A stretch of DNA of 64,000 nucleotides from Stenotrophomonas sp. ZAC14D1_NAIMI4_1 (lineage in GTDB: Bacteria > Pseudomonadota > Gammaproteobacteria > Xanthomonadales > Xanthomonadaceae): the NCBI RefSeq assembly GCF_003086775.1, contig NZ_CP026001.1, forward strand, positions 398,429 to 462,428. Reading direction: 5' to 3'. Below the pieces are notes generated by a model, which worked only from the letters and a program-made list of their open reading frames with translations, was not told the DNA's origin and did not search any database. Shown here piece by piece: positions 1-64,000 of this stretch. The position numbers were made by a program, and so were the translations under genes. Within the stretch, counting starts at the first letter, position 1; each line of letters starts with the position of its first letter.

Positions 1-102
1 AGCGCTGTGGAACCACCCGATCCCATCCCGAACTCGGAAGTGAAACGCAGCTGCGCCGATGGTAGTGTGGCTCAAGCCATGCGAGAGTAGGTCATCGCCA
101 GG
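1..102 (+). rRNA. rrf: 5S ribosomal RNA (3' part, cut by window edge)
   Basis: This is the 3' portion of a 5S rRNA; its first bases lie outside the window. It is nearly identical to the complete copy at 237-351 and carries the conserved 5S core (CCCGATCCCATCCCGAACTC) and the 3' segment ending CATCGCCAGG. The 16S and 23S genes of the operon should lie just upstream (inference). Confidence 0.95.
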
Positions 103-112
103 GTTTATACCC

Positions 113-146
113 AAAAACCCCGCTGCTTGCGCAGCGGGGTTTTTTC
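113..146 (+). terminator. Rho-independent terminator after first 5S
   Basis: A nine-base-pair GC-rich stem (CCCCGCTGC paired with GCAGCGGGG, loop TTGC) is followed by a T run. It lies about 15 bases after the first 5S, so some transcripts may stop before the second 5S copy. Confidence 0.85.
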
Positions 147-236
147 TTATTAAGTGAAGGCATCGCTTTTCCGGGTACCTTCCGCCCCAAGGGCAAGATC
201 GCGAGCTGGCGCTGCAAGCGCTGCTGCAACCGTCTC

Positions 237-351
237 CCTGGTGAAATTAGCGCTGTGGAACCACCCGATCCCATCCCGAACTCGGAAGTGAAACGCAGCT
301 GCGCCGATGGTAGTGTGGCTCAAGCCATGCGAGAGTAGGTCATCGCCAGGG
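237..351 (+). rRNA. rrf: 5S ribosomal RNA, second tandem copy
   Basis: A complete 5S rRNA of about 115 nt. Its 5' end (CCTGGTGA) pairs with the 3' end (TCGCCAGG) to form helix I. From the GCGCTGTGGAACC segment onward it repeats the copy at the window start. A spacer of about 135 bp containing the first terminator separates the two, so the rRNA operon ends 23S-5S-5S. The exact ends are inferred from the helix I pairing. Confidence 0.93.
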
Positions 352-360
352 TTTACACCC

Positions 361-395
361 AAAACCCCGCTGCTGACGCAGCGGGGTTTTTCTTT
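361..395 (+). terminator. Rho-independent terminator after second 5S
   Basis: Stem CCCCGCTGC/GCAGCGGGG with loop TGAC, followed by TTTTTCTTT. It has the same stem as the terminator after the first 5S but a different loop, consistent with duplication of the 5S-terminator unit. Confidence 0.88.
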
Positions 396-411
396 GCGCG
401 CAGATAATGCG

Positions 412-524
412 GTAGTGCCGGCCGCTGGCCGGCAACCCGATGGCGTTGCATCGTCCGGTAGATCCATGCCATGCGTGGATGCTTTCCGCTCGCGACCAAG
501 GCGCCAACCAAGGTTGGCGACTAC
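412..524. repeat. SMAG palindrome cluster (three elements)
   Basis: Three GTAG-type palindromes stand between the rRNA terminator and the M28 peptidase terminator: 412-434 (stem arm TGCCGGCC), 458-480 (arm ATCCAtGC, with one mismatch to the usual ATCCACGC arm) and a degenerate inverted one at 501-524 ending CTAC. Established knowledge: short GTAG-headed palindromes are the SMAG family of S. maltophilia. The sequence itself shows the GTAG heads and the self-complementary arms. Confidence 0.85.
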
Positions 525-527
525 CGA

Positions 528-558
528 CAAAAAAAAGCGGCGCCCCGTGGGGCGCCGC
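528..558 (-). terminator. Terminator of the M28 peptidase gene
   Basis: Read on the reverse strand, an 11-bp GC stem (GCGGCGCCCC... ...GGGGCGCCGC) is followed by a run of nine T. It lies about 37 bases past the stop codon of the reverse-strand peptidase gene. Confidence 0.88.
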
Positions 559-595
559 CTGGACCTCAACACTGGTCAGTCGAGCAAGCTCGACT

Positions 596-2314
596 CTACT
601 TTGCTGCGGCCGGAGCCTTGTTCTTCATCATCTCGTCGCGGGCGGCCTTGAAGGGATTGCCTTCATACCAGTTCGGCCAGCGATCACCGCCGGCCAGTTC
701 CTTGCCCACGCCGTACATCAGCTCCAGGTCTTCCACGGTGCCATCCAGCTTCCAGGTGCTGGCATCGAACTCATCCTTCGGCCCGTGGTAACGGTTGTTG
801 CCGTAATCGGCAGCCGCCTTGCGGCCCGCTTCGACGCCGCCGTCGCGCAGGTCCTCGCCACCGTCGGCATACAGCGCCGGCACGCCGGCCTTGGCGAAGT
901 TGAAGTGGTCCGAGCGGAAGTAGAAGCCACTCTGCACCGAGGTCTCACCGTGCAGGGTGCGGTCCTGTGCGGCGGCCAGCGGCTTGAGCATGTCCTCCAG
1001 CTCCGAGCTGCCGAAGCCGGTCACCGTCACGTCCTTGGCACGGCCGGCCACCGACATCGCATCGATGTTGATCACACCGGCGATCTTGTCCAGCGGGAAG
1101 GTCGGGTGGGCCACGTAGTACTTGGAACCCAGCAAGCCGGACTCTTCCAGGGTCACCGCCAGGAACACCACCGAACGCTCCGGCTTGGGATCCTGGTGGG
1201 CCATGGCCTCAGCCACTTCGAGGATGCCCGCCACGCCGGTGGCGTTGTCCACGGCACCGTTGTAGATGTTGTCGCCTTCTTCGCCTTCATGCTTGCCGAG
1301 GTGGTCCCAGTGGGCCATGTACAGCACGGCTTCGTCGGCACGCTTGCTGCCCGGCAGCACGCCCACCACATTGCGCGACTGCTTCTGCGCGATCTGGCTC
1401 TTCAGGTCGACGGCGGCCGTGGCCTTCAGCGGCACCGGCTTGAAGCCGCGCTTGCTGGCGTCCTTGTAGGCCTGCGCCAGGTCCAGGCCGGCACCGGCGA
1501 ACAGCGCCTTGGCAGCCTCCGCGCTCAGCCAGCCCTGCACCGGGATGCGGGTTTCCGGATCATCCTTGGCAGGCAGGTCGTACTGCGGGCCGGCCCAGGA
1601 GTTCTTCACCACGTCCCAGCCATAGGACGCGCCGGCAGTGTCGTGCACGATCAGCGCGGCGGCAGCACCCTTGCGTGCGGCCTCCTCGAACTTGTAGGTC
1701 CAGCGCCCGTAATAGGTCATGCGCTTGCCGTCGAACAGCTTCTCGTCGTCGACGTGGAAGCCCGGGTCATTGACGAACATGACGACCGTCTTGCCCTTCC
1801 AGTCCTGGCCGGCGTAATCGTTCCACTTCTGTTCCGGCGCATCGACGCCGTAGCCGACGAACACCAGGTCGCTGGCATCGACCTTCACCTCGGCCTGGCC
1901 GGTACGGGTGCCCACCACTATGTCGGTACCGAACTTCAGCTCGGTGGTCTTGCCGCCCTGGGTGATCTTCAGCACGGTCGATTCGTCGGCCGTGGTCTCG
2001 GTCATCGGCACGTCCTGGAACCAGCTGTCACCGTTGCCCGGCTGCAGGCCGATGCGCTGCATCTGGTCGCGGATGTAGTTGACCGTCAGCTCTTCGCCCT
2101 TGCTGCCCGGGGCGCGGCCTTCGAACTCGTCCGAGGCCAGCGTCTTGACCATCTCGCTGAAGTCGGCGGCGTTGATGCCGGGCGAGAAGGTGTGGGCCGC
2201 CGGGGCGGCCGCAGCGTCGGGGCTGGCGGCCGGTGCCGGGGTGGAAGTGTCTTCGCCTTTGCAGGCGCTGAGCGCGGCCGCGGCGGCCAGGCACAGGAGG
2301 AGTTTGCGGGGCAT
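596..2314 (-). CDS. M28 family metallopeptidase, lipoprotein
   Basis: A predicted zinc aminopeptidase of the M28 family, anchored as a lipoprotein in the cell envelope. The chosen start gives a 572-residue protein with a type II signal peptide and lipobox (LSAC, Cys about residue 18). A longer in-frame start exists upstream but would bury this signal. A PA-type insert lies around residues 150-290. The metal-binding motif HWDHLG is near residue 335, NGAVDNATG follows, the catalytic Glu pair LEESG is near 389 and the last ligand region is SDHFNF. It is transcribed alone with its own terminator and a GC-rich TVNG-repeat gene upstream on the same strand. Exact substrate unknown. Confidence 0.92.
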   Translation of the reverse strand: MPRKLLLCLAAAAALSACKGEDTSTPAPAASPDAAAAPAAHTFSPGINAADFSEMVKTLASDEFEGRAPGSKGEELTVNYIRDQMQRIGLQPGNGDSWFQDVPMTETTADESTVLKITQGGKTTELKFGTDIVVGTRTGQAEVKVDASDLVFVGYGVDAPEQKWNDYAGQDWKGKTVVMFVNDPGFHVDDEKLFDGKRMTYYGRWTYKFEEAARKGAAAALIVHDTAGASYGWDVVKNSWAGPQYDLPAKDDPETRIPVQGWLSAEAAKALFAGAGLDLAQAYKDASKRGFKPVPLKATAAVDLKSQIAQKQSRNVVGVLPGSKRADEAVLYMAHWDHLGKHEGEEGDNIYNGAVDNATGVAGILEVAEAMAHQDPKPERSVVFLAVTLEESGLLGSKYYVAHPTFPLDKIAGVINIDAMSVAGRAKDVTVTGFGSSELEDMLKPLAAAQDRTLHGETSVQSGFYFRSDHFNFAKAGVPALYADGGEDLRDGGVEAGRKAAADYGNNRYHGPKDEFDASTWKLDGTVEDLELMYGVGKELAGGDRWPNWYEGNPFKAARDEMMKNKAPAAAK

Positions 2315-2398
2315 CGTCGTTTCCTGGATACACGAGGGATGGCCACGCCGGGCGCGGCCGGTGAAGGGGAACATTCCCCGTACTGCAGCGCCGGGGAC

Positions 2399-3061
2399 TC
2401 AGTCCGCCGGCGCGGTATCGGTGTCGAACGGGATCGGCTCGGCACCGGTGATCGGCCCGACGCGCGCAGTGCGGTGCACGTACAGCACCACCTCGCGTTC
2501 GAACAGCAGGGCGCCTTCGACCACGGCGTTCGGGCCGATGATCACGCGCGGCTTGCGGCTGGCGGTGAGCGAAACGCTGAAGTTCGGCTTGCGCACGCGC
2601 AGGCCACCACCGACCTGCGAGCCGATGCCCACGGTGATGTCGCCGTTGACCGTCTCCACGTCCTGGCGCACGCGGCTGTTGACCAGGCCGATGCCACCGT
2701 TGACCGTTTCCACACCGCCTTCGATCTGGCTGCCGTGGTCGCTGAAGATGCTGCCGTTGACCGTGCTGACATCGCCGCGGGCGATGACCTCACGGCCCAG
2801 GCGCACGCTGCCGTTGACCGTCTCGATGCTGCCGGTGTGTGCGCGGTCGGCCACGGTGACGCCGCCGTTGACGGTGTCGATGCTGCCGGTCTCGACGCCA
2901 TCACCGACGCGGATGCCACCGTTGACGGTGTCCAGCTTGCCGTAGCGCTGGCCCGGATCGGCGCTGATGCTGCCGTTGACCTTGCTGATGTTGTCCTGCG
3001 CGCCGAGTGGGCCGGCGACCAGCAGCGCGCCCAACAGCAGCGGAATGGAGAGCGTTTTCAT
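2399..3061 (-). CDS. Secreted protein built of TVNG repeats, predicted beta-solenoid
   Basis: A 220-residue protein with a clear Sec signal peptide (cleavage after GPLGAQ). The mature region consists of at least seven short repeats of about 15-19 residues, each containing TVNG followed by G/S and I/V (for example DTVNGGI, ETVNGSV, STVNGSI). This pattern is typical of right-handed beta-helix or bactofilin/DUF4097-like folds in which each repeat is one coil (family knowledge; the assignment to a named family is an inference). The C-terminal 50 residues leave the repeat. Function unknown. It faces away from the envC-like gene and shares the intergenic region with it. Confidence 0.8.
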   Translation of the reverse strand: MKTLSIPLLLGALLVAGPLGAQDNISKVNGSISADPGQRYGKLDTVNGGIRVGDGVETGSIDTVNGGVTVADRAHTGSIETVNGSVRLGREVIARGDVSTVNGSIFSDHGSQIEGGVETVNGGIGLVNSRVRQDVETVNGDITVGIGSQVGGGLRVRKPNFSVSLTASRKPRVIIGPNAVVEGALLFEREVVLYVHRTARVGPITGAEPIPFDTDTAPAD

Positions 3062-3156
3062 GGGGGACCTCGTTGTTGTGCGGCTGGCAGGCCGCGTGCG
3101 TTGATGTCACCATTCCCGGGCACCCCCTGCAACTGCCTGAAGTCACTGGAAAGCCC

Positions 3157-4461
3157 TTGCGCGACAACGTCTTCCCCTCACGCCGACATCACACCGCCGC
3201 TGCCCGCGCCGGGCGTTGCCTGTTGCTGGGGCTGGCCTTGGCGCTGGCGGTTCCCCTGCCGGGCAGTGCGCAGACCGCCTCGACCCGCGAGGCCGAGCGC
3301 AAGCTGCAGAAGCTGCGCACCGAACTGAAGGGCGTTGCGCAGGAGCGCCGGCAGATCGAGGGCCAGCGCGGGCAGGCCTCGCGGCAGTTGCGCGATGCGG
3401 ATGAAAAGGTCGCTCGCAGCGGCCGGGTGCTGGCACAGACCGAAACCGCGCTGCGCGAGCAGAACCAGGCCCTGGCCGAGGCCGAGCAGCGCCGCGCGAC
3501 CCTGCAGGCCAACCTGGCCCAGCAGAACCGCGAACTGGCCGGGCTGCTGCGTGCGGCCTACCAGCTGGGCAACCATGCCCCGCTCAAGCTGCTGCTGTCG
3601 CAGGACACGGTGGCCGATGCCAACCGCGCCCTGGCGTATCACCGTTACCTGCAGCGCGAGCGCGCCCAGCGCATCGCCACCCTCACCGGCGACCTGAAGG
3701 AACTGGAGACGCTGCAGGCCCAGATTGCCGAGCGCAGACAGTCCCTGCAGGGCGCGCAGCGCGACCAGAAGCAGCAGGCGGCCACGCTGGCCGCCGATCG
3801 CCGCGATCGCGCGCAGACCGTGGCCTCGCTGGAAGAACGCTTCAAGGACCGGCGCGAGAAGGAACAGGCGCTCGGCCAGGATGCCAAGGCACTGGAAACG
3901 CTGCTGGCCAACCTGCGGGCAGCGGCGGCCCGAGCCGAGGCCGAACGCCGCGCCGCCGCGCGCAAGGCGGCCGCCGAGAAGGCCGCTGCCGAGAAGGCGG
4001 CACGCCAGGCCAAGGCCGAAGGCCGCCCGCCGCCGCCAACCAAGGTGCCGCCGGCCGTGGCCTCTGCGCCTGCGCCGAAGGTGGGTGGGCTGGGCTGGCC
4101 GCTGTCCGGCAACCTGCTGGCCCGCTATGGCGCCAAGCTGCCCGACGGGCGCACCAGCAGCGGCGTGCTGATCGGCGCACCGGCCGGCAGCACCGTCACC
4201 GCCGTGGCCGATGGCACCGTCGTGTTCTCCGACTGGATGACCGGCTACGGCATGATCCTGATCGTCGACCACGGCAACGGCTACATGAGCCTGTACGCAC
4301 ACAACGACACCCTGCTGAAGGATGCCGGCGCGCGGGTCAGCCGTGGCGATGCGGTGGCCAAGGTCGGCAATTCCGGTGGCCAGGGCGTCACCGCGCTGTA
4401 CTTCGAGCTGCGCCGTGGCGGGCAGCCGGTCAACCCGGACAGCTGGCTGCAGCGGCGCTGA
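3157..4461 (+). CDS. envC: EnvC-like murein hydrolase activator (degenerate M23/LytM)
   Basis: A periplasmic coiled-coil protein with a C-terminal LytM (M23) domain, expected to activate N-acetylmuramoyl-L-alanine amidases during cell division. The likely start is TTG with GGAAAG close upstream, giving 434 residues; an N-terminal hydrophobic segment ends near PGSAQ. Residues about 40-270 are charged heptad-rich coiled coil, and an Ala/Lys/Pro-rich linker follows. The LytM domain (about 315-430) lacks the usual zinc ligands: the expected HxGxD site reads GVLIGAPAG and the final HxH region reads LYFELR, as in non-catalytic EnvC proteins. An S41 protease gene follows about 110 bp downstream, a common arrangement. 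The start codon is uncertain. Confidence 0.85.
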   Translation: MRDNVFPSRRHHTAAARAGRCLLLGLALALAVPLPGSAQTASTREAERKLQKLRTELKGVAQERRQIEGQRGQASRQLRDADEKVARSGRVLAQTETALREQNQALAEAEQRRATLQANLAQQNRELAGLLRAAYQLGNHAPLKLLLSQDTVADANRALAYHRYLQRERAQRIATLTGDLKELETLQAQIAERRQSLQGAQRDQKQQAATLAADRRDRAQTVASLEERFKDRREKEQALGQDAKALETLLANLRAAAARAEAERRAAARKAAAEKAAAEKAARQAKAEGRPPPPTKVPPAVASAPAPKVGGLGWPLSGNLLARYGAKLPDGRTSSGVLIGAPAGSTVTAVADGTVVFSDWMTGYGMILIVDHGNGYMSLYAHNDTLLKDAGARVSRGDAVAKVGNSGGQGVTALYFELRRGGQPVNPDSWLQRR

Positions 4462-4569
4462 ATCGAAGGCACCGCAGGCAGGGCCGGATTCAACGGGAAT
4501 TTAGCTACGCTTCGCGCATAATCGGGGAATGTGCCTTGGGCACGATGCCACCGTCGACAGGAGTGATCC

Positions 4570-6030
4570 ATGCGCGCAGCCCGTACCGCCACCCTCTTGC
4601 TGGCCCTGATGCCAGCGCTGTCCTGGGCGCAGCAGACTGCGCCGGCCGCCACCGATACCTCCGGCCAGGCAGCGAGCAACGAGGAGGCGGTGACCTCGAA
4701 GGTGCCGCTGGAAGACATCCGTCGCTTCGTCTCGGTGTACAACGCGGTCCGCGCCGCCTATGTCGATCCGGTCGATGACAACAAGCTGATGCAGTCGGCG
4801 GTGCGCGGCCTGCTGCTGGACCTCGATCCGCACAGCACCTACTTCAACAAGGAAGACGCCGAGGCCTTCGACGAACAGGCCAACGGCGCCTACGAAGGCA
4901 TCGGCGTGGAGCTGCAGCAGCAGCCGGACAACGCCAGCATGAAGGTCATCTCGCCGATCGACGACACGCCGGCGGCCAAGGCCGGCATTCTTGCCGGCGA
5001 CCTGATCATCGCCATCGACGGCAAGCCGATCAGCGCCATCGATGCCAGCGAACCGCTGCGTGGCCCCGCTGGCAGCAAGGTGGTGCTGACCATCGTGCGC
5101 GACGGCAAGCCCAAGCCGTTCGACGTCAGCCTGACCCGGCAGACCATCCGCGTGACCAGCGTGAAGAGCCGCATGCTCGAACCGGGCTACGGCTACATCC
5201 GCCTGAGCACCTTCCAGGCCGATACCGGTTCTGATTTCCAGAAGCACGTGCAGCAGCTGCAGAAGCAGTCCGGTGGCCAGCTCAAGGGCCTGGTGCTGGA
5301 CCTGCGCAGCAATCCCGGTGGCCTGCTGACCGCTGCGGTGCAGGTGGCCGATGACCTGCTCGACAAGGGCAACATCGTCAGCACCCGTGGCCGCATCAGC
5401 ATCAGCGATGCACGCTTTGATGCGACCCCGGGCGACCTGCTGAAGGGCGCACCGGTGGTGGTGCTGACCGACGCCGGTTCGGCCAGCGCATCCGAAGTGC
5501 TGGCCGGTGCGCTGCGCGACAACAAGCGCGCGCGCGTGGTCGGCAGCCGCACCTTCGGCAAGGGCTCGGTGCAGACCGTGCTGCCGCTGGACAACGGCGA
5601 TTCGGTCAAGCTGACCACCGCGCGCTATTACACGCCCAGCGGCAAGTCGATCCAGGCCACCGGCATCGTGCCCGACGTGGAGCTGAAGCCGGCGCCGACG
5701 CCGGAGGAAGATGCACTGCCGGCCAGCCTGAGCGATTACAGCGAGGCGACCCTGCCGGGCCATCTGCGTGGCGATGATGAAGGCACCGAGGGCTACCGCG
5801 CCGGCGCGGTGCTGCCGGGCGATGCCCCGATCAACGATGCCCTGGCCGAACTGAAGAACCCGGGTTCGGTGGCTGCGCGCCTGAAGGCGGAGGCGGCCAA
5901 GGCCGAGGCGGAGAAGGCCGCGGCGGCAAAGCCGGCGCCGAAGCCTGAGGCGACGCCCGATGCGAAGGCAGAGCCGAAGCCCGAACCGAAGCCTGCGGCC
6001 AAGCCGGCCGAAACCCCGGCCAAGCCCTGA
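4570..6030 (+). CDS. ctpA: S41 carboxy-terminal processing protease
   Basis: A periplasmic tail-specific protease of the CtpA/Prc family that cleaves proteins near their C termini. The 486-residue protein has a signal peptide (to about residue 20, LSWAQQ), a PDZ domain (about 100-180, with GAYEGIGVEL) and the S41 core. The catalytic Ser lies in GSASASE (about Ser306) and the general-base Lys in TFGKG (about Lys331), the usual 25-residue spacing. The last 50 residues are Ala/Lys/Pro/Glu-rich and low complexity. AGGAG precedes the ATG. A CATAAT hexamer at 4517-4522 could be a separate -10 between envC and this gene. EnvC-Ctp pairs control cell-wall hydrolases in other bacteria (family knowledge). 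Confidence 0.94.
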   Translation: MRAARTATLLLALMPALSWAQQTAPAATDTSGQAASNEEAVTSKVPLEDIRRFVSVYNAVRAAYVDPVDDNKLMQSAVRGLLLDLDPHSTYFNKEDAEAFDEQANGAYEGIGVELQQQPDNASMKVISPIDDTPAAKAGILAGDLIIAIDGKPISAIDASEPLRGPAGSKVVLTIVRDGKPKPFDVSLTRQTIRVTSVKSRMLEPGYGYIRLSTFQADTGSDFQKHVQQLQKQSGGQLKGLVLDLRSNPGGLLTAAVQVADDLLDKGNIVSTRGRISISDARFDATPGDLLKGAPVVVLTDAGSASASEVLAGALRDNKRARVVGSRTFGKGSVQTVLPLDNGDSVKLTTARYYTPSGKSIQATGIVPDVELKPAPTPEEDALPASLSDYSEATLPGHLRGDDEGTEGYRAGAVLPGDAPINDALAELKNPGSVAARLKAEAAKAEAEKAAAAKPAPKPEATPDAKAEPKPEPKPAAKPAETPAKP

Positions 6031-6031
6031 G

Positions 6032-6054
6032 GTAGCGCCGGGCCACGCCCGGCG
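6032..6054 (+). repeat. SMAG palindrome (CGCCGGGC arm)
   Basis: A GTAG-headed palindrome with arms CGCCGGGC/GCCCGGCG, placed one base after the ctpA stop codon. Confidence 0.85.
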
Positions 6055-6070
6055 ACACGGAGCTCGCCTC

Positions 6071-6490
6071 ATGGATGACGCTGACGTTGCGACCCTGATC
6101 GCTGGACGGCTGGGCCGGGAGCCATGGGCGCCCGGTGTAGCCGGGCCTTGGCTGGACGCGCTCGCGCATCGGCACTGTATCGCCCCCGACCGGGTTCTCT
6201 GGTGGGACGGCGCACCGGCCACGCAGGTGCACGCCTGCTACGACGATGGCATGCAGGGGCTTGCCCGGCTCGAGGAGCTGCTGGCCCCTGCGCAGGGAGA
6301 GATCCAGCTGATCGTTTCCGAAGAGTGCGCACCGCCCTGGCCGGTGTGGTCACTGCAGGCGAGCGAGCTTCTGCCTCTGCTGGGCGAGCTGCCGTTCTTC
6401 GAATACGCCGTGGTGCTGGATGGTGGCGCAACGCTGGTGTTCGATACCCACCACAACACGTTGCTGGTCAGCCGCGCCCGCAACCGCTGA
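6071..6490 (+). CDS. Small uncharacterised cytoplasmic protein
   Basis: A 139-residue acidic protein starting MDDADVATL, with GGAG a few bases upstream. There is no signal peptide or membrane segment. It has several conserved-looking Trp residues (VLWWDG, PPWPVWS) and ends in a beta-hairpin-like segment with FDTHHNTLL. I do not recognise the family. It lies downstream of ctpA on the same strand, separated by one SMAG palindrome, and converges with the rhomboid gene. Confidence 0.75.
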   Translation: MDDADVATLIAGRLGREPWAPGVAGPWLDALAHRHCIAPDRVLWWDGAPATQVHACYDDGMQGLARLEELLAPAQGEIQLIVSEECAPPWPVWSLQASELLPLLGELPFFEYAVVLDGGATLVFDTHHNTLLVSRARNR

Positions 6491-6495
6491 GGGGG

Positions 6496-6518
6496 AGCCG
6501 GCCAGCGGCCGGCACTAC
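6496..6518 (-). repeat. SMAG palindrome (GCCGGCC arm)
   Basis: An inverted copy ending CTAC between two convergent genes. The hairpin may double as a bidirectional 3' end for both (inference). Confidence 0.82.
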
Positions 6519-6525
6519 CCGCAGG

Positions 6526-7218
6526 TCAGAAGCCGTGGCGCTTGCGCAGCTTGCGGGCGATGGCCGCGCGCACGTACACGCCGTATAGCAGGCCGAACAC
6601 GAAGCCGCCGATGTGCGCCCACCAGGCCACCATGCCGAAGCTCGGGCCGATGTGGGCGAACACCACCTGCAGTGCGGCCCAGACGCCGATCAGCAGGTAG
6701 GCCGGGGCGCGCACGAACTCCAGGAACAGGCCCAGCGGGATGACCACGCCCAGCCGGGCGGCCGGGAACAACGCCAGGTAGGCGCCGATCATGGCCGACA
6801 CCGCGCCGCTGGCGCCGATGATGATCTGGTCCGGGCTGCCCATGGTGTAGATCGCCACCAGGTTGGACACCGCGCCCCCTACCAGGAACAGCAGCATCAG
6901 GCGCCAGGGCCCCAGCACCCGTTCGGCGGGCAGGCCGAAGATGAGCAGGAACACCAGGTTGCCCAGCAGGTGTGACCAGTCAGCGTGCAGGAACAGGGCG
7001 GTGAACAACCGCAGCACGCTGCCGTCCTGCAGGGTCGCCCACCAGTCCAGCGGGTGGGTCAGGCCGGTGGACAGGGCGCCCCAGTCCAGCCAGAGGCTGT
7101 TGCGGGCGTCCCCCGGGCGCGAGATCGACCACAGGAACGCCAGCCACAGTGCCGCAAACAGCACGGGTGTAGCCCAGCGCAGCGTGGCCTTCTTGCGGGA
7201 CGGGAGAGACACGAACAT
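6526..7218 (-). CDS. Rhomboid family intramembrane serine protease
   Basis: A 230-residue inner-membrane protease that cuts transmembrane segments of other proteins. Six hydrophobic segments are visible. The conserved rhomboid features are present: HLLGNLVFLLIFG (oxyanion His and Asn), GASGAVSAM with the nucleophile Ser, and AHIGGFVFGLLYG with the catalytic His in the last segment. The length matches the basic bacterial type without extra domains. A TAGGCT hexamer ends seven bases before the ATG on the reverse strand, a weak candidate for leaderless transcription. Confidence 0.93.
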   Translation of the reverse strand: MFVSLPSRKKATLRWATPVLFAALWLAFLWSISRPGDARNSLWLDWGALSTGLTHPLDWWATLQDGSVLRLFTALFLHADWSHLLGNLVFLLIFGLPAERVLGPWRLMLLFLVGGAVSNLVAIYTMGSPDQIIIGASGAVSAMIGAYLALFPAARLGVVIPLGLFLEFVRAPAYLLIGVWAALQVVFAHIGPSFGMVAWWAHIGGFVFGLLYGVYVRAAIARKLRKRHGF

Positions 7219-7301
7219 GGGCGCTAGCCTAGCGTGCCGGGACTATGCGCGGGCGTGGCGCCTGTTCAGTTTTCGCAACGGAAATACGGCCGCTGCTGTT
7301 A

Positions 7302-7348
7302 TTGTTTCATTAACGGCTCTGGGTAATACTCGCATACGGCGTCGTATG
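7302..7348 (+). promoter_or_regulatory. Promoter with operator-like palindrome before the FadL gene
   Basis: TTGTTT (7302-7307) and AATACT (7325-7330) are spaced by 17 bp and resemble a sigma-70 promoter. Just after the -10, CATACG-N4-CGTATG (7333-7348) forms a six-base inverted repeat that would cover the transcription start, a position typical for a repressor site. The regulator is not identifiable from this sequence. Confidence 0.5.
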
Positions 7349-7446
7349 TCGGGAGGGGAATCCGGCGCGTTCTGGCGGACCTCTGCGGGTCCGGTAGGCG
7401 CAGGCGCACTCAGAGCACCATCACCGCTTACCGGAGAGAGAACACG

Positions 7447-8874
7447 ATGCAAACTGCTTCCACCATTGCCCGACTGACCCTGCTGGCCGTCGGCGTCGCC
7501 GGTGCGCTGGCCGCCGCCGATGCCAATGCTGCTGCCTTCCAGCTGAAGGAAAACAGCGCCAAGGGCCTGGGCCGTGCGTTCGCCGGCTCCACCTCCGCCG
7601 AAGGCGATGCCTCGGTGGTCGCCACCAACCCGGCCTCGATGCGCCTGCTCGACGGCACCCAGTTCCAGGGTGACGTCAGCGCCATCAGCTTCGGCGCCAA
7701 GTTCCGCGGCGAAGGCCAGTACGGCAACGGCGCCCCGATTTCCGGCGGCAACGGCGGCGACGCCGGCATGATCGCCCCGGTCCCGGCCGCGTACTTCCAC
7801 GTGCCGTTCGGCGAGAAGGACAACATGCATTTCGGTGCATCGCTGACCGTGCCGTTCGGCTTCAAGACCGAATACGACACCGACTGGGTCGGCCGCTACA
7901 ACGGCGTGAAGACCGACCTGAAGGCGATCGACCTGGGCGTCGCGTTCTCCTATGACATCAACCCGTACCTGTCGTTCGGTGTCGGCGTGTTCGCCGAGCG
8001 CCTGAACGTCGACCTGACCAGCGCCGTCGACGCCGGTACCGCCATCAACGCCAGCGCCCAGCAGCGTGCTTCGGCCGCCGTGCTGGCTGCCGGTGGCACC
8101 CCGGCCCAGGCCGCTGCCGCTGCCCGCCAGGCTGCCGCCCAGGCCGCCCAGCTCGGCTTCTCGCCGGGTTCGGCCGATGGCAACCTGCGCATCAAGGGTG
8201 ACGAAGTGTCCGTGGGTTACACCCTGGGCATGACCGTCAGCCCGGTGGAAGGCACCAACATCGCCTTCAGCTACCGCTCGGAAGTCGAGCACAAGATCAC
8301 CGACGGCAAGGCTGACTTCACCATGACCCCGGCTGCCGCCGCGTTCCTGGCACAGGCTGCCCCGGGCACCTTCATCGACAGCAACGGTCGCGCCACCATC
8401 ACCCTGCCGGCCAGCGCCACGGTCAGCGTCAGCCACCGCGTGAACGACCAGTGGAAGATCATGGCCGACGTTTCGCGCACCGCGTGGAGCAAGTTCGACA
8501 AGGTCACCGTCGACTATGACTCCAACCAGCCGGACAGCGTGCTGCCGTTCAACTACCGCGACACCACCTTCGCGTCGATCGGTACCGAGTACCGCCTGAA
8601 CGACCAGCTGACCCTGCGTGGCGGTGTGGCGTATGACCAGACCCCGACCACCGACGCCCACCGTGACGTGCGCGTGCCGGACACCACCCGCAAGTGGCTG
8701 TCGCTGGGCCTGACCTACGCCGCTTCGGAGAAGATGGAGTACAGCGTGGGCTACACCCACCTGTTCACCAAGGACCCGAACATCACCTCGACCTCGGCCA
8801 CCGGCAACACCGTGACCGGCAAGTACAAGGTGTCCGGCGACGTGCTGGCCGCTTCGATGCAGTACAAGTTCTGA
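7447..8874 (+). CDS. fadL: FadL/OmpP1 family outer-membrane long-chain fatty acid channel
   Basis: A 475-residue outer-membrane beta-barrel of the FadL/OmpP1/TodX family, which lets long-chain fatty acids or other hydrophobic molecules cross the outer membrane. The signal peptide is cleaved after about ADANA. The mature N terminus (AAFQLKENSAKGLGRAFAG) has the family hatch-region pattern, and NPASM follows at about residue 60. An Ala/Gln-rich loop lies near residues 195-235. The C terminus ends with alternating residues and terminal Phe (SMQYKF), the barrel-assembly signal. GGAGAGAG precedes the start. Codon use is strongly biased, suggesting high expression. Confidence 0.93.
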   Translation: MQTASTIARLTLLAVGVAGALAAADANAAAFQLKENSAKGLGRAFAGSTSAEGDASVVATNPASMRLLDGTQFQGDVSAISFGAKFRGEGQYGNGAPISGGNGGDAGMIAPVPAAYFHVPFGEKDNMHFGASLTVPFGFKTEYDTDWVGRYNGVKTDLKAIDLGVAFSYDINPYLSFGVGVFAERLNVDLTSAVDAGTAINASAQQRASAAVLAAGGTPAQAAAAARQAAAQAAQLGFSPGSADGNLRIKGDEVSVGYTLGMTVSPVEGTNIAFSYRSEVEHKITDGKADFTMTPAAAAFLAQAAPGTFIDSNGRATITLPASATVSVSHRVNDQWKIMADVSRTAWSKFDKVTVDYDSNQPDSVLPFNYRDTTFASIGTEYRLNDQLTLRGGVAYDQTPTTDAHRDVRVPDTTRKWLSLGLTYAASEKMEYSVGYTHLFTKDPNITSTSATGNTVTGKYKVSGDVLAASMQYKF

Positions 8875-8904
8875 TCCAGGCTCCGGCCTGAAGCAGCACG
8901 AGGG

Positions 8905-8932
8905 AGCCCCGCGCAAGCGGGGCTTTCTTTTT
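8905..8932 (+). terminator. Rho-independent terminator of the FadL gene
   Basis: Eight-base-pair stem AGCCCCGC/GCGGGGCT with a GCAA tetraloop, then TTCTTTTTG. It lies 30 bases after the stop codon. Confidence 0.9.
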
Positions 8933-8944
8933 GTGGGATGAGCC

Positions 8945-8967
8945 ATCCACGCATGGCATGGATCTAC
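8945..8967 (-). repeat. SMAG palindrome (ATCCACGC arm)
   Basis: An inverted copy ending CTAC, with one base changed in the right arm. It precedes the Cys-rich gene. Confidence 0.82.
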
Positions 8968-9012
8968 CGCACAGGCACAATCACGGTGGATGGATTCCTG
9001 CTGGAGGCAACG

Positions 9013-9453
9013 ATGGCGCTCACGCGCAAGGGCAAGTACTGGTACGGCGACGAGGACGGCGACATCGCCGCGGTGATCGGCAACTACAGCAGGGCGGCGG
9101 GCTACCCGGCCACGTTGTTCCGCGCGGCGCTGTGCAGCTGCGGTTCGGCCCGGTTCCATCTGTTTGACGACGAGGTGGAAGGGGTTGCTCGCCGCGACTG
9201 CGTGGCGTGCGGGGAATCGCACCTGATGTTCGACAGCGCAGAGTACCTGGCCGACGCCAATCTGGATGAGCACGTCTGCATGTGCGACAACGCGGCGTTG
9301 TCGATCCACTGCGGCGTGGCGCTGTATGAGGGGACGCAGGACGTCCGCTGGCTCTATATCGGTTGCCGCTGCGCCGACTGCGGGATGGTGGGCGTGTATG
9401 CGGACTGGAAATGCGAGGGCGGGCCGGTGGAAGCCTTCATGGCCCGCGTGTAA
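9013..9453 (+). CDS. Cys-rich protein with several zinc-knuckle-like motifs
   Basis: A 146-residue cytoplasmic protein. The chosen ATG has GGAGG six bases upstream; longer frames would run into the SMAG repeat. Paired cysteines occur as CSCG, CVACG, CMCD and CRCADCG, suggesting two or more zinc sites. There is no signal peptide or membrane segment. I do not recognise a named family; zinc binding is inferred from the Cys spacing. It lies between a terminator and pnuC, flanked on both sides by SMAG palindromes. Confidence 0.75.
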   Translation: MALTRKGKYWYGDEDGDIAAVIGNYSRAAGYPATLFRAALCSCGSARFHLFDDEVEGVARRDCVACGESHLMFDSAEYLADANLDEHVCMCDNAALSIHCGVALYEGTQDVRWLYIGCRCADCGMVGVYADWKCEGGPVEAFMARV

Positions 9454-9458
9454 GGCCC

Positions 9459-9481
9459 ATCCACGCACGGCGTGGATCTAC
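9459..9481 (-). repeat. SMAG palindrome (ATCCACGC arm)
   Basis: An inverted copy ending CTAC, six bases after the stop codon of the Cys-rich gene. Confidence 0.84.
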
Positions 9482-9550
9482 ATGCAGCATTTACGCATGG
9501 CGTGCGCGGAACGGGTACCTGTGCCATCCACGTTCGCCGCGCGGATCAAC

Positions 9551-9556
9551 GACAAT
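9551..9556 (+). promoter_or_regulatory. -10-like hexamer directly before pnuC
   Basis: GACAAT ends six bases before the pnuC ATG, and no Shine-Dalgarno sequence is visible in between. Transcription would begin at about the A of the start codon, giving a leaderless message (inference). Confidence 0.45.
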
Positions 9557-9562
9557 GGCGCC

Positions 9563-10162
9563 ATGAACCTGACCGATCCGAACTTCCAGCTGGAGCTGGC
9601 TGCCAACATTGCCGTCGCCGGCTCGATCCTGCTGGCCGGGCGCAACAACGTGCACACCTGGTGGATGGGCATCGTCGGCTGCGCCCTGTTCGCGGCGGTG
9701 TTCGAGCGTTCGCACCTGTATGCGGACATGGTGCTGCAGTTCTTCTTCATCGCCATCAGCGTGCTGGGCTGGTGGCAGTGGCTGCGCGGCGACCACGGCG
9801 CGCCCCTGCCGATCACCCCGGTGCGCCCGCGGGCGTGGGCCTGGCTGCTGCCGCTGGCGGTGGTGGCCACCGTTGCCTACGGCTGGATGCTGACCCGCCT
9901 CACCCATGCCTACGCGCCCTACATCGATTCGGCGGTGCTGGTGCTGAGCGTGATCGCGCAGATCCTGATGATGCGCCGCAAGCTGGAATCGTGGTGGGTG
10001 TGGCTGCTGGTCAACACCATCGCCGTGCCGCTGTACTACAGCCGCGGCCTGCACCTGACCTCGATCCTCTACATCGGCTTCTGGATCAACGCGCTGGTGG
10101 CGCTGCGCCATTGGCGCAACCTGATGCGTGCCGAGGCCGGGGCGGCCGATGCCGCTGCCTGA
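9563..10162 (+). CDS. pnuC: PnuC-type nicotinamide riboside/NMN transporter
   Basis: A 199-residue inner-membrane transporter of the PnuC family, which takes up nicotinamide riboside by facilitated diffusion. About seven hydrophobic segments are visible, with the family signature region VLGWWQWLRG and a C-terminal WWVWLLVNTIAVPLYYSRGL segment rich in aromatic ligand-contact residues. The next gene overlaps its end by 14 bp and encodes a NadR-like kinase/adenylyltransferase, which would trap the imported vitamin. This is the usual pairing for NAD salvage. Confidence 0.93.
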   Translation: MNLTDPNFQLELAANIAVAGSILLAGRNNVHTWWMGIVGCALFAAVFERSHLYADMVLQFFFIAISVLGWWQWLRGDHGAPLPITPVRPRAWAWLLPLAVVATVAYGWMLTRLTHAYAPYIDSAVLVLSVIAQILMMRRKLESWWVWLLVNTIAVPLYYSRGLHLTSILYIGFWINALVALRHWRNLMRAEAGAADAAA

Positions 10163-11216
10163 GCGCGTCGAGCGGGGGCTGGTGGTGGGCAAGTTCTGTC
10201 CGCTGCACCGCGGCCACGAACGCCTGATCGACTTTGCGGCCTCCCGCTGCCGGGCCTTGCTGGTGATCAGCTGGTCGCAGCCCGGCTTTGCCGGTTACAG
10301 CGCCGCGCGCCGCGAGCGCTGGCTGCGTGCGCGCTTCCCGCAGGCGACGGTTGCGGTGCTGGACGATGCACGCCTGGCGGCGCTCTGCGAACTGCACGGC
10401 CTGCCACCGCGCGTGCTGCCACGGGACGATGACAGCGAGCAGGCGCAGCGCGATTTCACCGCCTGGCTGTGCCTGCACCTGTTCGGTGGGCCGGTGCAGG
10501 CGGTGTTCACCGGCGAGGACTACGGCGATGGCTTCGCGGCTGCGCTGGCCGGGCATTTCAACGCGCCGGTGCAGCACCAGCGGCTGGAGCGCAGCCTCGA
10601 TGTCGGCCAGGCCAGCGGCACCGTGCTGCGCGCCGATCCGCATACGCACCGGCAGAGTCTTTCAGCGGAGGTGTACGCGGCCTACGTGCAGCGCGTGGCG
10701 TTCATCGGCGGCGAGTCCACCGGCAAGACCACGCTGGCGCGCGTGCTGGCCGAACGCATGGGTACGCAGTGGGTGCCCGAGTACGGTCGCACGCTGTGGG
10801 AAGCGCAGGGCGGTGAGCTGCAGGCGCAGGATCTGCTGCGCATTGCCGAGGAGCAGCCCCGGCGTGAGGAGGCGGCCGCGCTGGCGGCGCAGCGCTGGCT
10901 GTTCTGCGATACCACGCCGCTGGTGACCCTGGGCTACAGCGGCTGGATGTTCGGCACGGCCCCGCAGGCGCTGCTGCAGGCGGCGTTGCGGCCCTACGAC
11001 CTGCTGTTCCTGTGTGCGCCGGACATTGCGTTCGACCAGGATGGCACGCGGGTGGGCGAGTCGTTCCGTGCGCAGCAGCATGCATGGTACGTGCGCGAAC
11101 TGCAGGCGCGGGGTGTCGGGTACGTGCTGCTGGAAGGCGATCTGGAAACGCGCATCGCGCGGGTGCAGGACGCGTTGGCCGAGCGCGCGGACCACCGGTT
11201 CAGCGTGGTGGCGTGA
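10149..11216 (+). CDS. nadR: NadR-like bifunctional NMN adenylyltransferase / ribosylnicotinamide kinase
   Basis: A 355-residue enzyme of NAD salvage. The N-terminal nucleotidyltransferase domain has the HxGH motif as HRGH (residues 20-23, in GKFCPLHRGH). The C-terminal kinase domain starts with a Walker A loop GESTGKTT (about 188-195) and has CDTTPLVT. It would phosphorylate nicotinamide riboside and adenylate NMN to NAD. Unlike enterobacterial NadR, there is no N-terminal helix-turn-helix, so a repressor role is not expected. The start overlaps the pnuC stop, implying translational coupling. Confidence 0.92.
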   Translation: MPLPERVERGLVVGKFCPLHRGHERLIDFAASRCRALLVISWSQPGFAGYSAARRERWLRARFPQATVAVLDDARLAALCELHGLPPRVLPRDDDSEQAQRDFTAWLCLHLFGGPVQAVFTGEDYGDGFAAALAGHFNAPVQHQRLERSLDVGQASGTVLRADPHTHRQSLSAEVYAAYVQRVAFIGGESTGKTTLARVLAERMGTQWVPEYGRTLWEAQGGELQAQDLLRIAEEQPRREEAAALAAQRWLFCDTTPLVTLGYSGWMFGTAPQALLQAALRPYDLLFLCAPDIAFDQDGTRVGESFRAQQHAWYVRELQARGVGYVLLEGDLETRIARVQDALAERADHRFSVVA

Positions 11217-11222
11217 TGGCAC

Positions 11223-11250
11223 AAAAAACCCCGCTTTCGCGGGGTTTTTC
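11223..11250. terminator. Bidirectional terminator between nadR and putA
   Basis: Stem AACCCCGC/GCGGGGTT flanked by A and T runs on opposite sides, so it can end transcription from both convergent genes. Confidence 0.88.
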
Positions 11251-11272
11251 GTTTACTGCATGACGCAGGCGA

Positions 11273-14200
11273 TCAGTCGCCCAGGGTCAGCAGCGAGGCG
11301 TTGCCACCGGCAGCGGTGGTGTTCACCGTCACCGTCTTTTCAGTGGCGAAGCGCAGCAGGTAGTGCGGGCCGCCAGCCTTCGGGCCGGTGCCGGACAGGC
11401 CCTGGCCGCCGAACGGCTGCACGCCGACCACCGCACCGATCTGGTTGCGGTTGACGTAGACATTGCCGACATGGACGCCGTTGCTGATGCGATCGACGGT
11501 CTCGTCGATGCGCGAATGCACGCCCAGGGTCAGGCCGTAGCCGGTGGCGTTGATCTGGTCGATCACTGCATCCAGCTGGTCGCCCTTCCAGCGGATGACG
11601 TGCAGCACCGGGCCGAACACTTCCTTCTGCAGCTGGCCCAGGTCCTTCAGTTCATACGCACGCGGTGCGAAGAAGGTGCCGCTGGCCGCTTCAGCCGACA
11701 GTTCGGCGGCGGCGATCAGGCGCGCTTCGCGGTCCATGCGCTCGGCGTGGTCCTGCAGGATCTTCAGCGCATCGGCGTCGATCACCGGACCGACGTCGGT
11801 GGACAGCAGGCCGGGGTTGCCGACCTTCAGTTCCTTCATCGCACCAGCCAGCATGGTCATCACCTTGTCGGCGATGTCGTCCTGCACGAACAGCACGCGC
11901 GCGGCCGAGCAACGCTGGCCGGCGGAGGTGAAGGCCGAACCGATCGCGTCCTTGACCAGCTGTTCCGGCAGCGCCGAGGAGTCGGCGATGAAGGCGTTCT
12001 GGCCGCCGGTCTCGGCGATCAGCACGCCGATGGCGGCGTCACGTGCGGCCATCGCGCGGTTGATCGCACGGGCGGTGTCGGTGGAACCGGTGAAGGCCAC
12101 GCCGGCCACGCGCGGGTCGGCGGTCAGCGCGGCACCGACGGTGGCGCCGTCGCCCGGCAGGAACTGCACCACCTCGGCCGGCACGCCGGCGTCGTGCAGC
12201 AGCTTCACCGCGTAGTAGCCGATCAGGTTGGTCTGTTCGGCCGGCTTGGCGATGACGCTGTTGCCGGCGGCCAGTGCAGCAGCCACCTGGCCCAGGAAGA
12301 TCGCCAGCGGGAAGTTCCACGGGCTGATGCAGACGAACACGCCGCGGCCGTGCAGCTGCAGTTCGTTGGATTCACCGGTCGGGCTGGGCAGCTTCTCGGC
12401 GTGGCTGAACTGCTCGCGCGCCTGCTTGGCGTAGTAGCGCAGGAAATCCACGGCTTCGCGCACTTCGGCGATGCTGTCGGGCAGGCTCTTGCCGGCTTCC
12501 TTCACGCACAGCGCCATGAATTCCGGCATGCGCGCTTCCAGCTGGTCGGCGGCGTGCTCGAGGATGGCGGCGCGACTGGCGGCCGGGGTGCGGTTCCAGG
12601 CCGGCTGTGCGGACACGGCATTGGCCAGGGCCTTCTGCACGGTGGCGGCATCGGCGGCCAGCCACTGACCGACCACCTCGCGGGTGTCGGCCGGGTTGGC
12701 CACCGGCAGCGCAGCGCCGGTTGGGTTGGCACCCGGTACCAGCGGAGCGGCCTGCCAAGGCTTCACAGCCGCGTTGATCTGCTCGGCCAGGGCGCGCAGT
12801 TCGTTGTCGTTGGCGAGGTTGGCGCCCATGGAGTTCTTCCTGTCGTGGTTCTGGCTGCGCAGCAGGTCAACCGGCAGCGGGATCTTCGGGTGGGGGATCG
12901 AGGCGAACGAGGCGACCATCTCGACCGGATCGCGGATCAGGTCGGCGATCGGCACGCGTTCGTCGGTGATGCGGTTGACGAAGCTGGAGTTGGCGCCGTT
13001 TTCCAGCAGGCGGCGCACCAGGTACGGCAGCAGGTCTTCATGCGAACCGACCGGCGCATACACGCGGCAGGGCAGGCCCAGGCGGTCGGCCGGCACCACT
13101 TCGGCGTACAGGTCGTCGCCCATGCCGTGCAGCTTCTGGTGCTCGTACACGCCACCGTTGGCGATGCTGCGCACCGCGGCGATGGTGTGCGCGTTGTGCG
13201 TGGCGAACATCGGGTAGATCGCGTCGGCATGGGTGAACAGGCGCTTGGCGCACGCCAGGTAGGACACGTCGGTGTTCTGCTTGCGGGTGAACACCGGGTA
13301 GCCTGGGTAGCCTTCGATCTGCGCGCGCTTGATCTCGGCATCCCAGTAGGCGCCCTTGACCAGGCGCACCTGCAGGCGGCGACCAGCGCGGCGCGCCATG
13401 TCGGCCAGGTGGTCGATCGTGTACGGGGTGCGCTTCTGGTAGGCCTGCACGACCACGCCGAAGCCATCCCAGCCCGCCAGCGAGGCATCGCCGAACACCT
13501 GTTCGATGATGTCCAGCGACAGTTCCAGGCGGTCGGACTCTTCGGCGTCGACGGTGCAGCCGATGCCGTAGCTCTTGGCCAGCTGTGCCAGTTCCAGCAC
13601 GCCCGGCACCAGGTCGGTCAGCACGCGCTCGCGCTTGGCGTGCTCGTAGCGCGGGTACAGCGCCGACAGCTTGATGGAGATGCCCGGGGCGTTGTTGACG
13701 TCGCCGTCGGGACGGCCGCCGCGTGCCTTGTGATCGCCGCCGATGGCGTGGATCGCACGACGGTAGTCTTCCAGGTAGCGCAGCGCGTCCTTCATGGTCA
13801 GCGCGCCTTCGCCCAGCATGTCGAACGAGTAGCGGTAGCTGGCGTTGTCGCCCTTGTGCGAGCGCGATAGCGCTTCGCTGATGGTGCGGCCCATGACGAA
13901 CTGGTGGCCCATGATCTTCATCGCCTGGCGCACGGCCAGGCGCACCACCGGCTCACCGACGCGGCCGACCAGGCGCTTGAAGGCGCTGGGGGCGTCGGCG
14001 CGGGTGGCGTCGTTCATCTGCACCAGCTTGCCGGTCAGCATCAGGCCCCAGGTGGAGGCGTTGACCAGCACCGAGTCGCTGCCGCCCAGGTGCTTTTCCC
14101 AGTCGGCGTCGGCCAGCTTGTCGCGGATCAGCTTGTCGGCGGTGTCCTGGTCCGGAATGCGCAGCAGCGCCTCGGCCACGCACATCAGCAGCACGCCTTC

Positions 14201-14491
14201 CTCGCTGCCCAGGTCGTACTGGCGCATGAAGGCTTCAATTGCCCCCTGGTCCTTGGCGCGCACGCGCACCCGGCCGACCAGGTCGGCGGCCAGCGCCTGC
14301 ACGCGGGCCTGCTCCTCGGCGGGCAGCCGGGCCTGCGCCAGCAGCTCGCGCACGTGGCTGGCCTCGTCCTTCAACCAGGCATCGGTGATGGCCTGGCGGA
14401 ACGGGTTGGGGGACGCCGGCAGTTCCGGCGACAGCAGCGCGCCCGGACGCGGGGCGTCGTGGGCGGCAGGGGAGGAGGAGGGTGCGTTCAT
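11273..14491 (-). CDS. putA: Bifunctional proline dehydrogenase / P5C dehydrogenase
   Basis: PutA oxidises proline to glutamate in two steps with FAD and NAD. The 1,072-residue protein has the proline dehydrogenase barrel in the N-terminal half (RLVKGAYWDAEIKRAQ, QKLHGMGDDLY, YAPVGSHEDLL and the ENGANSSFVNRI motif) and the aldehyde dehydrogenase domain from about residue 580 (FTGSTDTA, Glu in AETGGQNAF near 825, catalytic Cys in AGQRCSAA near 861). There is no N-terminal ribbon-helix-helix domain, so it is the non-repressor type. A short C-terminal extension ends NASLLTLGD. An in-frame start 39 bp upstream is possible; neither has a strong ribosome-binding site. Confidence 0.96.
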   Translation of the reverse strand: MNAPSSSPAAHDAPRPGALLSPELPASPNPFRQAITDAWLKDEASHVRELLAQARLPAEEQARVQALAADLVGRVRVRAKDQGAIEAFMRQYDLGSEEGVLLMCVAEALLRIPDQDTADKLIRDKLADADWEKHLGGSDSVLVNASTWGLMLTGKLVQMNDATRADAPSAFKRLVGRVGEPVVRLAVRQAMKIMGHQFVMGRTISEALSRSHKGDNASYRYSFDMLGEGALTMKDALRYLEDYRRAIHAIGGDHKARGGRPDGDVNNAPGISIKLSALYPRYEHAKRERVLTDLVPGVLELAQLAKSYGIGCTVDAEESDRLELSLDIIEQVFGDASLAGWDGFGVVVQAYQKRTPYTIDHLADMARRAGRRLQVRLVKGAYWDAEIKRAQIEGYPGYPVFTRKQNTDVSYLACAKRLFTHADAIYPMFATHNAHTIAAVRSIANGGVYEHQKLHGMGDDLYAEVVPADRLGLPCRVYAPVGSHEDLLPYLVRRLLENGANSSFVNRITDERVPIADLIRDPVEMVASFASIPHPKIPLPVDLLRSQNHDRKNSMGANLANDNELRALAEQINAAVKPWQAAPLVPGANPTGAALPVANPADTREVVGQWLAADAATVQKALANAVSAQPAWNRTPAASRAAILEHAADQLEARMPEFMALCVKEAGKSLPDSIAEVREAVDFLRYYAKQAREQFSHAEKLPSPTGESNELQLHGRGVFVCISPWNFPLAIFLGQVAAALAAGNSVIAKPAEQTNLIGYYAVKLLHDAGVPAEVVQFLPGDGATVGAALTADPRVAGVAFTGSTDTARAINRAMAARDAAIGVLIAETGGQNAFIADSSALPEQLVKDAIGSAFTSAGQRCSAARVLFVQDDIADKVMTMLAGAMKELKVGNPGLLSTDVGPVIDADALKILQDHAERMDREARLIAAAELSAEAASGTFFAPRAYELKDLGQLQKEVFGPVLHVIRWKGDQLDAVIDQINATGYGLTLGVHSRIDETVDRISNGVHVGNVYVNRNQIGAVVGVQPFGGQGLSGTGPKAGGPHYLLRFATEKTVTVNTTAAGGNASLLTLGD

Positions 14492-14700
14492 GCCGATCCG
14501 GCCAGTGGAAAACTTGGCGATTTTAATCATTTTTGCGCCCTGCGGAAGTGCCCCGCAGACACCTTTGTAGAGGGCTGATAGCCCCTAGCGGTGGTGGATT
14601 CAGCGTGTTCAGCAAGCTCGACAGGATTTGTGCTGAATTCGTCATTCGCGCCGCCGGGGTCATGCTGTATTGCAACATGGGAAAAAGTGTGAATGGACCC

Positions 14701-14730
14701 TTGCTACCGGTGAGAGGGCGGGGCTACCAT
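14701..14730 (+). promoter_or_regulatory. Putative promoter of the cytochrome oxidase operon
   Basis: TTGCTA (14701-14706) and TACCAT (14725-14730) are separated by 18 bp, 36 bp before the first gene of the operon. The rest of the 235-bp gap back to putA shows no gene. Confidence 0.45.
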
Positions 14731-14765
14731 CGAGACGTTTCCCGCGGCAGGAACGCGGTTGCGAC

Positions 14766-15242
14766 ATGATCGAGGTGCTTCCAGCTCCGGATGGGTCAGG
14801 TACGCAGCTGCGGCTGCGTCCCCCACGGGCGCTCGATGCCCGGCAGTTCATCCTGTTGTTTGCCGTGTTGTCGGGTGCGATGTGGCTGGTCTCCGCCCTC
14901 GGGTGGTTGGCCGGCAATGCATTCGCCCCCCTGTTCGCGCTGCTGTACAGCCTGTTGCTGGCAGCCGCCTTGCGCGCCTTGTGGCGCAGCGGTGAACGGC
15001 AGGAGGAGATCCGGGTCGTGCCGGCGTGCGTGGAGGTCATCCCCGTACCCGGTGGATCGCCGGTGTTCCGGGCCCACCCCCATTGGGTGCGCCTGCTCAC
15101 CGACGACGAGAGGGTCCGGCTGGCATCCAGCGGACGGCAGGTGGAGGTGGGGAGTTTCCTCGCGCCGGCCGAACGCCAGACGCTCGCTGAAATGCTTGAA
15201 GGCTTGCTCGCCGCCAGCGATGGCGGCAACCGACGACGCTAA
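14766..15242 (+). CDS. DUF2244 membrane protein at head of cox operon
   Basis: A 158-residue protein with two adjacent hydrophobic segments (about residues 33-80, with FILLFAVLSGAMWLVSALGW) and a soluble C-terminal beta-rich part. It matches the DUF2244 family, which is often encoded next to cytochrome oxidase genes in proteobacteria. Its role is unknown, but the 11-bp spacing to coxB points to co-expression and a possible assembly function (inference). Confidence 0.8.
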   Translation: MIEVLPAPDGSGTQLRLRPPRALDARQFILLFAVLSGAMWLVSALGWLAGNAFAPLFALLYSLLLAAALRALWRSGERQEEIRVVPACVEVIPVPGGSPVFRAHPHWVRLLTDDERVRLASSGRQVEVGSFLAPAERQTLAEMLEGLLAASDGGNRRR

Positions 15243-15253
15243 GGGTCTAGGCA

Positions 15254-16213
15254 ATGAAGCAAAGCAGCAGGTGGGGCACGAAGTGCGTTGCAGCGGTCGC
15301 CAGCCTGGTGGCCGGGGGACTGGTTCCGGCATGGGCATGGGCGCAGGCCGCCGATCCCAAGCCGTGGCAGCTGAACATGGGCAAGGGGGTGACCCAGACC
15401 TCACGCCTGGCCTGGGAGTCGAACAACCTGTCGTTGATCATCTGCACGGTGATCGGCGTCATCGTGTTCGGGGCGATGGCCTACGCCATCTTCAAGTTCC
15501 GCAAATCCAAGGGCGCGGTGGCCGCCACCTTCAGCCACAACACCAAGGCCGAGGTGATCTGGACGGTGATCCCGGTGATCATCCTGATCGTGATGGCGTG
15601 GCCGGCCACGGCCAACCTGATCAAGATGTACGACACCCGCGATGCCGAGATGACGGTGAAGGTCACCGGCTACCAGTGGATGTGGAAGTACGAATACCTC
15701 GGCGAGAACGTCACCTTCACCAGCCGCCTGGACCGCGAGTCCGACCGCGTGCGGCAGAGTGGCGTGGTGCCCACCCGCGAAAGCCACCCGCATTACCTGC
15801 TGGACGTGGACAACCGCCTGGTGCTTCCGGTGGACACCAAGGTGCGCTTCGTCATCACCTCCGACGACGTGATCCACGCCTGGTGGGTGCCGGCGCTGGG
15901 CTGGAAGCAGGACGCCATCCCCGGCTTCATCAACGAGGCCTGGACCAGCATCGAGCAGCCCGGGGTGTACCGCGGGCAGTGCGCCGAACTGTGCGGCAAG
16001 GACCATGGCTTCATGCCGATCGTGGTCGAGGCCGTGTCCAAGGAAGACTTCAAGCAGTGGCTGGCGCAGCGCAAGCCGGCACCGGCTGCGCCTGCCACGC
16101 CTGCGGCACCGGCCGAACCGGCGGCACCGGCAGGCGAGGCGCCGGCAGCGCCGGCCGCACCGGCGGCGGCCGAAGCCGGCGATACCCCTGCCACCGCAGC
16201 CAGCGGCGCGTGA
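15254..16213 (+). CDS. coxB: Cytochrome c oxidase subunit II
   Basis: The 319-residue copper A subunit, which accepts electrons from cytochrome c. A signal sequence (to about AWAQA) is followed by two transmembrane helices (about residues 58-80 and 97-118) and a periplasmic cupredoxin domain. The CuA motif is intact: Cys243-x3-Cys247-x3-His251 and Met254 (QCAELCGKDHGFM). The Trp-rich electron-entry segment YQWMWKYEY is present. The C-terminal 45 residues are an Ala/Pro/Glu-rich tail and do not contain a CxxCH haem site, so this is not the caa3-type fusion. Confidence 0.96.
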   Translation: MKQSSRWGTKCVAAVASLVAGGLVPAWAWAQAADPKPWQLNMGKGVTQTSRLAWESNNLSLIICTVIGVIVFGAMAYAIFKFRKSKGAVAATFSHNTKAEVIWTVIPVIILIVMAWPATANLIKMYDTRDAEMTVKVTGYQWMWKYEYLGENVTFTSRLDRESDRVRQSGVVPTRESHPHYLLDVDNRLVLPVDTKVRFVITSDDVIHAWWVPALGWKQDAIPGFINEAWTSIEQPGVYRGQCAELCGKDHGFMPIVVEAVSKEDFKQWLAQRKPAPAAPATPAAPAEPAAPAGEAPAAPAAPAAAEAGDTPATAASGA

Positions 16214-16272
16214 TGTAAAGCCCGCGGCCGTTCGCGGCCGTGGCGACAACCGATTCTGAGAGGTGTTTTGCG

Positions 16273-17880
16273 ATGGCGCACTCGGCAGTTGGGCACGACG
16301 ATCACCACCACCACCAGAGTTTCTTCGAGCGTTGGTTCTTCTCGACCAACCACAAGGACATCGGCACGCTGTACCTGGGCTTCAGCTTCATCATGTTCAT
16401 CATCGGTGCGGCGATGAGCGTGGTGATCCGGGCCGAGCTGGCGCAGCCGGGCCTTCAGTTCGTCAAGCCCGAGTTCTTCAACCAGATGACCACCGTGCAT
16501 GCGCTGGTGATGATCTTCGGCGGCGTGATGCCGGCCTTCGTCGGCCTGGCCAACTGGATGATCCCGCTGCAGATCGGCGCGCCGGACATGGCCCTGCCGC
16601 GCATGAACAACTGGTCGTTCTGGCTGCTGCCGGTGGCCTTCAGCCTGCTGCTGCTGACCCTGTTCCTGCCCGGTGGCGCGCCGGCCGGTGGCTGGACGCT
16701 GTACCCGCCGCTGTCGCTGCAGGGCGGCTACAACGTGGCCTTCAGCGTGTTCGCCATCCACGTCGCCGGCATCAGCTCGATCATGGGCGCGATCAACATC
16801 ATCGCCACCGTGCTCAACATGCGTGCGCCGGGCATCGACCTGCTGAAGATGCCGATCTTCTGCTGGGCCTGGCTGATCACCGCCTTCCTGCTGATCGCGG
16901 TGATGCCGGTGCTGGCCGGTGCAGTGACCATGCTGCTGACCGACAAGTTCTTTGGTACCAGCTTCTTCAACGCCGCCGGTGGCGGTGACCCGGTGATGTA
17001 CCAGCACATCTTCTGGTTCTTCGGCCATCCCGAGGTCTACATCATGATCCTGCCCGCCTTCGGCGTGGTCAGCGAGATCATCCCGACCTTCAGCCGCAAG
17101 CCGCTGTTCGGCTACCAGGCAATGGTGTACGCCACCGCCGCGATCGCCTTCCTGTCGTTCATCGTCTGGGCCCACCACATGTTCACCGTGGGCATGCCGC
17201 TGGGCGGCGAGATCTACTTCATGTTCGCCACCATGCTGATCTCGATCCCGACCGGCGTGAAGGTGTTCAACTGGGTCAGCACCATGTGGCGTGGCTCGCT
17301 GACGTTCGAGGCACCGATGCTGTGGTCGGTGGCCTTCGTCATCCTGTTCACCATCGGTGGCTTCTCCGGCCTGATGCTGGCGATCGTGGCCGCCGACTTC
17401 CAGTACCACGACACCTACTTCGTGGTGGCCCACTTCCACTACGTGCTGGTGACCGGCGCGGTGTTCGCGCTGATCGCCGCGGTGTACTACTGGTGGCCGA
17501 AGTGGACCGGGCGCATGTACAGCGAGAAGTGGGCCAAGGTGCACTTCTGGTGGTCGATCGTGTTCGTCAACCTGCTGTTCTTCCCGCAGCATTTCCTCGG
17601 CCTGGCTGGCATGCCGCGCCGCATCCCCGATTACAGCGTGGCCTTCGCCGACTGGAACCTGATCAGCTCGATCGGTGCGTTCGGCATGTTCGCCACGCCG
17701 TTCATGATGGCCGCGATCCTGCTGTCCTCGCTGCGCAACGGCGAGAAGGCCGAAGCGCGCAGCTGGGAAGGTGCGCGCGGCCTGGAGTGGACGCTGCCGT
17801 CGCCGGCGCCGGCGCACACCTTCACCACGCCGCCGACCATCCGCCCGGGGGATCTGGCGCATGACGACATCACGCATTGA
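16273..17880 (+). CDS. ctaD: Cytochrome c oxidase subunit I
   Basis: The 535-residue catalytic subunit carrying haem a, haem a3 and CuB. About 12 transmembrane helices are visible. Ligand motifs include MTTVHALVM (haem a His), FWFFGHPEVYIMILP (His-Glu-x-Tyr of the CuB/cross-linked pair), WAHHMFT (CuB histidines) and VAHFHYVL (haem a3 and a His). The N terminus has a poly-His stretch (DDHHHHQS). The start has AGAGGTG upstream. Confidence 0.97.
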   Translation: MAHSAVGHDDHHHHQSFFERWFFSTNHKDIGTLYLGFSFIMFIIGAAMSVVIRAELAQPGLQFVKPEFFNQMTTVHALVMIFGGVMPAFVGLANWMIPLQIGAPDMALPRMNNWSFWLLPVAFSLLLLTLFLPGGAPAGGWTLYPPLSLQGGYNVAFSVFAIHVAGISSIMGAINIIATVLNMRAPGIDLLKMPIFCWAWLITAFLLIAVMPVLAGAVTMLLTDKFFGTSFFNAAGGGDPVMYQHIFWFFGHPEVYIMILPAFGVVSEIIPTFSRKPLFGYQAMVYATAAIAFLSFIVWAHHMFTVGMPLGGEIYFMFATMLISIPTGVKVFNWVSTMWRGSLTFEAPMLWSVAFVILFTIGGFSGLMLAIVAADFQYHDTYFVVAHFHYVLVTGAVFALIAAVYYWWPKWTGRMYSEKWAKVHFWWSIVFVNLLFFPQHFLGLAGMPRRIPDYSVAFADWNLISSIGAFGMFATPFMMAAILLSSLRNGEKAEARSWEGARGLEWTLPSPAPAHTFTTPPTIRPGDLAHDDITH

Positions 17881-17888
17881 GGTGGGGC

Positions 17889-18149
17889 ATGCATAACGAG
17901 AGCCCGCTGCCGATCGGTAGGGTCGACTGTCAGTCGACTCGCGAAGAGCAGCCGACCAACGGTCGGCTCTACAACAGCGCAGAGCAGCCGACCGGTAGAG
18001 TCGACCGTTGGTCGACTGGCGAGATGCAGCCGACCAACGGTCAGCTCTACCAGCAACGCCAGCGCGCCAGGCGCACCGCCCTGTGGGTCGGTGCCATCGC
18101 GGTGCTGGTCTACGTCGGCTTCATCCTCAGCGGGGTGATCGGCCGATGA
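17889..18149 (+). CDS. Small single-helix cox assembly protein with SMAG repeats inside its coding sequence
   Basis: An 86-residue protein between ctaD and ctaG, where many proteobacteria encode a tiny one-helix oxidase assembly factor. GAGGTGG precedes the ATG. Only the last 30 residues ([18 protein letters not shown]...) look like that small protein, with one membrane helix. The stretch encoding residues about 10-54 consists almost entirely of four SMAG palindromes read in frame ([16 protein letters not shown]), seemingly inserted near the N terminus without breaking the frame. The stop overlaps the ctaG start (ATGA). The N-terminal start could alternatively lie downstream, but no better start is visible. 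Confidence 0.7.
17917..18050. repeat. Two SMAG pairs inside a coding sequence
   Basis: Four palindromes: GTAG-headed at 17917-17940, CTAC-ended at 17948-17972, GTAG-headed at 17995-18017 and CTAC-ended at 18026-18050. Their arms are GTCGACTG, GCCGACC, GTCGACC and GCCGACC. They form two head-to-head pairs within the small gene between ctaD and ctaG. Confidence 0.85.
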
Positions 18150-18736
18150 GCGAGGCGCCGGCCACCGCTCCGTCCCGCAGTGCCGGGCTGCCGCGCCTGA
18201 TCGGCGTGGCGGTGGCGGTGTTCCTGCTGACGTTCTCGCTGGTGCCGCTGTACCGCATCGCCTGCGAGAAGGTCTTCGGCGTGCGCCTGGAGCGCGGCCC
18301 CGGCAGCGAGGCCAGCACCGGCGCTGCGGCCGGCAAGCGGACCGTGCGCGTGGAGTTCGATGGCGGCGTCAATTCGCGGCTGCCGTGGTCGTTCCATCCC
18401 GAGCAGCTGACCATGGACGTGGTGCCGGGCGAACTCAACGAAGCGCTGTACTTCGCCCGCAACGACAGCGCCAACGCCGTGGTCGGCAGCGCGGTGCCTT
18501 CCGTCGCACCGGCGCGCGCGTCGGGCTTCTTCAGCAAGACCGAATGCTTCTGTTTCACCGCGCAGACGCTGCAGGCCGGCGAGAAGCGCGACATGCCGGT
18601 GCGCTTCATCGTCGATCCGGACCTGCCGCCGGAAATCAGGACGATCACCTTGTCCTACACCTTCTACCGCAACGACGCGCTGTCCGACCGGCTGGCACCT
18701 GCCGCCACCTCGGAAGGCGCGCACGCCGCTCCCTGA
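18146..18736 (+). CDS. ctaG: Cytochrome c oxidase copper-delivery protein CtaG/Cox11
   Basis: A 196-residue protein that inserts CuB into subunit I. One N-terminal membrane helix (about 17-36) anchors a periplasmic immunoglobulin-like domain. The copper motif CFCF is at residues 134-137 in [12 protein letters not shown]. The start codon overlaps the stop of the small upstream gene by ATGA, so translation is likely coupled. Confidence 0.95.
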
Positions 18737-18749
18737 CCCGGATACCGAC

Positions 18750-19625
18750 ATGGCCCAGACACCGACCGACGCCAACGTGTACTTCGTCCCGGCCCAGAGC
18801 CGGTGGCCGTTCGTGGGCTCCATCGCGATGATGGTGACCATGGTCGGCGTGGCCAGCTGGCTCAACGATGCCAGCTGGGGGCGCTGGACCTTCTACATCG
18901 GCATCGCGATGCTGGTGCTGACCCTGTTCTGGTGGTTCAGCGACGTGGTGCGCGAATCGCAGGCCGGCCACTACAACCGCCAGGTCGACGGCTCGTTCCG
19001 GATGGGCATGGTCTGGTTCATCTTCTCCGAAGTGATGTTCTTCGGGGCCTTCTTCGGCGCGCTGTTCTACACCCGCAACCTGGGCCTGTCCTGGCTCAGC
19101 GGCGAAGGCCGCGGGGTGATGACCAACGAGCTGCTGTGGCAGGGTTACTCCGCAGGCTGGCCGACCAACGGGCCGGCCGCCATCGGCGGTGCGTTCCAGA
19201 CCATCCCGGCCTGGGGCCTGCCGCTGATCAACACGCTGATCCTGCTGACCTCCGGCGTGACCCTGACCATCGCCCACCATGCGTTGAAGGCCGGCAACCG
19301 CCGCCAGCTGCTGGTCTGGCTGGGCGTGACCGTGCTGCTCGGCCTGGGCTTCCTCACCCTGCAGGCGGAGGAGTACATCCACGCCTACAAGGAGCTGAAC
19401 CTGACCCTGGGTTCGGGCATCTACGGTTCGACGTTCTTCATGCTGACCGGCTTCCACGGCGCGCACGTGCTGCTGGGCACGATCATGCTGATCGTGATGT
19501 GGCTGCGCTCGGCCAAGGGCCATTTCACCCGCGACAACCACTTCGCGTTCGAAGCCGCCGCGTGGTACTGGCACTTCGTCGACGTGGTGTGGCTGATGCT
19601 CTTCATGTTCGTCTACGTGCTTTGA
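18750..19625 (+). CDS. ctaE: Cytochrome c oxidase subunit III
   Basis: The 291-residue core subunit III of the aa3-type oxidase. About seven transmembrane helices are visible, with family segments WFIFSEVMFFGAFFGA (the conserved Glu), TGFHGAHVLLGT and the C-terminal WYWHFVDVVWLMLF. It lies 13 bp after ctaG in the same operon. Confidence 0.96.
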   Translation: MAQTPTDANVYFVPAQSRWPFVGSIAMMVTMVGVASWLNDASWGRWTFYIGIAMLVLTLFWWFSDVVRESQAGHYNRQVDGSFRMGMVWFIFSEVMFFGAFFGALFYTRNLGLSWLSGEGRGVMTNELLWQGYSAGWPTNGPAAIGGAFQTIPAWGLPLINTLILLTSGVTLTIAHHALKAGNRRQLLVWLGVTVLLGLGFLTLQAEEYIHAYKELNLTLGSGIYGSTFFMLTGFHGAHVLLGTIMLIVMWLRSAKGHFTRDNHFAFEAAAWYWHFVDVVWLMLFMFVYVL

Positions 19626-19645
19626 CCGCGCAGGTCACGGCGGCC

Positions 19646-19864
19646 TCAGCCGCCGATGCCGTGCGGCTTGATCCAGCCCATGTAGATGCACACGATCACC
19701 AGTACGATCAGGGCCACCGACACCCCGATGCGGCGTGTCAGTGCGTTGACCGTGCGCTTGGTCTGGCCGCGGTCGACCAGCAGGTAATACAGGCCGGCGC
19801 CCAGATTCCAGACGATGACGATCAGAAACGCGATTACCAGCAGGGTCTTCAGCGAATCACTCAT
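19646..19864 (-). CDS. DUF2909 twin-transmembrane protein
   Basis: A 72-residue protein with two transmembrane helices (about 6-27 and 46-66) joined by a basic loop (DRGQTKRTVNALTRR). It matches the DUF2909 family, which typically sits on the opposite strand between ctaE and surf1 in gammaproteobacterial oxidase clusters. Its function is not established. Confidence 0.82.
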   Translation of the reverse strand: MSDSLKTLLVIAFLIVIVWNLGAGLYYLLVDRGQTKRTVNALTRRIGVSVALIVLVIVCIYMGWIKPHGIGG

Positions 19865-19921
19865 GCGCGGCTCGAGGGCAGGATGGATGCGCCTATCTGA
19901 CCGCGTTTGCGCGGACTTGTC

Positions 19922-20638
19922 ATGATGCGCCAGCACACGCGCGTGATCGGCTGGCTGATGGCGGTGCTGGCGATGGCCGCGTTCACCGCATTGGGGTTCT
20001 GGCAGCTGCAGCGCATGCACGCCAAGCAAGCGATGCTGGATGCGCAGGGGCCCGCGGCGGCGCAGGCGCTGCCACTGGCGCAGGCCCTGGCAGCGCCCGG
20101 TGCGCTGCATGGGGTGGCCGACCATGGCCGCTTCCTGCCCGGGGTGGTGCTGCTGGACAACCAGATGCGCCATGGCCGTGCCGGGGTGAAGATCTATCGG
20201 CCGTTCCAGAGTGACGGCGGCAGCGTGCTGCTGGTCGACCTCGGCTGGCGCGCGCTGCCGCCGGATCGCACGTTGCCGCAGCTGCCGGCGCCGCCTTCGC
20301 CGGTGGCGGTACGCGGGCTGCTGGCGCCGCCGCCCGCGGCCGGCCTGGCCTTGGGGCCGGCGCTGTCGCCCACCGGCGAGGCCGGGCGCTGGCTGGCCAG
20401 CCGCCTGCCGGCCGACGGCCTGGCCCGCGCGCTGGGGCTGGCCGCGCTGCCTGACCGGGTGCTGCGACTGGACCCGGCCCTGCCGTTCGGCGATGAGCGC
20501 GACCTCGACCTGTTGCCGAACACGCTGCCGCCACAGCGCCACCTGGGCTATGCCGTGCAGTGGTTCGGCCTGGCCCTGACCGTGCTGGTGGTGGCCCTGG
20601 TGCTGGAGCGCCGCAGGAAGCGCCCCATGGCCCGGTAG
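19922..20638 (+). CDS. SURF1 family oxidase assembly protein
   Basis: A 238-residue protein with the SURF1 plan: one N-terminal helix (about 7-27), a periplasmic domain and one C-terminal helix (about 205-225). Family motifs GFWQLQRMHAKQ, DNQMRHGRAGVKIYRPF and LVDLGWRALPPDR are visible. It helps insert haem a into subunit I. The TAG stop codon is formed by the GTAG head of a SMAG palindrome. Confidence 0.92.
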   Translation: MMRQHTRVIGWLMAVLAMAAFTALGFWQLQRMHAKQAMLDAQGPAAAQALPLAQALAAPGALHGVADHGRFLPGVVLLDNQMRHGRAGVKIYRPFQSDGGSVLLVDLGWRALPPDRTLPQLPAPPSPVAVRGLLAPPPAAGLALGPALSPTGEAGRWLASRLPADGLARALGLAALPDRVLRLDPALPFGDERDLDLLPNTLPPQRHLGYAVQWFGLALTVLVVALVLERRRKRPMAR

Positions 20639-20696
20639 TGCCGGCCGCTGGCCGGCATCCCCCGGTTTCCTGCTGCCGGCCAGCGGCCGGCACTAC
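20635..20696. repeat. SMAG inverted pair (TGCCGGCC arm), supplies a stop codon
   Basis: A GTAG-headed element at 20635-20657 faces a CTAC-ended copy at 20674-20696. Bases 20636-20638 of the first element are the stop codon of the SURF1 gene. Confidence 0.9.
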
Positions 20697-20732
20697 CGGC
20701 ATCCCTTTCCCAACCGTGAGAAAATGCCCCGC

Positions 20733-21302
20733 ATGAACACTGCTACGTCCCCGCAGGCGCGCGGTTCCGGCCGCCGGACCCTGGTGCTGCTGTTCGCCGT
20801 GTTCTTCGGGGCGATGGCGCTGGCCGCCGTGCTGCGCTTCACCGGCTGGCAGCCGACCGCGCACCGCAATGCCGGCCAGCTGCTGGAGCCGCCGGTGGAC
20901 CTGCGCCAGCAGCCACCGACCCTGGCCAACGGCCAGGCCTATCCCTGGAACCCCGAAGCGCGGACCTGGCGCCTGCTGGTCGCCCCCGCCGGCGCCTGTG
21001 ACGCGCAGTGCGTCACTTTGTCGCAGGGACTGGGCAAGGTGTGGCAGCTGTTCGGCCATAACGCCGATAATGTCGAGATCCTGTGGCTGGGAACGCCACC
21101 GGCGTCGATCGCCTCGCTGCCCGCGCTGCGGCCGCTGGCCCCGTCGCCAGCCCTGCGCGCGGCCCTGCCGGGCGTCGATGATCCGGCGGGACTGCCGGTC
21201 TACGTGATCGATCCGAACGGCTTCGTGATCATGCGCCATGCCCCCGGTTCCGACCTGGGGGGCCTGCGCAAGGACATGGCCACGTTGCTGAAACTGAAGT
21301 GA
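20733..21302 (+). CDS. Membrane-anchored thioredoxin-like protein of the oxidase cluster
   Basis: A 189-residue protein with one N-terminal helix (about 15-35) and a periplasmic domain carrying CDAQC (CxxxC), VYVIDPNGFVIMRH and LRKDMATLLKL, a Sco1/SenC-like layout. Its position between surf1 and ctaA supports a copper or redox role in oxidase assembly (inference), but sequence similarity to true Sco proteins is weak. An ATG nine bases upstream is also possible. GAAAAT ends seven bases before the chosen ATG, which fits leaderless transcription. Confidence 0.75.
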   Translation: MNTATSPQARGSGRRTLVLLFAVFFGAMALAAVLRFTGWQPTAHRNAGQLLEPPVDLRQQPPTLANGQAYPWNPEARTWRLLVAPAGACDAQCVTLSQGLGKVWQLFGHNADNVEILWLGTPPASIASLPALRPLAPSPALRAALPGVDDPAGLPVYVIDPNGFVIMRHAPGSDLGGLRKDMATLLKLK

Positions 21303-21312
21303 GTCCTGTTTG

Positions 21313-22476
21313 ATGAGCCTTTCCGCGCGTCCGGCGCTGCATCGCAACTTCCACCGCCTGGCGTGGTTCGCCATGATCATGACCGCCAGCACGATCATGT
21401 TCGGTGCCTTCGTCCGCCTGTCCGATGCCGGCCTGAGCTGCCCGGACTGGCCGACCTGCTATGGCCAGGCCACCTGGCCGCAGCACGTGGAAGAAACCAT
21501 CGGCCACCCCGCCGCCGAGATCCGCCCGCTGGAAACCCACAAGGCCTGGCGCGAGCAGGTTCACCGCTTCCTGGCCGGCGCGCTGGGCATCGAGATCCTC
21601 ACCCTGGCCCTGCTGGCCACCCGCAAGCGGCGCTTCGGAAGCACGGCGGTGGTGACCGCCTGCGTACTGGTGGCCGCCGGCATACCGCTGTACATGATGG
21701 GCTGGCACGGCACTGCGAGCGCCCTGGCCTTGGTGGGCGAGGCGATCCTGCTGCTGGCGGCCCTGCGCTGGAGCAACATCGACCTGGCGCGCGCAGCCCT
21801 GCTGACCCTGGCCGTGGTGATCTTCCAGGCGCTGCTGGGCATGTGGACCGTGACCCTGCTGCTGAAACCCATCGTCGTGATGGGCCACCTGCTGGGCGGC
21901 ATGCTGATGTTCGCGCTGCTGGTGTGGATGGCCTGGCGTGCGACCCACCTGCCGATCACCCTGGCCGAAGCGCCCAAGCTGAAGTGGCTGCTGCGCATCG
22001 GCGTGGCAGTGCTGGTCACCCAGATCGCCCTCGGTGGCTGGGTCAGCGCCAACTATGCGGCGCTGGCCTGCGGTGGCGGCAGCGCTTCGCTGGACAACTT
22101 CCCGCGCTGCGCCAACCAGTGGTGGCCGCAGCACAACTTCGCCGAAGGCTTCACCCTGTGGCGTGGCATCGGCGTGGATTACGAAGGCGGCGTGCTGGAT
22201 GGCGCCTCGCGCATCGCCATCCAGATGGCGCACCGCCTGTTTGCGATCGTGGTGGCGGCCTATCTGCTGTGGCTGGGCCTGCGCCTGTTCCGCGTGCCCA
22301 GCATGCGTGGCTGGGCCAGCGCGCTGGTGGCGCTGCTGGTGCTGCAGGTCACCCTGGGCATCCTCAACGTGAAGCTGGCCCTGCCGCTGGAAGTGGCCGT
22401 GGCCCACAACGGCGTGGCCGTCGCCCTGTTGTTCGTACTGGTCAGCCTGCTGGCCCGCCTGCGTGCCCCGGACTGA
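21313..22476 (+). CDS. ctaA: Haem A synthase CtaA/COX15
   Basis: A 387-residue membrane enzyme converting haem O to haem A by oxidising a methyl group. Eight hydrophobic segments are visible. Conserved features include [22 protein letters not shown] with the paired Cys loop, the Glu-rich loop with Hxx[15 protein letters not shown] and MAHRLFAI haem-ligand histidines, and a second Cys pair (LACGG...PRCANQW). The next gene, ctaB, starts four bases after its stop, matching the pathway order haem B to O to A. Confidence 0.95.
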
Positions 22477-22480
22477 TTCC

Positions 22481-23374
22481 ATGTTTTCCAATTACCGCCA
22501 GTACTGGGACCTGACCAAACCCAAGGTCGTGGCCCTGATCGTCTTCACCGCCCTGGTCGGCATGGTCCTGGCCATTCCGGGCGTGCCCAGCTGGGAACAG
22601 GTGCGTGCCGGTGCGCTCGGCTTCCTCGGCATCTGGCTGGCCGCTTCGGCCGCCGCCGCCATCAACCAGCTGCTGGATGCGCACATCGATGCGCAGATGG
22701 CACGCACCTCGTGGCGACCGCTGGTGGTGGGCAAGGTCAAGCCGTGGCAGGTGCTGGTGTTTGCCAGCGTGCTGATCGTGCTGTCGATGGCGATCCTGCT
22801 GCTGTGGGTGAACTGGATCACCGCGGTGCTGACCTTCGCCTCGCTGATCGGCTACGCGGTGATCTACACCGTGTACCTGAAGCGTGCGACCTCGCAGAAC
22901 ATCGTCATCGGCGGCCTGGCCGGCGCGATGCCGCCGATGCTGGGCTGGGCGGCGATCACCGGCATGCAGGGTTCGTCGGACTGGGCGTACTCGTCGCTGC
23001 TGGTGCTGATCATCTTCATCTGGACCCCGCCGCACTTCTGGGCGCTGGCGATCTTCCGCCGCGAGGACTACGCCAAGGCGAAGATCCCGATGCTGCCGGT
23101 CACCCATGGCGTGGTGCACACGCGCAAGCAGATCATGGTGTATTCGGTGGTGCTGGCGCTGGTGTGCGTGGTGCCGTACCTGGTCGGCATGAGCGGCCCG
23201 TTCTACCTGGGCGGCGCGATCGTGCTCAACGCCGTGTTCCTCTGGTACGCCTGGCGCATGCTGAACCCGCCGGACGAGCTGTTCTCGATGAAGATGTTCC
23301 ATTACTCCATCGTGTACCTGATGGCGCTGTTCGCGTTCCTGCTGGTGGATCACTGGATCCTGCCCTGGTTGTAA
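22481..23374 (+). CDS. ctaB: Haem O synthase (protohaem IX farnesyltransferase)
   Basis: A 297-residue UbiA-family prenyltransferase that adds a farnesyl chain to haem B. The first Asp-rich motif is [20 protein letters not shown] and the second region has YTVYLKR...[17 protein letters not shown]. About nine transmembrane helices are visible. An in-frame GTG 18 bp upstream overlaps ctaA; the ATG is preferred. The gene is also called cyoE. It closes the oxidase block. Confidence 0.95.
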
Positions 23375-23396
23375 TGGGCTGCCTGATCGCGCGGAC

Positions 23397-23479
23397 ATCC
23401 ACGCATGGCGTGGATCTACTGTAGAGCCGAGCCCATGCTCGGCTGATCGCCGGAACATCCACGCATGGCGTGGATCTAC
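23397..23479. repeat. SMAG cluster (three elements)
   Basis: Two CTAC-ended copies with ATCCACGC arms (23397-23419 and 23457-23479) flank a GTAG-headed copy with the AGCCGAGC arm (23421-23444). Confidence 0.9.
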
Positions 23480-23541
23480 TTGAACCGCGGTTGCGGCGTC
23501 GCCATAGCTGTTCCTGACCCCAAGGAAAGGAAGGAGCAGGG

Positions 23542-24351
23542 ATGCATTCGATCTTCCGTTGGACCACCGCGCTGCTGCTGGCGCTGGGCGTCGCCGTGAG
23601 CGCGCATGCCGACGACACTGCCGCGCAGATCCGCCAGCACGCCGCTGACCACCGCCTGCTGGTGCTGGGCGAATTCCACGGCACCCGCGAGACCCCGCTG
23701 CTGGTGCGCCAGCTGGTGGACGACTACAGCCGCGACGGCGCGCCAGTTCTGCTGGCGCTGGAATTACCGCGTGCCGAGAACCCCACGCTGCGCGATTACC
23801 TGGCTTCCGATGGCGGGGCCGCGGCACGCCAGCGCCTGCACGGCCGCGCGTTCTGGACCGTGCGCGATGACCAGCACGATGGGCGTCGCAGCCGCGACAT
23901 GCTGGCGATGATCGAAGATCTGCGCGCGCTGAAGGCACAGGGCCGCGCGATCGAGCTGGTTGGCTACGACGTCAATCACAGTGACGGCGGCAGCCAGGCC
24001 CGCGATGACCGCATGGCCGCCGAACTACGGCGCCTGTACCGGCGCCTGCCCGAGGGCGCATGCATGGTCGTACTGACCGGCAATGTCCACGCCATGCTGC
24101 AGCGCCCCGCCGATGCTCCGCCGGAAATGCAGACCCAGCCGATGGCATCGGCACTGCGCGACCTGGATATCTACAGCGTGCGGTTGGAAGCGTTGCGCGG
24201 CCACTTCTGGGGATGCATGGACCGCTGCAAGGCGCTGGCCCTGCTCGAACGGCCCGCGCGTGCGCCGGAGGTCAACACCCACGCCGGCCGCGAGTACGAC
24301 CTGTGGGTATGGATGCCGCAGCTGAGCGTTGGCACGCTGGTGGACCCGTAG
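23542..24351 (+). CDS. ChaN-like haem-binding family protein
   Basis: A 269-residue secreted protein with a signal peptide cleaved after SAHA. The fold signature LLVLGEFHGTRETP near residue 40, ALELPR, and VVLTGNVHAM near residue 180 match the ChaN/EreA-like superfamily (cofactor haem-binding domain). ChaN relatives bind haem in iron uptake, but here no lipobox is present, so it is probably periplasmic. AAGGAAGGAG precedes the start. Haem binding is inferred from family, not from visible ligands. Confidence 0.82.
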   Translation: MHSIFRWTTALLLALGVAVSAHADDTAAQIRQHAADHRLLVLGEFHGTRETPLLVRQLVDDYSRDGAPVLLALELPRAENPTLRDYLASDGGAAARQRLHGRAFWTVRDDQHDGRRSRDMLAMIEDLRALKAQGRAIELVGYDVNHSDGGSQARDDRMAAELRRLYRRLPEGACMVVLTGNVHAMLQRPADAPPEMQTQPMASALRDLDIYSVRLEALRGHFWGCMDRCKALALLERPARAPEVNTHAGREYDLWVWMPQLSVGTLVDP

Positions 24352-24364
24352 CGGCAGGCACCCC

Positions 24365-24438
24365 ATCCACGCATGGCGTGGATCTACTGCGGGTTCACGC
24401 CATCCCCGGTTTGGAGTAGATCCACGCCATGCGTGGAT
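24365..24438. repeat. SMAG inverted pair (ATCCACGC arm)
   Basis: A CTAC-ended copy at 24365-24387 faces a GTAG-headed copy at 24416-24438, tail to tail. The 215 bp from here to the next gene is lower in GC and holds no gene that I can see. Confidence 0.9.
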
Positions 24439-24653
24439 GAAGTTCCTGCCAAAGCCGGTGCATTCAATGTCGGGTTCCACTCGCTGGGGTCCACACTTTG
24501 CCAGGTAATCCAGCTGTTACGCTGTAAGAAATTGCCGTGCTGCCACCTTGCGACGAGCGATGGGTCACGGATTCGCACTGCCTCGCCCGGCGGGGCGATC
24601 CAAAGTGGATACACAGGACTGGCGAGATGACTCGCATTTCTGTGGAGCAATCA

Positions 24654-25028
24654 ATGAGAAGCAATTTCTCTCTGCCCATCATTCTAGGTGTTGCACTTGT
24701 GTGCCTGGCGGGTAATGCGGCAGCAGAAGTAAAAGCACTGAGTCGCGCCAACTGCGTTGGATTCATTAACGAATCCGTGACCTATGAACGGCCCCAGTTT
24801 CGCAATTTTCAGGGGTCGGCCGTAACCAGGCACGTTCCACTTGGGAACATTCAGCCGAAGCATGTTTTCGGTGCGCGTAACAACGGACTGTACTCCTGGC
24901 GATTTTACGCAGGTGATGGCAGTGATCCAGAACGAATGGTTGTTCACGGATATCACACATGGGTGCTGGGCGGACGCGTATTTACGCAATCCACGAGTGC
25001 GGTCGATTGCCAACTTTCGGAGTGGTGA
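24654..25028 (+). CDS. Small secreted protein, low-GC, unknown
   Basis: A 124-residue protein with a clear signal peptide (NFSLPIILGVALVCLAGNAAA) and two Cys (NCVGF near the mature N terminus and VDCQL near the C terminus) that could form a disulfide. The mature part is rich in aromatic and Gly residues (YSWRFYAGDGSD). GGAG stands seven bases before the chosen ATG. Base composition and codon use are visibly less GC-rich than the neighbours, which suggests recent acquisition (inference). I do not recognise the family. Confidence 0.75.
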   Translation: MRSNFSLPIILGVALVCLAGNAAAEVKALSRANCVGFINESVTYERPQFRNFQGSAVTRHVPLGNIQPKHVFGARNNGLYSWRFYAGDGSDPERMVVHGYHTWVLGGRVFTQSTSAVDCQLSEW

Positions 25029-25033
25029 ACATC

Positions 25034-25777
25034 ATGAAGAGTCTTTGCTCTATTGCACTCTCGCTGGCGATTTCCATGTCAGCCCAAGCATCCCAGAATG
25101 AACCAGCTCCCGATGCGGTAGGGAGCTGGTTACACCAACGCGCCATGCAGGCTGCAATGCAGGAGGCCGCGGCAATGGGAAGATCGTCCGCCAGCGTGGG
25201 CAGCTACCAGGTGGTGAAACTGGCAGACCTCGATGCCCCCGAGGAGGTGAAGCGGCGGCTTCGCGCTGACATCGAGCGATCCAACAGTGTCATGGAGGCT
25301 GCAGAAGGGGATATCCCAACGCAGGCCGAAGTGCTGGCTGCCTTGCCCCGCACGCAGCGTTCGGCGTCGGAACTACGCCAGCGCCTGCCGCAGCCACCCA
25401 GCAGGCTGGAAGGCAGTCTGCTGGGACCGGCGAAGCTGATCGGCATGGAGCCCAGTGGCAGACTGGATGGAGGACAGTCCTCGGGCTTGAGCCGCTTTTA
25501 CCGGCTGGAGGGTGTCGGCATCGTGGAGTTCAGCGAGAACAACTTCCTCGCTGCGGGCATGCAGATCGAGGTCATCGCGGAGGCGCAGAACACCGAGGTG
25601 AACGGCAAGCCCGCTAACCTCGGGAAGGTCGTGGATGGTGCCGGCCGTACCCGGGTTGAACTTGCCTGGACGGGAGACAGCAAGACCTACAGCCTGATTG
25701 CCACGGGCGAGCCGGGCAGCGATGTGGAGCGCAACGCCCGAGTGCTGCATGACATCGCCGCGGCCATCGTAGATTAG
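25034..25777 (+). CDS. Secreted protein of unknown function, paired with the preceding gene
   Basis: A 247-residue protein with a signal peptide cleaved near SAQAS. The N-terminal third is helical and Ala/Gln/Glu-rich, the middle is Pro-containing, and residues 145-245 are predicted beta-rich (RFYRLEGVGIVEFSENNFL). An in-frame GTG overlaps the stop of the upstream gene, so the two may be translationally coupled. The 5' end shares the lower GC of its neighbour while the 3' part returns to the genomic average. No known domain was recognised. Confidence 0.75.
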   Translation: MKSLCSIALSLAISMSAQASQNEPAPDAVGSWLHQRAMQAAMQEAAAMGRSSASVGSYQVVKLADLDAPEEVKRRLRADIERSNSVMEAAEGDIPTQAEVLAALPRTQRSASELRQRLPQPPSRLEGSLLGPAKLIGMEPSGRLDGGQSSGLSRFYRLEGVGIVEFSENNFLAAGMQIEVIAEAQNTEVNGKPANLGKVVDGAGRTRVELAWTGDSKTYSLIATGEPGSDVERNARVLHDIAAAIVD

Positions 25778-25788
25778 CGGCGGCAATC

Positions 25789-25836
25789 AGCCGAGCATGG
25801 GCTCGGCTCTACAGTAGATCCACGCCATGCGTGGAT
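25789..25836. repeat. SMAG pair with different arms
   Basis: A CTAC-ended copy (AGCCGAGC arm, 25789-25812) is followed one base later by a GTAG-headed copy (ATCCACGC arm, 25814-25836). They separate two convergent genes. Confidence 0.88.
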
Positions 25837-25866
25837 GGGGTTCCCCGCAACAACCCGCGCGCCCGG

Positions 25867-26838
25867 TCAGGGCGCGCGCTTCGCATACCGCTGCGCGATC
25901 ACGCCGCAGACGATCAGCTGGATCTGGTGGTAGATCATCACCGGCAGCACGATGGCGCCCAGGCTGCCACCGGCGAACAGCACCTTGGCGATCGGCACGC
26001 CGGTGGCCAGGCTCTTCTTCGAGCCGCAGAACACGATGGCAATCTCGTCTTCGCGGTTGAAGTGCAGGCGGCGCGCCAGGAAGGTGATGAGCGGCATGGC
26101 GATGCCCAGCAGCACGGCGGCCACCACGGCCACGGCGAACAGGGACAGCAGCGGCGTCTTGCTCCACAGCCCCTCGGTCACGGCTTCGCCGAAGGCCGAG
26201 TACACCACCAGCAGGATGGTGGCCTGGTCGGTGTAGCGCAGCAGCGCACGCTGCTTTTCCACCCAGCCGGCAATCCACGGCCGCAGCAGGTGGCCGGCCA
26301 CGAACGGCACCAGCAACTGCAGCATGATGCCGCCGATGGCATGCAGCGGGTCATGCACGCCGCCGGAGGTACCGGCCAGTGCGGTCAGCAGCAGGGGCGT
26401 GAGGAACACGCCGAGGATGCTCGACAGCGAGGCGCTGCACACCGCTGCCGGCACGTTGCCGCGTGCCATCGAGGTGAAGGCGATGGACGACTGCACGGTG
26501 GAGGGCAGGGTGCACAGGAACAGCACGCCCATGTACAGCTCAGGCGTCAGCAGCCAGCCCGACAGCGGCTTGAACAGCAGGCCCAGCAGCGGGAACAGGA
26601 TGAAGGTGCACGCCAGGATGGTCAGGTGCAGCCGCCAGTGCAGCATGCCGCCGATGATCGACTCGCGCGGCAGGCGCGCGCCATGCAGGAAGAACAGCGC
26701 GGCGATGGCGACGGTGGTGACATCGTCCAGCACGATGGCGGCGGCGCCCTTCATCGGCAGCAGCGAGGCCAGGCCGACGGTGCACAGCAGGGCGATTGTG
26801 AAGTTGTCCGGTCGCAGGCGCGACCACCAGCGGGTCAT
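25867..26838 (-). CDS. Bile acid:sodium symporter family transporter
   Basis: A 323-residue inner-membrane protein with about ten hydrophobic segments, matching the SBF-like/YfeH branch of the bile acid:Na+ symporter family. Family features include the TLPSTVQSSIAFTSMARGN crossover-helix segment and FCGSKKSLATGVPIAKVLF near the C terminus. Substrates of this branch are poorly known and may be organic anions rather than bile acids. It lies 27 bp downstream of a periplasmic phosphatase gene on the same strand. Confidence 0.9.
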   Translation of the reverse strand: MTRWWSRLRPDNFTIALLCTVGLASLLPMKGAAAIVLDDVTTVAIAALFFLHGARLPRESIIGGMLHWRLHLTILACTFILFPLLGLLFKPLSGWLLTPELYMGVLFLCTLPSTVQSSIAFTSMARGNVPAAVCSASLSSILGVFLTPLLLTALAGTSGGVHDPLHAIGGIMLQLLVPFVAGHLLRPWIAGWVEKQRALLRYTDQATILLVVYSAFGEAVTEGLWSKTPLLSLFAVAVVAAVLLGIAMPLITFLARRLHFNREDEIAIVFCGSKKSLATGVPIAKVLFAGGSLGAIVLPVMIYHQIQLIVCGVIAQRYAKRAP

Positions 26839-26865
26839 GGTGGGCAGGCTCCTCGTTACAGGGGG

Positions 26866-27366
26866 TCAGGGATGGGAAACGGGTGCGGCCAGGCGTTGCC
26901 GGGTGGCCGCTTCCAGTGAGGTCAGGCCAGCGCGCTGGCCCAGCTGCAGGGCCTGCTCGGGGCTGGCATGCTCGTAGCGGGCGTTGACCAGGCCGAGCAC
27001 GGCGCCGGCACGGTTGCCCGAGGCGCAGTGCAGCAGCACCGGGCCCTGGCTCTGCTGCAGTGCCTGGTGCACCGCGCGCACGTTGGCCGCATCCAGGCCG
27101 TCGGCGCCGGCCACCGGGATGCGCACGTAGCGCAGGCCCAACGCCTCGGCCTGGGCGGTTTCGTCGAACCTCCGGTCCTCACCGGGCTGGCGCAGGTCGA
27201 TGACGGTGCGCACGCCCTGCGCGGCCAGCGACTGCAGTTGCGCAGCGCTGGGCTGGCCGCCGGCATACAGGCCGGGGCGCACTTCATTGAGCGGAGTGTC
27301 CCCGGCCCAGGCGGGCAGGGTCGTGCAGAGTGACAGCAACAGCAGGCAGGTCAGGCGCAGCAGCAT
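26866..27366 (-). CDS. Periplasmic Cys-based protein phosphatase-like protein
   Basis: A 166-residue protein with a signal peptide (to PAWAG) and a tyrosine-phosphatase-like fold. The P-loop HCASGNRAG gives the HCxxGxRxG active site with Cys near residue 113. NEVRPGLYAGGQP and VIDLRQPGEDRR are typical of the DUF442/beta-lactamase-hydrolase-like phosphatase branch. Export to the periplasm is unusual for this fold, so the substrate may be an extracytoplasmic phosphoester or sulfur compound (inference). It lies 25 bp after dnaG on the same strand. Confidence 0.82.
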   Translation of the reverse strand: MLLRLTCLLLLSLCTTLPAWAGDTPLNEVRPGLYAGGQPSAAQLQSLAAQGVRTVIDLRQPGEDRRFDETAQAEALGLRYVRIPVAGADGLDAANVRAVHQALQQSQGPVLLHCASGNRAGAVLGLVNARYEHASPEQALQLGQRAGLTSLEAATRQRLAAPVSHP

Positions 27367-27391
27367 GCTCTCTCCGTGTGTGGGGCTGCCG

Positions 27392-29134
27392 CTACAGGCG
27401 CAGGGTGGCGCGGGCCTTCAGCAGTTCGCGCAGTTCGTATTTGTCAGTATCGTCCAGGCCCTGCTGGCGCTGCTTTGCCAACAGCTCGTCCAGACGTTGC
27501 ACCAGCAGTTGTTTCTCCAGCTGGGCCACCGCGTCGTGCAGTTCCTGGGTCCACATCGCCTCGTCGCCGGGCATGGTCTGCGCGGCCAGCGTATGCAGCG
27601 AGGCCTGTTCTTCGCGGCCATCGAAGTGTTCCAGCAGGGCGCCGGTGCTGATGTCCGGGCGCTGTTCGACCAGGCCCAGCAGTTCCAGCAGCAGCTCCAC
27701 GCCGGGCAGGCGCAGGCCCTGGAAGTGGTGCTTGCCGCCCAGGCTCATCGCCAGCGACGGCTGCTGCAGCAGCACGGCGATCGCACCACGCACCAGACTG
27801 CGCTTGGCGATGGGCTGGATCTGCCGGGCCGGCGCGCGCTGCGGCATCGGCGCGCGTGCGGCCGCGCCAGTGCCACCGCCCAGGCCGGTCAGCTGCGCCA
27901 GCTGCTGCTTCATCAGGTCGCCGAAGGCGCCATCGGGAATCTGCGCCAGCATCGGCTTGGCCCGCTCGGCCAGGCGCGCCTTGCCGTCCAGCGTGCCGAG
28001 GTTGATCTCGCGGGTCAGTTCATCGAAGAAGAACTGCGACAGCGGCGTGGCCTGCTTCAGGCGGTCGTTGAAGACCTCGGCGCCTTCCTTGCGCACGATG
28101 GTGTCCGGATCTTCGCCGTCGGGCAGGAACAGGAAGAACGCCTGGCGGCCATCCTTCATGCGCGGCAGCACCGATTCCAGCGCCTTCCAGCCGGCACGGC
28201 GGCCGGCGGCGTCGCCGTCAAAACAGAAGAACACGTCCGGCGCATTGCGGAACAGCAGCTCGGCATGGTCCGGCGTGGTGGCCGTGCCCAGCGTGGCCAC
28301 CGCCTGGGTGACCCCGAACTGGAACAGCGAGACCACGTCCATGTAGCCCTCGACCACGATCAACCGCTCGATCTTCTGGTTGGCCTGGCGCACCTGCCAC
28401 AGGCCGTACAGCTCGCGGCCCTTGTGGAACAGCGCGGTTTCCGGCGAGTTGAGGTACTTGGGGCCGTCGTCCTTCTCGAACACGCGGCCGCCGAAGGCGA
28501 TGACACGGCCACGGCGGTCGAAGATCGGGAACATCACCCGGTCGCGGAACTTGTCGTAGACGTGGCCGCGGTCGTTCTTGGAGAACAGACCCGCGCGGTC
28601 GAGCAGCTTCATCCGCCGCTCGTCCTTGCCCAGCGCGTCGCGCAGGCCGCTGTAGCCGTCCGGTGCGTAGCCGATCTGGAAGCGCACGCGGTTTTCCTCG
28701 TCCACGCCGCGGCCGTCCAGGTAGGTCCGGGCCTTTTCGCTGCCTTCGAGGTTCTTCTGGAAGAACTTCGTGGCCGCATCCAGCGCGGAATACAGCTCGC
28801 GGCTGTCGTCCTGCTGCTGGGCGTTGCGCGGGTTCTCGCTGCGCGGCACTTCCATGCCGGCGCGCTTGGCCAGTTCATCCACCGCATCGAGGAATTCGAG
28901 GCGGTCGTAGTTCATCAGGAAGCTGATGGCGGTGCCGTGCGCGCCGCAGCCGAAGCAGTGATAGAACTGCTTGGTGGGCGAGACCGTGAACGAGGCCGAG
29001 CGCTCGTCATGGAATGGGCAGCGCGCTGCATATTCCTTGCCCTGGCGCTTCAACGGCACGCGGCTGCCCACCACCTCGACGATGTCGGAGCGGGCCAGCA
29101 GGTCGTCGATGAATGCGTCGGGGATACGGGCCAT
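27392..29134 (-). CDS. dnaG: DNA primase
   Basis: A 580-residue primase that makes RNA primers for replication. The N-terminal zinc-binding domain has Cys39, His42, Cys60 and Cys63 (CPFH...HCFGCG). The TOPRIM domain carries VVEGYMDVV and CFDGDAAGRRA with the metal-binding Asp residues. The C-terminal helicase-interaction region ends the protein. The chosen ATG (MARIPDAF) matches the family N terminus. It belongs to the rpsU-yqeY-yihY-dnaG block. rpoD, the usual next gene in this operon, is not downstream here. Confidence 0.97.
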   Translation of the reverse strand: MARIPDAFIDDLLARSDIVEVVGSRVPLKRQGKEYAARCPFHDERSASFTVSPTKQFYHCFGCGAHGTAISFLMNYDRLEFLDAVDELAKRAGMEVPRSENPRNAQQQDDSRELYSALDAATKFFQKNLEGSEKARTYLDGRGVDEENRVRFQIGYAPDGYSGLRDALGKDERRMKLLDRAGLFSKNDRGHVYDKFRDRVMFPIFDRRGRVIAFGGRVFEKDDGPKYLNSPETALFHKGRELYGLWQVRQANQKIERLIVVEGYMDVVSLFQFGVTQAVATLGTATTPDHAELLFRNAPDVFFCFDGDAAGRRAGWKALESVLPRMKDGRQAFFLFLPDGEDPDTIVRKEGAEVFNDRLKQATPLSQFFFDELTREINLGTLDGKARLAERAKPMLAQIPDGAFGDLMKQQLAQLTGLGGGTGAAARAPMPQRAPARQIQPIAKRSLVRGAIAVLLQQPSLAMSLGGKHHFQGLRLPGVELLLELLGLVEQRPDISTGALLEHFDGREEQASLHTLAAQTMPGDEAMWTQELHDAVAQLEKQLLVQRLDELLAKQRQQGLDDTDKYELRELLKARATLRL

Positions 29135-29194
29135 GGGCAACAGGGCAGGGGCGCGGCCAGGGGCCACGCGAGGCGGACGATCAATCCGCCTAGT

Positions 29195-30115
29195 TTACTC
29201 CCTGCCGGGCAGTGGGCCGGCGTTGGCCGGATCGATGCCGGCAGCGGCCAGGTGGGTGCGGGCGCGCAGTCGCTCGTCGATTACCGCGGTCATCAGCGCG
29301 CCGACGAAGAACACCACGGTGGCGTAGTAGATCCAGACCAGCGAGATGACCAGCGCGCCCATCGAACCGTATGCGCTGCCGGGGGCGACGGTAGCGATGT
29401 AGACGCCGATGCCATAGCGGCCCAGCGCGAACAGCGCCGAGGTGATGACGCCGCCGATGAAGGCCTGGCGCCAGGCCACGCGGCGGTCCGGCAGGTAGTG
29501 GTACATGAAAGCGAAGCCGACCGCATACAGCAGCAGGCTGGTGAGATAGCCGATGGCCGGCAGGATGGACGGCAACTGCGCGAAGGCCACCTGCAGCATG
29601 GTGGTGGCGGTCATCGACAGGATCAGCAGGAAGCCCAGTGCCAGCACGACGCCGAAGGAGAACACGCGCTTGCGCAGCCAGGCCTTGATGCCCTCGAGCC
29701 GCTCGCCGCTGGTGCGGAAGATCAGGTTCAGTGCGTTCTGCAGCTGGGCGAACACGGCGGTGGCACCGATGAACAGCAGCAGGGTGCTCCACAGCCCGGC
29801 CAGCGAACCGACATCGGGCTGGTTGTCGGCGTTCTTCAGTACGGTTTCGGCCACGGTGGCCGCGCTGCTGCCGGCGGCGGCGCTGATCTGTTCGACCAGG
29901 GCCTGCTGCGCGGGGGGATACAGCGAGGCGGTCAGCCACAGCAGCAGCACCAGCAGGGGTGCCATCGAGAGCAGGGCGTAGAAGGAGACCGAGGCGGCCT
30001 GGGTGAGCACGTCGATCTCGACGAAGCGCTTGCCGACGGCCATGGGAAAGCTGTCCTGCAGGCGCTGGACGTATTTGCGTAGATTCACGGGGACAGGGGA
30101 CGCGGGTTCAACCAT
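29195..30115 (-). CDS. YihY/BrkB family membrane protein
   Basis: A 306-residue inner-membrane protein with six hydrophobic segments, of the YihY/virulence factor BrkB family. Family stretches include ASVSFYALLSMAPLLVLLLW, GATAVFAQLQNALNLIF and GSMGALVISLVWIYYATVVFFVGA. It was once annotated as RNase BN in E. coli, but that activity belongs to another gene, so the role remains uncertain. It sits between yqeY and dnaG, an unusual insertion into the macromolecular-synthesis operon. Confidence 0.9.
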   Translation of the reverse strand: MVEPASPVPVNLRKYVQRLQDSFPMAVGKRFVEIDVLTQAASVSFYALLSMAPLLVLLLWLTASLYPPAQQALVEQISAAAGSSAATVAETVLKNADNQPDVGSLAGLWSTLLLFIGATAVFAQLQNALNLIFRTSGERLEGIKAWLRKRVFSFGVVLALGFLLILSMTATTMLQVAFAQLPSILPAIGYLTSLLLYAVGFAFMYHYLPDRRVAWRQAFIGGVITSALFALGRYGIGVYIATVAPGSAYGSMGALVISLVWIYYATVVFFVGALMTAVIDERLRARTHLAAAGIDPANAGPLPGRE

Positions 30116-30168
30116 GCGGCTGTTGTAACAGCCGGGGGTCGAAGGCGTGGTGAAGCAGACAGACACAG

Positions 30169-30225
30169 GTAGCGCCGGGCCATGCCCGGCGACATTGGGA
30201 AACGCCGGGCATGGCCCGGCGCTAC
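30169..30225. repeat. SMAG inverted pair (CGCCGGGC arm)
   Basis: A GTAG-headed copy at 30169-30191 faces a CTAC-ended copy at 30203-30225, separated by 11 bases. It lies between yqeY and yihY. Confidence 0.9.
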
Positions 30226-30241
30226 CGGATGAAACGCTGGA

Positions 30242-30685
30242 TTACGACAGCTGCTGCTTGACCAGCTTGGACACCAGGCCCATGTCGGCCTGGCCGGCCA
30301 GCTTGGGCTTCAGTGCGCCCATCAGCTTGCCCATGTCGGCCGCGCCGGTGGCACCGGTCTCGGCAATGGCGGCCTGGATGGCGGCCACGATCTCGGCTTC
30401 GCCCATCTTGGCCGGCAGGTAGGCTTCGATCACCACGATCTCGGCGCGCTCGATCTCGGCCAGGTCTTCACGGCTGGCGGCCACGAACTGGGTGACCGAG
30501 TCCTTGCGCTGCTTGACCATCTTGTCCAGCACGGCGATGACGGCGGTGTCATCCAGCTCGACACGCTCGTCCACTTCCTTCTGCTTGATGGCGGCGTTGA
30601 TCAGGCGGATCACGCCCAGCTTGTGCTTCTCGCCCGCCTTCATGGCGGCCTTCATGTCGTCGGTGAGCTGCTGCTTCATGCTCAT
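30242..30685 (-). CDS. yqeY: GatB/YqeY domain protein
   Basis: A 147-residue cytoplasmic protein of the YqeY family, related to the tail domain of the GatB amidotransferase subunit and thought to bind tRNA. Features are VIRLINAAIKQKEVDER, IEAYLPAKM and the C-terminal GKLMGALKPKLAGQADM. It is encoded after rpsU and before dnaG, the standard context for this family. A terminator-like hairpin lies between it and rpsU. Confidence 0.93.
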   Translation of the reverse strand: MSMKQQLTDDMKAAMKAGEKHKLGVIRLINAAIKQKEVDERVELDDTAVIAVLDKMVKQRKDSVTQFVAASREDLAEIERAEIVVIEAYLPAKMGEAEIVAAIQAAIAETGATGAADMGKLMGALKPKLAGQADMGLVSKLVKQQLS

Positions 30686-30738
30686 GAGGAACCTCGTGGT
30701 GGTGGTGGGGCAGGGGCGGATGCCCGAACCCGGAAACG

Positions 30739-30771
30739 CAAAAAGCCGGCGACGCTTGCGCGTGCCGGCTT
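30739..30771 (-). terminator. Intra-operon terminator/attenuator between rpsU and yqeY
   Basis: Read on the reverse strand, AGCCGGC pairs with GCCGGCT around an inner ACGC-GCAA-GCGT hairpin, followed by TTTTTGCG. It would let rpsU be expressed at higher levels than yqeY and dnaG. Confidence 0.7.
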
Positions 30772-30818
30772 CGGCTCCACTGCGACAGGCAAGCCCGTCG
30801 CAATGAAGATGCGTCCGA

Positions 30819-31034
30819 TCAGTACAGGCGCTGACGCTTGGTGACGTCGCGCGACGAGCGGCGCAGCTGACGCTTCACAGCAGCGGCGGCCTTGCGCTTG
30901 CGCTCCTGGGTCGGCTTTTCGTAGAACTCGCGCTTGCGGGTTTCGGCCAGCACACCGGCCTTTTCGCAAGTGCGCTTGAAGCGGCGAAGAGCAAACTCGA
31001 AGGGCTCGTTCTCGCGGACTTTGACGCTGGGCAT
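30819..31034 (-). CDS. rpsU: 30S ribosomal protein S21
   Basis: A 71-residue basic protein, [20 protein letters not shown] at its start, with the usual Arg/Lys-rich C terminus. It is the first gene of the macromolecular-synthesis operon and divergent from tsaD, as in many gammaproteobacteria. Confidence 0.98.
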
Positions 31035-31186
31035 GGAATCTCCGGGACACAGTAGAACCGGGTCACGCCCGGCGAGCCGCACATTATAGCGGCGAATCAA
31101 CAAACTGCAAGCGTCCAACCCTGAATGCGGGCCGGGGTTCGAAAGCAGTGAGATCTGCACGTCCCCCGAGGGGGCAGCAGGGGCGT

Positions 31187-31192
31187 CATAAT
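31187..31192 (+). promoter_or_regulatory. -10-like hexamer directly before tsaD
   Basis: CATAAT ends seven bases before the tsaD ATG. With a start site near the A of ATG, the message would be leaderless or nearly so (inference). Confidence 0.45.
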
Positions 31193-31199
31193 AGCAGGC

Positions 31200-32225
31200 A
31201 TGCGAGTCCTTGGCATCGAATCTTCCTGTGATGAGACCGGCGTGGCGGTGTATGACACCGACCTGGCCGGCAGCGCGGCCCTGCGCGCCCATGCGGTCTA
31301 TAGCCAGATCGCGCTGCACGCCGAGTACGGCGGTGTGGTGCCCGAGCTGGCCAGCCGCGACCACGTCCGCAAGCTGCTGCCGCTGGTGCGCCAGACCCTG
31401 GCCGAGGCCGGCCTGGGTGTGGGCGACATCGACGGCGTGGCTTATACGGCTGGCCCCGGCCTGGTCGGCGCCCTGCTGGTCGGCGCGGGCGTGGCCCGTT
31501 CGCTGGCCTGGGCGCTGGAGGTACCGGCGGTGGGCGTACACCATATGGAAGGCCACCTGCTGGCGCCGTTGATGGAAGACGACCCGCCGGAAGCCCCGTT
31601 CGTGGCCCTGCTGGTATCCGGCGGCCATACCCAGCTGGTGGCGGTGGATGCCATCGGCCAGTACCGCCTGCTGGGCGAGACTCTGGACGATGCGGCCGGC
31701 GAGGCCTTCGACAAGACCGCCAAGCTGATGGGCCTGCCTTACCCGGGCGGCCCGCAGCTGGCCAGGCTGGCCGAGCAGGGCACGCCGGGCGCCTACCGCT
31801 TCGCGCGGCCGATGACCGACCGCCCGGGGCTGGATTTCAGCTTCTCCGGCCTGAAGACCCAGGTCCTGATGGCCTGGCGCGACAGCGACCAGAGCGAACA
31901 GACCCGCGCCGACATCGCCCGTGGCTTTGAGGATGCGGTGGTGGAGACTCTGTCCATCAAGTGCGAACGCGCGCTGGAAGCGGCGGGCACCAACGTGATC
32001 GTGGTGGCGGGCGGCGTCGGCGCGAACAAGCGCCTGCGCGCCCGCCTGCAGCAGATGGCCGAGCGCCTGGGTGGCCGCGCCTGCTTCCCGCGCCCGGCGC
32101 TGTGCACCGACAACGGCGCCATGATCGCCTTCGCTGGCGCGTTGCGCCTGCAGGCCGGCCAGCACAACCCACCGAAGGTGGAAGTCACCCCGCGCTGGGA
32201 CATGGCGACCCTGCCGGCGGTCTGA
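31200..32225 (+). CDS. tsaD: tRNA N6-adenosine threonylcarbamoyltransferase
   Basis: A 341-residue enzyme that transfers the threonylcarbamoyl group to A37 of tRNAs reading ANN codons. The iron site His115-x3-His119 (HMEGH) is intact, and the ASKHA-fold motifs [11 protein letters not shown] at the N terminus and CTDNGAMIA near the C terminus are present. Length matches E. coli TsaD. It is divergent from rpsU. Confidence 0.97.
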
Positions 32226-32229
32226 ACCG

Positions 32230-32252
32230 GTAGCGCCGGGCCGCGCCCGGCG
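32230..32252 (+). repeat. SMAG palindrome (CGCCGGGC arm)
   Basis: A GTAG-headed copy four bases after the tsaD stop, between convergent genes. Confidence 0.86.
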
Positions 32253-32258
32253 GACGCA

Positions 32259-32912
32259 TCACGGGCGCCCCGCCAACGGCGATGCCGCCAGCACCGTCGT
32301 CGCCCGTTCATGGCGCTGCAGCCACCCCAGGGTATGCGGGCAGCGCGCATGGATCAGCCGCCCGATCGCGGCCAGGTCGGCACCGATGTCGCGCTCGAGG
32401 ATGGGCTCGTGGTGGGCGATGCGGTTGCGCAGGTGGCGGATGCCGTCGAGGTCGGCATGGATGGACCGACGCAGGACGGACAGCGGCGCCGAGGGTGCGT
32501 GTGGCAGCGCCAGGCTCATGGTCCCGGCCCAGATCGAATGCTCGAACCGTCGAGCGAACAACTGCTGCCAGAAGCCGAATCGCAGTTTGGCGATGACCTC
32601 CGGTACATCCCTCGGAGAACCGACGCTGCCGCGGACATCGCATAGCGAGGCAAGCGCGCCTTCGGCAGGAAGGCTGCGCAGCAGCGCTGGATGCCAGGGC
32701 CAGCATCGACCATAGCGATGCACCAGCGCCGTAGCGGCTGCATTGCGGATCACGACCTCGCAGATGTGCAACGGTGGCAGGAGAGCAGCACACATCTGCA
32801 TGTTCCAGGCATAGAGCGTGGCCGGATCGGCTACGCAACGAGCAGCGATGCGCTCGTAGGTCGACCATCTTTGTCTGGATAGCGCTGCCTGCAGGATCCT
32901 GCTTTCCTTCAT
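32259..32912 (-). CDS. Abi-like protein with HEPN-type RxxxxH motif
   Basis: A 217-residue cytoplasmic protein starting MKESRILQ, with GGGAG upstream. The C-terminal half holds HLRNRIAHHEP, which contains Arg-x4-His (RNRIAH), the active-site motif of HEPN ribonucleases including Abi-like abortive-infection proteins. The N-terminal region (LYAWNMQMCAALLPPLHICEVVIRNA) matches the helical layout of that family. Such proteins can act in phage defence or as solitary RNases. No antitoxin or partner gene is adjacent, so it is probably a stand-alone gene. The activity is inferred from the motif. Confidence 0.72.
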   Translation of the reverse strand: MKESRILQAALSRQRWSTYERIAARCVADPATLYAWNMQMCAALLPPLHICEVVIRNAAATALVHRYGRCWPWHPALLRSLPAEGALASLCDVRGSVGSPRDVPEVIAKLRFGFWQQLFARRFEHSIWAGTMSLALPHAPSAPLSVLRRSIHADLDGIRHLRNRIAHHEPILERDIGADLAAIGRLIHARCPHTLGWLQRHERATTVLAASPLAGRP

Positions 32913-33089
32913 CAACTCACTCCCAGGGAACGTGGCTTTACCTTGACCTTGGGAACGAGGCAGGAACATCAGAAAACGGCATCATGATCGTCAGTGTTTT
33001 TTCATGGATCAGCTCGGTTTTTCACCCGGTCGTCTGCCGTGACGCATTTGCCAATTGACGGGTCTGGGAGGCGCTCCTAACCTTGCGGC

Positions 33090-33180
33090 GTGTGCTCCGG
33101 GACTCGCGGCTGGATTCCAGCTTCCCCTGGGGACGACGAGAGGTACCAAAGGGCCCCGCTAGCAGGGCCCTTTGTCTTTT
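33090..33180 (+). ncRNA. Candidate small RNA, copy 1
   Basis: TTGACG (33055-33060), 17 bp and TAACCT (33078-33083) form a promoter, predicting a start near 33090. The transcript would contain GGGACTCGCGGCTG, a hairpin GCTGG-ATT-CCAGC, a C-run/G-run hairpin and a strong terminator (AAAGGGCCC/GGGCCCTTT then TTTGTCTTTT). No start codon with a plausible reading frame stands out. A second unit with the same plan follows. The boundaries are inferred. Confidence 0.6.
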
Positions 33181-33242
33181 GAGGCACCGGCATAGTCGTA
33201 ATCGCCTCTTGATCAGCAGGCCTGACCTGCTTCAATTTCAAA

Positions 33243-33336
33243 TACTGCGCCACCGGGACTCGCGGCTGTTCAACAGCTCCCCCCGGGGACAAACGGTAGT
33301 ACCAAAGGGCCCCGCTAGCAGGGCCCTTTGTTTTTC
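33243..33336 (+). ncRNA. Candidate small RNA, copy 2
   Basis: The second unit with the same 14-base start, the same terminator and the same hairpin order. Its first hairpin is GCTGT-TCA-ACAGC, so the closing pair changed from G-C to T-A on both sides, which argues for a conserved RNA fold. A possible promoter is TTGATC (33209-33214), 16 bp and TTCAAT (33231-33236). It lies about 85 bp before folB, and its terminator should keep it independent of that gene. Confidence 0.6.
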
Positions 33337-33422
33337 CCGCCCCACCCACGCCGCCGCCCGTTCCGGGCAGGCTCACCGCCGTGCCGTTACCATGGCCGCC
33401 TGTTTTCCGGCTGGTAACCGCA

Positions 33423-33776
33423 ATGGACAAGGTTTTCATCGAAGGGCTGACGATCGACGCCCTGATCGGCATCTACGACTGGGAACGGCGGATCCGGCAG
33501 GACCTGGTGTTCGACCTGGAAATGGGCTTCGACAACCGCCGTCCGGCGGCGTCGGACGACATCGCCCACACCCTGAACTACAAGGCGGTGAGCAAGCGCC
33601 TGGAACAGTTCGTGCGCGAATCGGAATTCGGCCTGGTCGAGACCCTGGCCGAGCGCTGCGCGCAGATCGTGCTGGACGAGTTCGACGTGAAGTGGCTGCG
33701 CCTGAAGCTGAGCAAGCCCGGTGCGGTGCGCGGCGCGCGCGCGGTAGGCGTGATCATCGAGCGCTCGCGCGACTGA
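33423..33776 (+). CDS. folB: Dihydroneopterin aldolase
   Basis: A 117-residue enzyme of folate synthesis that splits dihydroneopterin to hydroxymethyldihydropterin and glycolaldehyde. The family start DKVFIEGLTIDALIGIYDWER and the later SEFGLVETLAERCAQ and LKLSKPGAVRGA with the catalytic Lys are visible. Length matches the octameric FolB. The gene is monocistronic here; other folate genes are not in the window. Confidence 0.95.
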   Translation: MDKVFIEGLTIDALIGIYDWERRIRQDLVFDLEMGFDNRRPAASDDIAHTLNYKAVSKRLEQFVRESEFGLVETLAERCAQIVLDEFDVKWLRLKLSKPGAVRGARAVGVIIERSRD

Positions 33777-33780
33777 CCCG

Positions 33781-33833
33781 GTAGTGCCGGCCGCTGGCCG
33801 GCAAGCCCTGGTAGTGCCGGCCGCTGGCCGGCA
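33781..33833 (+). repeat. Two direct SMAG copies (TGCCGGCC arm)
   Basis: Two identical GTAG-headed copies in the same orientation, 33781-33803 and 33811-33833, separated by seven bases. Most other pairs in this window are inverted, so this tandem arrangement is less common. Confidence 0.9.
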
Positions 33834-33864
33834 ACCCCAACAGCACTAAAGAAGGAGATGAAGG

Positions 33865-35136
33865 ATGGTGGATGCGGTGGTGGCGGTACAGTGGCTGGAA
33901 CAGCTGCAGATGACACTGGAACCCTATCCCGGCGCCTACCTGGCGTTGATGATCACGGCGCTGCTGGTCGCCGCCGGCCTGGCCAACTGGGTGACCAAGC
34001 GCATTCTGGTGCGCGGCCTGCGGCGCTTGCTGCAGCGCCTGCCCGGCGCGGAATCCGGGCGCGGCAGCCACCTGATGCGGGTGATCGCGCGGCTCTCCAA
34101 CGTGGTGCCCAGCCAGGTGATCGCCTCGGGCATCGCCCTCATCCCCGACCTGCCGCCCGGCCTGGTCAATGTCATCATCAAGCTGTGCATCGTGTGGGCG
34201 GTGCTGACCGTGTCGCTGGCGTTCTCGCACGCGCTGGATGCGGCCAACAGCCTGTACGAACGCAAGCCCGATGCGCGCAACAAGCCGATCAAGGGCTACC
34301 TGCAGGTGGTCAAGATCGTGGTGTTCGTGGCCGCCGGCCTGTCCATCGTCGCCACCCTGCTGGGGGTGAAGATCGGCCCGCTGGTAACCGGCCTGGGCGC
34401 AGCCACCGCGGTGCTGATGCTGATCTTCCAGGACACCATCCTGTCGCTGGTGGCCAGCGTGCAGATCAGTGGCGATGGCCGCGTGCGCCTGGGCGACTGG
34501 ATCGAGATGCCCAGCCAGAATGCCGACGGTGATGTCATCGATATCGCCCTGCACACCATCACCGTGCAGAACTTCGACAAGACCATCACCACCATCCCGA
34601 CCAAGAAGCTGGTGACCGAGTCGTTCAAGAACTGGCGCGGCATGCAGGAGGCCGGCGGCCGCCGGATCAAGCGCGCGCTGTACCTGGACCAGCACAGCGT
34701 CGGCTTCCTGGGCACGGACGAGCTGCAGCGCCTGGGCCAGTTCGCGCTGCTGGGCGATTACCTGCGCGACAAGGCGCAGGAGCTGGAGCAGTGGAACGGG
34801 CGCCTGCGCGAGCAGGGCGTGGCCGAGGTGAACAGCCGCCGGGTGACCAACCTGGGCACCTTCCGCGCCTACGTGGAGCGCTATCTGCGCAGTCACCCCG
34901 GCGTCCATACCGACATGACCCTGCTGGTGCGGCAGATGCAGCCCACCACCGAGGGCCTGCCGCTGGAGGTCTACTGCTTCACCCGCAGCACCACCTGGGC
35001 GGTCTATGAAGGGGTGCAGTCGGACATTTTCGACCACCTGCTGGCGATTCTTCCGGCCTTTGGCCTGCGGGTGTTCCAGGCCTCCAGCGACGCCATGTTG
35101 ATGGCGGGGCAGCGCTCACTGGCCGGGTCGGAGTAA
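33865..35136 (+). CDS. MscS family mechanosensitive channel (YbdG-like)
   Basis: A 423-residue inner-membrane channel protecting against hypo-osmotic shock. Five hydrophobic segments precede the MscS core; the pore helix and beta domain contain GLGAATAVLMLIFQDTILSL, GDWIEMPSQNADGDV and TVQNFDKTITTIPT. The extra C-terminal domain (about 290-423) and the length match the YbdG/YnaI-type group more than E. coli MscS. AAGGAGATG lies before the start. Confidence 0.9.
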   Translation: MVDAVVAVQWLEQLQMTLEPYPGAYLALMITALLVAAGLANWVTKRILVRGLRRLLQRLPGAESGRGSHLMRVIARLSNVVPSQVIASGIALIPDLPPGLVNVIIKLCIVWAVLTVSLAFSHALDAANSLYERKPDARNKPIKGYLQVVKIVVFVAAGLSIVATLLGVKIGPLVTGLGAATAVLMLIFQDTILSLVASVQISGDGRVRLGDWIEMPSQNADGDVIDIALHTITVQNFDKTITTIPTKKLVTESFKNWRGMQEAGGRRIKRALYLDQHSVGFLGTDELQRLGQFALLGDYLRDKAQELEQWNGRLREQGVAEVNSRRVTNLGTFRAYVERYLRSHPGVHTDMTLLVRQMQPTTEGLPLEVYCFTRSTTWAVYEGVQSDIFDHLLAILPAFGLRVFQASSDAMLMAGQRSLAGSE

Positions 35137-35234
35137 GCTCCACCCTCGCGTCCGCCCCCGTATGGGCCGCCCAGACTGTGGGCGGGCGCACGAAACTGAA
35201 TGACGAAACCTCTCGCCAAATGGCCCGGGAACGC

Positions 35235-35262
35235 TAGAATGCCGGGCTTGTAAACGTTTTCA
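35235..35262 (+). promoter_or_regulatory. Promoter -10 and LacI-type operator before the GH3 gene
   Basis: TAGAAT (35235-35240) is a good -10. TGTAAACGTTTTCA (35249-35262) is a near-perfect palindrome centred on CG (12 of 14 bases match their complements), the typical form of LacI-family sugar-repressor sites. It would cover the transcription start, so repression in the absence of a glucoside inducer is expected (inference). The regulator gene is not in the window. Confidence 0.6.
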
Positions 35263-35274
35263 TAAGGACAGCTG

Positions 35275-37449
35275 GTGGCCTCCGATCGCATCGAATCCCT
35301 CATTGCCCAGATGACCGTCGAGGAAAAGGTCGGCCAGCTGGGTGTCTTCGCGGACATGGTCCGCCCGTTTGCCCCGGACGTGAACCCGGAAGCCAACGTG
35401 CGCAACGCCGACCAGGTGCTGCAGCAGGTGCGCGAAGGCAAGGTCGGCTCGCTGTTCAACGGCGTGGGCGCCGAGCTGGGCCGCCGCATCCAGCAGGTCG
35501 CCACCGAAGAGAGCCGCCTGGGCATCCCGGTCATCCTGGCCGCCGACGTCATCCACGGCATGCGTACCGTGTTCCCGATCCCGCTGGGCGAAGCTGCCAG
35601 CTTCGAGCCGGACCTGGCCGAGCGCACTGCCCGTGCCACCGCCGTCGAGGCGACCGCCGCCGGCCTGCACTGGACCTACGCACCGGCGGTGGACATCGCC
35701 CGCGACCAGCGCTGGGGCCGTGGCGCCGAAGGTGCCGGTGAGGACGTGGTGCTGGGCTGCGCCTTTGCCGCTGCCCGCGTGCGCGGTTTCCAGGGCGGCG
35801 ACCTGCGCGCGGCCGATTCGCTGCTGGCCACGCCCAAGCACTTCGCCGCCTATGGCGCGGTGATGGCCGGCATGGAATACAACATGGTGGACATCTCGCC
35901 GCAGACCCTGCGCGACGTGCACCTGCCGCCGTTCAAGGCCGCGTTCGACGCTGGCGCGATCACCGTGATGTCCTCGTTCAACGACATCAACGGCGTGCCG
36001 GCCAGCGCCAACGCCGAACTGCTGACCGACATCCTGCGCGGTGAGTGGAAGTTCCCGGGCGTGGTGATTTCCGATTACACCGCCGACATGGAGCTGGTCG
36101 CGCACGGCTATGCCGCCGACGACCGCGACGCCACCGCCAAGGCCTTCACCGCCGGCCTGGACCTGAGCATGCAGAGCGGCTTCTATGCCGAACACCTGCC
36201 GGGCCTGGTCGAGAGCGGCGACGTGCCGATGGCCGTGCTGGATGAAGGCGTGCGCCGCATCCTGTGGCTGAAGGAAACCATCGGCCTGTTCGACGATCCG
36301 TACCGTTCGCTGGACCCGGCGCGCGAAGCGGACACCTCGCACATCGCCGCGCATGACGAGCTGTCGCGCGATGCCGCGCGCCGTTCGATCGTGCTGCTGA
36401 ACAACCGCGACAACGTGCTGCCGCTGCAGAAGACCGGGCAGAAGATCGCCCTGATCGGCCCGTTCGTGCAGGACCGCGAGAACATCGAAGGCTGCTGGAC
36501 CCTGTTCGGCGACAAGCAGCGCTACGTGGATCTGGAAACCGGCGTGCGCGCGGCCATCGGCGATGAAGCGCTGCTGGAAGTCGTGCCGGGCAGCGAGCTG
36601 GAAGCGGCGATTCCCGGTGGCACCGAAGCGGCCGTGGCCGCTGCGCTGCGCGCCGACGTGGTGGTGCTGGCACTGGGCGAACCGCAGCGTTACAGCGGTG
36701 AAGCGCAGTCGCGCGTGGAGATCACCCTGCCGCCGGCACAGCAGGCGCTGGCCGAGGCCGTGGCGATGACCGGCAAGCCGCTGGTGGTGCTGCTGCGCAA
36801 CGGTCGCGCGCTGGCCCTGCAGGGCGCGGTGCGCAATGCCCATGCCGTGGCAGTCACCTGGTACCTGGGCACGCAGACCGGCCATGCCGTTGCCGATGTG
36901 CTGTTCGGCGATTACAGCCCGTCCGGCCGCCTGCCGGTCAGCTTCCCGCAGGTGTCCGGCCAGCAGCCGTACTTCTACAACCACCCGCGTACCGGCCGCC
37001 CGGAACTGCCGACCATGTCGGAGTTCAAGGCACGTTGGCGCGAGATTCCGAACGAGCCGCTGTACCCGTTCGGCCACGGCATCGGCTATGCGACCTTCGC
37101 CTACGGCGTGCCGCAGCTGAGCGCGGCCCAGCTGGGCTGGGACGACACCCTGACCGTGACCACCACGCTGACCAACACCAGCGCCGTGGCCGGTGAGGAA
37201 GTGGTGCAGCTGTACATCCACGACCGCGTGGCCAGCCGCGTGCGGCCGGTGCGCGAGCTGAAGGACTTCCGCAAGGTCGCCCTGCAGCCGGGCGAGTCGG
37301 CCGAGGTGAGCTTCACTCTGACCCGCGAGCAGCTGGCATTCACCGGCCGCGACGGCGTGCTGCGCGCCGAGCCGGGCCAGTTTGACGTGTGGGTGTGCGC
37401 CTCGTCGGCCGCTGGCGAAGCGGTGCAGTTCGAGCTGCTGAAGGCCTGA
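35275..37449 (+). CDS. bglX: Glycoside hydrolase family 3 beta-glucosidase
   Basis: A 724-residue GH3 enzyme cleaving beta-glucosides or related oligosaccharides. The start is GTG. The N-terminal barrel has KHFAAYG and GVVISDYTAD with the nucleophile Asp (SDY instead of the more common SDW). The C-terminal fibronectin-III-like domain is present (about 640-720). No signal peptide is visible at this start, unlike periplasmic BglX of enterobacteria, so this protein may be cytoplasmic, or a longer start was missed. A LacI-type operator precedes it. Confidence 0.92.
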   Translation: MASDRIESLIAQMTVEEKVGQLGVFADMVRPFAPDVNPEANVRNADQVLQQVREGKVGSLFNGVGAELGRRIQQVATEESRLGIPVILAADVIHGMRTVFPIPLGEAASFEPDLAERTARATAVEATAAGLHWTYAPAVDIARDQRWGRGAEGAGEDVVLGCAFAAARVRGFQGGDLRAADSLLATPKHFAAYGAVMAGMEYNMVDISPQTLRDVHLPPFKAAFDAGAITVMSSFNDINGVPASANAELLTDILRGEWKFPGVVISDYTADMELVAHGYAADDRDATAKAFTAGLDLSMQSGFYAEHLPGLVESGDVPMAVLDEGVRRILWLKETIGLFDDPYRSLDPAREADTSHIAAHDELSRDAARRSIVLLNNRDNVLPLQKTGQKIALIGPFVQDRENIEGCWTLFGDKQRYVDLETGVRAAIGDEALLEVVPGSELEAAIPGGTEAAVAAALRADVVVLALGEPQRYSGEAQSRVEITLPPAQQALAEAVAMTGKPLVVLLRNGRALALQGAVRNAHAVAVTWYLGTQTGHAVADVLFGDYSPSGRLPVSFPQVSGQQPYFYNHPRTGRPELPTMSEFKARWREIPNEPLYPFGHGIGYATFAYGVPQLSAAQLGWDDTLTVTTTLTNTSAVAGEEVVQLYIHDRVASRVRPVRELKDFRKVALQPGESAEVSFTLTREQLAFTGRDGVLRAEPGQFDVWVCASSAAGEAVQFELLKA

Positions 37450-37477
37450 CCGCACCGGCCGGAACCACCGGTGGAGC

Positions 37478-37572
37478 ATCCACGCATGGCGTGGATCTAC
37501 TGGCAGTGAGGCGCCGGACCATGCCGGGCGTCCTCACCCATGGCAAACACGCCGGGCGTGGCCCGGCGCTAC
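37478..37572. repeat. SMAG elements between GH3 gene and lipoprotein gene
   Basis: A CTAC-ended copy with ATCCACGC arm (37478-37500), a degenerate element near 37510-37532, and a CTAC-ended copy with CGCCGGGC arm (37550-37572). Confidence 0.85.
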
Positions 37573-37603
37573 CATCGGGGCATTCATTCGATGGAGCCCG
37601 CGC

Positions 37604-38173
37604 ATGCGCAAGATTGCCTTCCTGATTCCGGCCCTGCTGCTGGCCGCCTGTTCGCAGCCGGCACCGCCGGCCGAGCCCGCGGCGGATGCACCGCCGCCGA
37701 TGACCGGCTCCACGCCGGCCGAAGCCGCGGCGAGCACCACGCCTGACCCGGCTGCAGCGCCGCAGGCGGCTGCCGAACACGCCAGCGAGACCCCTGCACC
37801 CGCCGCCGCCGATGAAGGCGATGCGCGCGCGCGCATCGACAGCGTGCTGGGCGATGCCGCGCAGTACGAGAAGGTGTTCAACGCATTCAAGACCGCCGTG
37901 GTCGGCGGTGACCGTGCTGCCGTGGTGGAGGAAGTGCGCTTTCCGCTGAACATCGCCGGTGGCAGGAAGATCACCGGCCCGGGCGAGTTCCAGCGCAACT
38001 ACGAAAAGATCATCACCCCGGCGGTGGTCAAGGCGATGTCCGGGCAGGAGTTCAGCAAGGTCTTCGTCAACCAGCAGGGCGTGATGATCGGCGATGGCCA
38101 GGTGTGGCTGACCGGCGAGTGCCTGGACAAGGCCTGTGCCCGCACCGAGGTGAAGGTCGGCACCATCCAGTAA
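37604..38173 (+). CDS. Lipoprotein of unknown function
   Basis: A 189-residue lipoprotein with lipobox LLAAC (Cys about 16). An Ala/Pro-rich, low-complexity linker (about 17-75) precedes a compact C-terminal domain (about 80-189) with FPLNIAGGRKITGPGEFQRNYEKIITPAVV, resembling NTF2-like proteins in its length and pattern. It ends with a Cys pair (GECLDKACA). Function unknown. Confidence 0.8.
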   Translation: MRKIAFLIPALLLAACSQPAPPAEPAADAPPPMTGSTPAEAAASTTPDPAAAPQAAAEHASETPAPAAADEGDARARIDSVLGDAAQYEKVFNAFKTAVVGGDRAAVVEEVRFPLNIAGGRKITGPGEFQRNYEKIITPAVVKAMSGQEFSKVFVNQQGVMIGDGQVWLTGECLDKACARTEVKVGTIQ

Positions 38174-38178
38174 ACGCG

Positions 38179-38206
38179 AACGGCCCCGCATGATGCGGGG
38201 CCGTTT
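38179..38206. terminator. Bidirectional terminator hairpin
   Basis: A 12-bp stem AACGGCCCCGCA/TGCGGGGCCGTT with loop TGA, five bases after the lipoprotein stop and before the convergent dehydrogenase gene. Confidence 0.85.
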
Positions 38207-38217
38207 CATCAACGCAG

Positions 38218-38240
38218 TGCCGGCCAGCGGCCGGCACCAC
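38218..38240 (-). repeat. Degenerate SMAG palindrome
   Basis: TGCCGGCC arm, inverted, ending CCAC instead of CTAC. Confidence 0.75.
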
Positions 38241-38245
38241 CGGCG

Positions 38246-39424
38246 TCAGGCCTTCGGGGTGAGCTTCAGCAGGCGGGCCTTGCTGCCGTCTTCCAGCAGC
38301 CACAGCGCGCCATCGGGGCCCTGTTCCACTTCGCGGATGCGCTCGCCCATGTTGAAGCGCTCGGCTTCGCGCGCGTTCTCGCCATCGAAGGCCACCCGCA
38401 CCAGCGAGGTGGACGACAGGCCGCCGATGAAGGCGCTGCCCTTCCACTGCGGGAACAGGGTGCCGCTGTAGAACATCAGGCCGGCCGGCGAGATCACCGG
38501 GTTCCAGGTGACCTTCGGTGCGGCGAATTCCGGGCGGGTGTCGTGGTCGGGAATCGGGCGGCCATCGTAGTGGTCGCCGTTGGAGACGATCGGGTAGCCA
38601 TAGTTGGCACCGCGCTGGATCAGGTTCAGTTCGTCGCCGCCGGCCGGGCCCATTTCCTGCGCCCACAGCTTGCCGTTGGCGTCGAAGGCGATACCCAGCA
38701 CGTTGCGGTGGCCCAGCGACCAGACCTGGGCGGCGACGCCGCCCTGCGAGGCGAACGGATTGTCCGCCGGCACGCTGCCATCGTCATTGAGGCGGATGAT
38801 CTTGCCGAGGTTGCCGCTCATGTCCTGGGCCGGATCGAACTTCTGCCGCTCGCTGGAGCTGATCCACAGCTTGCCGTCCGGGCCGAAGGCGAGGCGGTGG
38901 CCGTAATGGCCCTGGCCGCTGACCTTGGGCGTCTGCCGCCAGATCACCTTCAGATCCTTCAGCGCACCGCCGCCATCGGCGTTCAGCGCCAGGGTGGCAC
39001 GCGCCACGGCGGCGCCACGGGTATCGAGCGTGCCTTCTTCGGCGTAGCTGACATACACCACGTTGTTGCGGGCGAAATCGGGGTGCAGGATGACATCGCC
39101 GAAACCGCCCTGGCCGCCGTAGGCAACCTTCGGCACGCCGGTGATCTCATGCTTCTGGCCGCTGGCCAGGTCCAGGTGCTGCAGCTTGCCGCGCTTTTCG
39201 GTGACCAGCAGGCTGCCATCGGGCAGGAAGGTCATCGCCCACGGCTGGTCGAAGCGGCTGACCTCGGCGGCGGTGAACGGGCGCTGGTCGGCACTGGCCG
39301 CTGCAGGCGTGGCCTGCGCAGCGGAGGTGGTGTCTGGACCGGCGGCACTGCAGGCGGTGGTGGCGAGGATGGGCAGCAGGCCCATGGCGAGCAGCAGGGG
39401 CGCACGGTGTGAAAGAGGGGTCAT
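38246..39424 (-). CDS. PQQ-dependent aldose sugar dehydrogenase (YliI/Asd-like)
   Basis: A 392-residue exported protein with the six-bladed propeller of the soluble glucose-dehydrogenase/YliI family. The N-terminal lipobox-like segment TACSAAG suggests a lipoprotein. Motifs include [61 protein letters not shown] and [20 protein letters not shown] with the metal- and PQQ-binding residues of the family. It would oxidise aldoses with PQQ. The ATG has GGAG six bases upstream; a longer frame is possible but lacks a site. Confidence 0.92.
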
Positions 39425-39590
39425 GGGTATCTCCAGGGTGGGGATGCGGATGGCCAAGCCCCGTTGTACACCACTGCGGTTGTACGGGGCGTGGTCCAAA
39501 GGTCCTGCTGCCCCCCTGTGCGGCGCGCGGCTGATCGACTACGGTGGGCCATCCGGGCAAAGCGTGCCCGTTGCCCGCCAAGGAACCGCA

Positions 39591-40043
39591 ATGCATCCGA
39601 CCGTCGTCTCCAAGCCTTCGCCCGCGTTCATCGCCGCCTCCTGGGTGGCCCTGCTGCTGGGCGCGGTGGCCTACCTGATCGGCCTGTTCAATGCCGAGAT
39701 GGCCCTGAACGAGAAGGGCTACTACCTGACCCTACTGCTGTTCGGCCTGTTCGCGGCGGTGTCGCTGCAGAAGAGCGTGCGCGACCGGGTGGAAGACATT
39801 CCGGTCAGTGGCCTCTACTACGCGCTGTGCTGGTTCGCCCTGCTGGCCTCGCTGCTGTTGCTGCTGGTCGGCCTGTGGAACGCGACGCTGGCGCTGAGCG
39901 AGAAGGGCTTCTATGGCATGGCCTTCGCGCTGTCGCTGTTTGGTGCGGTGGCGGTGCAGAAGAACACCCGCGACCTGATTGCCGCCAATGGCGGTGAACC
40001 AGCACGCAAGCCGGCCATGCCGCCGCTGCCGGAACGCGATTGA
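39591..40043 (+). CDS. YiaA/YiaB family inner-membrane protein
   Basis: A 150-residue protein with four transmembrane helices arranged as two similar halves, each with a W...[24 protein letters not shown] / [16 protein letters not shown] segment and an LF(A/G)AV(S/A)(L/V)QK(S/N) end. The internal duplication is visible and typical of the YiaAB family. AAGGAA precedes the start. Function unknown. Confidence 0.9.
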
Positions 40044-40050
40044 CGCACCC

Positions 40051-40078
40051 TTGTAGAGCCGAGCCCATGCTCGGCTCT
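40051..40078. repeat. SMAG palindrome with GTAG and CTAC at both ends
   Basis: A single hairpin with arms GTAGAGCCGAGC/GCTCGGCTCTAC, so the head is included in the stem, between two convergent genes. Confidence 0.86.
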
Positions 40079-40094
40079 ACAGTGGCGCGGCGTG

Positions 40095-40442
40095 TCAGCC
40101 CAGGCGCCCCAGGCGCGGGTCCACCGTGTTCGCCTCATCCCAGCCACGGCGTACTGCCGCGCGGGCCTGTTCCCACTCCAGGCGGCTGCGGCCACGATCG
40201 CTGGCCCAGCGCGATTCCAGCTCACGCTCCACTTCTTCGTAGGCGCGGATTACCTGGTCGGCGCGGGTCTCGTGGAAGCGCGCCGCATGGCCGACCTGGT
40301 AGGCGGGCTCGTAGTCATCGAACAGCAGGCTGGCGTCGTAATAGGGCTCGGCGCTGTAGCGGTCGCGCCAGTAGTCGGAAATGGTTTCGCGCGGGGTGCT
40401 GTCATCCGGCACGCGGCCGGGAATCTGGTAATCGGGGCTCAT
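40095..40442 (-). CDS. Small acidic/aromatic cytoplasmic protein, unknown
   Basis: A 115-residue hydrophilic protein with many Tyr, Asp, Glu and Arg residues (YWRDRYSAEPYYDASLLFDDYEP). The C-terminal half is helical with EVERELESRW. No signal peptide. Not recognised; xanthomonad genomes often carry such small proteins. The open frame and its clear start support a real gene. Confidence 0.7.
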   Translation of the reverse strand: MSPDYQIPGRVPDDSTPRETISDYWRDRYSAEPYYDASLLFDDYEPAYQVGHAARFHETRADQVIRAYEEVERELESRWASDRGRSRLEWEQARAAVRRGWDEANTVDPRLGRLG

Positions 40443-40517
40443 CGGTCGGGCTCCGTGGTGGACGAAGCCTGATGGTGCCCGTGCGGCGGTTAACCGCCCG
40501 GGCCGGTTGCGTGAAGA

Positions 40518-41816
40518 TCAGGTCGCGTCGGCCTTGCGCGGCAGCAGGTAGATCACCGCACCAATGGCGAAGGCGACCAGCGCGGCGGCGATGTTCTGCC
40601 AGCTGGCACTGGCGAACAGCGCCACGCACAGCAGCAGTGCCAGCACCGGAATGAGCGGACCGCCGGGCAGCTTCAACGCGCCGGGCCGGTCGGCATAGCG
40701 CTTGGCCAGCACCAGCACCGCCGCCGCCGTACCGATGTAGGCAAACAGGCGCGTGGTCATCGACAGCAGGGCCAGCTGCACGAACGAGCCGGTCAGGGCC
40801 AGGCCCAGCGCGATCAGCCCCTGGCAGAAGATTGCCGCGGCCGGCGTGCGGAAGCGCGGATGCACCTGCGCCAGCACCTTCGGGCCGTAGCCATCGCGGG
40901 CGAGGGCGAACAGGAAGCGCGGGCCCATCATCATCGTGTTGCTGTTGGTGCCGAGGATGGAGATGGTCGCGCCGACAGTGAGGATCAGCGCCAGCGCCTC
41001 GCCACCGAAACCGGCGGCGGCATCGGCCAGGGGCGTGGCCGAACTGGCCAGGCCGGCCAGCGTGCCCTGCGCCACCAGCTGCACCGCGCCGTAGATGACC
41101 GTGACGGTGACGATCATGGTGATCAGGGCGAACGGGATGTCGCGGCGCGGGTTGCGGTATTCACCGGCGGCGGCCGGGATGTTCTCGAAACCGGCGTAGG
41201 CGTACAGCAGCAGCAGCGCGGCTTCGCCCATGCGCTGCAGGTCGTGCGGGTCCGGGCGCTGGCCGGAGAACGCCAGCTTCGGGTCGATGTAGAACGCGCC
41301 GATGGCCACGAACAGCAGCAGCGGCAGCATCTTGCCGATGACCAGCACGATGCCGGTGCGCGCCGCCGAGCGCACGCCGATGATGTTGACCCCGGTGAGG
41401 AAGCCCAGCGAGACCACGATCACCGCGATGCGACCCATGCCGGCACTGGCCCACGGCCAGAACCGCGCGACCGCATCGGCCAGTGCATTGCTGAGCGCCG
41501 CGGCCGAACTGATGCGGGTCAGCCAGATCATCCAGCCGATCTCGAAACCGGCGAAGCGGCCGAACGCTTCGCGCGCGTACAGGTAGCTGCCGCCCGGTTC
41601 ATCGAAGTAGCTGGCGGCCTGCGCGTAGCACAGCACCAGCAGGGCCACGACGATGCCGGCGGCGACCACGCCCCACAGGCTGAAGGGGCCGAGCAGGGCG
41701 ACGGTGGCGGCGGGCAGCAGGTAGATGCCGCTGCCGACCACATCGTTGATGGACAGGCCGACGATCTGCCAGCGGCTGACCGCACGTTGCAGCTGCGGTT
41801 CGTCCTGCGCGCTCAC
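40518..41816 (-). CDS. APC family amino-acid permease
   Basis: A 432-residue inner-membrane permease with about 12 helices, of the APC superfamily. NDVVGSGIYLLPA near the N terminus matches the unwound helix 1 substrate site. The GTG start overlaps the stop of the L,D-transpeptidase gene (GTGA), so the two are coupled. Given the neighbours, it may take up D- or L-amino acids or dipeptides released from peptidoglycan (inference). Confidence 0.88.
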   Translation of the reverse strand: MSAQDEPQLQRAVSRWQIVGLSINDVVGSGIYLLPAATVALLGPFSLWGVVAAGIVVALLVLCYAQAASYFDEPGGSYLYAREAFGRFAGFEIGWMIWLTRISSAAALSNALADAVARFWPWASAGMGRIAVIVVSLGFLTGVNIIGVRSAARTGIVLVIGKMLPLLLFVAIGAFYIDPKLAFSGQRPDPHDLQRMGEAALLLLYAYAGFENIPAAAGEYRNPRRDIPFALITMIVTVTVIYGAVQLVAQGTLAGLASSATPLADAAAGFGGEALALILTVGATISILGTNSNTMMMGPRFLFALARDGYGPKVLAQVHPRFRTPAAAIFCQGLIALGLALTGSFVQLALLSMTTRLFAYIGTAAAVLVLAKRYADRPGALKLPGGPLIPVLALLLCVALFASASWQNIAAALVAFAIGAVIYLLPRKADAT

Positions 41817-42574
41817 TGGTTGGCTCCGGCGAGCGCGGGCAGCTGCCACTGCGCCTGCAGGCGCGTGTACTCGGCGCGCGGCAACAGCACGAAGCGCGGC
41901 GTGTCCTGCGGCCGCAGCCAGTCCAGCAGCGCCTGCATGCGTGCCTGCGGCATGGCCGTGCAGCCAGCGGTGGCCTCACCGGGCTGGCGCCACAGGTGGG
42001 CGAAGATGCAGCTGCCCTTGCCGGGTTGGTTCTGCGGGTTGTGCGCGATCACGAAGCCTTCCTGGTAGCGCACGTCGCCCTTGTCGTGCAGGTCCAGCCG
42101 CATCGGTTCGGTGGACCCCTGCACGGCCGCGCGGCCGACCTTGGCCGCATCGACGATGCGGTTGTAGAACGGCGAGGCCGGCACGTCCATGCAGTAGCTG
42201 CTGTCGAGCATCGGCTGGTAGGGCATTGCGGTGTGCGGGCGTGTGCCGGCATAGCCGAACGCGCTGCCCAGGGCGAACACCCCGGCCGGGCTGCGGCCAT
42301 CACCTTCCTGCTTCTGCGGGCCATCGCCCTGCGCCGGGTGCAGGCCCAGGCCCCAGGCGCTGCCGCTGCGGCCCAGCGCCACCGGGAAGGCCGTGCCCTG
42401 TGCGCGCCAGCCCTTGCCGTCGCGCACGAACGCCTGCAGCTGGCCCTGGGTGCTGTCCCAGCCCTCGCTGGTGACCACGATCAACTGCCGCGCGCCATCC
42501 AGCGGCGCAGCATGGAGGGACAGCGACGCGGCCAGCAGCAGCGCAGCGGTGACAAGGCGGGACAGCGGCTTCAT
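41813..42574 (-). CDS. L,D-transpeptidase (YkuD domain)
   Basis: A 253-residue exported protein (signal peptide to LHAA) with a YkuD-type catalytic region. The nucleophile Cys is near 205 in GEATAGCTAMP, and the upstream His lies in CIFAHLW. The spacing is longer than in the classical HGT motif, as in YafK-like proteins. L,D-transpeptidases form 3-3 cross-links or attach proteins to peptidoglycan. It is encoded between the RpiR-type regulator and the permease. Confidence 0.85.
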   Translation of the reverse strand: MKPLSRLVTAALLLAASLSLHAAPLDGARQLIVVTSEGWDSTQGQLQAFVRDGKGWRAQGTAFPVALGRSGSAWGLGLHPAQGDGPQKQEGDGRSPAGVFALGSAFGYAGTRPHTAMPYQPMLDSSYCMDVPASPFYNRIVDAAKVGRAAVQGSTEPMRLDLHDKGDVRYQEGFVIAHNPQNQPGKGSCIFAHLWRQPGEATAGCTAMPQARMQALLDWLRPQDTPRFVLLPRAEYTRLQAQWQLPALAGANQ

Positions 42575-42589
42575 CAGCAGGCGCTCCGG

Positions 42590-43438
42590 TCAGGAATCGA
42601 GCAGGTGGTCAATGCGTTCCAGGTTCACCGCCAGTTGCCGCTGGCGATCTGGATTGGCGTGGCAGAGCAGCACGAACAGGAAGTCGAGCAGGGCATGCAT
42701 GGCGCTACGGTACAGCAGCTGCGCCACCTGCGGCGTGCGGTCGTAGGCACACACCACCAGCGATGCATCGGCGTGCGCGCGCAGCGGGTTGGCGGTGTGG
42801 CGGGTGATCGACACGACCTTGCCGCCCATGTTCTGGAACTGCCGCGACAGCTGCGAGAGCTGCGGCAGGTTGCCGTACTCGGAGAACACCAGCAGGGCAT
42901 CGCGGGGGCGCGCGGCCGACAGGTTGGCCAGCAGCAGGACCGGATCGGTGTGCGGTACCACCAGCAGGCCGAGCAGCGACAGCCGCATGGCGAACTCGCG
43001 CGCGAACAGGCCGTCATCGCCCAGCCCGTACACGAACAGCTTCGGCGCGCCGTCCAGCAGCTGCACGATGCGCTCGATCTCCTCGCGCGGGTTGGCCTGG
43101 CGGGTTTCCTCCTCGGCCTGGGCCTTGCTGCGGCGCAGGGCATCGCCCAGGCGCAGGTAGTGATCGCCGTTGTCCGGTTCGCTGGGGGCCTGCTGCGGGT
43201 CGGCGCCGGCGCGGGCCACGTCCTGGCCGATGGAATACTTCAGGTCCGGGTAGCCCTTGAAGCCCAGCTTCTGGCTGAACTTGACCACGCTGGACTGGCT
43301 GATGCCCAGCGCGCTGGCCAGCTGCTGCGAGGAGTAGTCGCGCAGCAGATGGGCGTTGTCGAGGATGAAATCGGCGATGCGGCGTTCGATGGCCGACATC
43401 TGCCCGCGCTCGGTTCGGATTTTCAGCAGGGGCGGCAT
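42590..43438 (-). CDS. MurR/RpiR family transcriptional regulator
   Basis: A 282-residue regulator with an N-terminal helix-turn-helix (about 20-75, with YSSQQLASALGISQSSVVKFSQKLGFKGYPDLK) and a C-terminal SIS sugar-phosphate-binding domain. MurR/RpiR regulators respond to phosphosugars, often MurNAc-6-phosphate. It heads a three-gene reverse-strand unit with the L,D-transpeptidase and permease genes (15 bp and overlap spacing). It probably controls the peptidoglycan locus (inference). Confidence 0.88.
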   Translation of the reverse strand: MPPLLKIRTERGQMSAIERRIADFILDNAHLLRDYSSQQLASALGISQSSVVKFSQKLGFKGYPDLKYSIGQDVARAGADPQQAPSEPDNGDHYLRLGDALRRSKAQAEEETRQANPREEIERIVQLLDGAPKLFVYGLGDDGLFAREFAMRLSLLGLLVVPHTDPVLLLANLSAARPRDALLVFSEYGNLPQLSQLSRQFQNMGGKVVSITRHTANPLRAHADASLVVCAYDRTPQVAQLLYRSAMHALLDFLFVLLCHANPDRQRQLAVNLERIDHLLDS

Positions 43439-43554
43439 GCGGGACGTCCGGGGGTCTGCAATTGCGTTGCGGTTGGCCGCGTAGAGCGGATTATGCGGTG
43501 GGTCGCGCGCGTACCAGCCGCGAAGGGGTTACGGGGTGGAGCAGAAGCAGGTGC

Positions 43555-43577
43555 ATCCACGCATGGCGTGGATCTAC
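43555..43577 (-). repeat. SMAG palindrome (ATCCACGC arm)
   Basis: A CTAC-ended copy within the 406-bp gap between the regulator and epimerase genes. Confidence 0.86.
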
Positions 43578-43617
43578 CGGGTGCAGCTGTTGCATTGGAC
43601 GTTGAGTCCGCCTTGTA

Positions 43618-43797
43618 GCGAGCCGAGCACCGCAGGTCCGGCGAGGGCGAAGAGGCGCGGGTGTCTGAGCGCAGCGAGTTCCGCGCCGTCCCTCGACGGA
43701 CCGAGGAGCGCAGGGTACCGGCGTGCGCAGCACGTCGGCTCGCGGATGGCGGAGCGTTTCTTTTGGTTACTTTTCTTTTCGCGAAAAGAAAAGTAAC
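43618..43797. repeat. Intergenic foldback element with a 32-bp perfect palindrome
   Basis: The gap holds no gene. GCGAGCCGA (43618-43626) is matched by TCGGCTCGC (43735-43743) as an outer stem, and the segment ends with a perfect 32-base palindrome at 43766-43797 (arms GTTACTTTTCTTTTCG and its complement). The AT-rich arms stand out from the GC-rich genome. The unit looks like a dispersed intergenic element; copies elsewhere in the genome cannot be tested here. Confidence 0.6.
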
Positions 43798-43844
43798 GCG
43801 CGACCCACCGTCAGTGGCACGCAACGTCAGCCGAAAGGCAGAAA

Positions 43845-44939
43845 TCAACCCAGCATCTCCAGCCCACGCACTTCGGTGATGCCCAGTCCGGGTACGTCGC
43901 TGATGCTGATCTCCGATTCGTTGAAATGTACACCGCCGCTGACCGGGTCGAACTGGCCCAGCGAGGGGCCATCGAGGTCGACCTTGGTGATCACATCACT
44001 CTTGGCCACCGCCAGGTGTACCGCGGCCGCCACGCTGATGCTCGATTCGATCATGCAGCCGATCATGCACGGCACGCCGTAGATGCCGGCGATGTCGGCA
44101 ATGCGGATCGCGTTGGACAGCCCGCCGGTCTTCATCAGCTTGATGTTGATGATGTCGGCCGCGCGCTGCTGGATCAGGTCCATCACCTGGCTCGGGCTGA
44201 ACACGCTTTCGTCGGCCATCACCGGCGTGTTGACCCGGTCGGTCACGTACTTCAGGCCGCTGATGTCGGCGGCCTTCACCGGCTGCTCCAGCAGTTCCAG
44301 CACCACGCCGGCTTCCTCCAGCGTGCGCATGGCATGCACGGCCTGCTTGGCGGTCCAGCCCTGGTTGGCGTCCAGGCGCAGCAGCGCACGGCCCTGCACG
44401 GCGGCATGGATGGCCTTGACCCGCTCGATGTCCAGGCCGATGTCCTTGCCCACCTTGATCTTCAGCGACTCGAAGCCACGCTCGATGGCCGACAGCGAAT
44501 CGGCCACCATCTTGTCGATGTAGTCCACGCTGATGGTGATGTCGGTGGTGATGACCGGATCGCCACCGCCCAGCATCTGGTACAGCGGTGCGCCATGCAG
44601 CTGCGCCCACAGGTCGTACAGGGCGATTTCCACCGCCGCCTTGGCGCTGGTGTTGCGCTCCATGGCGGTCTGCACCAGCGTGCACAGCTGGTTGAGGTTC
44701 ACCACCTCCTGGCCGACCAGGCGCGGGGCGATGAAGTGGCGGATCGCCTCGATGATCGAGCCGTGCGTATCACCGGTGATGACCGCGGTGGCCGGCGCTT
44801 CGCCGTAGCCGGTGTTGCCGGTGTCGGTGCGGATCAGCACCACCACGTCTTCCACGGTTTCCACCGTGCGCAGGGCGGTCTTGAACGGTGTCTTCAGCGG
44901 CACGCGCAGCATGCCCAGTTCGATGGCGGTGATCTTCAT
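43845..44939 (-). CDS. L-Ala-D/L-Glu epimerase
   Basis: A 364-residue enolase-superfamily enzyme that converts L-Ala-D-Glu from peptidoglycan to L-Ala-L-Glu. The two catalytic Lys are Lys162 (in LKIKVG) and Lys267 (in IKLMKTGG), and the metal ligands are Asp190 (LRLDANQ), Glu218 (LLEQP) and Asp243 (MADES). All are in the muconate-lactonizing subgroup positions of the AE epimerase group. The ATG overlaps the stop of the upstream NlpC/P60 gene (ATGA). Substrate specificity is inferred from fold and context. Confidence 0.92.
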   Translation of the reverse strand: MKITAIELGMLRVPLKTPFKTALRTVETVEDVVVLIRTDTGNTGYGEAPATAVITGDTHGSIIEAIRHFIAPRLVGQEVVNLNQLCTLVQTAMERNTSAKAAVEIALYDLWAQLHGAPLYQMLGGGDPVITTDITISVDYIDKMVADSLSAIERGFESLKIKVGKDIGLDIERVKAIHAAVQGRALLRLDANQGWTAKQAVHAMRTLEEAGVVLELLEQPVKAADISGLKYVTDRVNTPVMADESVFSPSQVMDLIQQRAADIINIKLMKTGGLSNAIRIADIAGIYGVPCMIGCMIESSISVAAAVHLAVAKSDVITKVDLDGPSLGQFDPVSGGVHFNESEISISDVPGLGITEVRGLEMLG

Positions 44940-46372
44940 TCGGCAGTCTTCGCCCGCAGGCGCTGGATGTTGGTGATGCGGTCGATGTAGCGGACAGTGT
45001 CGCTGGCCATCATCGGCTCCAGCGGAGTGACCGAGACACCATTGAGGTGGGCCTGCACGCGCGTGCCGTCGGCAGCGATCCAGCTGCCGCCCGCCGTATC
45101 GTGGATGACCCAGGTGCGGCCGTCGACGTGGCCGATGGCCATCATCACGTGGCCGGGGATGTAGACCAGGTCGCCCACCTGCAGCGCGCTCACGGCGCGG
45201 TCGCGCGCGGCCTTGCCGGCCTTTTCGGTGAACGGCAGGCGGTCCAGCGCCGGGCTGACGGCCTGGGCACTGGTATTGCGCGGCAGCAGCACGCCGAAGC
45301 TGCGGTAGATCTCGGACACGAACCCGCTGCAGTCGCGGGTGTCGTAGTCGTGGCCCCAGCCGTAGCGTTCGCCGAGGAACTTGAAGGCCTGCTGCAGCAG
45401 CAGGCGCGGGGTCAGCGCCAGGTACTCGCCGGCAGTGTCCTGCGAACGTGGCAGCAGCGCGGGCACCAGCTTCAGCTGGCCATCGGCCTCGCGTACCGGC
45501 AGCTGCACCACCCAGGCGGCATGTGCCTGCTGGCCGTTGACCGGGGTGGCGGCGGGCCAGTCGGCCAGCACCGGCAGGCGCACGCCCATGTCCAGCTGCA
45601 GGCGCGACACGCGCGGCTCCTCCGGGGTGAACGCGGTATGCGCCACTGCGCCGGTCACGATGCGGTAGGGGCCCTGCGCGCCGTAGCCGAGCACGCTGGC
45701 TTTCTCGCCGGTGGCGACCGACTCGGCTTCGATCCACGCGCTGTAGCGTTCGCTGTGCACGAACAGCCAGCGGCCATCGGCGCTGCGGTGGACCACCGCC
45801 ACCTTGTCACCGGGGAACAGTGCCGATTCCTGGAAGCGGTCGATATCGGTATCCCCCGCGGTACTGAAGACGCGCTGGCGGGTCGGGAAGGTGCGCAATG
45901 CCGCGCGCTTCACCACCAGGCCGTACTGCGGCGCTACCTGTGCGGCGATGGCCGCCACGCCAAGGTTGGCCTCGATCGACGCGCGCAGCGCTGCCGCGAT
46001 GGGCTGGCCCTGGTCGTCGTACAGGGCCCGTGTCGGCCAGGCCGACAGCGCGCTGATGCTGGCGCGCACCTGCGCGGCGGTCAGCTGCGCGGGCAGGCCG
46101 GCGATGTCCTGGATGTGCGCGTCCTGGCTGCGCATGCGCGCGTTCTGCGCGTTGATCTGCGTGCGGTCGAGGATCGGGGTATCGGCGTTGTCCAGCCGCG
46201 CGGCCCAGTACTGCGGGGTCAGGTAGGCCTCGTGCAGGCCGATCACATACGGCAGCGGCGCGCCGGGATCCGGTGCGCGGGGTGCCTGCGCAAAGGCCGG
46301 TGCGGCCAGCAGGCACAGGGCCAGGGTGAAGCGGCGCGGCCAGTGCCGGGGTGCAGCGATCGATCGATTCAT
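44936..46372 (-). CDS. NlpC/P60 family gamma-D-Glu endopeptidase with SH3 domains
   Basis: A 478-residue exported protein (signal peptide to FAQA). SH3-like domains occupy about residues 150-300, and the C-terminal NlpC/P60 domain has the nucleophile Cys348 in RDCSGFVSEIY and the His in GHVMMAIGHV. Enzymes of this kind (YkfC, DipM-like) cleave D-Glu-mDAP or L-Ala-D-Glu stem-peptide bonds. The downstream epimerase overlaps and acts on L-Ala-D-Glu, the likely product. A TTG six bases upstream is an alternative start. Confidence 0.92.
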   Translation of the reverse strand: MNRSIAAPRHWPRRFTLALCLLAAPAFAQAPRAPDPGAPLPYVIGLHEAYLTPQYWAARLDNADTPILDRTQINAQNARMRSQDAHIQDIAGLPAQLTAAQVRASISALSAWPTRALYDDQGQPIAAALRASIEANLGVAAIAAQVAPQYGLVVKRAALRTFPTRQRVFSTAGDTDIDRFQESALFPGDKVAVVHRSADGRWLFVHSERYSAWIEAESVATGEKASVLGYGAQGPYRIVTGAVAHTAFTPEEPRVSRLQLDMGVRLPVLADWPAATPVNGQQAHAAWVVQLPVREADGQLKLVPALLPRSQDTAGEYLALTPRLLLQQAFKFLGERYGWGHDYDTRDCSGFVSEIYRSFGVLLPRNTSAQAVSPALDRLPFTEKAGKAARDRAVSALQVGDLVYIPGHVMMAIGHVDGRTWVIHDTAGGSWIAADGTRVQAHLNGVSVTPLEPMMASDTVRYIDRITNIQRLRAKTAE

Positions 46373-46429
46373 GCGCAACGCTCCCTATCGAATCCATTGG
46401 AACATGTGGCGGGCGTCCCGCGCCGGCCT

Positions 46430-46783
46430 CTACGGCGTGGCCGGTGCCTGCTGGGCGATCTGCGCATCCAGTGCAGCGCGGTCGGCCCAGACCGTGCCGC
46501 AGTGGCCGCAGCCCCAGATCGGCGGGCGCAGGGTTTCAACATGACTGACCAGGCCGTCGCAGCCGGGTTCCGGGCAGGGGATGGGCGGTGTCGCGTCGGC
46601 TGTACTGGCCGGCGGGCGCTCACCGGTCTGCGGATCGAAATCGCCATAGCTGCCGCAGCGGGTGCATTCGATCATCACCAGGCGCATGCCTTTGGCGCGG
46701 GACTGCTGCAGCAGCGCAAGGCCTGCGGCATCCGGTACGAACGTCGCGCTGCACTGGGGGCAACGCAGGTGAGTCTGTTCCAT
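46430..46783 (-). CDS. Small double zinc-ribbon protein
   Basis: A 117-residue cytoplasmic protein with two Cys pairs near the N terminus (CPQCSATF and CTRCGSYGDFD) and a third/fourth pair (CPEPGCDG, CGHCGTVWAD) in the C-terminal part, as in two zinc ribbons. It is not an obvious part of the peptidoglycan pathway; the gene is divergent from the transglutaminase-like gene and separated from the NlpC gene by 57 bp. No named family recognised. A start 66 bp upstream is possible. Confidence 0.72.
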   Translation of the reverse strand: MEQTHLRCPQCSATFVPDAAGLALLQQSRAKGMRLVMIECTRCGSYGDFDPQTGERPPASTADATPPIPCPEPGCDGLVSHVETLRPPIWGCGHCGTVWADRAALDAQIAQQAPATP

Positions 46784-46817
46784 TCCGCACGGGCTCCGGT
46801 TGTTGGCGGACTGCTTT

Positions 46818-46888
46818 GGAATATTTATTCCTTTCATCCACGAAAGCAAGAATAAATAATTGACCCCTTATCCGGCCCGTGTTACACA
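46818..46888 (+). promoter_or_regulatory. AT-rich divergent promoter with two operator-like sites
   Basis: GGAATA-N2-TATTCC (46818-46831) is a perfect six-base inverted repeat, and AGAATAAATAATTG (46849-46862) is a weaker match (10 of 14 bases). TTGACC (46860-46865), 17 bp and TACACA (46883-46888) form a promoter for the transglutaminase-like gene. The AT-rich composition contrasts with the genome. An RpiR-type or other repressor could bind here (inference). Confidence 0.5.
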
Positions 46889-46920
46889 GCCGTTACCACC
46901 CGCGCTGGGGAAGTGTCGCT

Positions 46921-48387
46921 GTGGATCCCGCCGTTCGCAAACCGCGTCTGCCTGCCGCCGCCGGCCTGTGTGCCGCGCTGCTGCTGTGGCCGTGGGTGGC
47001 GGGCGCACAGGAGGCCGGGAGACAGGCAGCGGGCGAAACGCGGCTGGTCGACCTGGTCGACAGCGGCCGTTTCGGGCAGGCCGAAGATCTGCTGGCGCGT
47101 GGCGACCTGCCCGCCACGGCGGCCTACCAGCGCGAACGCATGCGCCGCATCCGCCTGGACTTCAGCCTGGACGAAGCCGCAGCGAAAACCGCCGTACGCC
47201 GCTGGATTCCCGACCTGACCGATGCCGAGTTCGCGCGCTGGGATCAGCTCGGCCTGATCGAGCATCTGGATATCGACGGCACCCGCTGGTACTTCAAGCG
47301 TGCGCCGTCCAACCTGTTCCTGCTCAGCGATGAAGCGCGCGCCCGCCGTCGCGCCGATGCGCCGATGCCGGCGCCGGGCCCGAACGAAGTGCTCAACGCG
47401 CACCACGCGCGCGTGGTTGCGGCCGCCGCGCAGCAGGACCAGGCCTCGGTGCTGCCGCAGCGCATTGCCTTTACCCAGTCGCTCACGGTGAAGGCCGATG
47501 CCGTGCCGGCCGGTGAAACCATCCGCGCGTGGATTCCGTACCCGCGCGAAATTCCAGGCCAGCAGGAGCGCGTGCAATGGCTGGGCAGCACGCCGGGCAA
47601 GGCGCGCGTGGCCCCGGCCAGCACCCTGCAGCGCACCGCCTATATGGAAGCCCGGGCGGTGGCGGGGCAGCCAACGCACTTCGAAGTGCGCTACGCGGTC
47701 ACCCTCTATGCGCGGCATACCTCGATCGATCCAGCCAAGGTGCAGCCCACGCCGGCCGATCCAGCGCTGCAGCCGTTCCTGGCCGAGCAGTTGCCGCATG
47801 TGCGCTTCACCCCGGCACTCAAACTGTTTTCCGAGCAGGTGCTGCAGGGCGAGACGCGCCCGTATGAAGTGGTGCGCAGGCTGTACGCCGCGGTCGACCG
47901 CATCCCGTGGGCGGGCGCCCGCGAATACTCCACTCTCAGCAACCTCAGCGATTACGCCCTGCGCGCCGGCCATGCCGACTGCGGCCAACAGACCCTGCTG
48001 CTGATCGCGCTGCTGCGCATGAACGGCATTCCCGCACGCTGGCAGTCGGGCATGGTGTTCTCCGACGACGGCAGCGGCTACAACAACCTGCACGATTGGG
48101 GGGCGGTCTACCTGGCGCCGTATGGATGGCTGCCGATGGACGTGACCACCGGCGCGCTGGCCAGCGAAACGCCCGCGCTGCGCGACTTCTACCTGGGTGG
48201 CCTCGATGGCTACCGCATCGCCTTCAACGATGATTTCGGCCAGCCGTTCGTGCCGGCCAAACAGCATTACCGCTCGGAAACGGTCGACTCGCAGCGCGGC
48301 GAGGCCGAGTGGGCGGGCGGCAACCTGTACTTCGACCAATGGGGCTATGACCTCCAGTGGCGGGTAGTGCCGTCCGGGCAACGCTAG
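46921..48387 (+). CDS. Transglutaminase-like cysteine protease, exported
   Basis: A 488-residue protein with a GTG start (GGGGAAG upstream) and a signal peptide ending near VAGAQ. A longer GTG start would lie upstream of the predicted transcription start. The C-terminal transglutaminase-like domain has the catalytic Cys in HADCGQQTLLLIALLR, the His in NNLHDWGAVYL and the Asp in WLPMDVT. Bacterial members are usually proteases or amide hydrolases. Association with peptidoglycan genes suggests action on stem peptides (inference). Confidence 0.88.
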   Translation: MDPAVRKPRLPAAAGLCAALLLWPWVAGAQEAGRQAAGETRLVDLVDSGRFGQAEDLLARGDLPATAAYQRERMRRIRLDFSLDEAAAKTAVRRWIPDLTDAEFARWDQLGLIEHLDIDGTRWYFKRAPSNLFLLSDEARARRRADAPMPAPGPNEVLNAHHARVVAAAAQQDQASVLPQRIAFTQSLTVKADAVPAGETIRAWIPYPREIPGQQERVQWLGSTPGKARVAPASTLQRTAYMEARAVAGQPTHFEVRYAVTLYARHTSIDPAKVQPTPADPALQPFLAEQLPHVRFTPALKLFSEQVLQGETRPYEVVRRLYAAVDRIPWAGAREYSTLSNLSDYALRAGHADCGQQTLLLIALLRMNGIPARWQSGMVFSDDGSGYNNLHDWGAVYLAPYGWLPMDVTTGALASETPALRDFYLGGLDGYRIAFNDDFGQPFVPAKQHYRSETVDSQRGEAEWAGGNLYFDQWGYDLQWRVVPSGQR

Positions 48388-48438
48388 CGCGATACCTCCA
48401 CCACCACACCATTCAATTCTTGCAGGAGAGAGCAGGGG

Positions 48439-51400
48439 ATGAAGGCTTACAGCATCAAGCGGGCGGCGTTGTGCGTCGCCCTCGGAGCGTGTCTGGGCAT
48501 CATGCTGCCCGGCATGGCGATGGCGCAGAACGTGAGCGGCGCCGTGGCCGGCCGGGCCACGGCCGGTGACCAGGTCACCGTGGTCAGCAGCAGCACCGGG
48601 CTGACCCGCACCGTCACCGTCGGCGCCGATGGCAGCTACCGCCTTGGCCAGCTGCCGGTAGGCGACTACCAGCTGCAGCTCAGCCGCGAGGGCCAGAACC
48701 TGGGTGACCAGGTGGCCGTCAGCGTGGCGGTGGGCGGCACCACCACGGTCAACCTGGCCAGCGCTGGCGGCGTCACCAACCTTGATGCCCTGCAGGTGAC
48801 CGGCACGCGCGTGGTCAACCGCGTGGATGTCTATTCCACCGAAACCTCGTTCAACATCAACCGCCAGGAAATCTCGCGGCTGCCGGTGGCGCAGGATCTG
48901 TCTGCGGTGGCGCTGATGGCGCCGGGCGTGGTCGGCGGCAACTCCTCGTTCGGCGGCCTGTCCTTTGCCGGTTCATCGGTGGCCGAGAACGCGGTGTTCA
49001 TCAACGGCCTCAACGTCACCGACATGTACACGCGGCGTGGCTTCAGCACCGCGCCGTTCGCTTTCTTCAACGAATTCCAGGTCAAGACCGGTGGCTACTC
49101 GGTGGAATTCGGCCGCTCCACCGGCGGCGTCATCAACGCGGTGACGCGCTCGGGCAGCAACGAATTCGAGGGCGGCGTGGAAGTGACCGTCGAGCCCAGC
49201 GCCGGGCGCTCCAGTGGACGCGACCACTTCCATCGCGACGGCACCGCCCATTCCTATGGCAGCCGTGACAACAACTCGTTCCTGAAGACCAACGTCTGGG
49301 GCTCGGGCCCGATTATCAAGGACAGGCTGTTCCTGTTTGCCATGTACGAGGATCGCGACGACCGCGGCCACAACACCTCGTCCGATGGCAGCACCTGGTT
49401 CAAGAACAAATCCGGCAACGGCTTCTGGGGTACCAAGCTGGACTGGAACATCAACGACAACCACAGCCTGGCGCTGCTGGCGTTCTCCGATGAGGGCGAT
49501 GTCACCAACGCGTCCTACGGCTACGACTGGGATGACGACCGCATCGGTGCCTGGGGCGGTGATTCCATCACCGAAACCGGCGGCCGCAACTGGTCGGCCA
49601 CCTATACCGGCCACTTCGGGCAGAACTTCACCGCCCGCGCCATGGTCGGCCAGAACAACCAGCGCGCCTTCACCAATTCATCGCTGGACCAGGCCTGCAG
49701 CCCGGTGTTCACCGACAGCACCTACGGCCCGCGCCTGGGCAAGCTGCAGGGCCTGCGTCCCGGCTGCCATCCCACCGGCACGGCCGTGGCCGAGCGCGAT
49801 GACACCCGCGATGTGGCACGCCTGGATTTCGAATGGCAGCTGGGCGACCACCTGCTGCGCTTCGGCCTCGACCGCGAGCTGATGACCACCGACCAGTCGA
49901 CCCGCTACCCCGGGCCGGGCGCGCTGAGCTACACCGCCTACGTGGCGCGGCCCGGCGATGAAGTGTGGGACGGCGCCAACGCCTTTGTGCCGGCCGGCGT
50001 CACCGAGATGCTGCGCGCGCGCAACCGCCAGTCGGGCGGCAAGTTTGAGACCGAGGCCAACGCCTTCTACCTGGAAGACATCTGGAACATCACCCCGAAT
50101 CTGATGCTCAACCTCGGCATCCGCTGGGACCGCTTCGAGAACCGCACGGCCGAGGGCAAGGCGTTCATCAAGATGGACGACCTGTTCGCCCCGCGCCTGG
50201 GCTTCTCGTGGGACATGCGCGGCGATGGCAGCACCAAGCTGTTCGGCAACGCGGGCCGCTACTACCTGCCGGTCACCAACAACATCAACGTCAACTTCGC
50301 TGGTGGCCTTACCGACGAATACAGCTACTACGTGCTGGAAGGCTGGGAGCAGAAGACCTCGCCGACCGGTTCGGCGTACATGGCGCCGATCATCGGCGCG
50401 CAGATCGGGCCGACCGACACCCGCATGAACACCGGTGGCGCCGACCTGCGGCAGAGCGTGGACCGCGACCTGAAGGCGGTCTACCAGGACGAGTACATCC
50501 TTGGTTTCCAGAGCATGATCAACGCGGCCTGGTCGTGGGGCGTCAACGCCACCTACCGGCGCATGACCCGCGCGCTGGATGACATCCGCATCAACTACAC
50601 CCCGTGCGGCCCGACGCCGAGCACGCTGTGGCCGATCGGCAACCCCGGCGAGAGCCTGACCTTGTGGGGCGACCAGAGCATCGGCTGCGCCACCGAAGGC
50701 TGGATCACCATCGACACCGCCAACAGCGGCTACCGCAAGGGCGGCAGCGGCGAGGTCATCGGCTATTCCAAGCCCAAGCGCACCTACAAGGCCCTGGAAT
50801 TCCAGATTGATCGCGCCTGGGACGAGAGGTGGATGCTCAACGCCTCCTACCTGTGGTCGCGCAGCGATGGCAACTTCGAAGGCCCGGTGAACTCCGATAC
50901 CAACTACGGCGACACCGGCATGGTGCAGTACTGGGACCACCCGGCCACCAACGAACGCTACGGCGTGCTGTTCAACGACTTCCGCCACCAGATCAAGCTG
51001 CGCGCGGCCTATGCGCTGAACAAGCAGTGGTCGTTCGGCACCACGCTGCAGGTGCAGTCCGGCGGCCCGATCACCGCCTATGGCGTGATGTGGCCGAATG
51101 ACACCATCGCCGGCGGCAGCACCTCCAGCGAAGGCAGTGGTGGCGGCACCGGCTGGCTGTGCGTGGCCAACTGCTCCGGGCCGTACGACCAGCGCCAGTT
51201 CGAGTACAGCCCGCGCGGCGCGTTCGGTCGCCTGCCGTGGACCTGGACGATGGGGGCCAACGTGACCTGGCGCCTGCCGGTGGAGGGCATCGATCTCAGC
51301 GCCCGCCTGTCGGTGTACAACCTGACCAACAACCAGAAGACCATCAACGTGCACCAGCGCTACGAAGCACAGCCGGGCCAGTACCGCGAAGCCACCTTCG

Positions 51401-51462
51401 CCACGGGCACCCGCTGGCAGGCGCCGCGCTACACGCAGCTGGTGGTGACGTGGAACTTCTGA
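48439..51462 (+). CDS. TonB-dependent receptor with carboxypeptidase-regulatory-like N-terminal domain
   Basis: A 1,007-residue outer-membrane receptor. After the signal peptide (to MAMAQ), an immunoglobulin-like domain (about 30-110) precedes the plug (about 130-250) with GVINAVTRSGSNEFEG. The barrel follows and ends with a terminal Phe (VVTWNF). This Oar-like layout is common in receptors for peptides or oligosaccharides. AGGAGAGAG is upstream. It is encoded between the transglutaminase-like and serine-hydrolase genes, so muropeptide uptake is a reasonable hypothesis (inference). Confidence 0.92.
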   Translation: MKAYSIKRAALCVALGACLGIMLPGMAMAQNVSGAVAGRATAGDQVTVVSSSTGLTRTVTVGADGSYRLGQLPVGDYQLQLSREGQNLGDQVAVSVAVGGTTTVNLASAGGVTNLDALQVTGTRVVNRVDVYSTETSFNINRQEISRLPVAQDLSAVALMAPGVVGGNSSFGGLSFAGSSVAENAVFINGLNVTDMYTRRGFSTAPFAFFNEFQVKTGGYSVEFGRSTGGVINAVTRSGSNEFEGGVEVTVEPSAGRSSGRDHFHRDGTAHSYGSRDNNSFLKTNVWGSGPIIKDRLFLFAMYEDRDDRGHNTSSDGSTWFKNKSGNGFWGTKLDWNINDNHSLALLAFSDEGDVTNASYGYDWDDDRIGAWGGDSITETGGRNWSATYTGHFGQNFTARAMVGQNNQRAFTNSSLDQACSPVFTDSTYGPRLGKLQGLRPGCHPTGTAVAERDDTRDVARLDFEWQLGDHLLRFGLDRELMTTDQSTRYPGPGALSYTAYVARPGDEVWDGANAFVPAGVTEMLRARNRQSGGKFETEANAFYLEDIWNITPNLMLNLGIRWDRFENRTAEGKAFIKMDDLFAPRLGFSWDMRGDGSTKLFGNAGRYYLPVTNNINVNFAGGLTDEYSYYVLEGWEQKTSPTGSAYMAPIIGAQIGPTDTRMNTGGADLRQSVDRDLKAVYQDEYILGFQSMINAAWSWGVNATYRRMTRALDDIRINYTPCGPTPSTLWPIGNPGESLTLWGDQSIGCATEGWITIDTANSGYRKGGSGEVIGYSKPKRTYKALEFQIDRAWDERWMLNASYLWSRSDGNFEGPVNSDTNYGDTGMVQYWDHPATNERYGVLFNDFRHQIKLRAAYALNKQWSFGTTLQVQSGGPITAYGVMWPNDTIAGGSTSSEGSGGGTGWLCVANCSGPYDQRQFEYSPRGAFGRLPWTWTMGANVTWRLPVEGIDLSARLSVYNLTNNQKTINVHQRYEAQPGQYREATFATGTRWQAPRYTQLVVTWNF

Positions 51463-53030
51463 GGCATGCCGCGCGGGTGGCGTCGGGTTTCCTGGCGCTG
51501 GCTGCCATGCCTGCCGTGGCGGCGGAACCGGCGGCCACCGCCGCCATCGATGCCGATGTCGCCGCCGTGGTCCAGCACGAGCATCTGCCCGGGCTGGCCA
51601 TGGCCGTGGTCGAGCACGGAAGGGTGGTTTACCAGCACGCCGAAGGCGCGCGCGGTGATGGCGGCCGCATCGACGAGGACACCCTGTTCAAGATCGCGTC
51701 CAACAGCAAGGCGATGACCGCCGCGCTGCTGGCGCGCCTGGTGGAGCAGGGCCGGCTGCGCTGGGATGACCCGGTGCGCAAGCACCTGCCCGGCTTCACC
51801 ATGCATGACCCGTGGGTGGGCGAGCACATGCAGGTGCGTGACCTGCTCATCCACAACAGTGGCCTCGGCCTGGGCGCCGGCGACCTGATGCTGTGGCCGG
51901 AGCCCAACGCCTATACCCGCGCGGACATCATCGCCGGCCTGGCCCACCTGAAGCCGGTCAGCAGCTTCCGCAGCGGCTACGCCTACGACAACCTGATGTA
52001 CGTGGTGGCCGGTGAAGTGGCGGCCGCCGCCGGCGGCAGACCCTATGACCAGTTGCTGCGCGAGCAGGTATTCGAACCGCTCGGCATGGACCGCTGCCAG
52101 GTGGGCGCGTGGTCGGTGAAGCGCGTGGGCAACGTCGCCCAGCCACATGCCTGGCGCAAGGGCCGCAACGTGGTGATCAACGCTGACGCAGCGATCAGCC
52201 CCGACCTGACGTCGATGGCCGCCGGTGGCATCCGTTGCTCGCTGCGCGACATGACGCGCTGGATGCAGGTGCTGCTGGACCCCGCGCTGGTGCCCGGCTG
52301 GCTGGGCAGCGACCAGCGGCGCACGCTGTGGACCCTGCACATGCCGATGCCGCTGGGCGAGCGCCAGCGTCGCTGGGACAACGCGCACTTCATGGGTTAC
52401 GGCTACGGCTGGCGTGTCTCGGACATGGACGGGCAGTGGAAGGTGGCGCACACCGGCACGCTGTCGGGCATGTATTCCTCGCTGGCCCTGCTGCCGGACC
52501 GCAGGGTGGGCGTGGTGATGCTGATGAACGGCGAGGGCGAGGATGCACGCACGGTGCTGATGCAGTCGGTGCTGAAGCGCTTCACCGCCCCTGCGGAGGG
52601 CCAGACTGCGCTGGGCTATCTGCAGGCGTTGGCCGATGAGCGGAGCCGGACGGATGTGATCGGCCACGTTGATGAGTATCTCGATCCGATCGCGCCCGCC
52701 GGTACCGGCGCGCTGAAGGCGCAGCAGGGGCGCTACCGTGATCCCTGGCTGGGCGAGGCCACGCTGTGCCCGGTCGCGGGCACGCTGCGGTTCGAGGTGC
52801 TGCGCTCGCCGAAACTGGCTGCGACCGTGATGCAGCAGGGGCGCCGGTGGCGGTTGCACTGGGATACGCTGGAGGCATCCGCGCAGGCATGGCTGCAGCC
52901 CGGTGACGGTGACCCGCCCACGCTGCAGCTGCGCGCCATCGATCCGGACATCGACTTCAGTTATGACTTCCAGGACCTGCATTTCACTCGGATTGGCGAT
53001 TGCCCTGGCGGGCAGCACGCACGCCGCTGA
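51450..53030 (+). CDS. Class C beta-lactamase-type serine hydrolase
   Basis: A 526-residue exported serine hydrolase of the S12/penicillin-binding superfamily. Start GTG overlaps the receptor gene's end by 13 bp. The catalytic residues are visible: Ser84-x2-Lys87 (SNSK), YDN in the second motif and HTG in the third. The N-terminal domain is followed by a C-terminal beta-rich part (about 400-520). Likely acts as a D-aminopeptidase, esterase or DD-peptidase on cell-wall peptides; it is longer than resistance beta-lactamases. Confidence 0.88.
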   Translation: MELLRHAARVASGFLALAAMPAVAAEPAATAAIDADVAAVVQHEHLPGLAMAVVEHGRVVYQHAEGARGDGGRIDEDTLFKIASNSKAMTAALLARLVEQGRLRWDDPVRKHLPGFTMHDPWVGEHMQVRDLLIHNSGLGLGAGDLMLWPEPNAYTRADIIAGLAHLKPVSSFRSGYAYDNLMYVVAGEVAAAAGGRPYDQLLREQVFEPLGMDRCQVGAWSVKRVGNVAQPHAWRKGRNVVINADAAISPDLTSMAAGGIRCSLRDMTRWMQVLLDPALVPGWLGSDQRRTLWTLHMPMPLGERQRRWDNAHFMGYGYGWRVSDMDGQWKVAHTGTLSGMYSSLALLPDRRVGVVMLMNGEGEDARTVLMQSVLKRFTAPAEGQTALGYLQALADERSRTDVIGHVDEYLDPIAPAGTGALKAQQGRYRDPWLGEATLCPVAGTLRFEVLRSPKLAATVMQQGRRWRLHWDTLEASAQAWLQPGDGDPPTLQLRAIDPDIDFSYDFQDLHFTRIGDCPGGQHARR

Positions 53031-53676
53031 GCCACCACGCATCTCGCCAGCCACCGATGCGGCCAGCGCCGGCCTCCTGGAGATCCGCACGCTGGCCCCG
53101 CAGATCGAGATGGACATCCGTTACGCCGGCCGCAACAACTTCACCGGCGCGCGCGTGCCGGGTTACGAGGCGCCGTCGTGTTACCTGCTGGCCCCGGTGG
53201 CAAAGGCATTGGCTGCGGTGGAGCGTGATCTTCGTGGGGAGGGTTACGCGCTGCGTATCTACGACTGCTATCGCCCGGTGCGTTCGGTGCAGGCCTTCAT
53301 GGCCTGGGTGAACGATCCGCACGAGCAGTCGCGCAAGGCGCTGCAGTATCCGGGGCTGGACAAGCCGCGGCTGCTGGCCGATGGCTACATCGCCGAGCGC
53401 TCGGGCCACAGCCGGGGCGCGACGGTGGACCTGGGGCTGCTGGATTGCCGGGCCGGCGCGTGCGTGGTGATGGACATGGGCACGGATTTCGATTTCTTCG
53501 GCGTGCGCGCGCATACCGACGCGGCGGGGCTGACGGCGGCGCAGCGCGGGAACCGGCAGCGGTTGCTGCAGGCGATGGCGCGGCGCGGGTTTGCCAACTA
53601 CCCGCAGGAGTGGTGGCACTACACGCTGCAGCCGGAACCAGATGCCGGCACCGCGTACGATTTTCCCGTGAGGTGA
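52963..53676 (+). CDS. ddpX: D-alanyl-D-alanine dipeptidase (VanX/DdpX family)
   Basis: A 237-residue zinc dipeptidase that cuts D-Ala-D-Ala. Zinc ligands His149 and Asp156 (SGHSRGATVDLG) and His219, with catalytic Glu216 (EWWH), are in place. A signal peptide (to about THAA) suggests periplasmic location. The start overlaps the serine-hydrolase gene by 68 bp, so the start is uncertain and translation is probably coupled. It salvages D-Ala from stem peptides. Confidence 0.93.
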   Translation: MTSRTCISLGLAIALAGSTHAAEPPRISPATDAASAGLLEIRTLAPQIEMDIRYAGRNNFTGARVPGYEAPSCYLLAPVAKALAAVERDLRGEGYALRIYDCYRPVRSVQAFMAWVNDPHEQSRKALQYPGLDKPRLLADGYIAERSGHSRGATVDLGLLDCRAGACVVMDMGTDFDFFGVRAHTDAAGLTAAQRGNRQRLLQAMARRGFANYPQEWWHYTLQPEPDAGTAYDFPVR

Positions 53677-53759
53677 TGGGGTTTTTTGCAGGGCTTGCAG
53701 CCCTGCACCTGCTTCAAGCCAGGGCAACGTCAACTTCAAGAGCTGGCTTCCTGTGGGAT

Positions 53760-53861
53760 GGCGGGGTGGGTCCGGTTGAGGGGGACGCCGTAAACCCATC
53801 CATGGGGGCTTGGTCGCGCCATCCATGGCGCTCACACCCCCTCAACCGGACCCACCCCGCC
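53760..53861 (+). repeat. Foldback element A: 25-bp perfect stem with 52-nt structured loop
   Basis: Arms 53760-53784 and 53837-53861 are perfectly complementary. The 52-nt loop contains two inner hairpins, CCCAT-CC-ATGGG and GCGCCAT-CC-ATGGCGC. Element B at 54007-54108 has the same loop in reverse orientation but a different stem. Confidence 0.88.
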
Positions 53862-53904
53862 TTCGACAGTTTTTCGCAACCTGTCGGAACGGCGTTCTGC
53901 TCTG

Positions 53905-53981
53905 GTGGGTGCCGACCGCTGGTCGGCACGGATGAATTCATTCGATGTCTGACAGATGTGCCGACCAAGGTCGGCACCCAC
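53905..53981. repeat. SMAG-like inverted pair with GTGG heads
   Basis: GTGG-headed copy 53905-53929 (arm GTGCCGACC) faces CCAC-ended copy 53958-53981. This is the same stem type as the array at 62.9-63.9 kb but with the head changed from GTAG to GTGG. Confidence 0.82.
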
Positions 53982-54006
53982 CAACAGCCGCCGGCCAACT
54001 GTCGAA

Positions 54007-54108
54007 GGCGGGGCACTGTGGGTTTGCGGGGTGTGAGCGCCATGGATGGCGCGACCAAGCCCCCATGGACGGGTTTACGGCGTCCCCGCAAACCCACAGT
54101 GCCCCGCC
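54007..54108 (-). repeat. Foldback element B: 25-bp perfect stem with the same loop inverted
   Basis: Arms 54007-54031 and 54084-54108 pair perfectly. Read on the reverse strand, the loop differs from element A at one base, which keeps a G-T wobble in the inner hairpin. The stem differs from element A at ten positions, each matched by a change in the other arm. Confidence 0.88.
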
Positions 54109-54210
54109 ATCCCACGGAATGCAGGCTCTTGCTGTTGCTTCTGCAGGTGCAGGGCTGCAAGCCCTGCCGATACCCTTACACTCACTACCGCCTCCCAACT
54201 GCCCACCCGC

Positions 54211-54582
54211 ATGAACCTTCCGCTGCACTTCGGCCTGCTCGGCTCGCTCGAAGCCGGTGCCATCGCCCTGCTGGTCGGGCTGCTGGTGTACTTCCTCTGG
54301 CATCACCTGTGCCGCGTGTTCCGCTGGTCCATGGGCCATGCCATCGGCTGGGCCTGCGTGTTCGCGGTGGCCATCTCCGCCGGCATCGATATGTGGAAGC
54401 TGTTCTACATGGGCATCGTGCGGCTGGAATCACCGCTGTATGCGCGCATCTTCCTCTCCACCATCCACGACCCCAACGAACTGGGCAGCCGCGTGGTGCT
54501 GGAAATCGCCGGTGCGCTCTCCGGCGTTGCATTGGGATGGCTCTTGTTCAGTTCGCGGTCATCTGCGCAGAACGTCGATTGA
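54211..54582 (+). CDS. Small inner-membrane protein of unknown function
   Basis: A 123-residue protein with three hydrophobic segments (about 12-35, 47-65 and 97-115). No ribosome-binding site is evident. It starts 44 bases after the foldback region. No family recognised. Confidence 0.68.
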   Translation: MNLPLHFGLLGSLEAGAIALLVGLLVYFLWHHLCRVFRWSMGHAIGWACVFAVAISAGIDMWKLFYMGIVRLESPLYARIFLSTIHDPNELGSRVVLEIAGALSGVALGWLLFSSRSSAQNVD

Positions 54583-54809
54583 CGCAGGTTTTTCGTTGTG
54601 TGCCGGTTAAATCCGGCCGCGCTGAATGCTCGCCTTATGGACCGCTCACTCTGCCCTAACCACCGCGCTAACGCATGCGTCGGGGCGAGTGGTTAATGGG
54701 GTGTATTCACGCCGGTTGCAGCCCAAAATCGATTCAGAAACGCGGTGGCAGGGTAGGTGCCGTGCGGAGACAACACCCCGCGCTCCACCACCCAAAGGAG
54801 ATCCACCTG

Positions 54810-55214
54810 ATGACTATTCGCAACCGCAAGCCCCTGCTCGCCCTGATCGTTGCCGCCGGTAGTGTGCTGGCCGTCCCGGCCATGGCGCAGAGCGCCCAGC
54901 AGCAGGCAGCCCAGGCACAGAATCAGGCGGCGCAGGCCCAGCAGTCGGCAGCCCAGGCGGGTCAGGCGGCTGACCAAGCCTCCAGTGCGGCTGCATCGGC
55001 GCAGGCACAGGCCAGTGGCGGCGGCCAGACCTGGGCCAGCATCGATACCGATGGCAACGGCACCATCAGCAAGTCCGAGGCACAGGTGAACGCGGGCCTG
55101 GCCCAGGTGTTCGACCAGGCCGACACCAACAAGGACGGCGAACTCAGCGCCGACGAGTACAAGGCCTTCGTGGCCGCCCAGCAGGCGGGTGCCGGTGCCG
55201 GCGGTGGCAACTGA
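54810..55214 (+). CDS. Secreted EF-hand calcium-binding protein with an Ala/Gln-rich helix
   Basis: A 134-residue exported protein (signal peptide to PAMAQ). The mature N-terminal region (about 25-70) is Ala/Gln/Ser-rich and likely helical. Two EF-hand loops follow: DTDGNGTISKSE (about 82-93) and DTNKDGELSADE (about 108-119), each with acidic residues at positions 1, 3, 5 and 12. AAAGGAG precedes the start. A calcium-sensing or buffering role is inferred. The 227-bp gap upstream shows no gene. Confidence 0.88.
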   Translation: MTIRNRKPLLALIVAAGSVLAVPAMAQSAQQQAAQAQNQAAQAQQSAAQAGQAADQASSAAASAQAQASGGGQTWASIDTDGNGTISKSEAQVNAGLAQVFDQADTNKDGELSADEYKAFVAAQQAGAGAGGGN

Positions 55215-55277
55215 TCGCCGCCTGACCAGAACCGGTTGAACGGATCCGGTTGCGTTCGGGGCAACCGGTGCATGGGG

Positions 55278-55306
55278 CCCGGGCGGCGTTGGCCGCCCGG
55301 GTTTTT
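55278..55306 (+). terminator. Rho-independent terminator of the EF-hand gene
   Basis: Ten-base-pair stem CCCGGGCGGC/GCCGCCCGGG with loop GTTG, then TTTTTG. Confidence 0.9.
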
Positions 55307-55325
55307 GTTGCCTTCGCCAGCGCTG

Positions 55326-55331
55326 TATCCT
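55326..55331 (+). promoter_or_regulatory. -10-like hexamer directly before the HAD gene
   Basis: TATCCT ends six bases before the ATG, and there is no Shine-Dalgarno sequence in between; consistent with leaderless transcription. Confidence 0.45.
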
Positions 55332-55337
55332 TGTCGC

Positions 55338-56090
55338 ATGAACGTCTCCACGCCTGCGCGCTCGCGCGCCATCGGCCTGGTCGGTTTTGACGGTGACGAC
55401 ACGCTGTGGAAGAGCGAGGACTACTACCGCAAGGCCGAGCAGGATTACCTGGACCTGCTGTCGCGCTACGTCGATGTGCACGACACCCAGACCGCCCGCC
55501 ACCTGCTGGAAGTGCAGCAGCGCAACCTGGCCGTGTTCGGCTATGGGGTGAAGGGCATGGTCCTGTCGATGATCGAAGCGGCCATCGACATCACCGGCCA
55601 GCGCATCGACGCCAAGGACATCCAGCGCATGCTGGACATCGGCCATGACACCCTGCGCCACCCGGTCGATCTGATCGACGGCGTGCGCGAATCGGTGGCA
55701 GCCATCGCCGAGCAGTACCCGGTGGTGCTGATCACCAAGGGCGACCTGTTCCACCAGGAAGCCAAGATCAAGGTGGCCAAGCTGCACGAGCTGTTCCCGC
55801 GCATCGAGATCGTCTCGGAAAAGGACCCGGAAACCTACGCCCGCGTGCTGGCCGAATTCGACCTGCCGATGCAGCAGTTCGTGATGGTCGGCAACTCGCT
55901 GCGCTCGGATATCGAGCCGGTGGTCACCCTCGGCGGCTGGGGCATCCACACCCCGTACGCGGTCACCTGGGCGCACGAAACCCAGCATGGCGTGGCCGAC
56001 GACGAACCGCGCATGGTCACCGCCGATACCGCCTGGGATTGGCCGGCCGCGCTGGCCGCGATCGAGGCCAAGGCCGCTGCAGCGGCCTGA
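55338..56090 (+). CDS. HAD family hydrolase
   Basis: A 250-residue phosphatase-type HAD protein. Motif I is FDGDDTLW with the nucleophile Asp, motif II is VLITKGD, the Lys of motif III is in SEKDPETY and motif IV is MVGNSLRSDI. A helical cap (about 35-110) lies between motifs I and II. Substrate not predictable from sequence; a phosphoester is likely. It is followed by a short periplasmic protein gene. Confidence 0.9.
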   Translation: MNVSTPARSRAIGLVGFDGDDTLWKSEDYYRKAEQDYLDLLSRYVDVHDTQTARHLLEVQQRNLAVFGYGVKGMVLSMIEAAIDITGQRIDAKDIQRMLDIGHDTLRHPVDLIDGVRESVAAIAEQYPVVLITKGDLFHQEAKIKVAKLHELFPRIEIVSEKDPETYARVLAEFDLPMQQFVMVGNSLRSDIEPVVTLGGWGIHTPYAVTWAHETQHGVADDEPRMVTADTAWDWPAALAAIEAKAAAAA

Positions 56091-56109
56091 CAGGGCCCGG
56101 CGGCTGCGG

Positions 56110-56115
56110 CAGAAT
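56110..56115 (+). promoter_or_regulatory. -10-like hexamer directly before the 56122 gene
   Basis: CAGAAT ends six bases before the ATG. Same arrangement as at pnuC, the HAD gene and glnE. Confidence 0.4.
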
Positions 56116-56121
56116 CGGGGC

Positions 56122-56610
56122 ATGAAGCGCTTTCCGACCCTGCTGCTGTCGCTCCTGTTGCTGGCGCCAGCCACCGTGCTGGCCCAGCAGACCGCCGAAC
56201 GTTCGGCGGCCTACACGGTGGAAACCGGTGACCGTTGGCTGGATGCCCAGCTGCAGGACATCAACCACTACGCCGAGCGTTACCCCGATGCCTTCCTCGA
56301 TGAGGTATCGCGCTACGCCAACGTGCCGCGCGGTTATGTCAGCGCGCTGTTCACCACCCACGGCTGGCAGGCCGGCGATATCTACTTCGCCTGCTTCTGG
56401 GCCAAGGCCAGCGGCCAGACCTGCCGCGACAGCGTGCGTGCCTTCAGCCAGAACCCGGAAGGGGGCTGGGAGGCGGTGGTCACGCGGATGCCGGTGAAGC
56501 CGGACAATTTGCATGTCCGCGCGGTGCGCCACGCCATCGTGGCCAGCTACGAGCACTGGGACCGGCCGATCACCCTCGATGCCACCCTGAAGCGCCAGCT
56601 GCAGCGGTAG
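56122..56610 (+). CDS. Periplasmic protein of unknown function
   Basis: A 162-residue protein with a signal peptide (to VLAQQ). The mature part is helical with conserved-looking aromatic residues (HYAERYPDAFLDEVSRYANVPRG, YFACFWAK) and two Cys (ACFW and TCRDS). The TAG stop is formed by the GTAG head of a SMAG palindrome. Likely a xanthomonad family with no assigned role. Confidence 0.78.
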   Translation: MKRFPTLLLSLLLLAPATVLAQQTAERSAAYTVETGDRWLDAQLQDINHYAERYPDAFLDEVSRYANVPRGYVSALFTTHGWQAGDIYFACFWAKASGQTCRDSVRAFSQNPEGGWEAVVTRMPVKPDNLHVRAVRHAIVASYEHWDRPITLDATLKRQLQR

Positions 56611-56663
56611 TGCCGGCCGCTGGCCGGCACCTCCTGCGGTTGCCGGCCAGCGGCCGGCACTAC
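56607..56663. repeat. SMAG inverted pair (TGCCGGCC arm), supplies a stop codon
   Basis: GTAG-headed copy 56607-56629 and CTAC-ended copy 56641-56663. Bases 56608-56610 are the stop codon of the preceding gene. Confidence 0.9.
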
Positions 56664-56759
56664 CGGTCCCAGGTCATGCTGCTCTGCATATCGCCCCCAT
56701 CGCGCACACCGGCGACAATACGGCCCTTGCCGTTCCCCGTTCCCGCATTCGAGTGACTG

Positions 56760-58124
56760 ATGAGCGCCTCTTTCGTTTCGCCTGATGTGATCCGCCGCCT
56801 GTTCGCCCAGGCCATGTCCCGCATGTACCGCACCGAAGTGCCGCTGTACGGCACGCTGGTGGAACTGGTGGAGCGGATCAACGCACAGGTGCTTGCCCAG
56901 GACCCGGCGCTGGCCGCGCAGCTGCAGCGCAACGACGAGCGCGCACGCCTGGACGAAGAGCGCCACGGCGCGATCCGCGTCGGCACCGCGCAGGAGCTGG
57001 CCACGCTGCGCCGCCTGTTCGCGGTGATGGGCATGTTCCCGGTCGCCTACTACGACCTGTCGGTGGCGGGCGTGCCGGTGCATTCCACGGCCTTCCGTCC
57101 GCTCACCGGCGCGGCGCTGGCGCAGAACCCGTTCCGCGTGTTCACCTCGCTGCTGCGGCTGGAGCTGATCGAGGACGAAACCCTGCGCGCCGAGTCCGCG
57201 CGCATCCTCGAACGCCGCCGCATCTTCACCGAGGGCGCGCTGGCGCTGATCGACCAGGCCGAGCGTGACGGTGGCCTGTCGCAGGCCGATGCCGAGCGCT
57301 TCGTTGCCGAGGCACTGGAAACCTTCCGCTGGCACGGCGATGCCACGGTCGACCTGCCCACCTACCACGCGCTGCACGATGCACATCGGCTGGTGGCCGA
57401 CGTGGTCAGCTTCCGTGGGCCGCACATCAACCACCTCACCCCGCGCACGCTGGATATCGATGCCGCACAGGCGGCGATGATCGAGCACGGCATGGTGGCC
57501 AAAGCGGTCATCGAAGGCCCGCCGCGCCGCGCCTGCCCGATCCTGCTGCGGCAGACCAGCTTCAAGGCGCTGGAAGAGGCCGTGCATTTCCCGGGCGGTG
57601 AAGGCGGCGCTGCCGGCACACATACCGCGCGCTTCGGCGAGATCGAGCAGCGTGGCCTGGCCCTGACCCCGAAGGGCCGCGCGCTGTACGACCAGCTGTT
57701 GTCGCAGGCCCGCGATGCCGGCGGCGAAGGCAGCACCGGCGGTGACTACGGCCAGCGCCTGCAGGCGGTGTTTGCCAGCTTCCCCGATGACCACGACACC
57801 CTGCGCCAGGAAGGGCTGGGCTATTACCGTTACCAGCTGACCGAGGCCGGCCGCGCCGCGCCGGAACGCGTGGCCGATCTGCCGGCCGAAGTGCTGGTGG
57901 CCGCCGGCCTGGCCACGGCCGACCCGATCGTCTACGAGGATTTCCTGCCGGTCAGCGCCGCGGGCATCTTCCAGTCCAACCTGGGCGGCGAAGAGCAGCG
58001 TGCCTATGCCGCGCACGCCAACCGCGAAGCGTTCGAGCAGGCGATGGGCGTGGCGGTGAACGACGAGTTCGAGATCTACGAACGGCTGCAAGCCGAATCG
58101 CTGGCGGCGCTGCGCGCCGTTTGA
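56760..58124 (+). CDS. hglS: 2-oxoadipate dioxygenase/decarboxylase HglS-like (DUF1338)
   Basis: A 454-residue VOC-fold iron enzyme of the HglS/YdcJ family, converting 2-oxoadipate to D-2-hydroxyglutarate in D-lysine catabolism. The iron ligands known in Pseudomonas HglS correspond to His69 (ERHGAIR), His225 (INHLTPR) and Glu294 (FGEIEQRG). Length agrees with the family. Other lysine-pathway genes are not visible here, so the pathway link is inferred from family. Confidence 0.9.
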   Translation: MSASFVSPDVIRRLFAQAMSRMYRTEVPLYGTLVELVERINAQVLAQDPALAAQLQRNDERARLDEERHGAIRVGTAQELATLRRLFAVMGMFPVAYYDLSVAGVPVHSTAFRPLTGAALAQNPFRVFTSLLRLELIEDETLRAESARILERRRIFTEGALALIDQAERDGGLSQADAERFVAEALETFRWHGDATVDLPTYHALHDAHRLVADVVSFRGPHINHLTPRTLDIDAAQAAMIEHGMVAKAVIEGPPRRACPILLRQTSFKALEEAVHFPGGEGGAAGTHTARFGEIEQRGLALTPKGRALYDQLLSQARDAGGEGSTGGDYGQRLQAVFASFPDDHDTLRQEGLGYYRYQLTEAGRAAPERVADLPAEVLVAAGLATADPIVYEDFLPVSAAGIFQSNLGGEEQRAYAAHANREAFEQAMGVAVNDEFEIYERLQAESLAALRAV

Positions 58125-58126
58125 GG

Positions 58127-58180
58127 GTAGAGCCGGCCGCTGGCCGGCTGTTGATGGTGCCGGCCAGCGGCCGGCACTAC
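58127..58180. repeat. SMAG inverted pair (GCCGGCC arm)
   Basis: GTAG-headed copy 58127-58149 and CTAC-ended copy 58158-58180 between convergent genes. Confidence 0.9.
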
Positions 58181-58189
58181 CCCTGGCAA

Positions 58190-59704
58190 TCAGCCCTTCA
58201 TCGTGCCGGTATCCAGCCAACGCTGGTGCCACGACAGCGCTTCGGGCAGCAGGTGCGGGGTGTGCTTGCCGTAGCTTTCGCGGCTGGCGCGGTCGAAGTA
58301 GTCCTGCAGCTGCGGGCGGAAATCCGGGTGCGCGCAGTTGTCGATCAGCACCTGCGCGCGCTTGCGCGGGGTCAGCCCGCGCAGATCGGCCAGGCCCTGT
58401 TCGGTCACGATCACCGACACGTCGTGCTCGGTGTGGTCGACATGGCTCACCATCGGCGTAATCGCCGAAATCGTGCCGTTCTTCGCCGTGGACGGGCTGA
58501 GGAAGGCCGACAGGAAACCGTTGCGGGCGAAGTCACCCGAACCGCCGATGCCGTTCATGATCCGCGTGCCCATCACGTGCGTCGAATTGACGTTGCCGTA
58601 GATGTCCACTTCGATCATGCCGTTCATGCCGATGCAGCCCAGGCGGCGCACCAGTTCCGGGTGGTTGGAGATTTCCTGCGTGCGCATGATGATGCGTTCG
58701 CGGTAGAAATCGATGTGCTCCTTGAACGTCTCGTTGGCCTGCGGGCTCAGCGCGAAACCGGTGCACGAGGCATAGCTCAGCACGCCGTCGCGCAGCAGGT
58801 CGAGCATGCCGTCCTGGATCACTTCGGTGAACGCGGCCAGATCGCGGAAACCGCTCTTGGCCAGGCCCGCCAGCACCGCGTTGGGAATGTTGCCCACGCC
58901 CGACTGCAGCGGCAGCAGGTTCGGCGGCAGGCGGCCCTTCTTCACCTCGTGCTTGAGGAACTCGATCAGGTGCGAGGCGATCTGCTCGCTGGTCGCATCG
59001 ATGGGGCTGAAGGGGCTGTTGCGGTCCGGGCCGTTGGTGCGCACCACCGCCACGATCTTGTCCGGGTCGCAGCGCAGCGCGGTATCGCCGATGCGGTCGT
59101 TGGCGTTCACCAGCGGAATCGGCTTGCGGTGCGGCGGCAGTGCGGTGCCGTAGTAGATGTCATGCATGCCGTCGACGCCGGCCGGCTGCCATTCGTTGAC
59201 CTCGACGATCACCTTCTTGGCCAGGTCCAGCCAGGTCTTGTTGTTGCCCACCGAAGTGGAGGGCACCAGCGAGCCATCTTCGCGGATGGCCGACACTTCG
59301 ATCACGGCGGTATCGATCTCGCCGTAGAAGCCGAACCAGACGTGCTGGGCGACGTGGCTGAGGTGGATGTCAATGTAATCCAGCTTGCCCTCGTTGATGC
59401 GGTTGCGCGCATCCGGGTCGCTCTGGAACGGCATGCGCATGGCGATGCCATCGGCCTTGGCCAGCGCACCATCGAGTTCCGGCGCGGTGGAGGCGCCGGT
59501 CATCAGCTTGATCTGGAAGGGCAGGCCCTGGGCGTGCACCGTCTCGATGCGGCGGGCCAGTTCCACGGGAACGGCCTTGGGGTAGCCGGAACCGGTGAAG
59601 CCACTCATGGCGACGGTTTCACCGGGCTGGATCAGCGCGGCTGCGGCCTCGGCGGAGACCACGCGGTCACGGAGACGCGCGTTGGCGATGCGATCAACAG
59701 ACAT
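58190..59704 (-). CDS. Acetyl-CoA hydrolase/succinyl-CoA:acetate CoA-transferase
   Basis: A 504-residue CoA-transferase of the Ach1/AarC/ScpC family. The catalytic Glu294 lies in FTEVIQDGM, at the same position as in AarC, and the Gly-rich CoA-binding loops (NSTHVMG, GGSGDFARNG) follow. It likely moves CoA between succinate, acetate or propionate. A single gene with no evident operon partner. Confidence 0.93.
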   Translation of the reverse strand: MSVDRIANARLRDRVVSAEAAAALIQPGETVAMSGFTGSGYPKAVPVELARRIETVHAQGLPFQIKLMTGASTAPELDGALAKADGIAMRMPFQSDPDARNRINEGKLDYIDIHLSHVAQHVWFGFYGEIDTAVIEVSAIREDGSLVPSTSVGNNKTWLDLAKKVIVEVNEWQPAGVDGMHDIYYGTALPPHRKPIPLVNANDRIGDTALRCDPDKIVAVVRTNGPDRNSPFSPIDATSEQIASHLIEFLKHEVKKGRLPPNLLPLQSGVGNIPNAVLAGLAKSGFRDLAAFTEVIQDGMLDLLRDGVLSYASCTGFALSPQANETFKEHIDFYRERIIMRTQEISNHPELVRRLGCIGMNGMIEVDIYGNVNSTHVMGTRIMNGIGGSGDFARNGFLSAFLSPSTAKNGTISAITPMVSHVDHTEHDVSVIVTEQGLADLRGLTPRKRAQVLIDNCAHPDFRPQLQDYFDRASRESYGKHTPHLLPEALSWHQRWLDTGTMKG

Positions 59705-59784
59705 GACGACACGTGTTTCAGGGGGGAATCCCGATTATCGGCCATCCCCCGCCGTACGGGGCGTTCTACCTTCGTGGAATGGCT

Positions 59785-59932
59785 TTTCCGGGCTGCGGGC
59801 TACCATACCCACCAGTTCTGTTTTGCAGTGCAGCGTGCAATGTCCTTCCGCAGCCCGCAGGATGGCCCTGCATCCCGACGTGGGGGAGGGAGCAGAGCCC
59901 GCTGGCAGTTCGCTGCAAGCGGGCTTTTTTAT
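59785..59932 (+). ncRNA. Candidate structured RNA with terminator before glnE
   Basis: The 380-bp gap between the CoA-transferase and glnE holds no gene. GGGCTGCGG (59790-59798) can pair with CCGCAGCCC (59848-59856), and a strong terminator (GCCCGCT ... AGCGGGC, then TTTTTT) ends at 59930. A terminator with no gene in front of it suggests a small RNA on the + strand. The promoter is not clear. Confidence 0.42.
59897..59932 (+). terminator. Rho-independent terminator (orphan, possible sRNA end)
   Basis: A stem of GCCCGCT/AGCGGGC with an inner GCAG/CTGC and TTCG loop, followed by TTTTTTATT. Confidence 0.85.
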
Positions 59933-59971
59933 TGCCTTCAGCCAAAGCTGAATGCGGGGCATGCTCTACCG

Positions 59972-60044
59972 GTAGTGCCGGCCGCTGGCCGGCAACCCGC
60001 AACCGGCAACCTGCGCACCCCTGCCGGCCAGCGGCCGGCACTAC
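59972..60044. repeat. SMAG inverted pair (TGCCGGCC arm)
   Basis: GTAG-headed copy 59972-59994 and CTAC-ended copy 60022-60044, just upstream of the glnE promoter region. Confidence 0.9.
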
Positions 60045-60072
60045 CGGGTCCGTTGCGCCCCGGCCGGGTCGA

Positions 60073-60078
60073 TACAAT
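60073..60078 (+). promoter_or_regulatory. -10-like hexamer directly before glnE
   Basis: TACAAT ends six bases before the ATG; transcription would start at or near the start codon (leaderless, inference). Confidence 0.5.
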
Positions 60079-60084
60079 CGACCC

Positions 60085-62877
60085 ATGACCCTCGCCCCCG
60101 CTGAACTGCCCGCCACCCTGCAGCCCCTGGTCGACCGCGCCCTGGCGCGCCTGGCCCACGTCCTGCCCGGGCCCATCCCCGCCGAGCTGCAGCCGCCACT
60201 GGCTCGCCTGGCGGTGGCCAGCGACTTCGCCCTGGATACCCTCGTGCGCCAGCCGGCGCTGCTGGCCCATCTGGCGCAGCCGGGCTGCCCGCCGCTGCCG
60301 GCGCCGGTGCTCGACCCGCAGCAGCCCAGCGACTGGCCGGCACAGCTGCGGCGCTGGCGTGCGGCCATGTCCACCCGCCTGGTCTGGCGCGATCTGGCCG
60401 GCCTGGACGACGTGCCGCAGACCCTGGCCGGCGCCACCACTCTGGCCGAGGACTGCCTGCGCCTGGCGCTGGAGGCCCTGCAGCAGGAGTTCGCCCAGCG
60501 CCACGGGGTCATCCGCGATGACCACGGCCAGCCCATGCAGCTGGTGGTGTTCGGCCTGGGCAAGCTGGGCGGTGGCGAGCTCAACTTCAGTTCCGATATC
60601 GATCTGGTCTACGCCTATCCGCAGGGTGGTGAATCCGACGGCCCGCGCCCGCTGGCCGCCGAGGAATACTTCGCCCGCCTTGGCCAGCGCCTGGCCAAGC
60701 TGCTGGACGACACCACCGTCGATGGCTTCAGCCACCGCGTCGACCTGCGCCTGCGTCCGTTCGGCAGCGCTGGCCGTGTCGCGCTGTCGTTCGCGGCGAT
60801 GGACCAGTACTTCCAGCGCGAGGGCCGCGACTGGGAACGCTATGCCTGGCTGAAGGCGCGCGCGGTGGCCGGTGATATTGCCGCCGGCGAAGCGTGGCTG
60901 CAGACCCTGCGCCCGTTCGTTTACCGCCGCTACCTGGATTTCACCGCGCTCGACGGCCTGCGCGAGATGAAGGCGGCGATCACCGCCGAGGTCGCCCGCC
61001 GCGAACTGCACGAAGACATCAAGCGCGGCGCCGGCGGCATCCGCGAAATCGAATTCCTCTGCCAGGCCCTGCAGCTGATCCGCGCCGGGCGCGAGCCGGT
61101 GCTGCGCGAGCGCCGCCTGCTGGTGGCCCTGCAGGCGCTGGTCAACGCCGGCCAGATTGCAGCGGACGATGGTGCCGCGCTGCGCGAGGCCTACCTGTTC
61201 CTGCGCCGCCTGGAAAACCGCCTGCAGATGCTGCGCGACGCGCAGACCCACGTGCTGCCCAGCGACCCGCTGGATCGCCAGCGCATCGCCCTCGGCCTGG
61301 GCTATGGCGATTGGGATGAACTGCGTGCGGCCCTGGCCGTGCAGCAGCAGCGGGTCAGCACCGAGTTCGCCGCGCTGCTGGCCCCGCGCAAGGGCCAGGC
61401 CGCCCCCGATGCGCTGGCCAGCTACTGGCGCAGCCTGCCCGACGGCAGCAACGCCGAACTGCTGGCCGAAGCCGGTTTCCTCGATGCCAACGGCGCCGAC
61501 CAGTCGCTGCGTGATTTCGCCCAGAGTACCGGCGTGAAGTCACTGTCCGATGCCGCGCGTGCGCGCCTGGACCGCGTGCTGCCAGCGCTGCTGCATGCGG
61601 CCACGCGCTCGCCGCAGCCCGATGCCGCACTCAAGCGCGTGCTCGGCCTGTTGCAGGCCGTGCTGCGCCGAACCAGCTACCTGGCGCTGCTGGACGAGCA
61701 ACCCAGCGCCCTGGCGCGGTTGGTGGACGTGCTGGCGCGCAGCGCGCTGCTGGCCGAACGCCTGGCGGCGTACCCCCTGCTGCTGGACGAACTGCTGGAC
61801 GTGCGCGTATCTGGGCCGATGCCCGACTTCGCCGGCATGCTGGCCGAGTGCCAGCAGGTGCTGCCGGTGGAAGATCCCGAATCGCAGCTGCGCTGGCTCA
61901 ATGAAACGCGGCTCGCGCTCAGCTTCCGCATGGCGATGGCCACGCTGGACGGCCGCCAGGGCGCGGTGGACAGCACCCGCCAGCTGGCCGAGCTGGCGCA
62001 GGCGGTGGTCATCACCGTGCTCAAGCTGGCCGAGGCGGACATGCACGCCGCGCACGGTGCGGTGCCGGGCGGGCGCTTCGCCATCATCGGTTACGGCAGC
62101 CTGGGTGGGCTGGAACTGGGCTTCGGTTCCGATCTGGACCTGGTGTTCCTGCACGACCATCCGGCCGGCGTGGAAGCCAGCGATGGCACCCGTCCGCTGG
62201 AACCGGGCCGCTGGTACGCGCGCCTGGCGCAGAAGGTGATGGCCCTGCTGGGCGCGGTTACCGCCGCCGGCCGCCTGTACGACATCGACGTGCGCCTGCG
62301 CCCGGATGGCGGCAAGGGATCGCTGGTGTCCTCGCTGGCCAGCTACACCGACTACCAGCGCGAGCGCGCCTGGACCTGGGAACACCAGGCCCTGGTGCGC
62401 GCGCGCGGCGTGGCCGGCGATGCCAGCCTGCTGGCCGATTTCGAACAGGTGCGCGCGCAGACGCTGGGCCGCGAACGCGACCACGCCACGCTGTATGCCG
62501 ACGTGCTGAAGATGCGCGGGCGCATGCGCACCGAACTGGACCGCAGCGATGCCGCGCGCCTGGACCTGAAGCAGGGCGCCGGTGGCGTGGTGGATCTGGA
62601 GTTCCTTCTGCAGACCGGCGTGCTGGCACGCAGCGCGCAGGTTGCGGCGCTGCTGGAACCGCGCGACACGCCGTCGTTGATCGACGCACTGGCGGCGGGA
62701 TTCCTGCCCGAAGACACCGCACGTGCGCTGCAGGGCGCGCACGCCACCCTGCTGGATGTCGGCCTGGCCTGCACGCTGGACCGCCGCCCGCGGCTGGCGG
62801 CCACAACGCCTGCGATTGAAGACGCGTGTGCAGCGATCAGTGCCGCCTGCGTGGCCGCAGAGCTGCCGTTCGGCTGA
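60085..62877 (+). CDS. glnE: Bifunctional glutamine synthetase adenylyltransferase/deadenylase
   Basis: A 930-residue enzyme that adds AMP to glutamine synthetase and removes it by phosphorolysis, setting nitrogen assimilation. The two nucleotidyltransferase domains are visible: the N-terminal one has [20 protein letters not shown] (about 155-175) and the C-terminal one [20 protein letters not shown] (about 670-690). Helical regulatory regions connect them. Length is close to E. coli GlnE (946). The gene is not in an operon in this window. Confidence 0.96.
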
Positions 62878-62899
62878 TGGGGTACCACGTGCGCCGTTG

Positions 62900-63853
62900 G
62901 TAGGTGCCGACCGTTGGTCGGCACACTCTGTCAGGTGCAATGAACCCTGAAGGATCGTGCCGACCAACGGTCGGCACCCACCAGAGCAATGGTCGGGCGA
63001 TGTCCGCCGTTGGTAGGTGCCGACCGTTGGTCGGCACACTCTGTCAGGTGCAATGAACCCTGAAGGATCGTGCCGACCAACGGTCGGCACCCACCAGAAC
63101 AATGGCCGGGCGATGCCGGCCGTTGGTAGGTGCCGACCGTTGGTCGGCACACTCTGTCAGCTGCGATGAACCCTGAAGGATCGTGCCGACCAACGGTCGG
63201 CACCCACCGGAGCAATGGCCGCGCGATGCCCCGCTGTTGGTAGGTGCCGACCGTTGGTCGGCACACTCTGTCAGCCGCGATGAGCCCTGAAGGATCGTGC
63301 CGACCAACGGTCGGCACCCACCAGAACAATGGCCGGGCGATGCCCGCCGTTGGTAGGTGCCGACCGTTGGTCGGCACTCTCTGTCAGCCGCGATGAACCC
63401 TGAAGGATCGTGCCGACCAACGGTCGGCACCCACCAGGGCAATGGCCGGGCGATGCCCGCCGTTGGTAGGTGCCGACCGTTGGTCGGCACACTCTGTCAG
63501 CTGCGATGAACCCTGAAGGATCGTGCCGACCAACGGTCGGCACCCACCGGAGCAATGGCCGCGCGATGCCCCGCTGTTGGTAGGTGCCGACCGTTGGTCG
63601 GCACACTCTGTCAGCCGCGATGAGCCCTGAAGGATCGTGCCGACCAACGGTCGGCACCCACCAGGGCGATGGTCGGGCGATGCCCGCCGTTGGTCGGCAC
63701 ACTCTGTCAGCTGCGATGAACCCTGAAGGATCGTGCCGACCAACGGTCGGCACCCACCAAAGCAATGATCGGGCGAGGCCCGCCGTTGGTCGGCACACTC
63801 TGTCAGCTGCGATGAACCCTGAAGGATCGTGCCGACCAACGGTCGGCACCCAC
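62900..63853. repeat. Tandem array of nine paired SMAG units
   Basis: Seven full units of 113-114 bp start with GTAG at 62900, 63013, 63126, 63240, 63353, 63466 and 63580, followed by two shorter units spaced 96 bp. Each unit has a GTAG-headed palindrome (arm GTGCCGACC) and an inverted partner ending CCAC, joined by a conserved spacer (ending CCCTGAAGGATC). Units 3 and 6 are identical, implying a segmental duplication. The last two units lost 17 bases between CCGTTGGT repeats. Confidence 0.92.
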
Positions 63854-63886
63854 CGGAGCGATGGTCGGCACTATCAGCGCCGGCAC

Positions 63887-64000
63887 CTATCGGGCGGGCA
63901 ACACCTGTTCCACCAACGCCCGATCGCGCTGCCCGCGGCGCATGATCGCGCGGCGTTGCAGGGCATCGTGCAGGCGCGGGTCATCGGCGTGCAGGCCGTT
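63887..64000 (-). CDS. 3' end of a reverse-strand gene (partial)
   Basis: The last 37 codons of a reading frame that continues past the window edge, ending in TAG at 63887-63889. The visible part is Arg-rich and helical (LQRRAIMRRGQRDRALVEQVLPAR). Not identifiable from this fragment. Confidence 0.6.
   Translation of the reverse strand, partial: NGLHADDPRLHDALQRRAIMRRGQRDRALVEQVLPAR

Follow-up and report, generated by a model that had tools for sequence, protein, structure and literature searches.

CsrB/RsmY-type CsrA-sequestering small RNAs come from a few dedicated sRNA genes with many sites, and bacterial MITEs such as Correia/NEMIS and ERIC are short and non-coding, bear terminal repeats and in some cases fold as RNA. 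The Rfam family TwoAYGGAY (RF01731), which shares clan CL00106 with CsrB, is listed for human gut, gammaproteobacteria and Clostridiales in the accessible text of PMC2864571; that of PMC4333381 proposes a CsrA-binding role for it and still calls it a family of unknown function. According to the accessible part of PMC7652899, SELEX with CsrA gave the consensus RUACARGGAUGU, in which ACA and GGA never vary, and ANGGAN loops are bound by RsmE.

The repeat analysed here, found in a 64,000-nucleotide window (the whole stretch of Stenotrophomonas DNA studied), shares features with each of these systems. Like TwoAYGGAY, it has a long outer stem closing two hairpins with AYGGAY loops when aligned to the family consensus, and by eye it also has the common CAUGGAUG loops, AG between the hairpins and CGG..CGUC after the second hairpin. 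Unlike that family, it scores below the cut-off, exceeds 100 copies in some genomes, and lies in MITE-like units or inverted pairs whose arms differ from copy to copy. It has the repeated GGA hairpins of CsrB/RsmY-type RNAs, but the repeat is dispersed, each copy carries two sites and no promoter is known for it. Correia/NEMIS and ERIC elements are likewise short and non-coding with terminal repeats, whereas the conserved part of this element is an internal core common to unit types with different ends. As with SMAG/REP/REPIN sequences, copies are intergenic, numerous and arranged in inverted pairs, and a SMAG-like pair lies between the window foldbacks; the stems of ~20-38 bp, the 52-nt branched core and the absence of a GTAG tag are different, and no GTAG-tagged 20-40 bp palindrome of the REP/SMAG kind was present in the foldback copies inspected.

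Searches of the open-licence PMC literature brought up no account of such a Stenotrophomonas repeat or of CsrA-type hairpins in MITEs, and the accessible portions of PMC4383904, PMC9788540 and PMC12889724 do not mention the element. A first-pass annotation of this DNA knew of no named element with this plan. As regards the pairing into modules, the number of copies and the mobile units, this agrees with what the searches of open-licence papers brought up, but the two-hairpin core does resemble TwoAYGGAY.

Results and discussion

Architecture of the window module

The module is a 480-bp inverted region (53688-54167) containing foldbacks A (+) and B (−), and sits between a D-Ala-D-Ala dipeptidase gene (Peptidase_M15, 52903-53676) and a small ORF (54211-54582) that has no Pfam match. 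Its parts are as follows.

53688-53712: left terminal inverted repeat with a GCAGGGC palindrome; perfect 25-bp inverted match to 54143-54167
53760-53784, + strand: left arm of foldback A; perfect 25-bp stem
53785-53836, + strand: 52-nt conserved core of foldback A, TCC sense on +; covariance model match 53760-53861, 116.2 bits
53797-53804, − strand: CATGGATG site 1 of core A, a CsrA-type motif by sequence
53820-53827, − strand: CATGGATG site 2 of core A, by sequence
53837-53861, + strand: right arm of foldback A; perfect 25-bp stem
53855-53871, partner 53997-54013: inner inverted repeat CCCCGCCTTCGACAGTT, an inverted match
53903-53983: SMAG-like inverted pair in the spacer; arms 53903-53917 and 53969-53983
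54007-54031, − strand: arm of foldback B; perfect 25-bp stem
54032-54083, − strand: 52-nt conserved core of foldback B, TCC sense on −; covariance model match 54007-54108 (−), 112 bits
54041-54048, + strand: CATGGATG site of core B, by sequence
54064-54071, + strand: CATGGACG site of core B, by sequence
54084-54108, − strand: arm of foldback B; perfect 25-bp stem
54143-54167: right terminal inverted repeat, pairing with 53688-53712; homology to the related locus L187 resumes at 54168

The main claims of the first-pass annotation about this region were confirmed: two 102-base foldbacks, A (53760-53861, +) and B (54007-54108, −), lie in opposite orientation, each with a perfect 25-bp stem and a 52-nt loop, and their stems differ at 10 of 25 positions (counted by eye) with every change matched in the opposite arm. 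The outer inverted repeat (53688-53712/54143-54167) is perfect over 25 bp and provides the terminal inverted repeats expected of a MITE; the same kind of ends was found in 23 of 57 paired modules under a strict pattern. Two other claims hold with a qualification. The loops do differ at one base (A or G opposite T), but pairing is kept there only as G-T on the TCC-reading strand; on the non-TCC strand the change falls at the edge of an AYGGAY loop. The central pair does resemble SMAG, but its sequence, GGTGGGTGCCGACC, departs from the published consensus GTAGTGCCGGCCGCTGGCCGGCA (accessible text of PMC2613905), which other SMAG copies in the genome match. Hexamer tracts (AACGTC, AACGGC, CGAAGC and others) occupy the interval between outer palindrome and foldback in the window (53713-53750) and in many other modules of this genome.

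RNA folding of both foldbacks was stronger than in 200 of 200 dinucleotide shuffles on either strand, with z scores of −7.8 (A) and −7.1 (B) for the TCC-reading strand and −8.0 (A) and −7.8 (B) for the other, which we call the NGGA strand. For the NGGA strand of the window copies, the fold predicted to have the lowest energy joins the two CCAUGG cores to each other in place of two hairpins; one Methylotuvimicrobium copy is predicted to form two separate hairpins. A chance foldback is ruled out by the copy number, the shuffles and the zero matches in controls.

Copies and pairing in the host genome

The annotation had proposed a search with the 52-nt loop alone, and this returned many further copies with different stems, both in the window's own 4.7-Mb genome (G000), which holds about 140, and in related species. 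The strict loop pattern matched 105 times in G000 and its reversed control 0 times. A covariance model built from 27 copies, with the best 150 candidates scored in G000, identified 140 full-length copies at E<1e-9 in the 69 genome stretches searched. The sequence TTCGACAG follows many copies of the foldback A stem type.

Copies are arranged with a consistent polarity. Among neighbours less than 1500 nt apart (n=56, from the best 150 places), the order was '+-' in 55 cases, '--' in one and '-+' in none; '-+' occurred 8 times among the 150 places at distances of 1500-6000 nt, that is, between modules. Grouping, which included 13 weak partners chosen by hand, gave 94 loci: 57 '+-' pairs, one '+--', 21 '-' singles and 15 '+' singles. 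The spacer in '+-' pairs is 122-733 nt long (median 204), and module length is 480-606 bp in 20 of the 23 modules measured, those sharing the outer palindromes. A second module type (G000 positions 610649, 2157044, 3725062 and 4071753, loci L085, L109, L134 and L139) has an extra 9-11 bp stem around the foldback, CGTGGNTGG/CCANCCACG-like, in which by eye some changes are matched on both sides.

The module locus in relatives

One relative (G021, locus L173) carries the module at the orthologous locus. A check for inversion of the spacer among strains had been suggested; L173, the sole orthologous window locus aligned over its full length, is collinear, and no inversion was seen there. Twelve other relatives have the dipeptidase gene, none with a convincing foldback beside it (best 36 bits, at L189, upstream of the matched gene). 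The interval between aligned flanks is ~534-571 nt in the window versus 46-80 nt in L189-L192, which are only 73-79% identical; it is 111 nt in L188 and 50 nt in L197. L187 has 149 nt with module-like remnants, and its alignable sequence resumes at 54168, just past the right inverted repeat. L193-L196 hold 148-672 nt of other content, and L198 has no downstream match. This pattern fits insertion or loss of the module. By eye, no target duplication was seen at 53688/54167 or beside any of the 23 modules that share these outer palindromes, though the true ends may lie up to ~15 nt further out.

Distribution in Gammaproteobacteria

Matches were found in 23 of 41 relatives, the host genome included, and copy number is very uneven: 25 genomes of the genus range from 0 to at least 98. 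When the class was sampled evenly and 10 candidates were scored in each genome, the core was detected in 65 of 369 gammaproteobacterial genomes and 57 of 271 genera; among the matches listed are Methylomonas, Methylotuvimicrobium, Chromatiales, Acidihalobacter, Sedimenticola, Thiohalomonas, Plasticicumulans, Parahaliea and Idiomarina. In three genomes (G129, G217 and G278), the arms of the 16 copies displayed are unrelated within a genome and form stems of 20-38 bp with 0-2 mismatches; in some genomes there are, in addition, families of copies that have one arm in common. Loci from other orders (n=28) comprise 27 single copies, judged within ~1.5 kb on either side, and one pair. Several matches in G107, G400 and G006 lie within ~300 bases of contig starts, so draft assemblies may undercount the elements. 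In G011 (L166), a ~950-bp stretch holding the foldback is duplicated in tandem.

An origin in phages or plasmids is unsupported. Among 72,556 plasmids there were 13 weak core matches, one of which covers >80% of the core and lies beside an IS256-type transposase gene on a Shewanella aestuarii plasmid. The 50,697 phage records gave 4 core matches, E. coli genomes none, and viral contigs 2 stretches with the exact core pattern, one with a Stenotrophomonas-type stem.

Mobile units in Methylotuvimicrobium

With 150 candidates scored in each, Methylotuvimicrobium buryatense 5G gave 112 matches and Methylomicrobium sp. wino1 gave 83. The two genomes are mostly 90-96% identical at shared loci, and comparison revealed clean empty sites in wino1 for a ~165-bp foldback-holding unit (L404 versus L411; L422:13573-13737). 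The flanks at L404/L411 and L422 show a 9-10 bp duplication, the overlap at L422 being 9 bp. These units have inverted-repeat ends CAGCAATTCCC, a pattern that occurs 318 times with two mismatches allowed and 0 times in the control. Both ends were located in 15 copies, 13 of which are flanked by exact direct repeats of 9-10 bp. The core is also carried by another type of unit, whose TATAC ends are flanked by TA. The foldback in Methylotuvimicrobium thus sits in MITE-like units, and it is there only that transposition-like insertion was observed. The comparison of G085 with G225 revealed no empty site, this pair being too divergent to show one.

In M. buryatense, a ~120-150 bp sequence with its own ATCC hairpins lies inside the core hairpin loop at L295:4422-4825 and L295:5918-6067, and is absent from L403. 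Several model matches there are 149-151 nt long, which suggests that the insert is a site-preferring second element.

Of the three identities offered by the first-pass annotation, a non-autonomous mobile element agrees with the many copies with different stems and the units that move in Methylotuvimicrobium, and a structured RNA agrees with strand-biased mismatches (below) that point to a folded single strand. The two are supported together; a recombination site has no support here.

The core resembles CsrA-binding RNA

On its reverse strand, the core presents a pair of CANGGA hairpin loops spaced by 23 nt, which resembles the CsrA motif in the literature. Of 127 distinct G000 copies, 126 contain CANGGA twice; so do 33 of the 36 distinct copies drawn from 33 other genomes, a set reduced from 38 rows by dropping one antisense duplicate and one row longer than 110 nt. 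GGA-GGA spacing is 23 nt in 118 of 126 G000 copies and 32 of 34 from other genomes, and the base before GGA varies between copies. The copies therefore have the ANGGA in paired hairpin loops that characterises CsrA-type sites.

Against the Rfam TwoAYGGAY model, element A scored 33.7 bits (− strand, 53753-53868), with a gathering cut-off of 43 bits that was reached by 0 of 17 G000 matches (best 37.8 bits). Matches to miRNA and similar Rfam families were weak and below cut-off, and were disregarded. CsrA (PF02599) was detected in 60 of 65 element-bearing genomes versus 253 of 304 others (one-sided Fisher 0.042, tallied by eye), a weak association; the five element-bearing genomes in which PF02599 was not found are G048, G109, G140, G235 and G381, one of them 98% complete.

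From these likenesses we infer that the element works like a CsrA ligand, as a candidate member of the CsrA-binding RNAs, and CsrA binding appears to be the best-supported and most testable reading of its role. In the proposed mechanism, a variable, nearly perfect stem of ~20-38 bp would present two small CANGGA-loop hairpins, 23 nt apart, on one strand. When the NGGA strand is transcribed, the two loops could bind the two faces of a CsrA/RsmA dimer, and the element would serve as a CsrA decoy or tether. This effect on CsrA might be the reason why mobile elements of different kinds carry the foldback. In Stenotrophomonas, the structure would have become an inverted two-copy module with terminal inverted repeats and copies facing each other, such that a transcript crossing the module either way would carry one copy in the binding sense. 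That the foldbacks are copies of a repetitive, mobile-element-borne, CsrA-ligand-like structure acting as a CsrA decoy or tether has, in our estimate, an even chance of being correct. Weighing against it are the TwoAYGGAY scores below cut-off, the joined CCAUGG cores in the predicted window fold, an NGGA strand that is the more stable one in a minority of cores from G000, its relatives and Methylotuvimicrobium, a mismatch bias that falls short of significance in the relatives taken alone, the mostly antisense placement of single copies and the lack of a sigma-70-like promoter in the module (all detailed below or above), the element-bearing genomes in which CsrA was not found, and the confinement of observed transposition to Methylotuvimicrobium with no target duplication seen at the window module.

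Stem covariation and strand-biased mismatches

The compensated changes seen in the window extend to the wider set. A comparison of 26 distinct copies showed two-sided changes at 23 of the 25 stem pairs and gave a covariation score of 0.591, compared with 0.148 for shuffled and at most 0.092 for slid controls; covariation was found for the three helices that vary. The wider G000 set holds 79 distinct left arms in 127 distinct rows, and 2404 of 2457 stem cells are Watson-Crick. Where orthologous sites were compared between species of the genus, in blastn segments of ~78-94% identity, the element in many cases keeps its position and orientation, and stem and loop type are often swapped as a unit (L177 versus L081, L180 versus L090).

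The remaining mismatches are strand-biased. Read on the TCC strand, A-C mismatches exceed G-T, corresponding to G-T wobbles on the NGGA strand. Each distinct event was counted once, and copies failing the loop pattern or with stems shorter than 15 bp were dropped; distinct events were preferred to the raw cell count of 65:4, which held 26 cells at pair 2, a stem-end position. The NGGA-strand G-T:A-C counts were 24:2 in G000, 9:4 in the relatives (p 0.27, not significant alone), 36:13 in other gammaproteobacteria and 18:1 in Methylotuvimicrobium, giving a pooled 87:20 (p 4e-11) without double counting between groups. The bias is alike in + copies (38:3) and − copies (33:1) of G000, stem-end cells included. 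Since stem mismatches are mostly G-T on it, the NGGA strand probably folds single-stranded, as RNA or DNA; a strand bias of mutation may be an alternative source of the mismatch bias. If the NGGA strand is the folding one, the paired foldbacks of a module make use of opposite DNA strands. The core itself is more stable on the NGGA strand in 78 of 86 cores from other gammaproteobacteria, and in 17 of 59 from G000, 20 of 45 from relatives and 11 of 23 from Methylotuvimicrobium, so that the preference is clear only outside these genera. A DNA-only palindrome without strand preference, an idea based on few G-U cells in a small set, was overturned by the strand-biased mismatches of the larger set.

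These data also bear on a different explanation, in which the structure acts as a DNA-level palindrome: folded single-stranded DNA would be recognised by a nucleoid protein, gyrase or a transposase, as for REP sequences, and template-switch correction would keep the arms perfect. Stems that are nearly all Watson-Crick, whole elements swapped at conserved sites and a REP-like placement, intergenic and beside SMAG, are all consistent with it, and one folding DNA strand would also give the G-T bias. The core is, however, common to two unit types whose ends and target duplications differ, which makes it unlikely that one transposase needs it; a conserved GGA preceded by a variable base is more in keeping with CsrA recognition, and the copies inspected lack a GTAG tag at the stem base. 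On balance we regard the DNA-level explanation as unlikely, at roughly one chance in five.

Gene context and transcription signals

By crude ORF rules, as distinct from annotation, the 57 two-copy modules have convergent neighbours in 19 cases, same-direction neighbours in 12 and 11, divergent neighbours in 8, and neighbours not called or a position inside an ORF in 7. Many elements lie ~70-95 nt from a stop codon, and among copies in other genomes (n=36), both neighbours were called for 28, of which 24 face the 3' end of one gene or more. For single copies in G000, the same crude calls place the NGGA strand mostly antisense to the gene ending beside it (17 of 21 '-' and 8 of 15 '+' singles). 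A promoter scan found no sigma-70-like promoter in the module. A terminator-like hairpin with a T-run (53664-53681; 0.6 expected in shuffles) overlaps the dipeptidase stop codon directly upstream of the module.

Both the distance to stop codons and the convergent neighbours, together with the gene 3' ends faced in other genomes, would be expected if the element acted at gene ends in both directions, its long stems ending transcription or blocking exonucleases between convergent genes and its loop sequence being secondary. We consider this rather improbable: it leaves the conserved core and the strand-specific mismatches unexplained, no T-run follows the window stems, and the upstream hairpin at 53664-53681 already provides a terminator-like structure. 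Neutral hitchhiking, with the core a remnant spread inside MITEs and of no host-level effect, agrees with the uneven copy number and with a core riding on MITE-like units, but is more doubtful still, because retention across 57 genera with fixed GGA spacing and a strand-specific mismatch bias is unlike neutral decay.

Implications

The repeat is real, widespread and mobile in at least one lineage. Returning to its reading as a CsrA ligand, a bolder and, on present evidence, improbable extension is that a single CsrA-ligand module was exchanged among, or reached by convergence in, miniature transposons of Gammaproteobacteria that are not related to one another. The module would serve as a selfish decoy, tying up CsrA, a global post-transcriptional regulator of the host, in proportion to copy number. 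If so, genomes with more than 100 copies would carry a distributed CsrA sponge. A TwoAYGGAY-like architecture occurring as a high-copy, mobile, strand-biased repeat in dozens of genera would account for a class of intergenic palindromes and would allow manipulation of the Csr/Rsm system by mobile elements to be tested directly.
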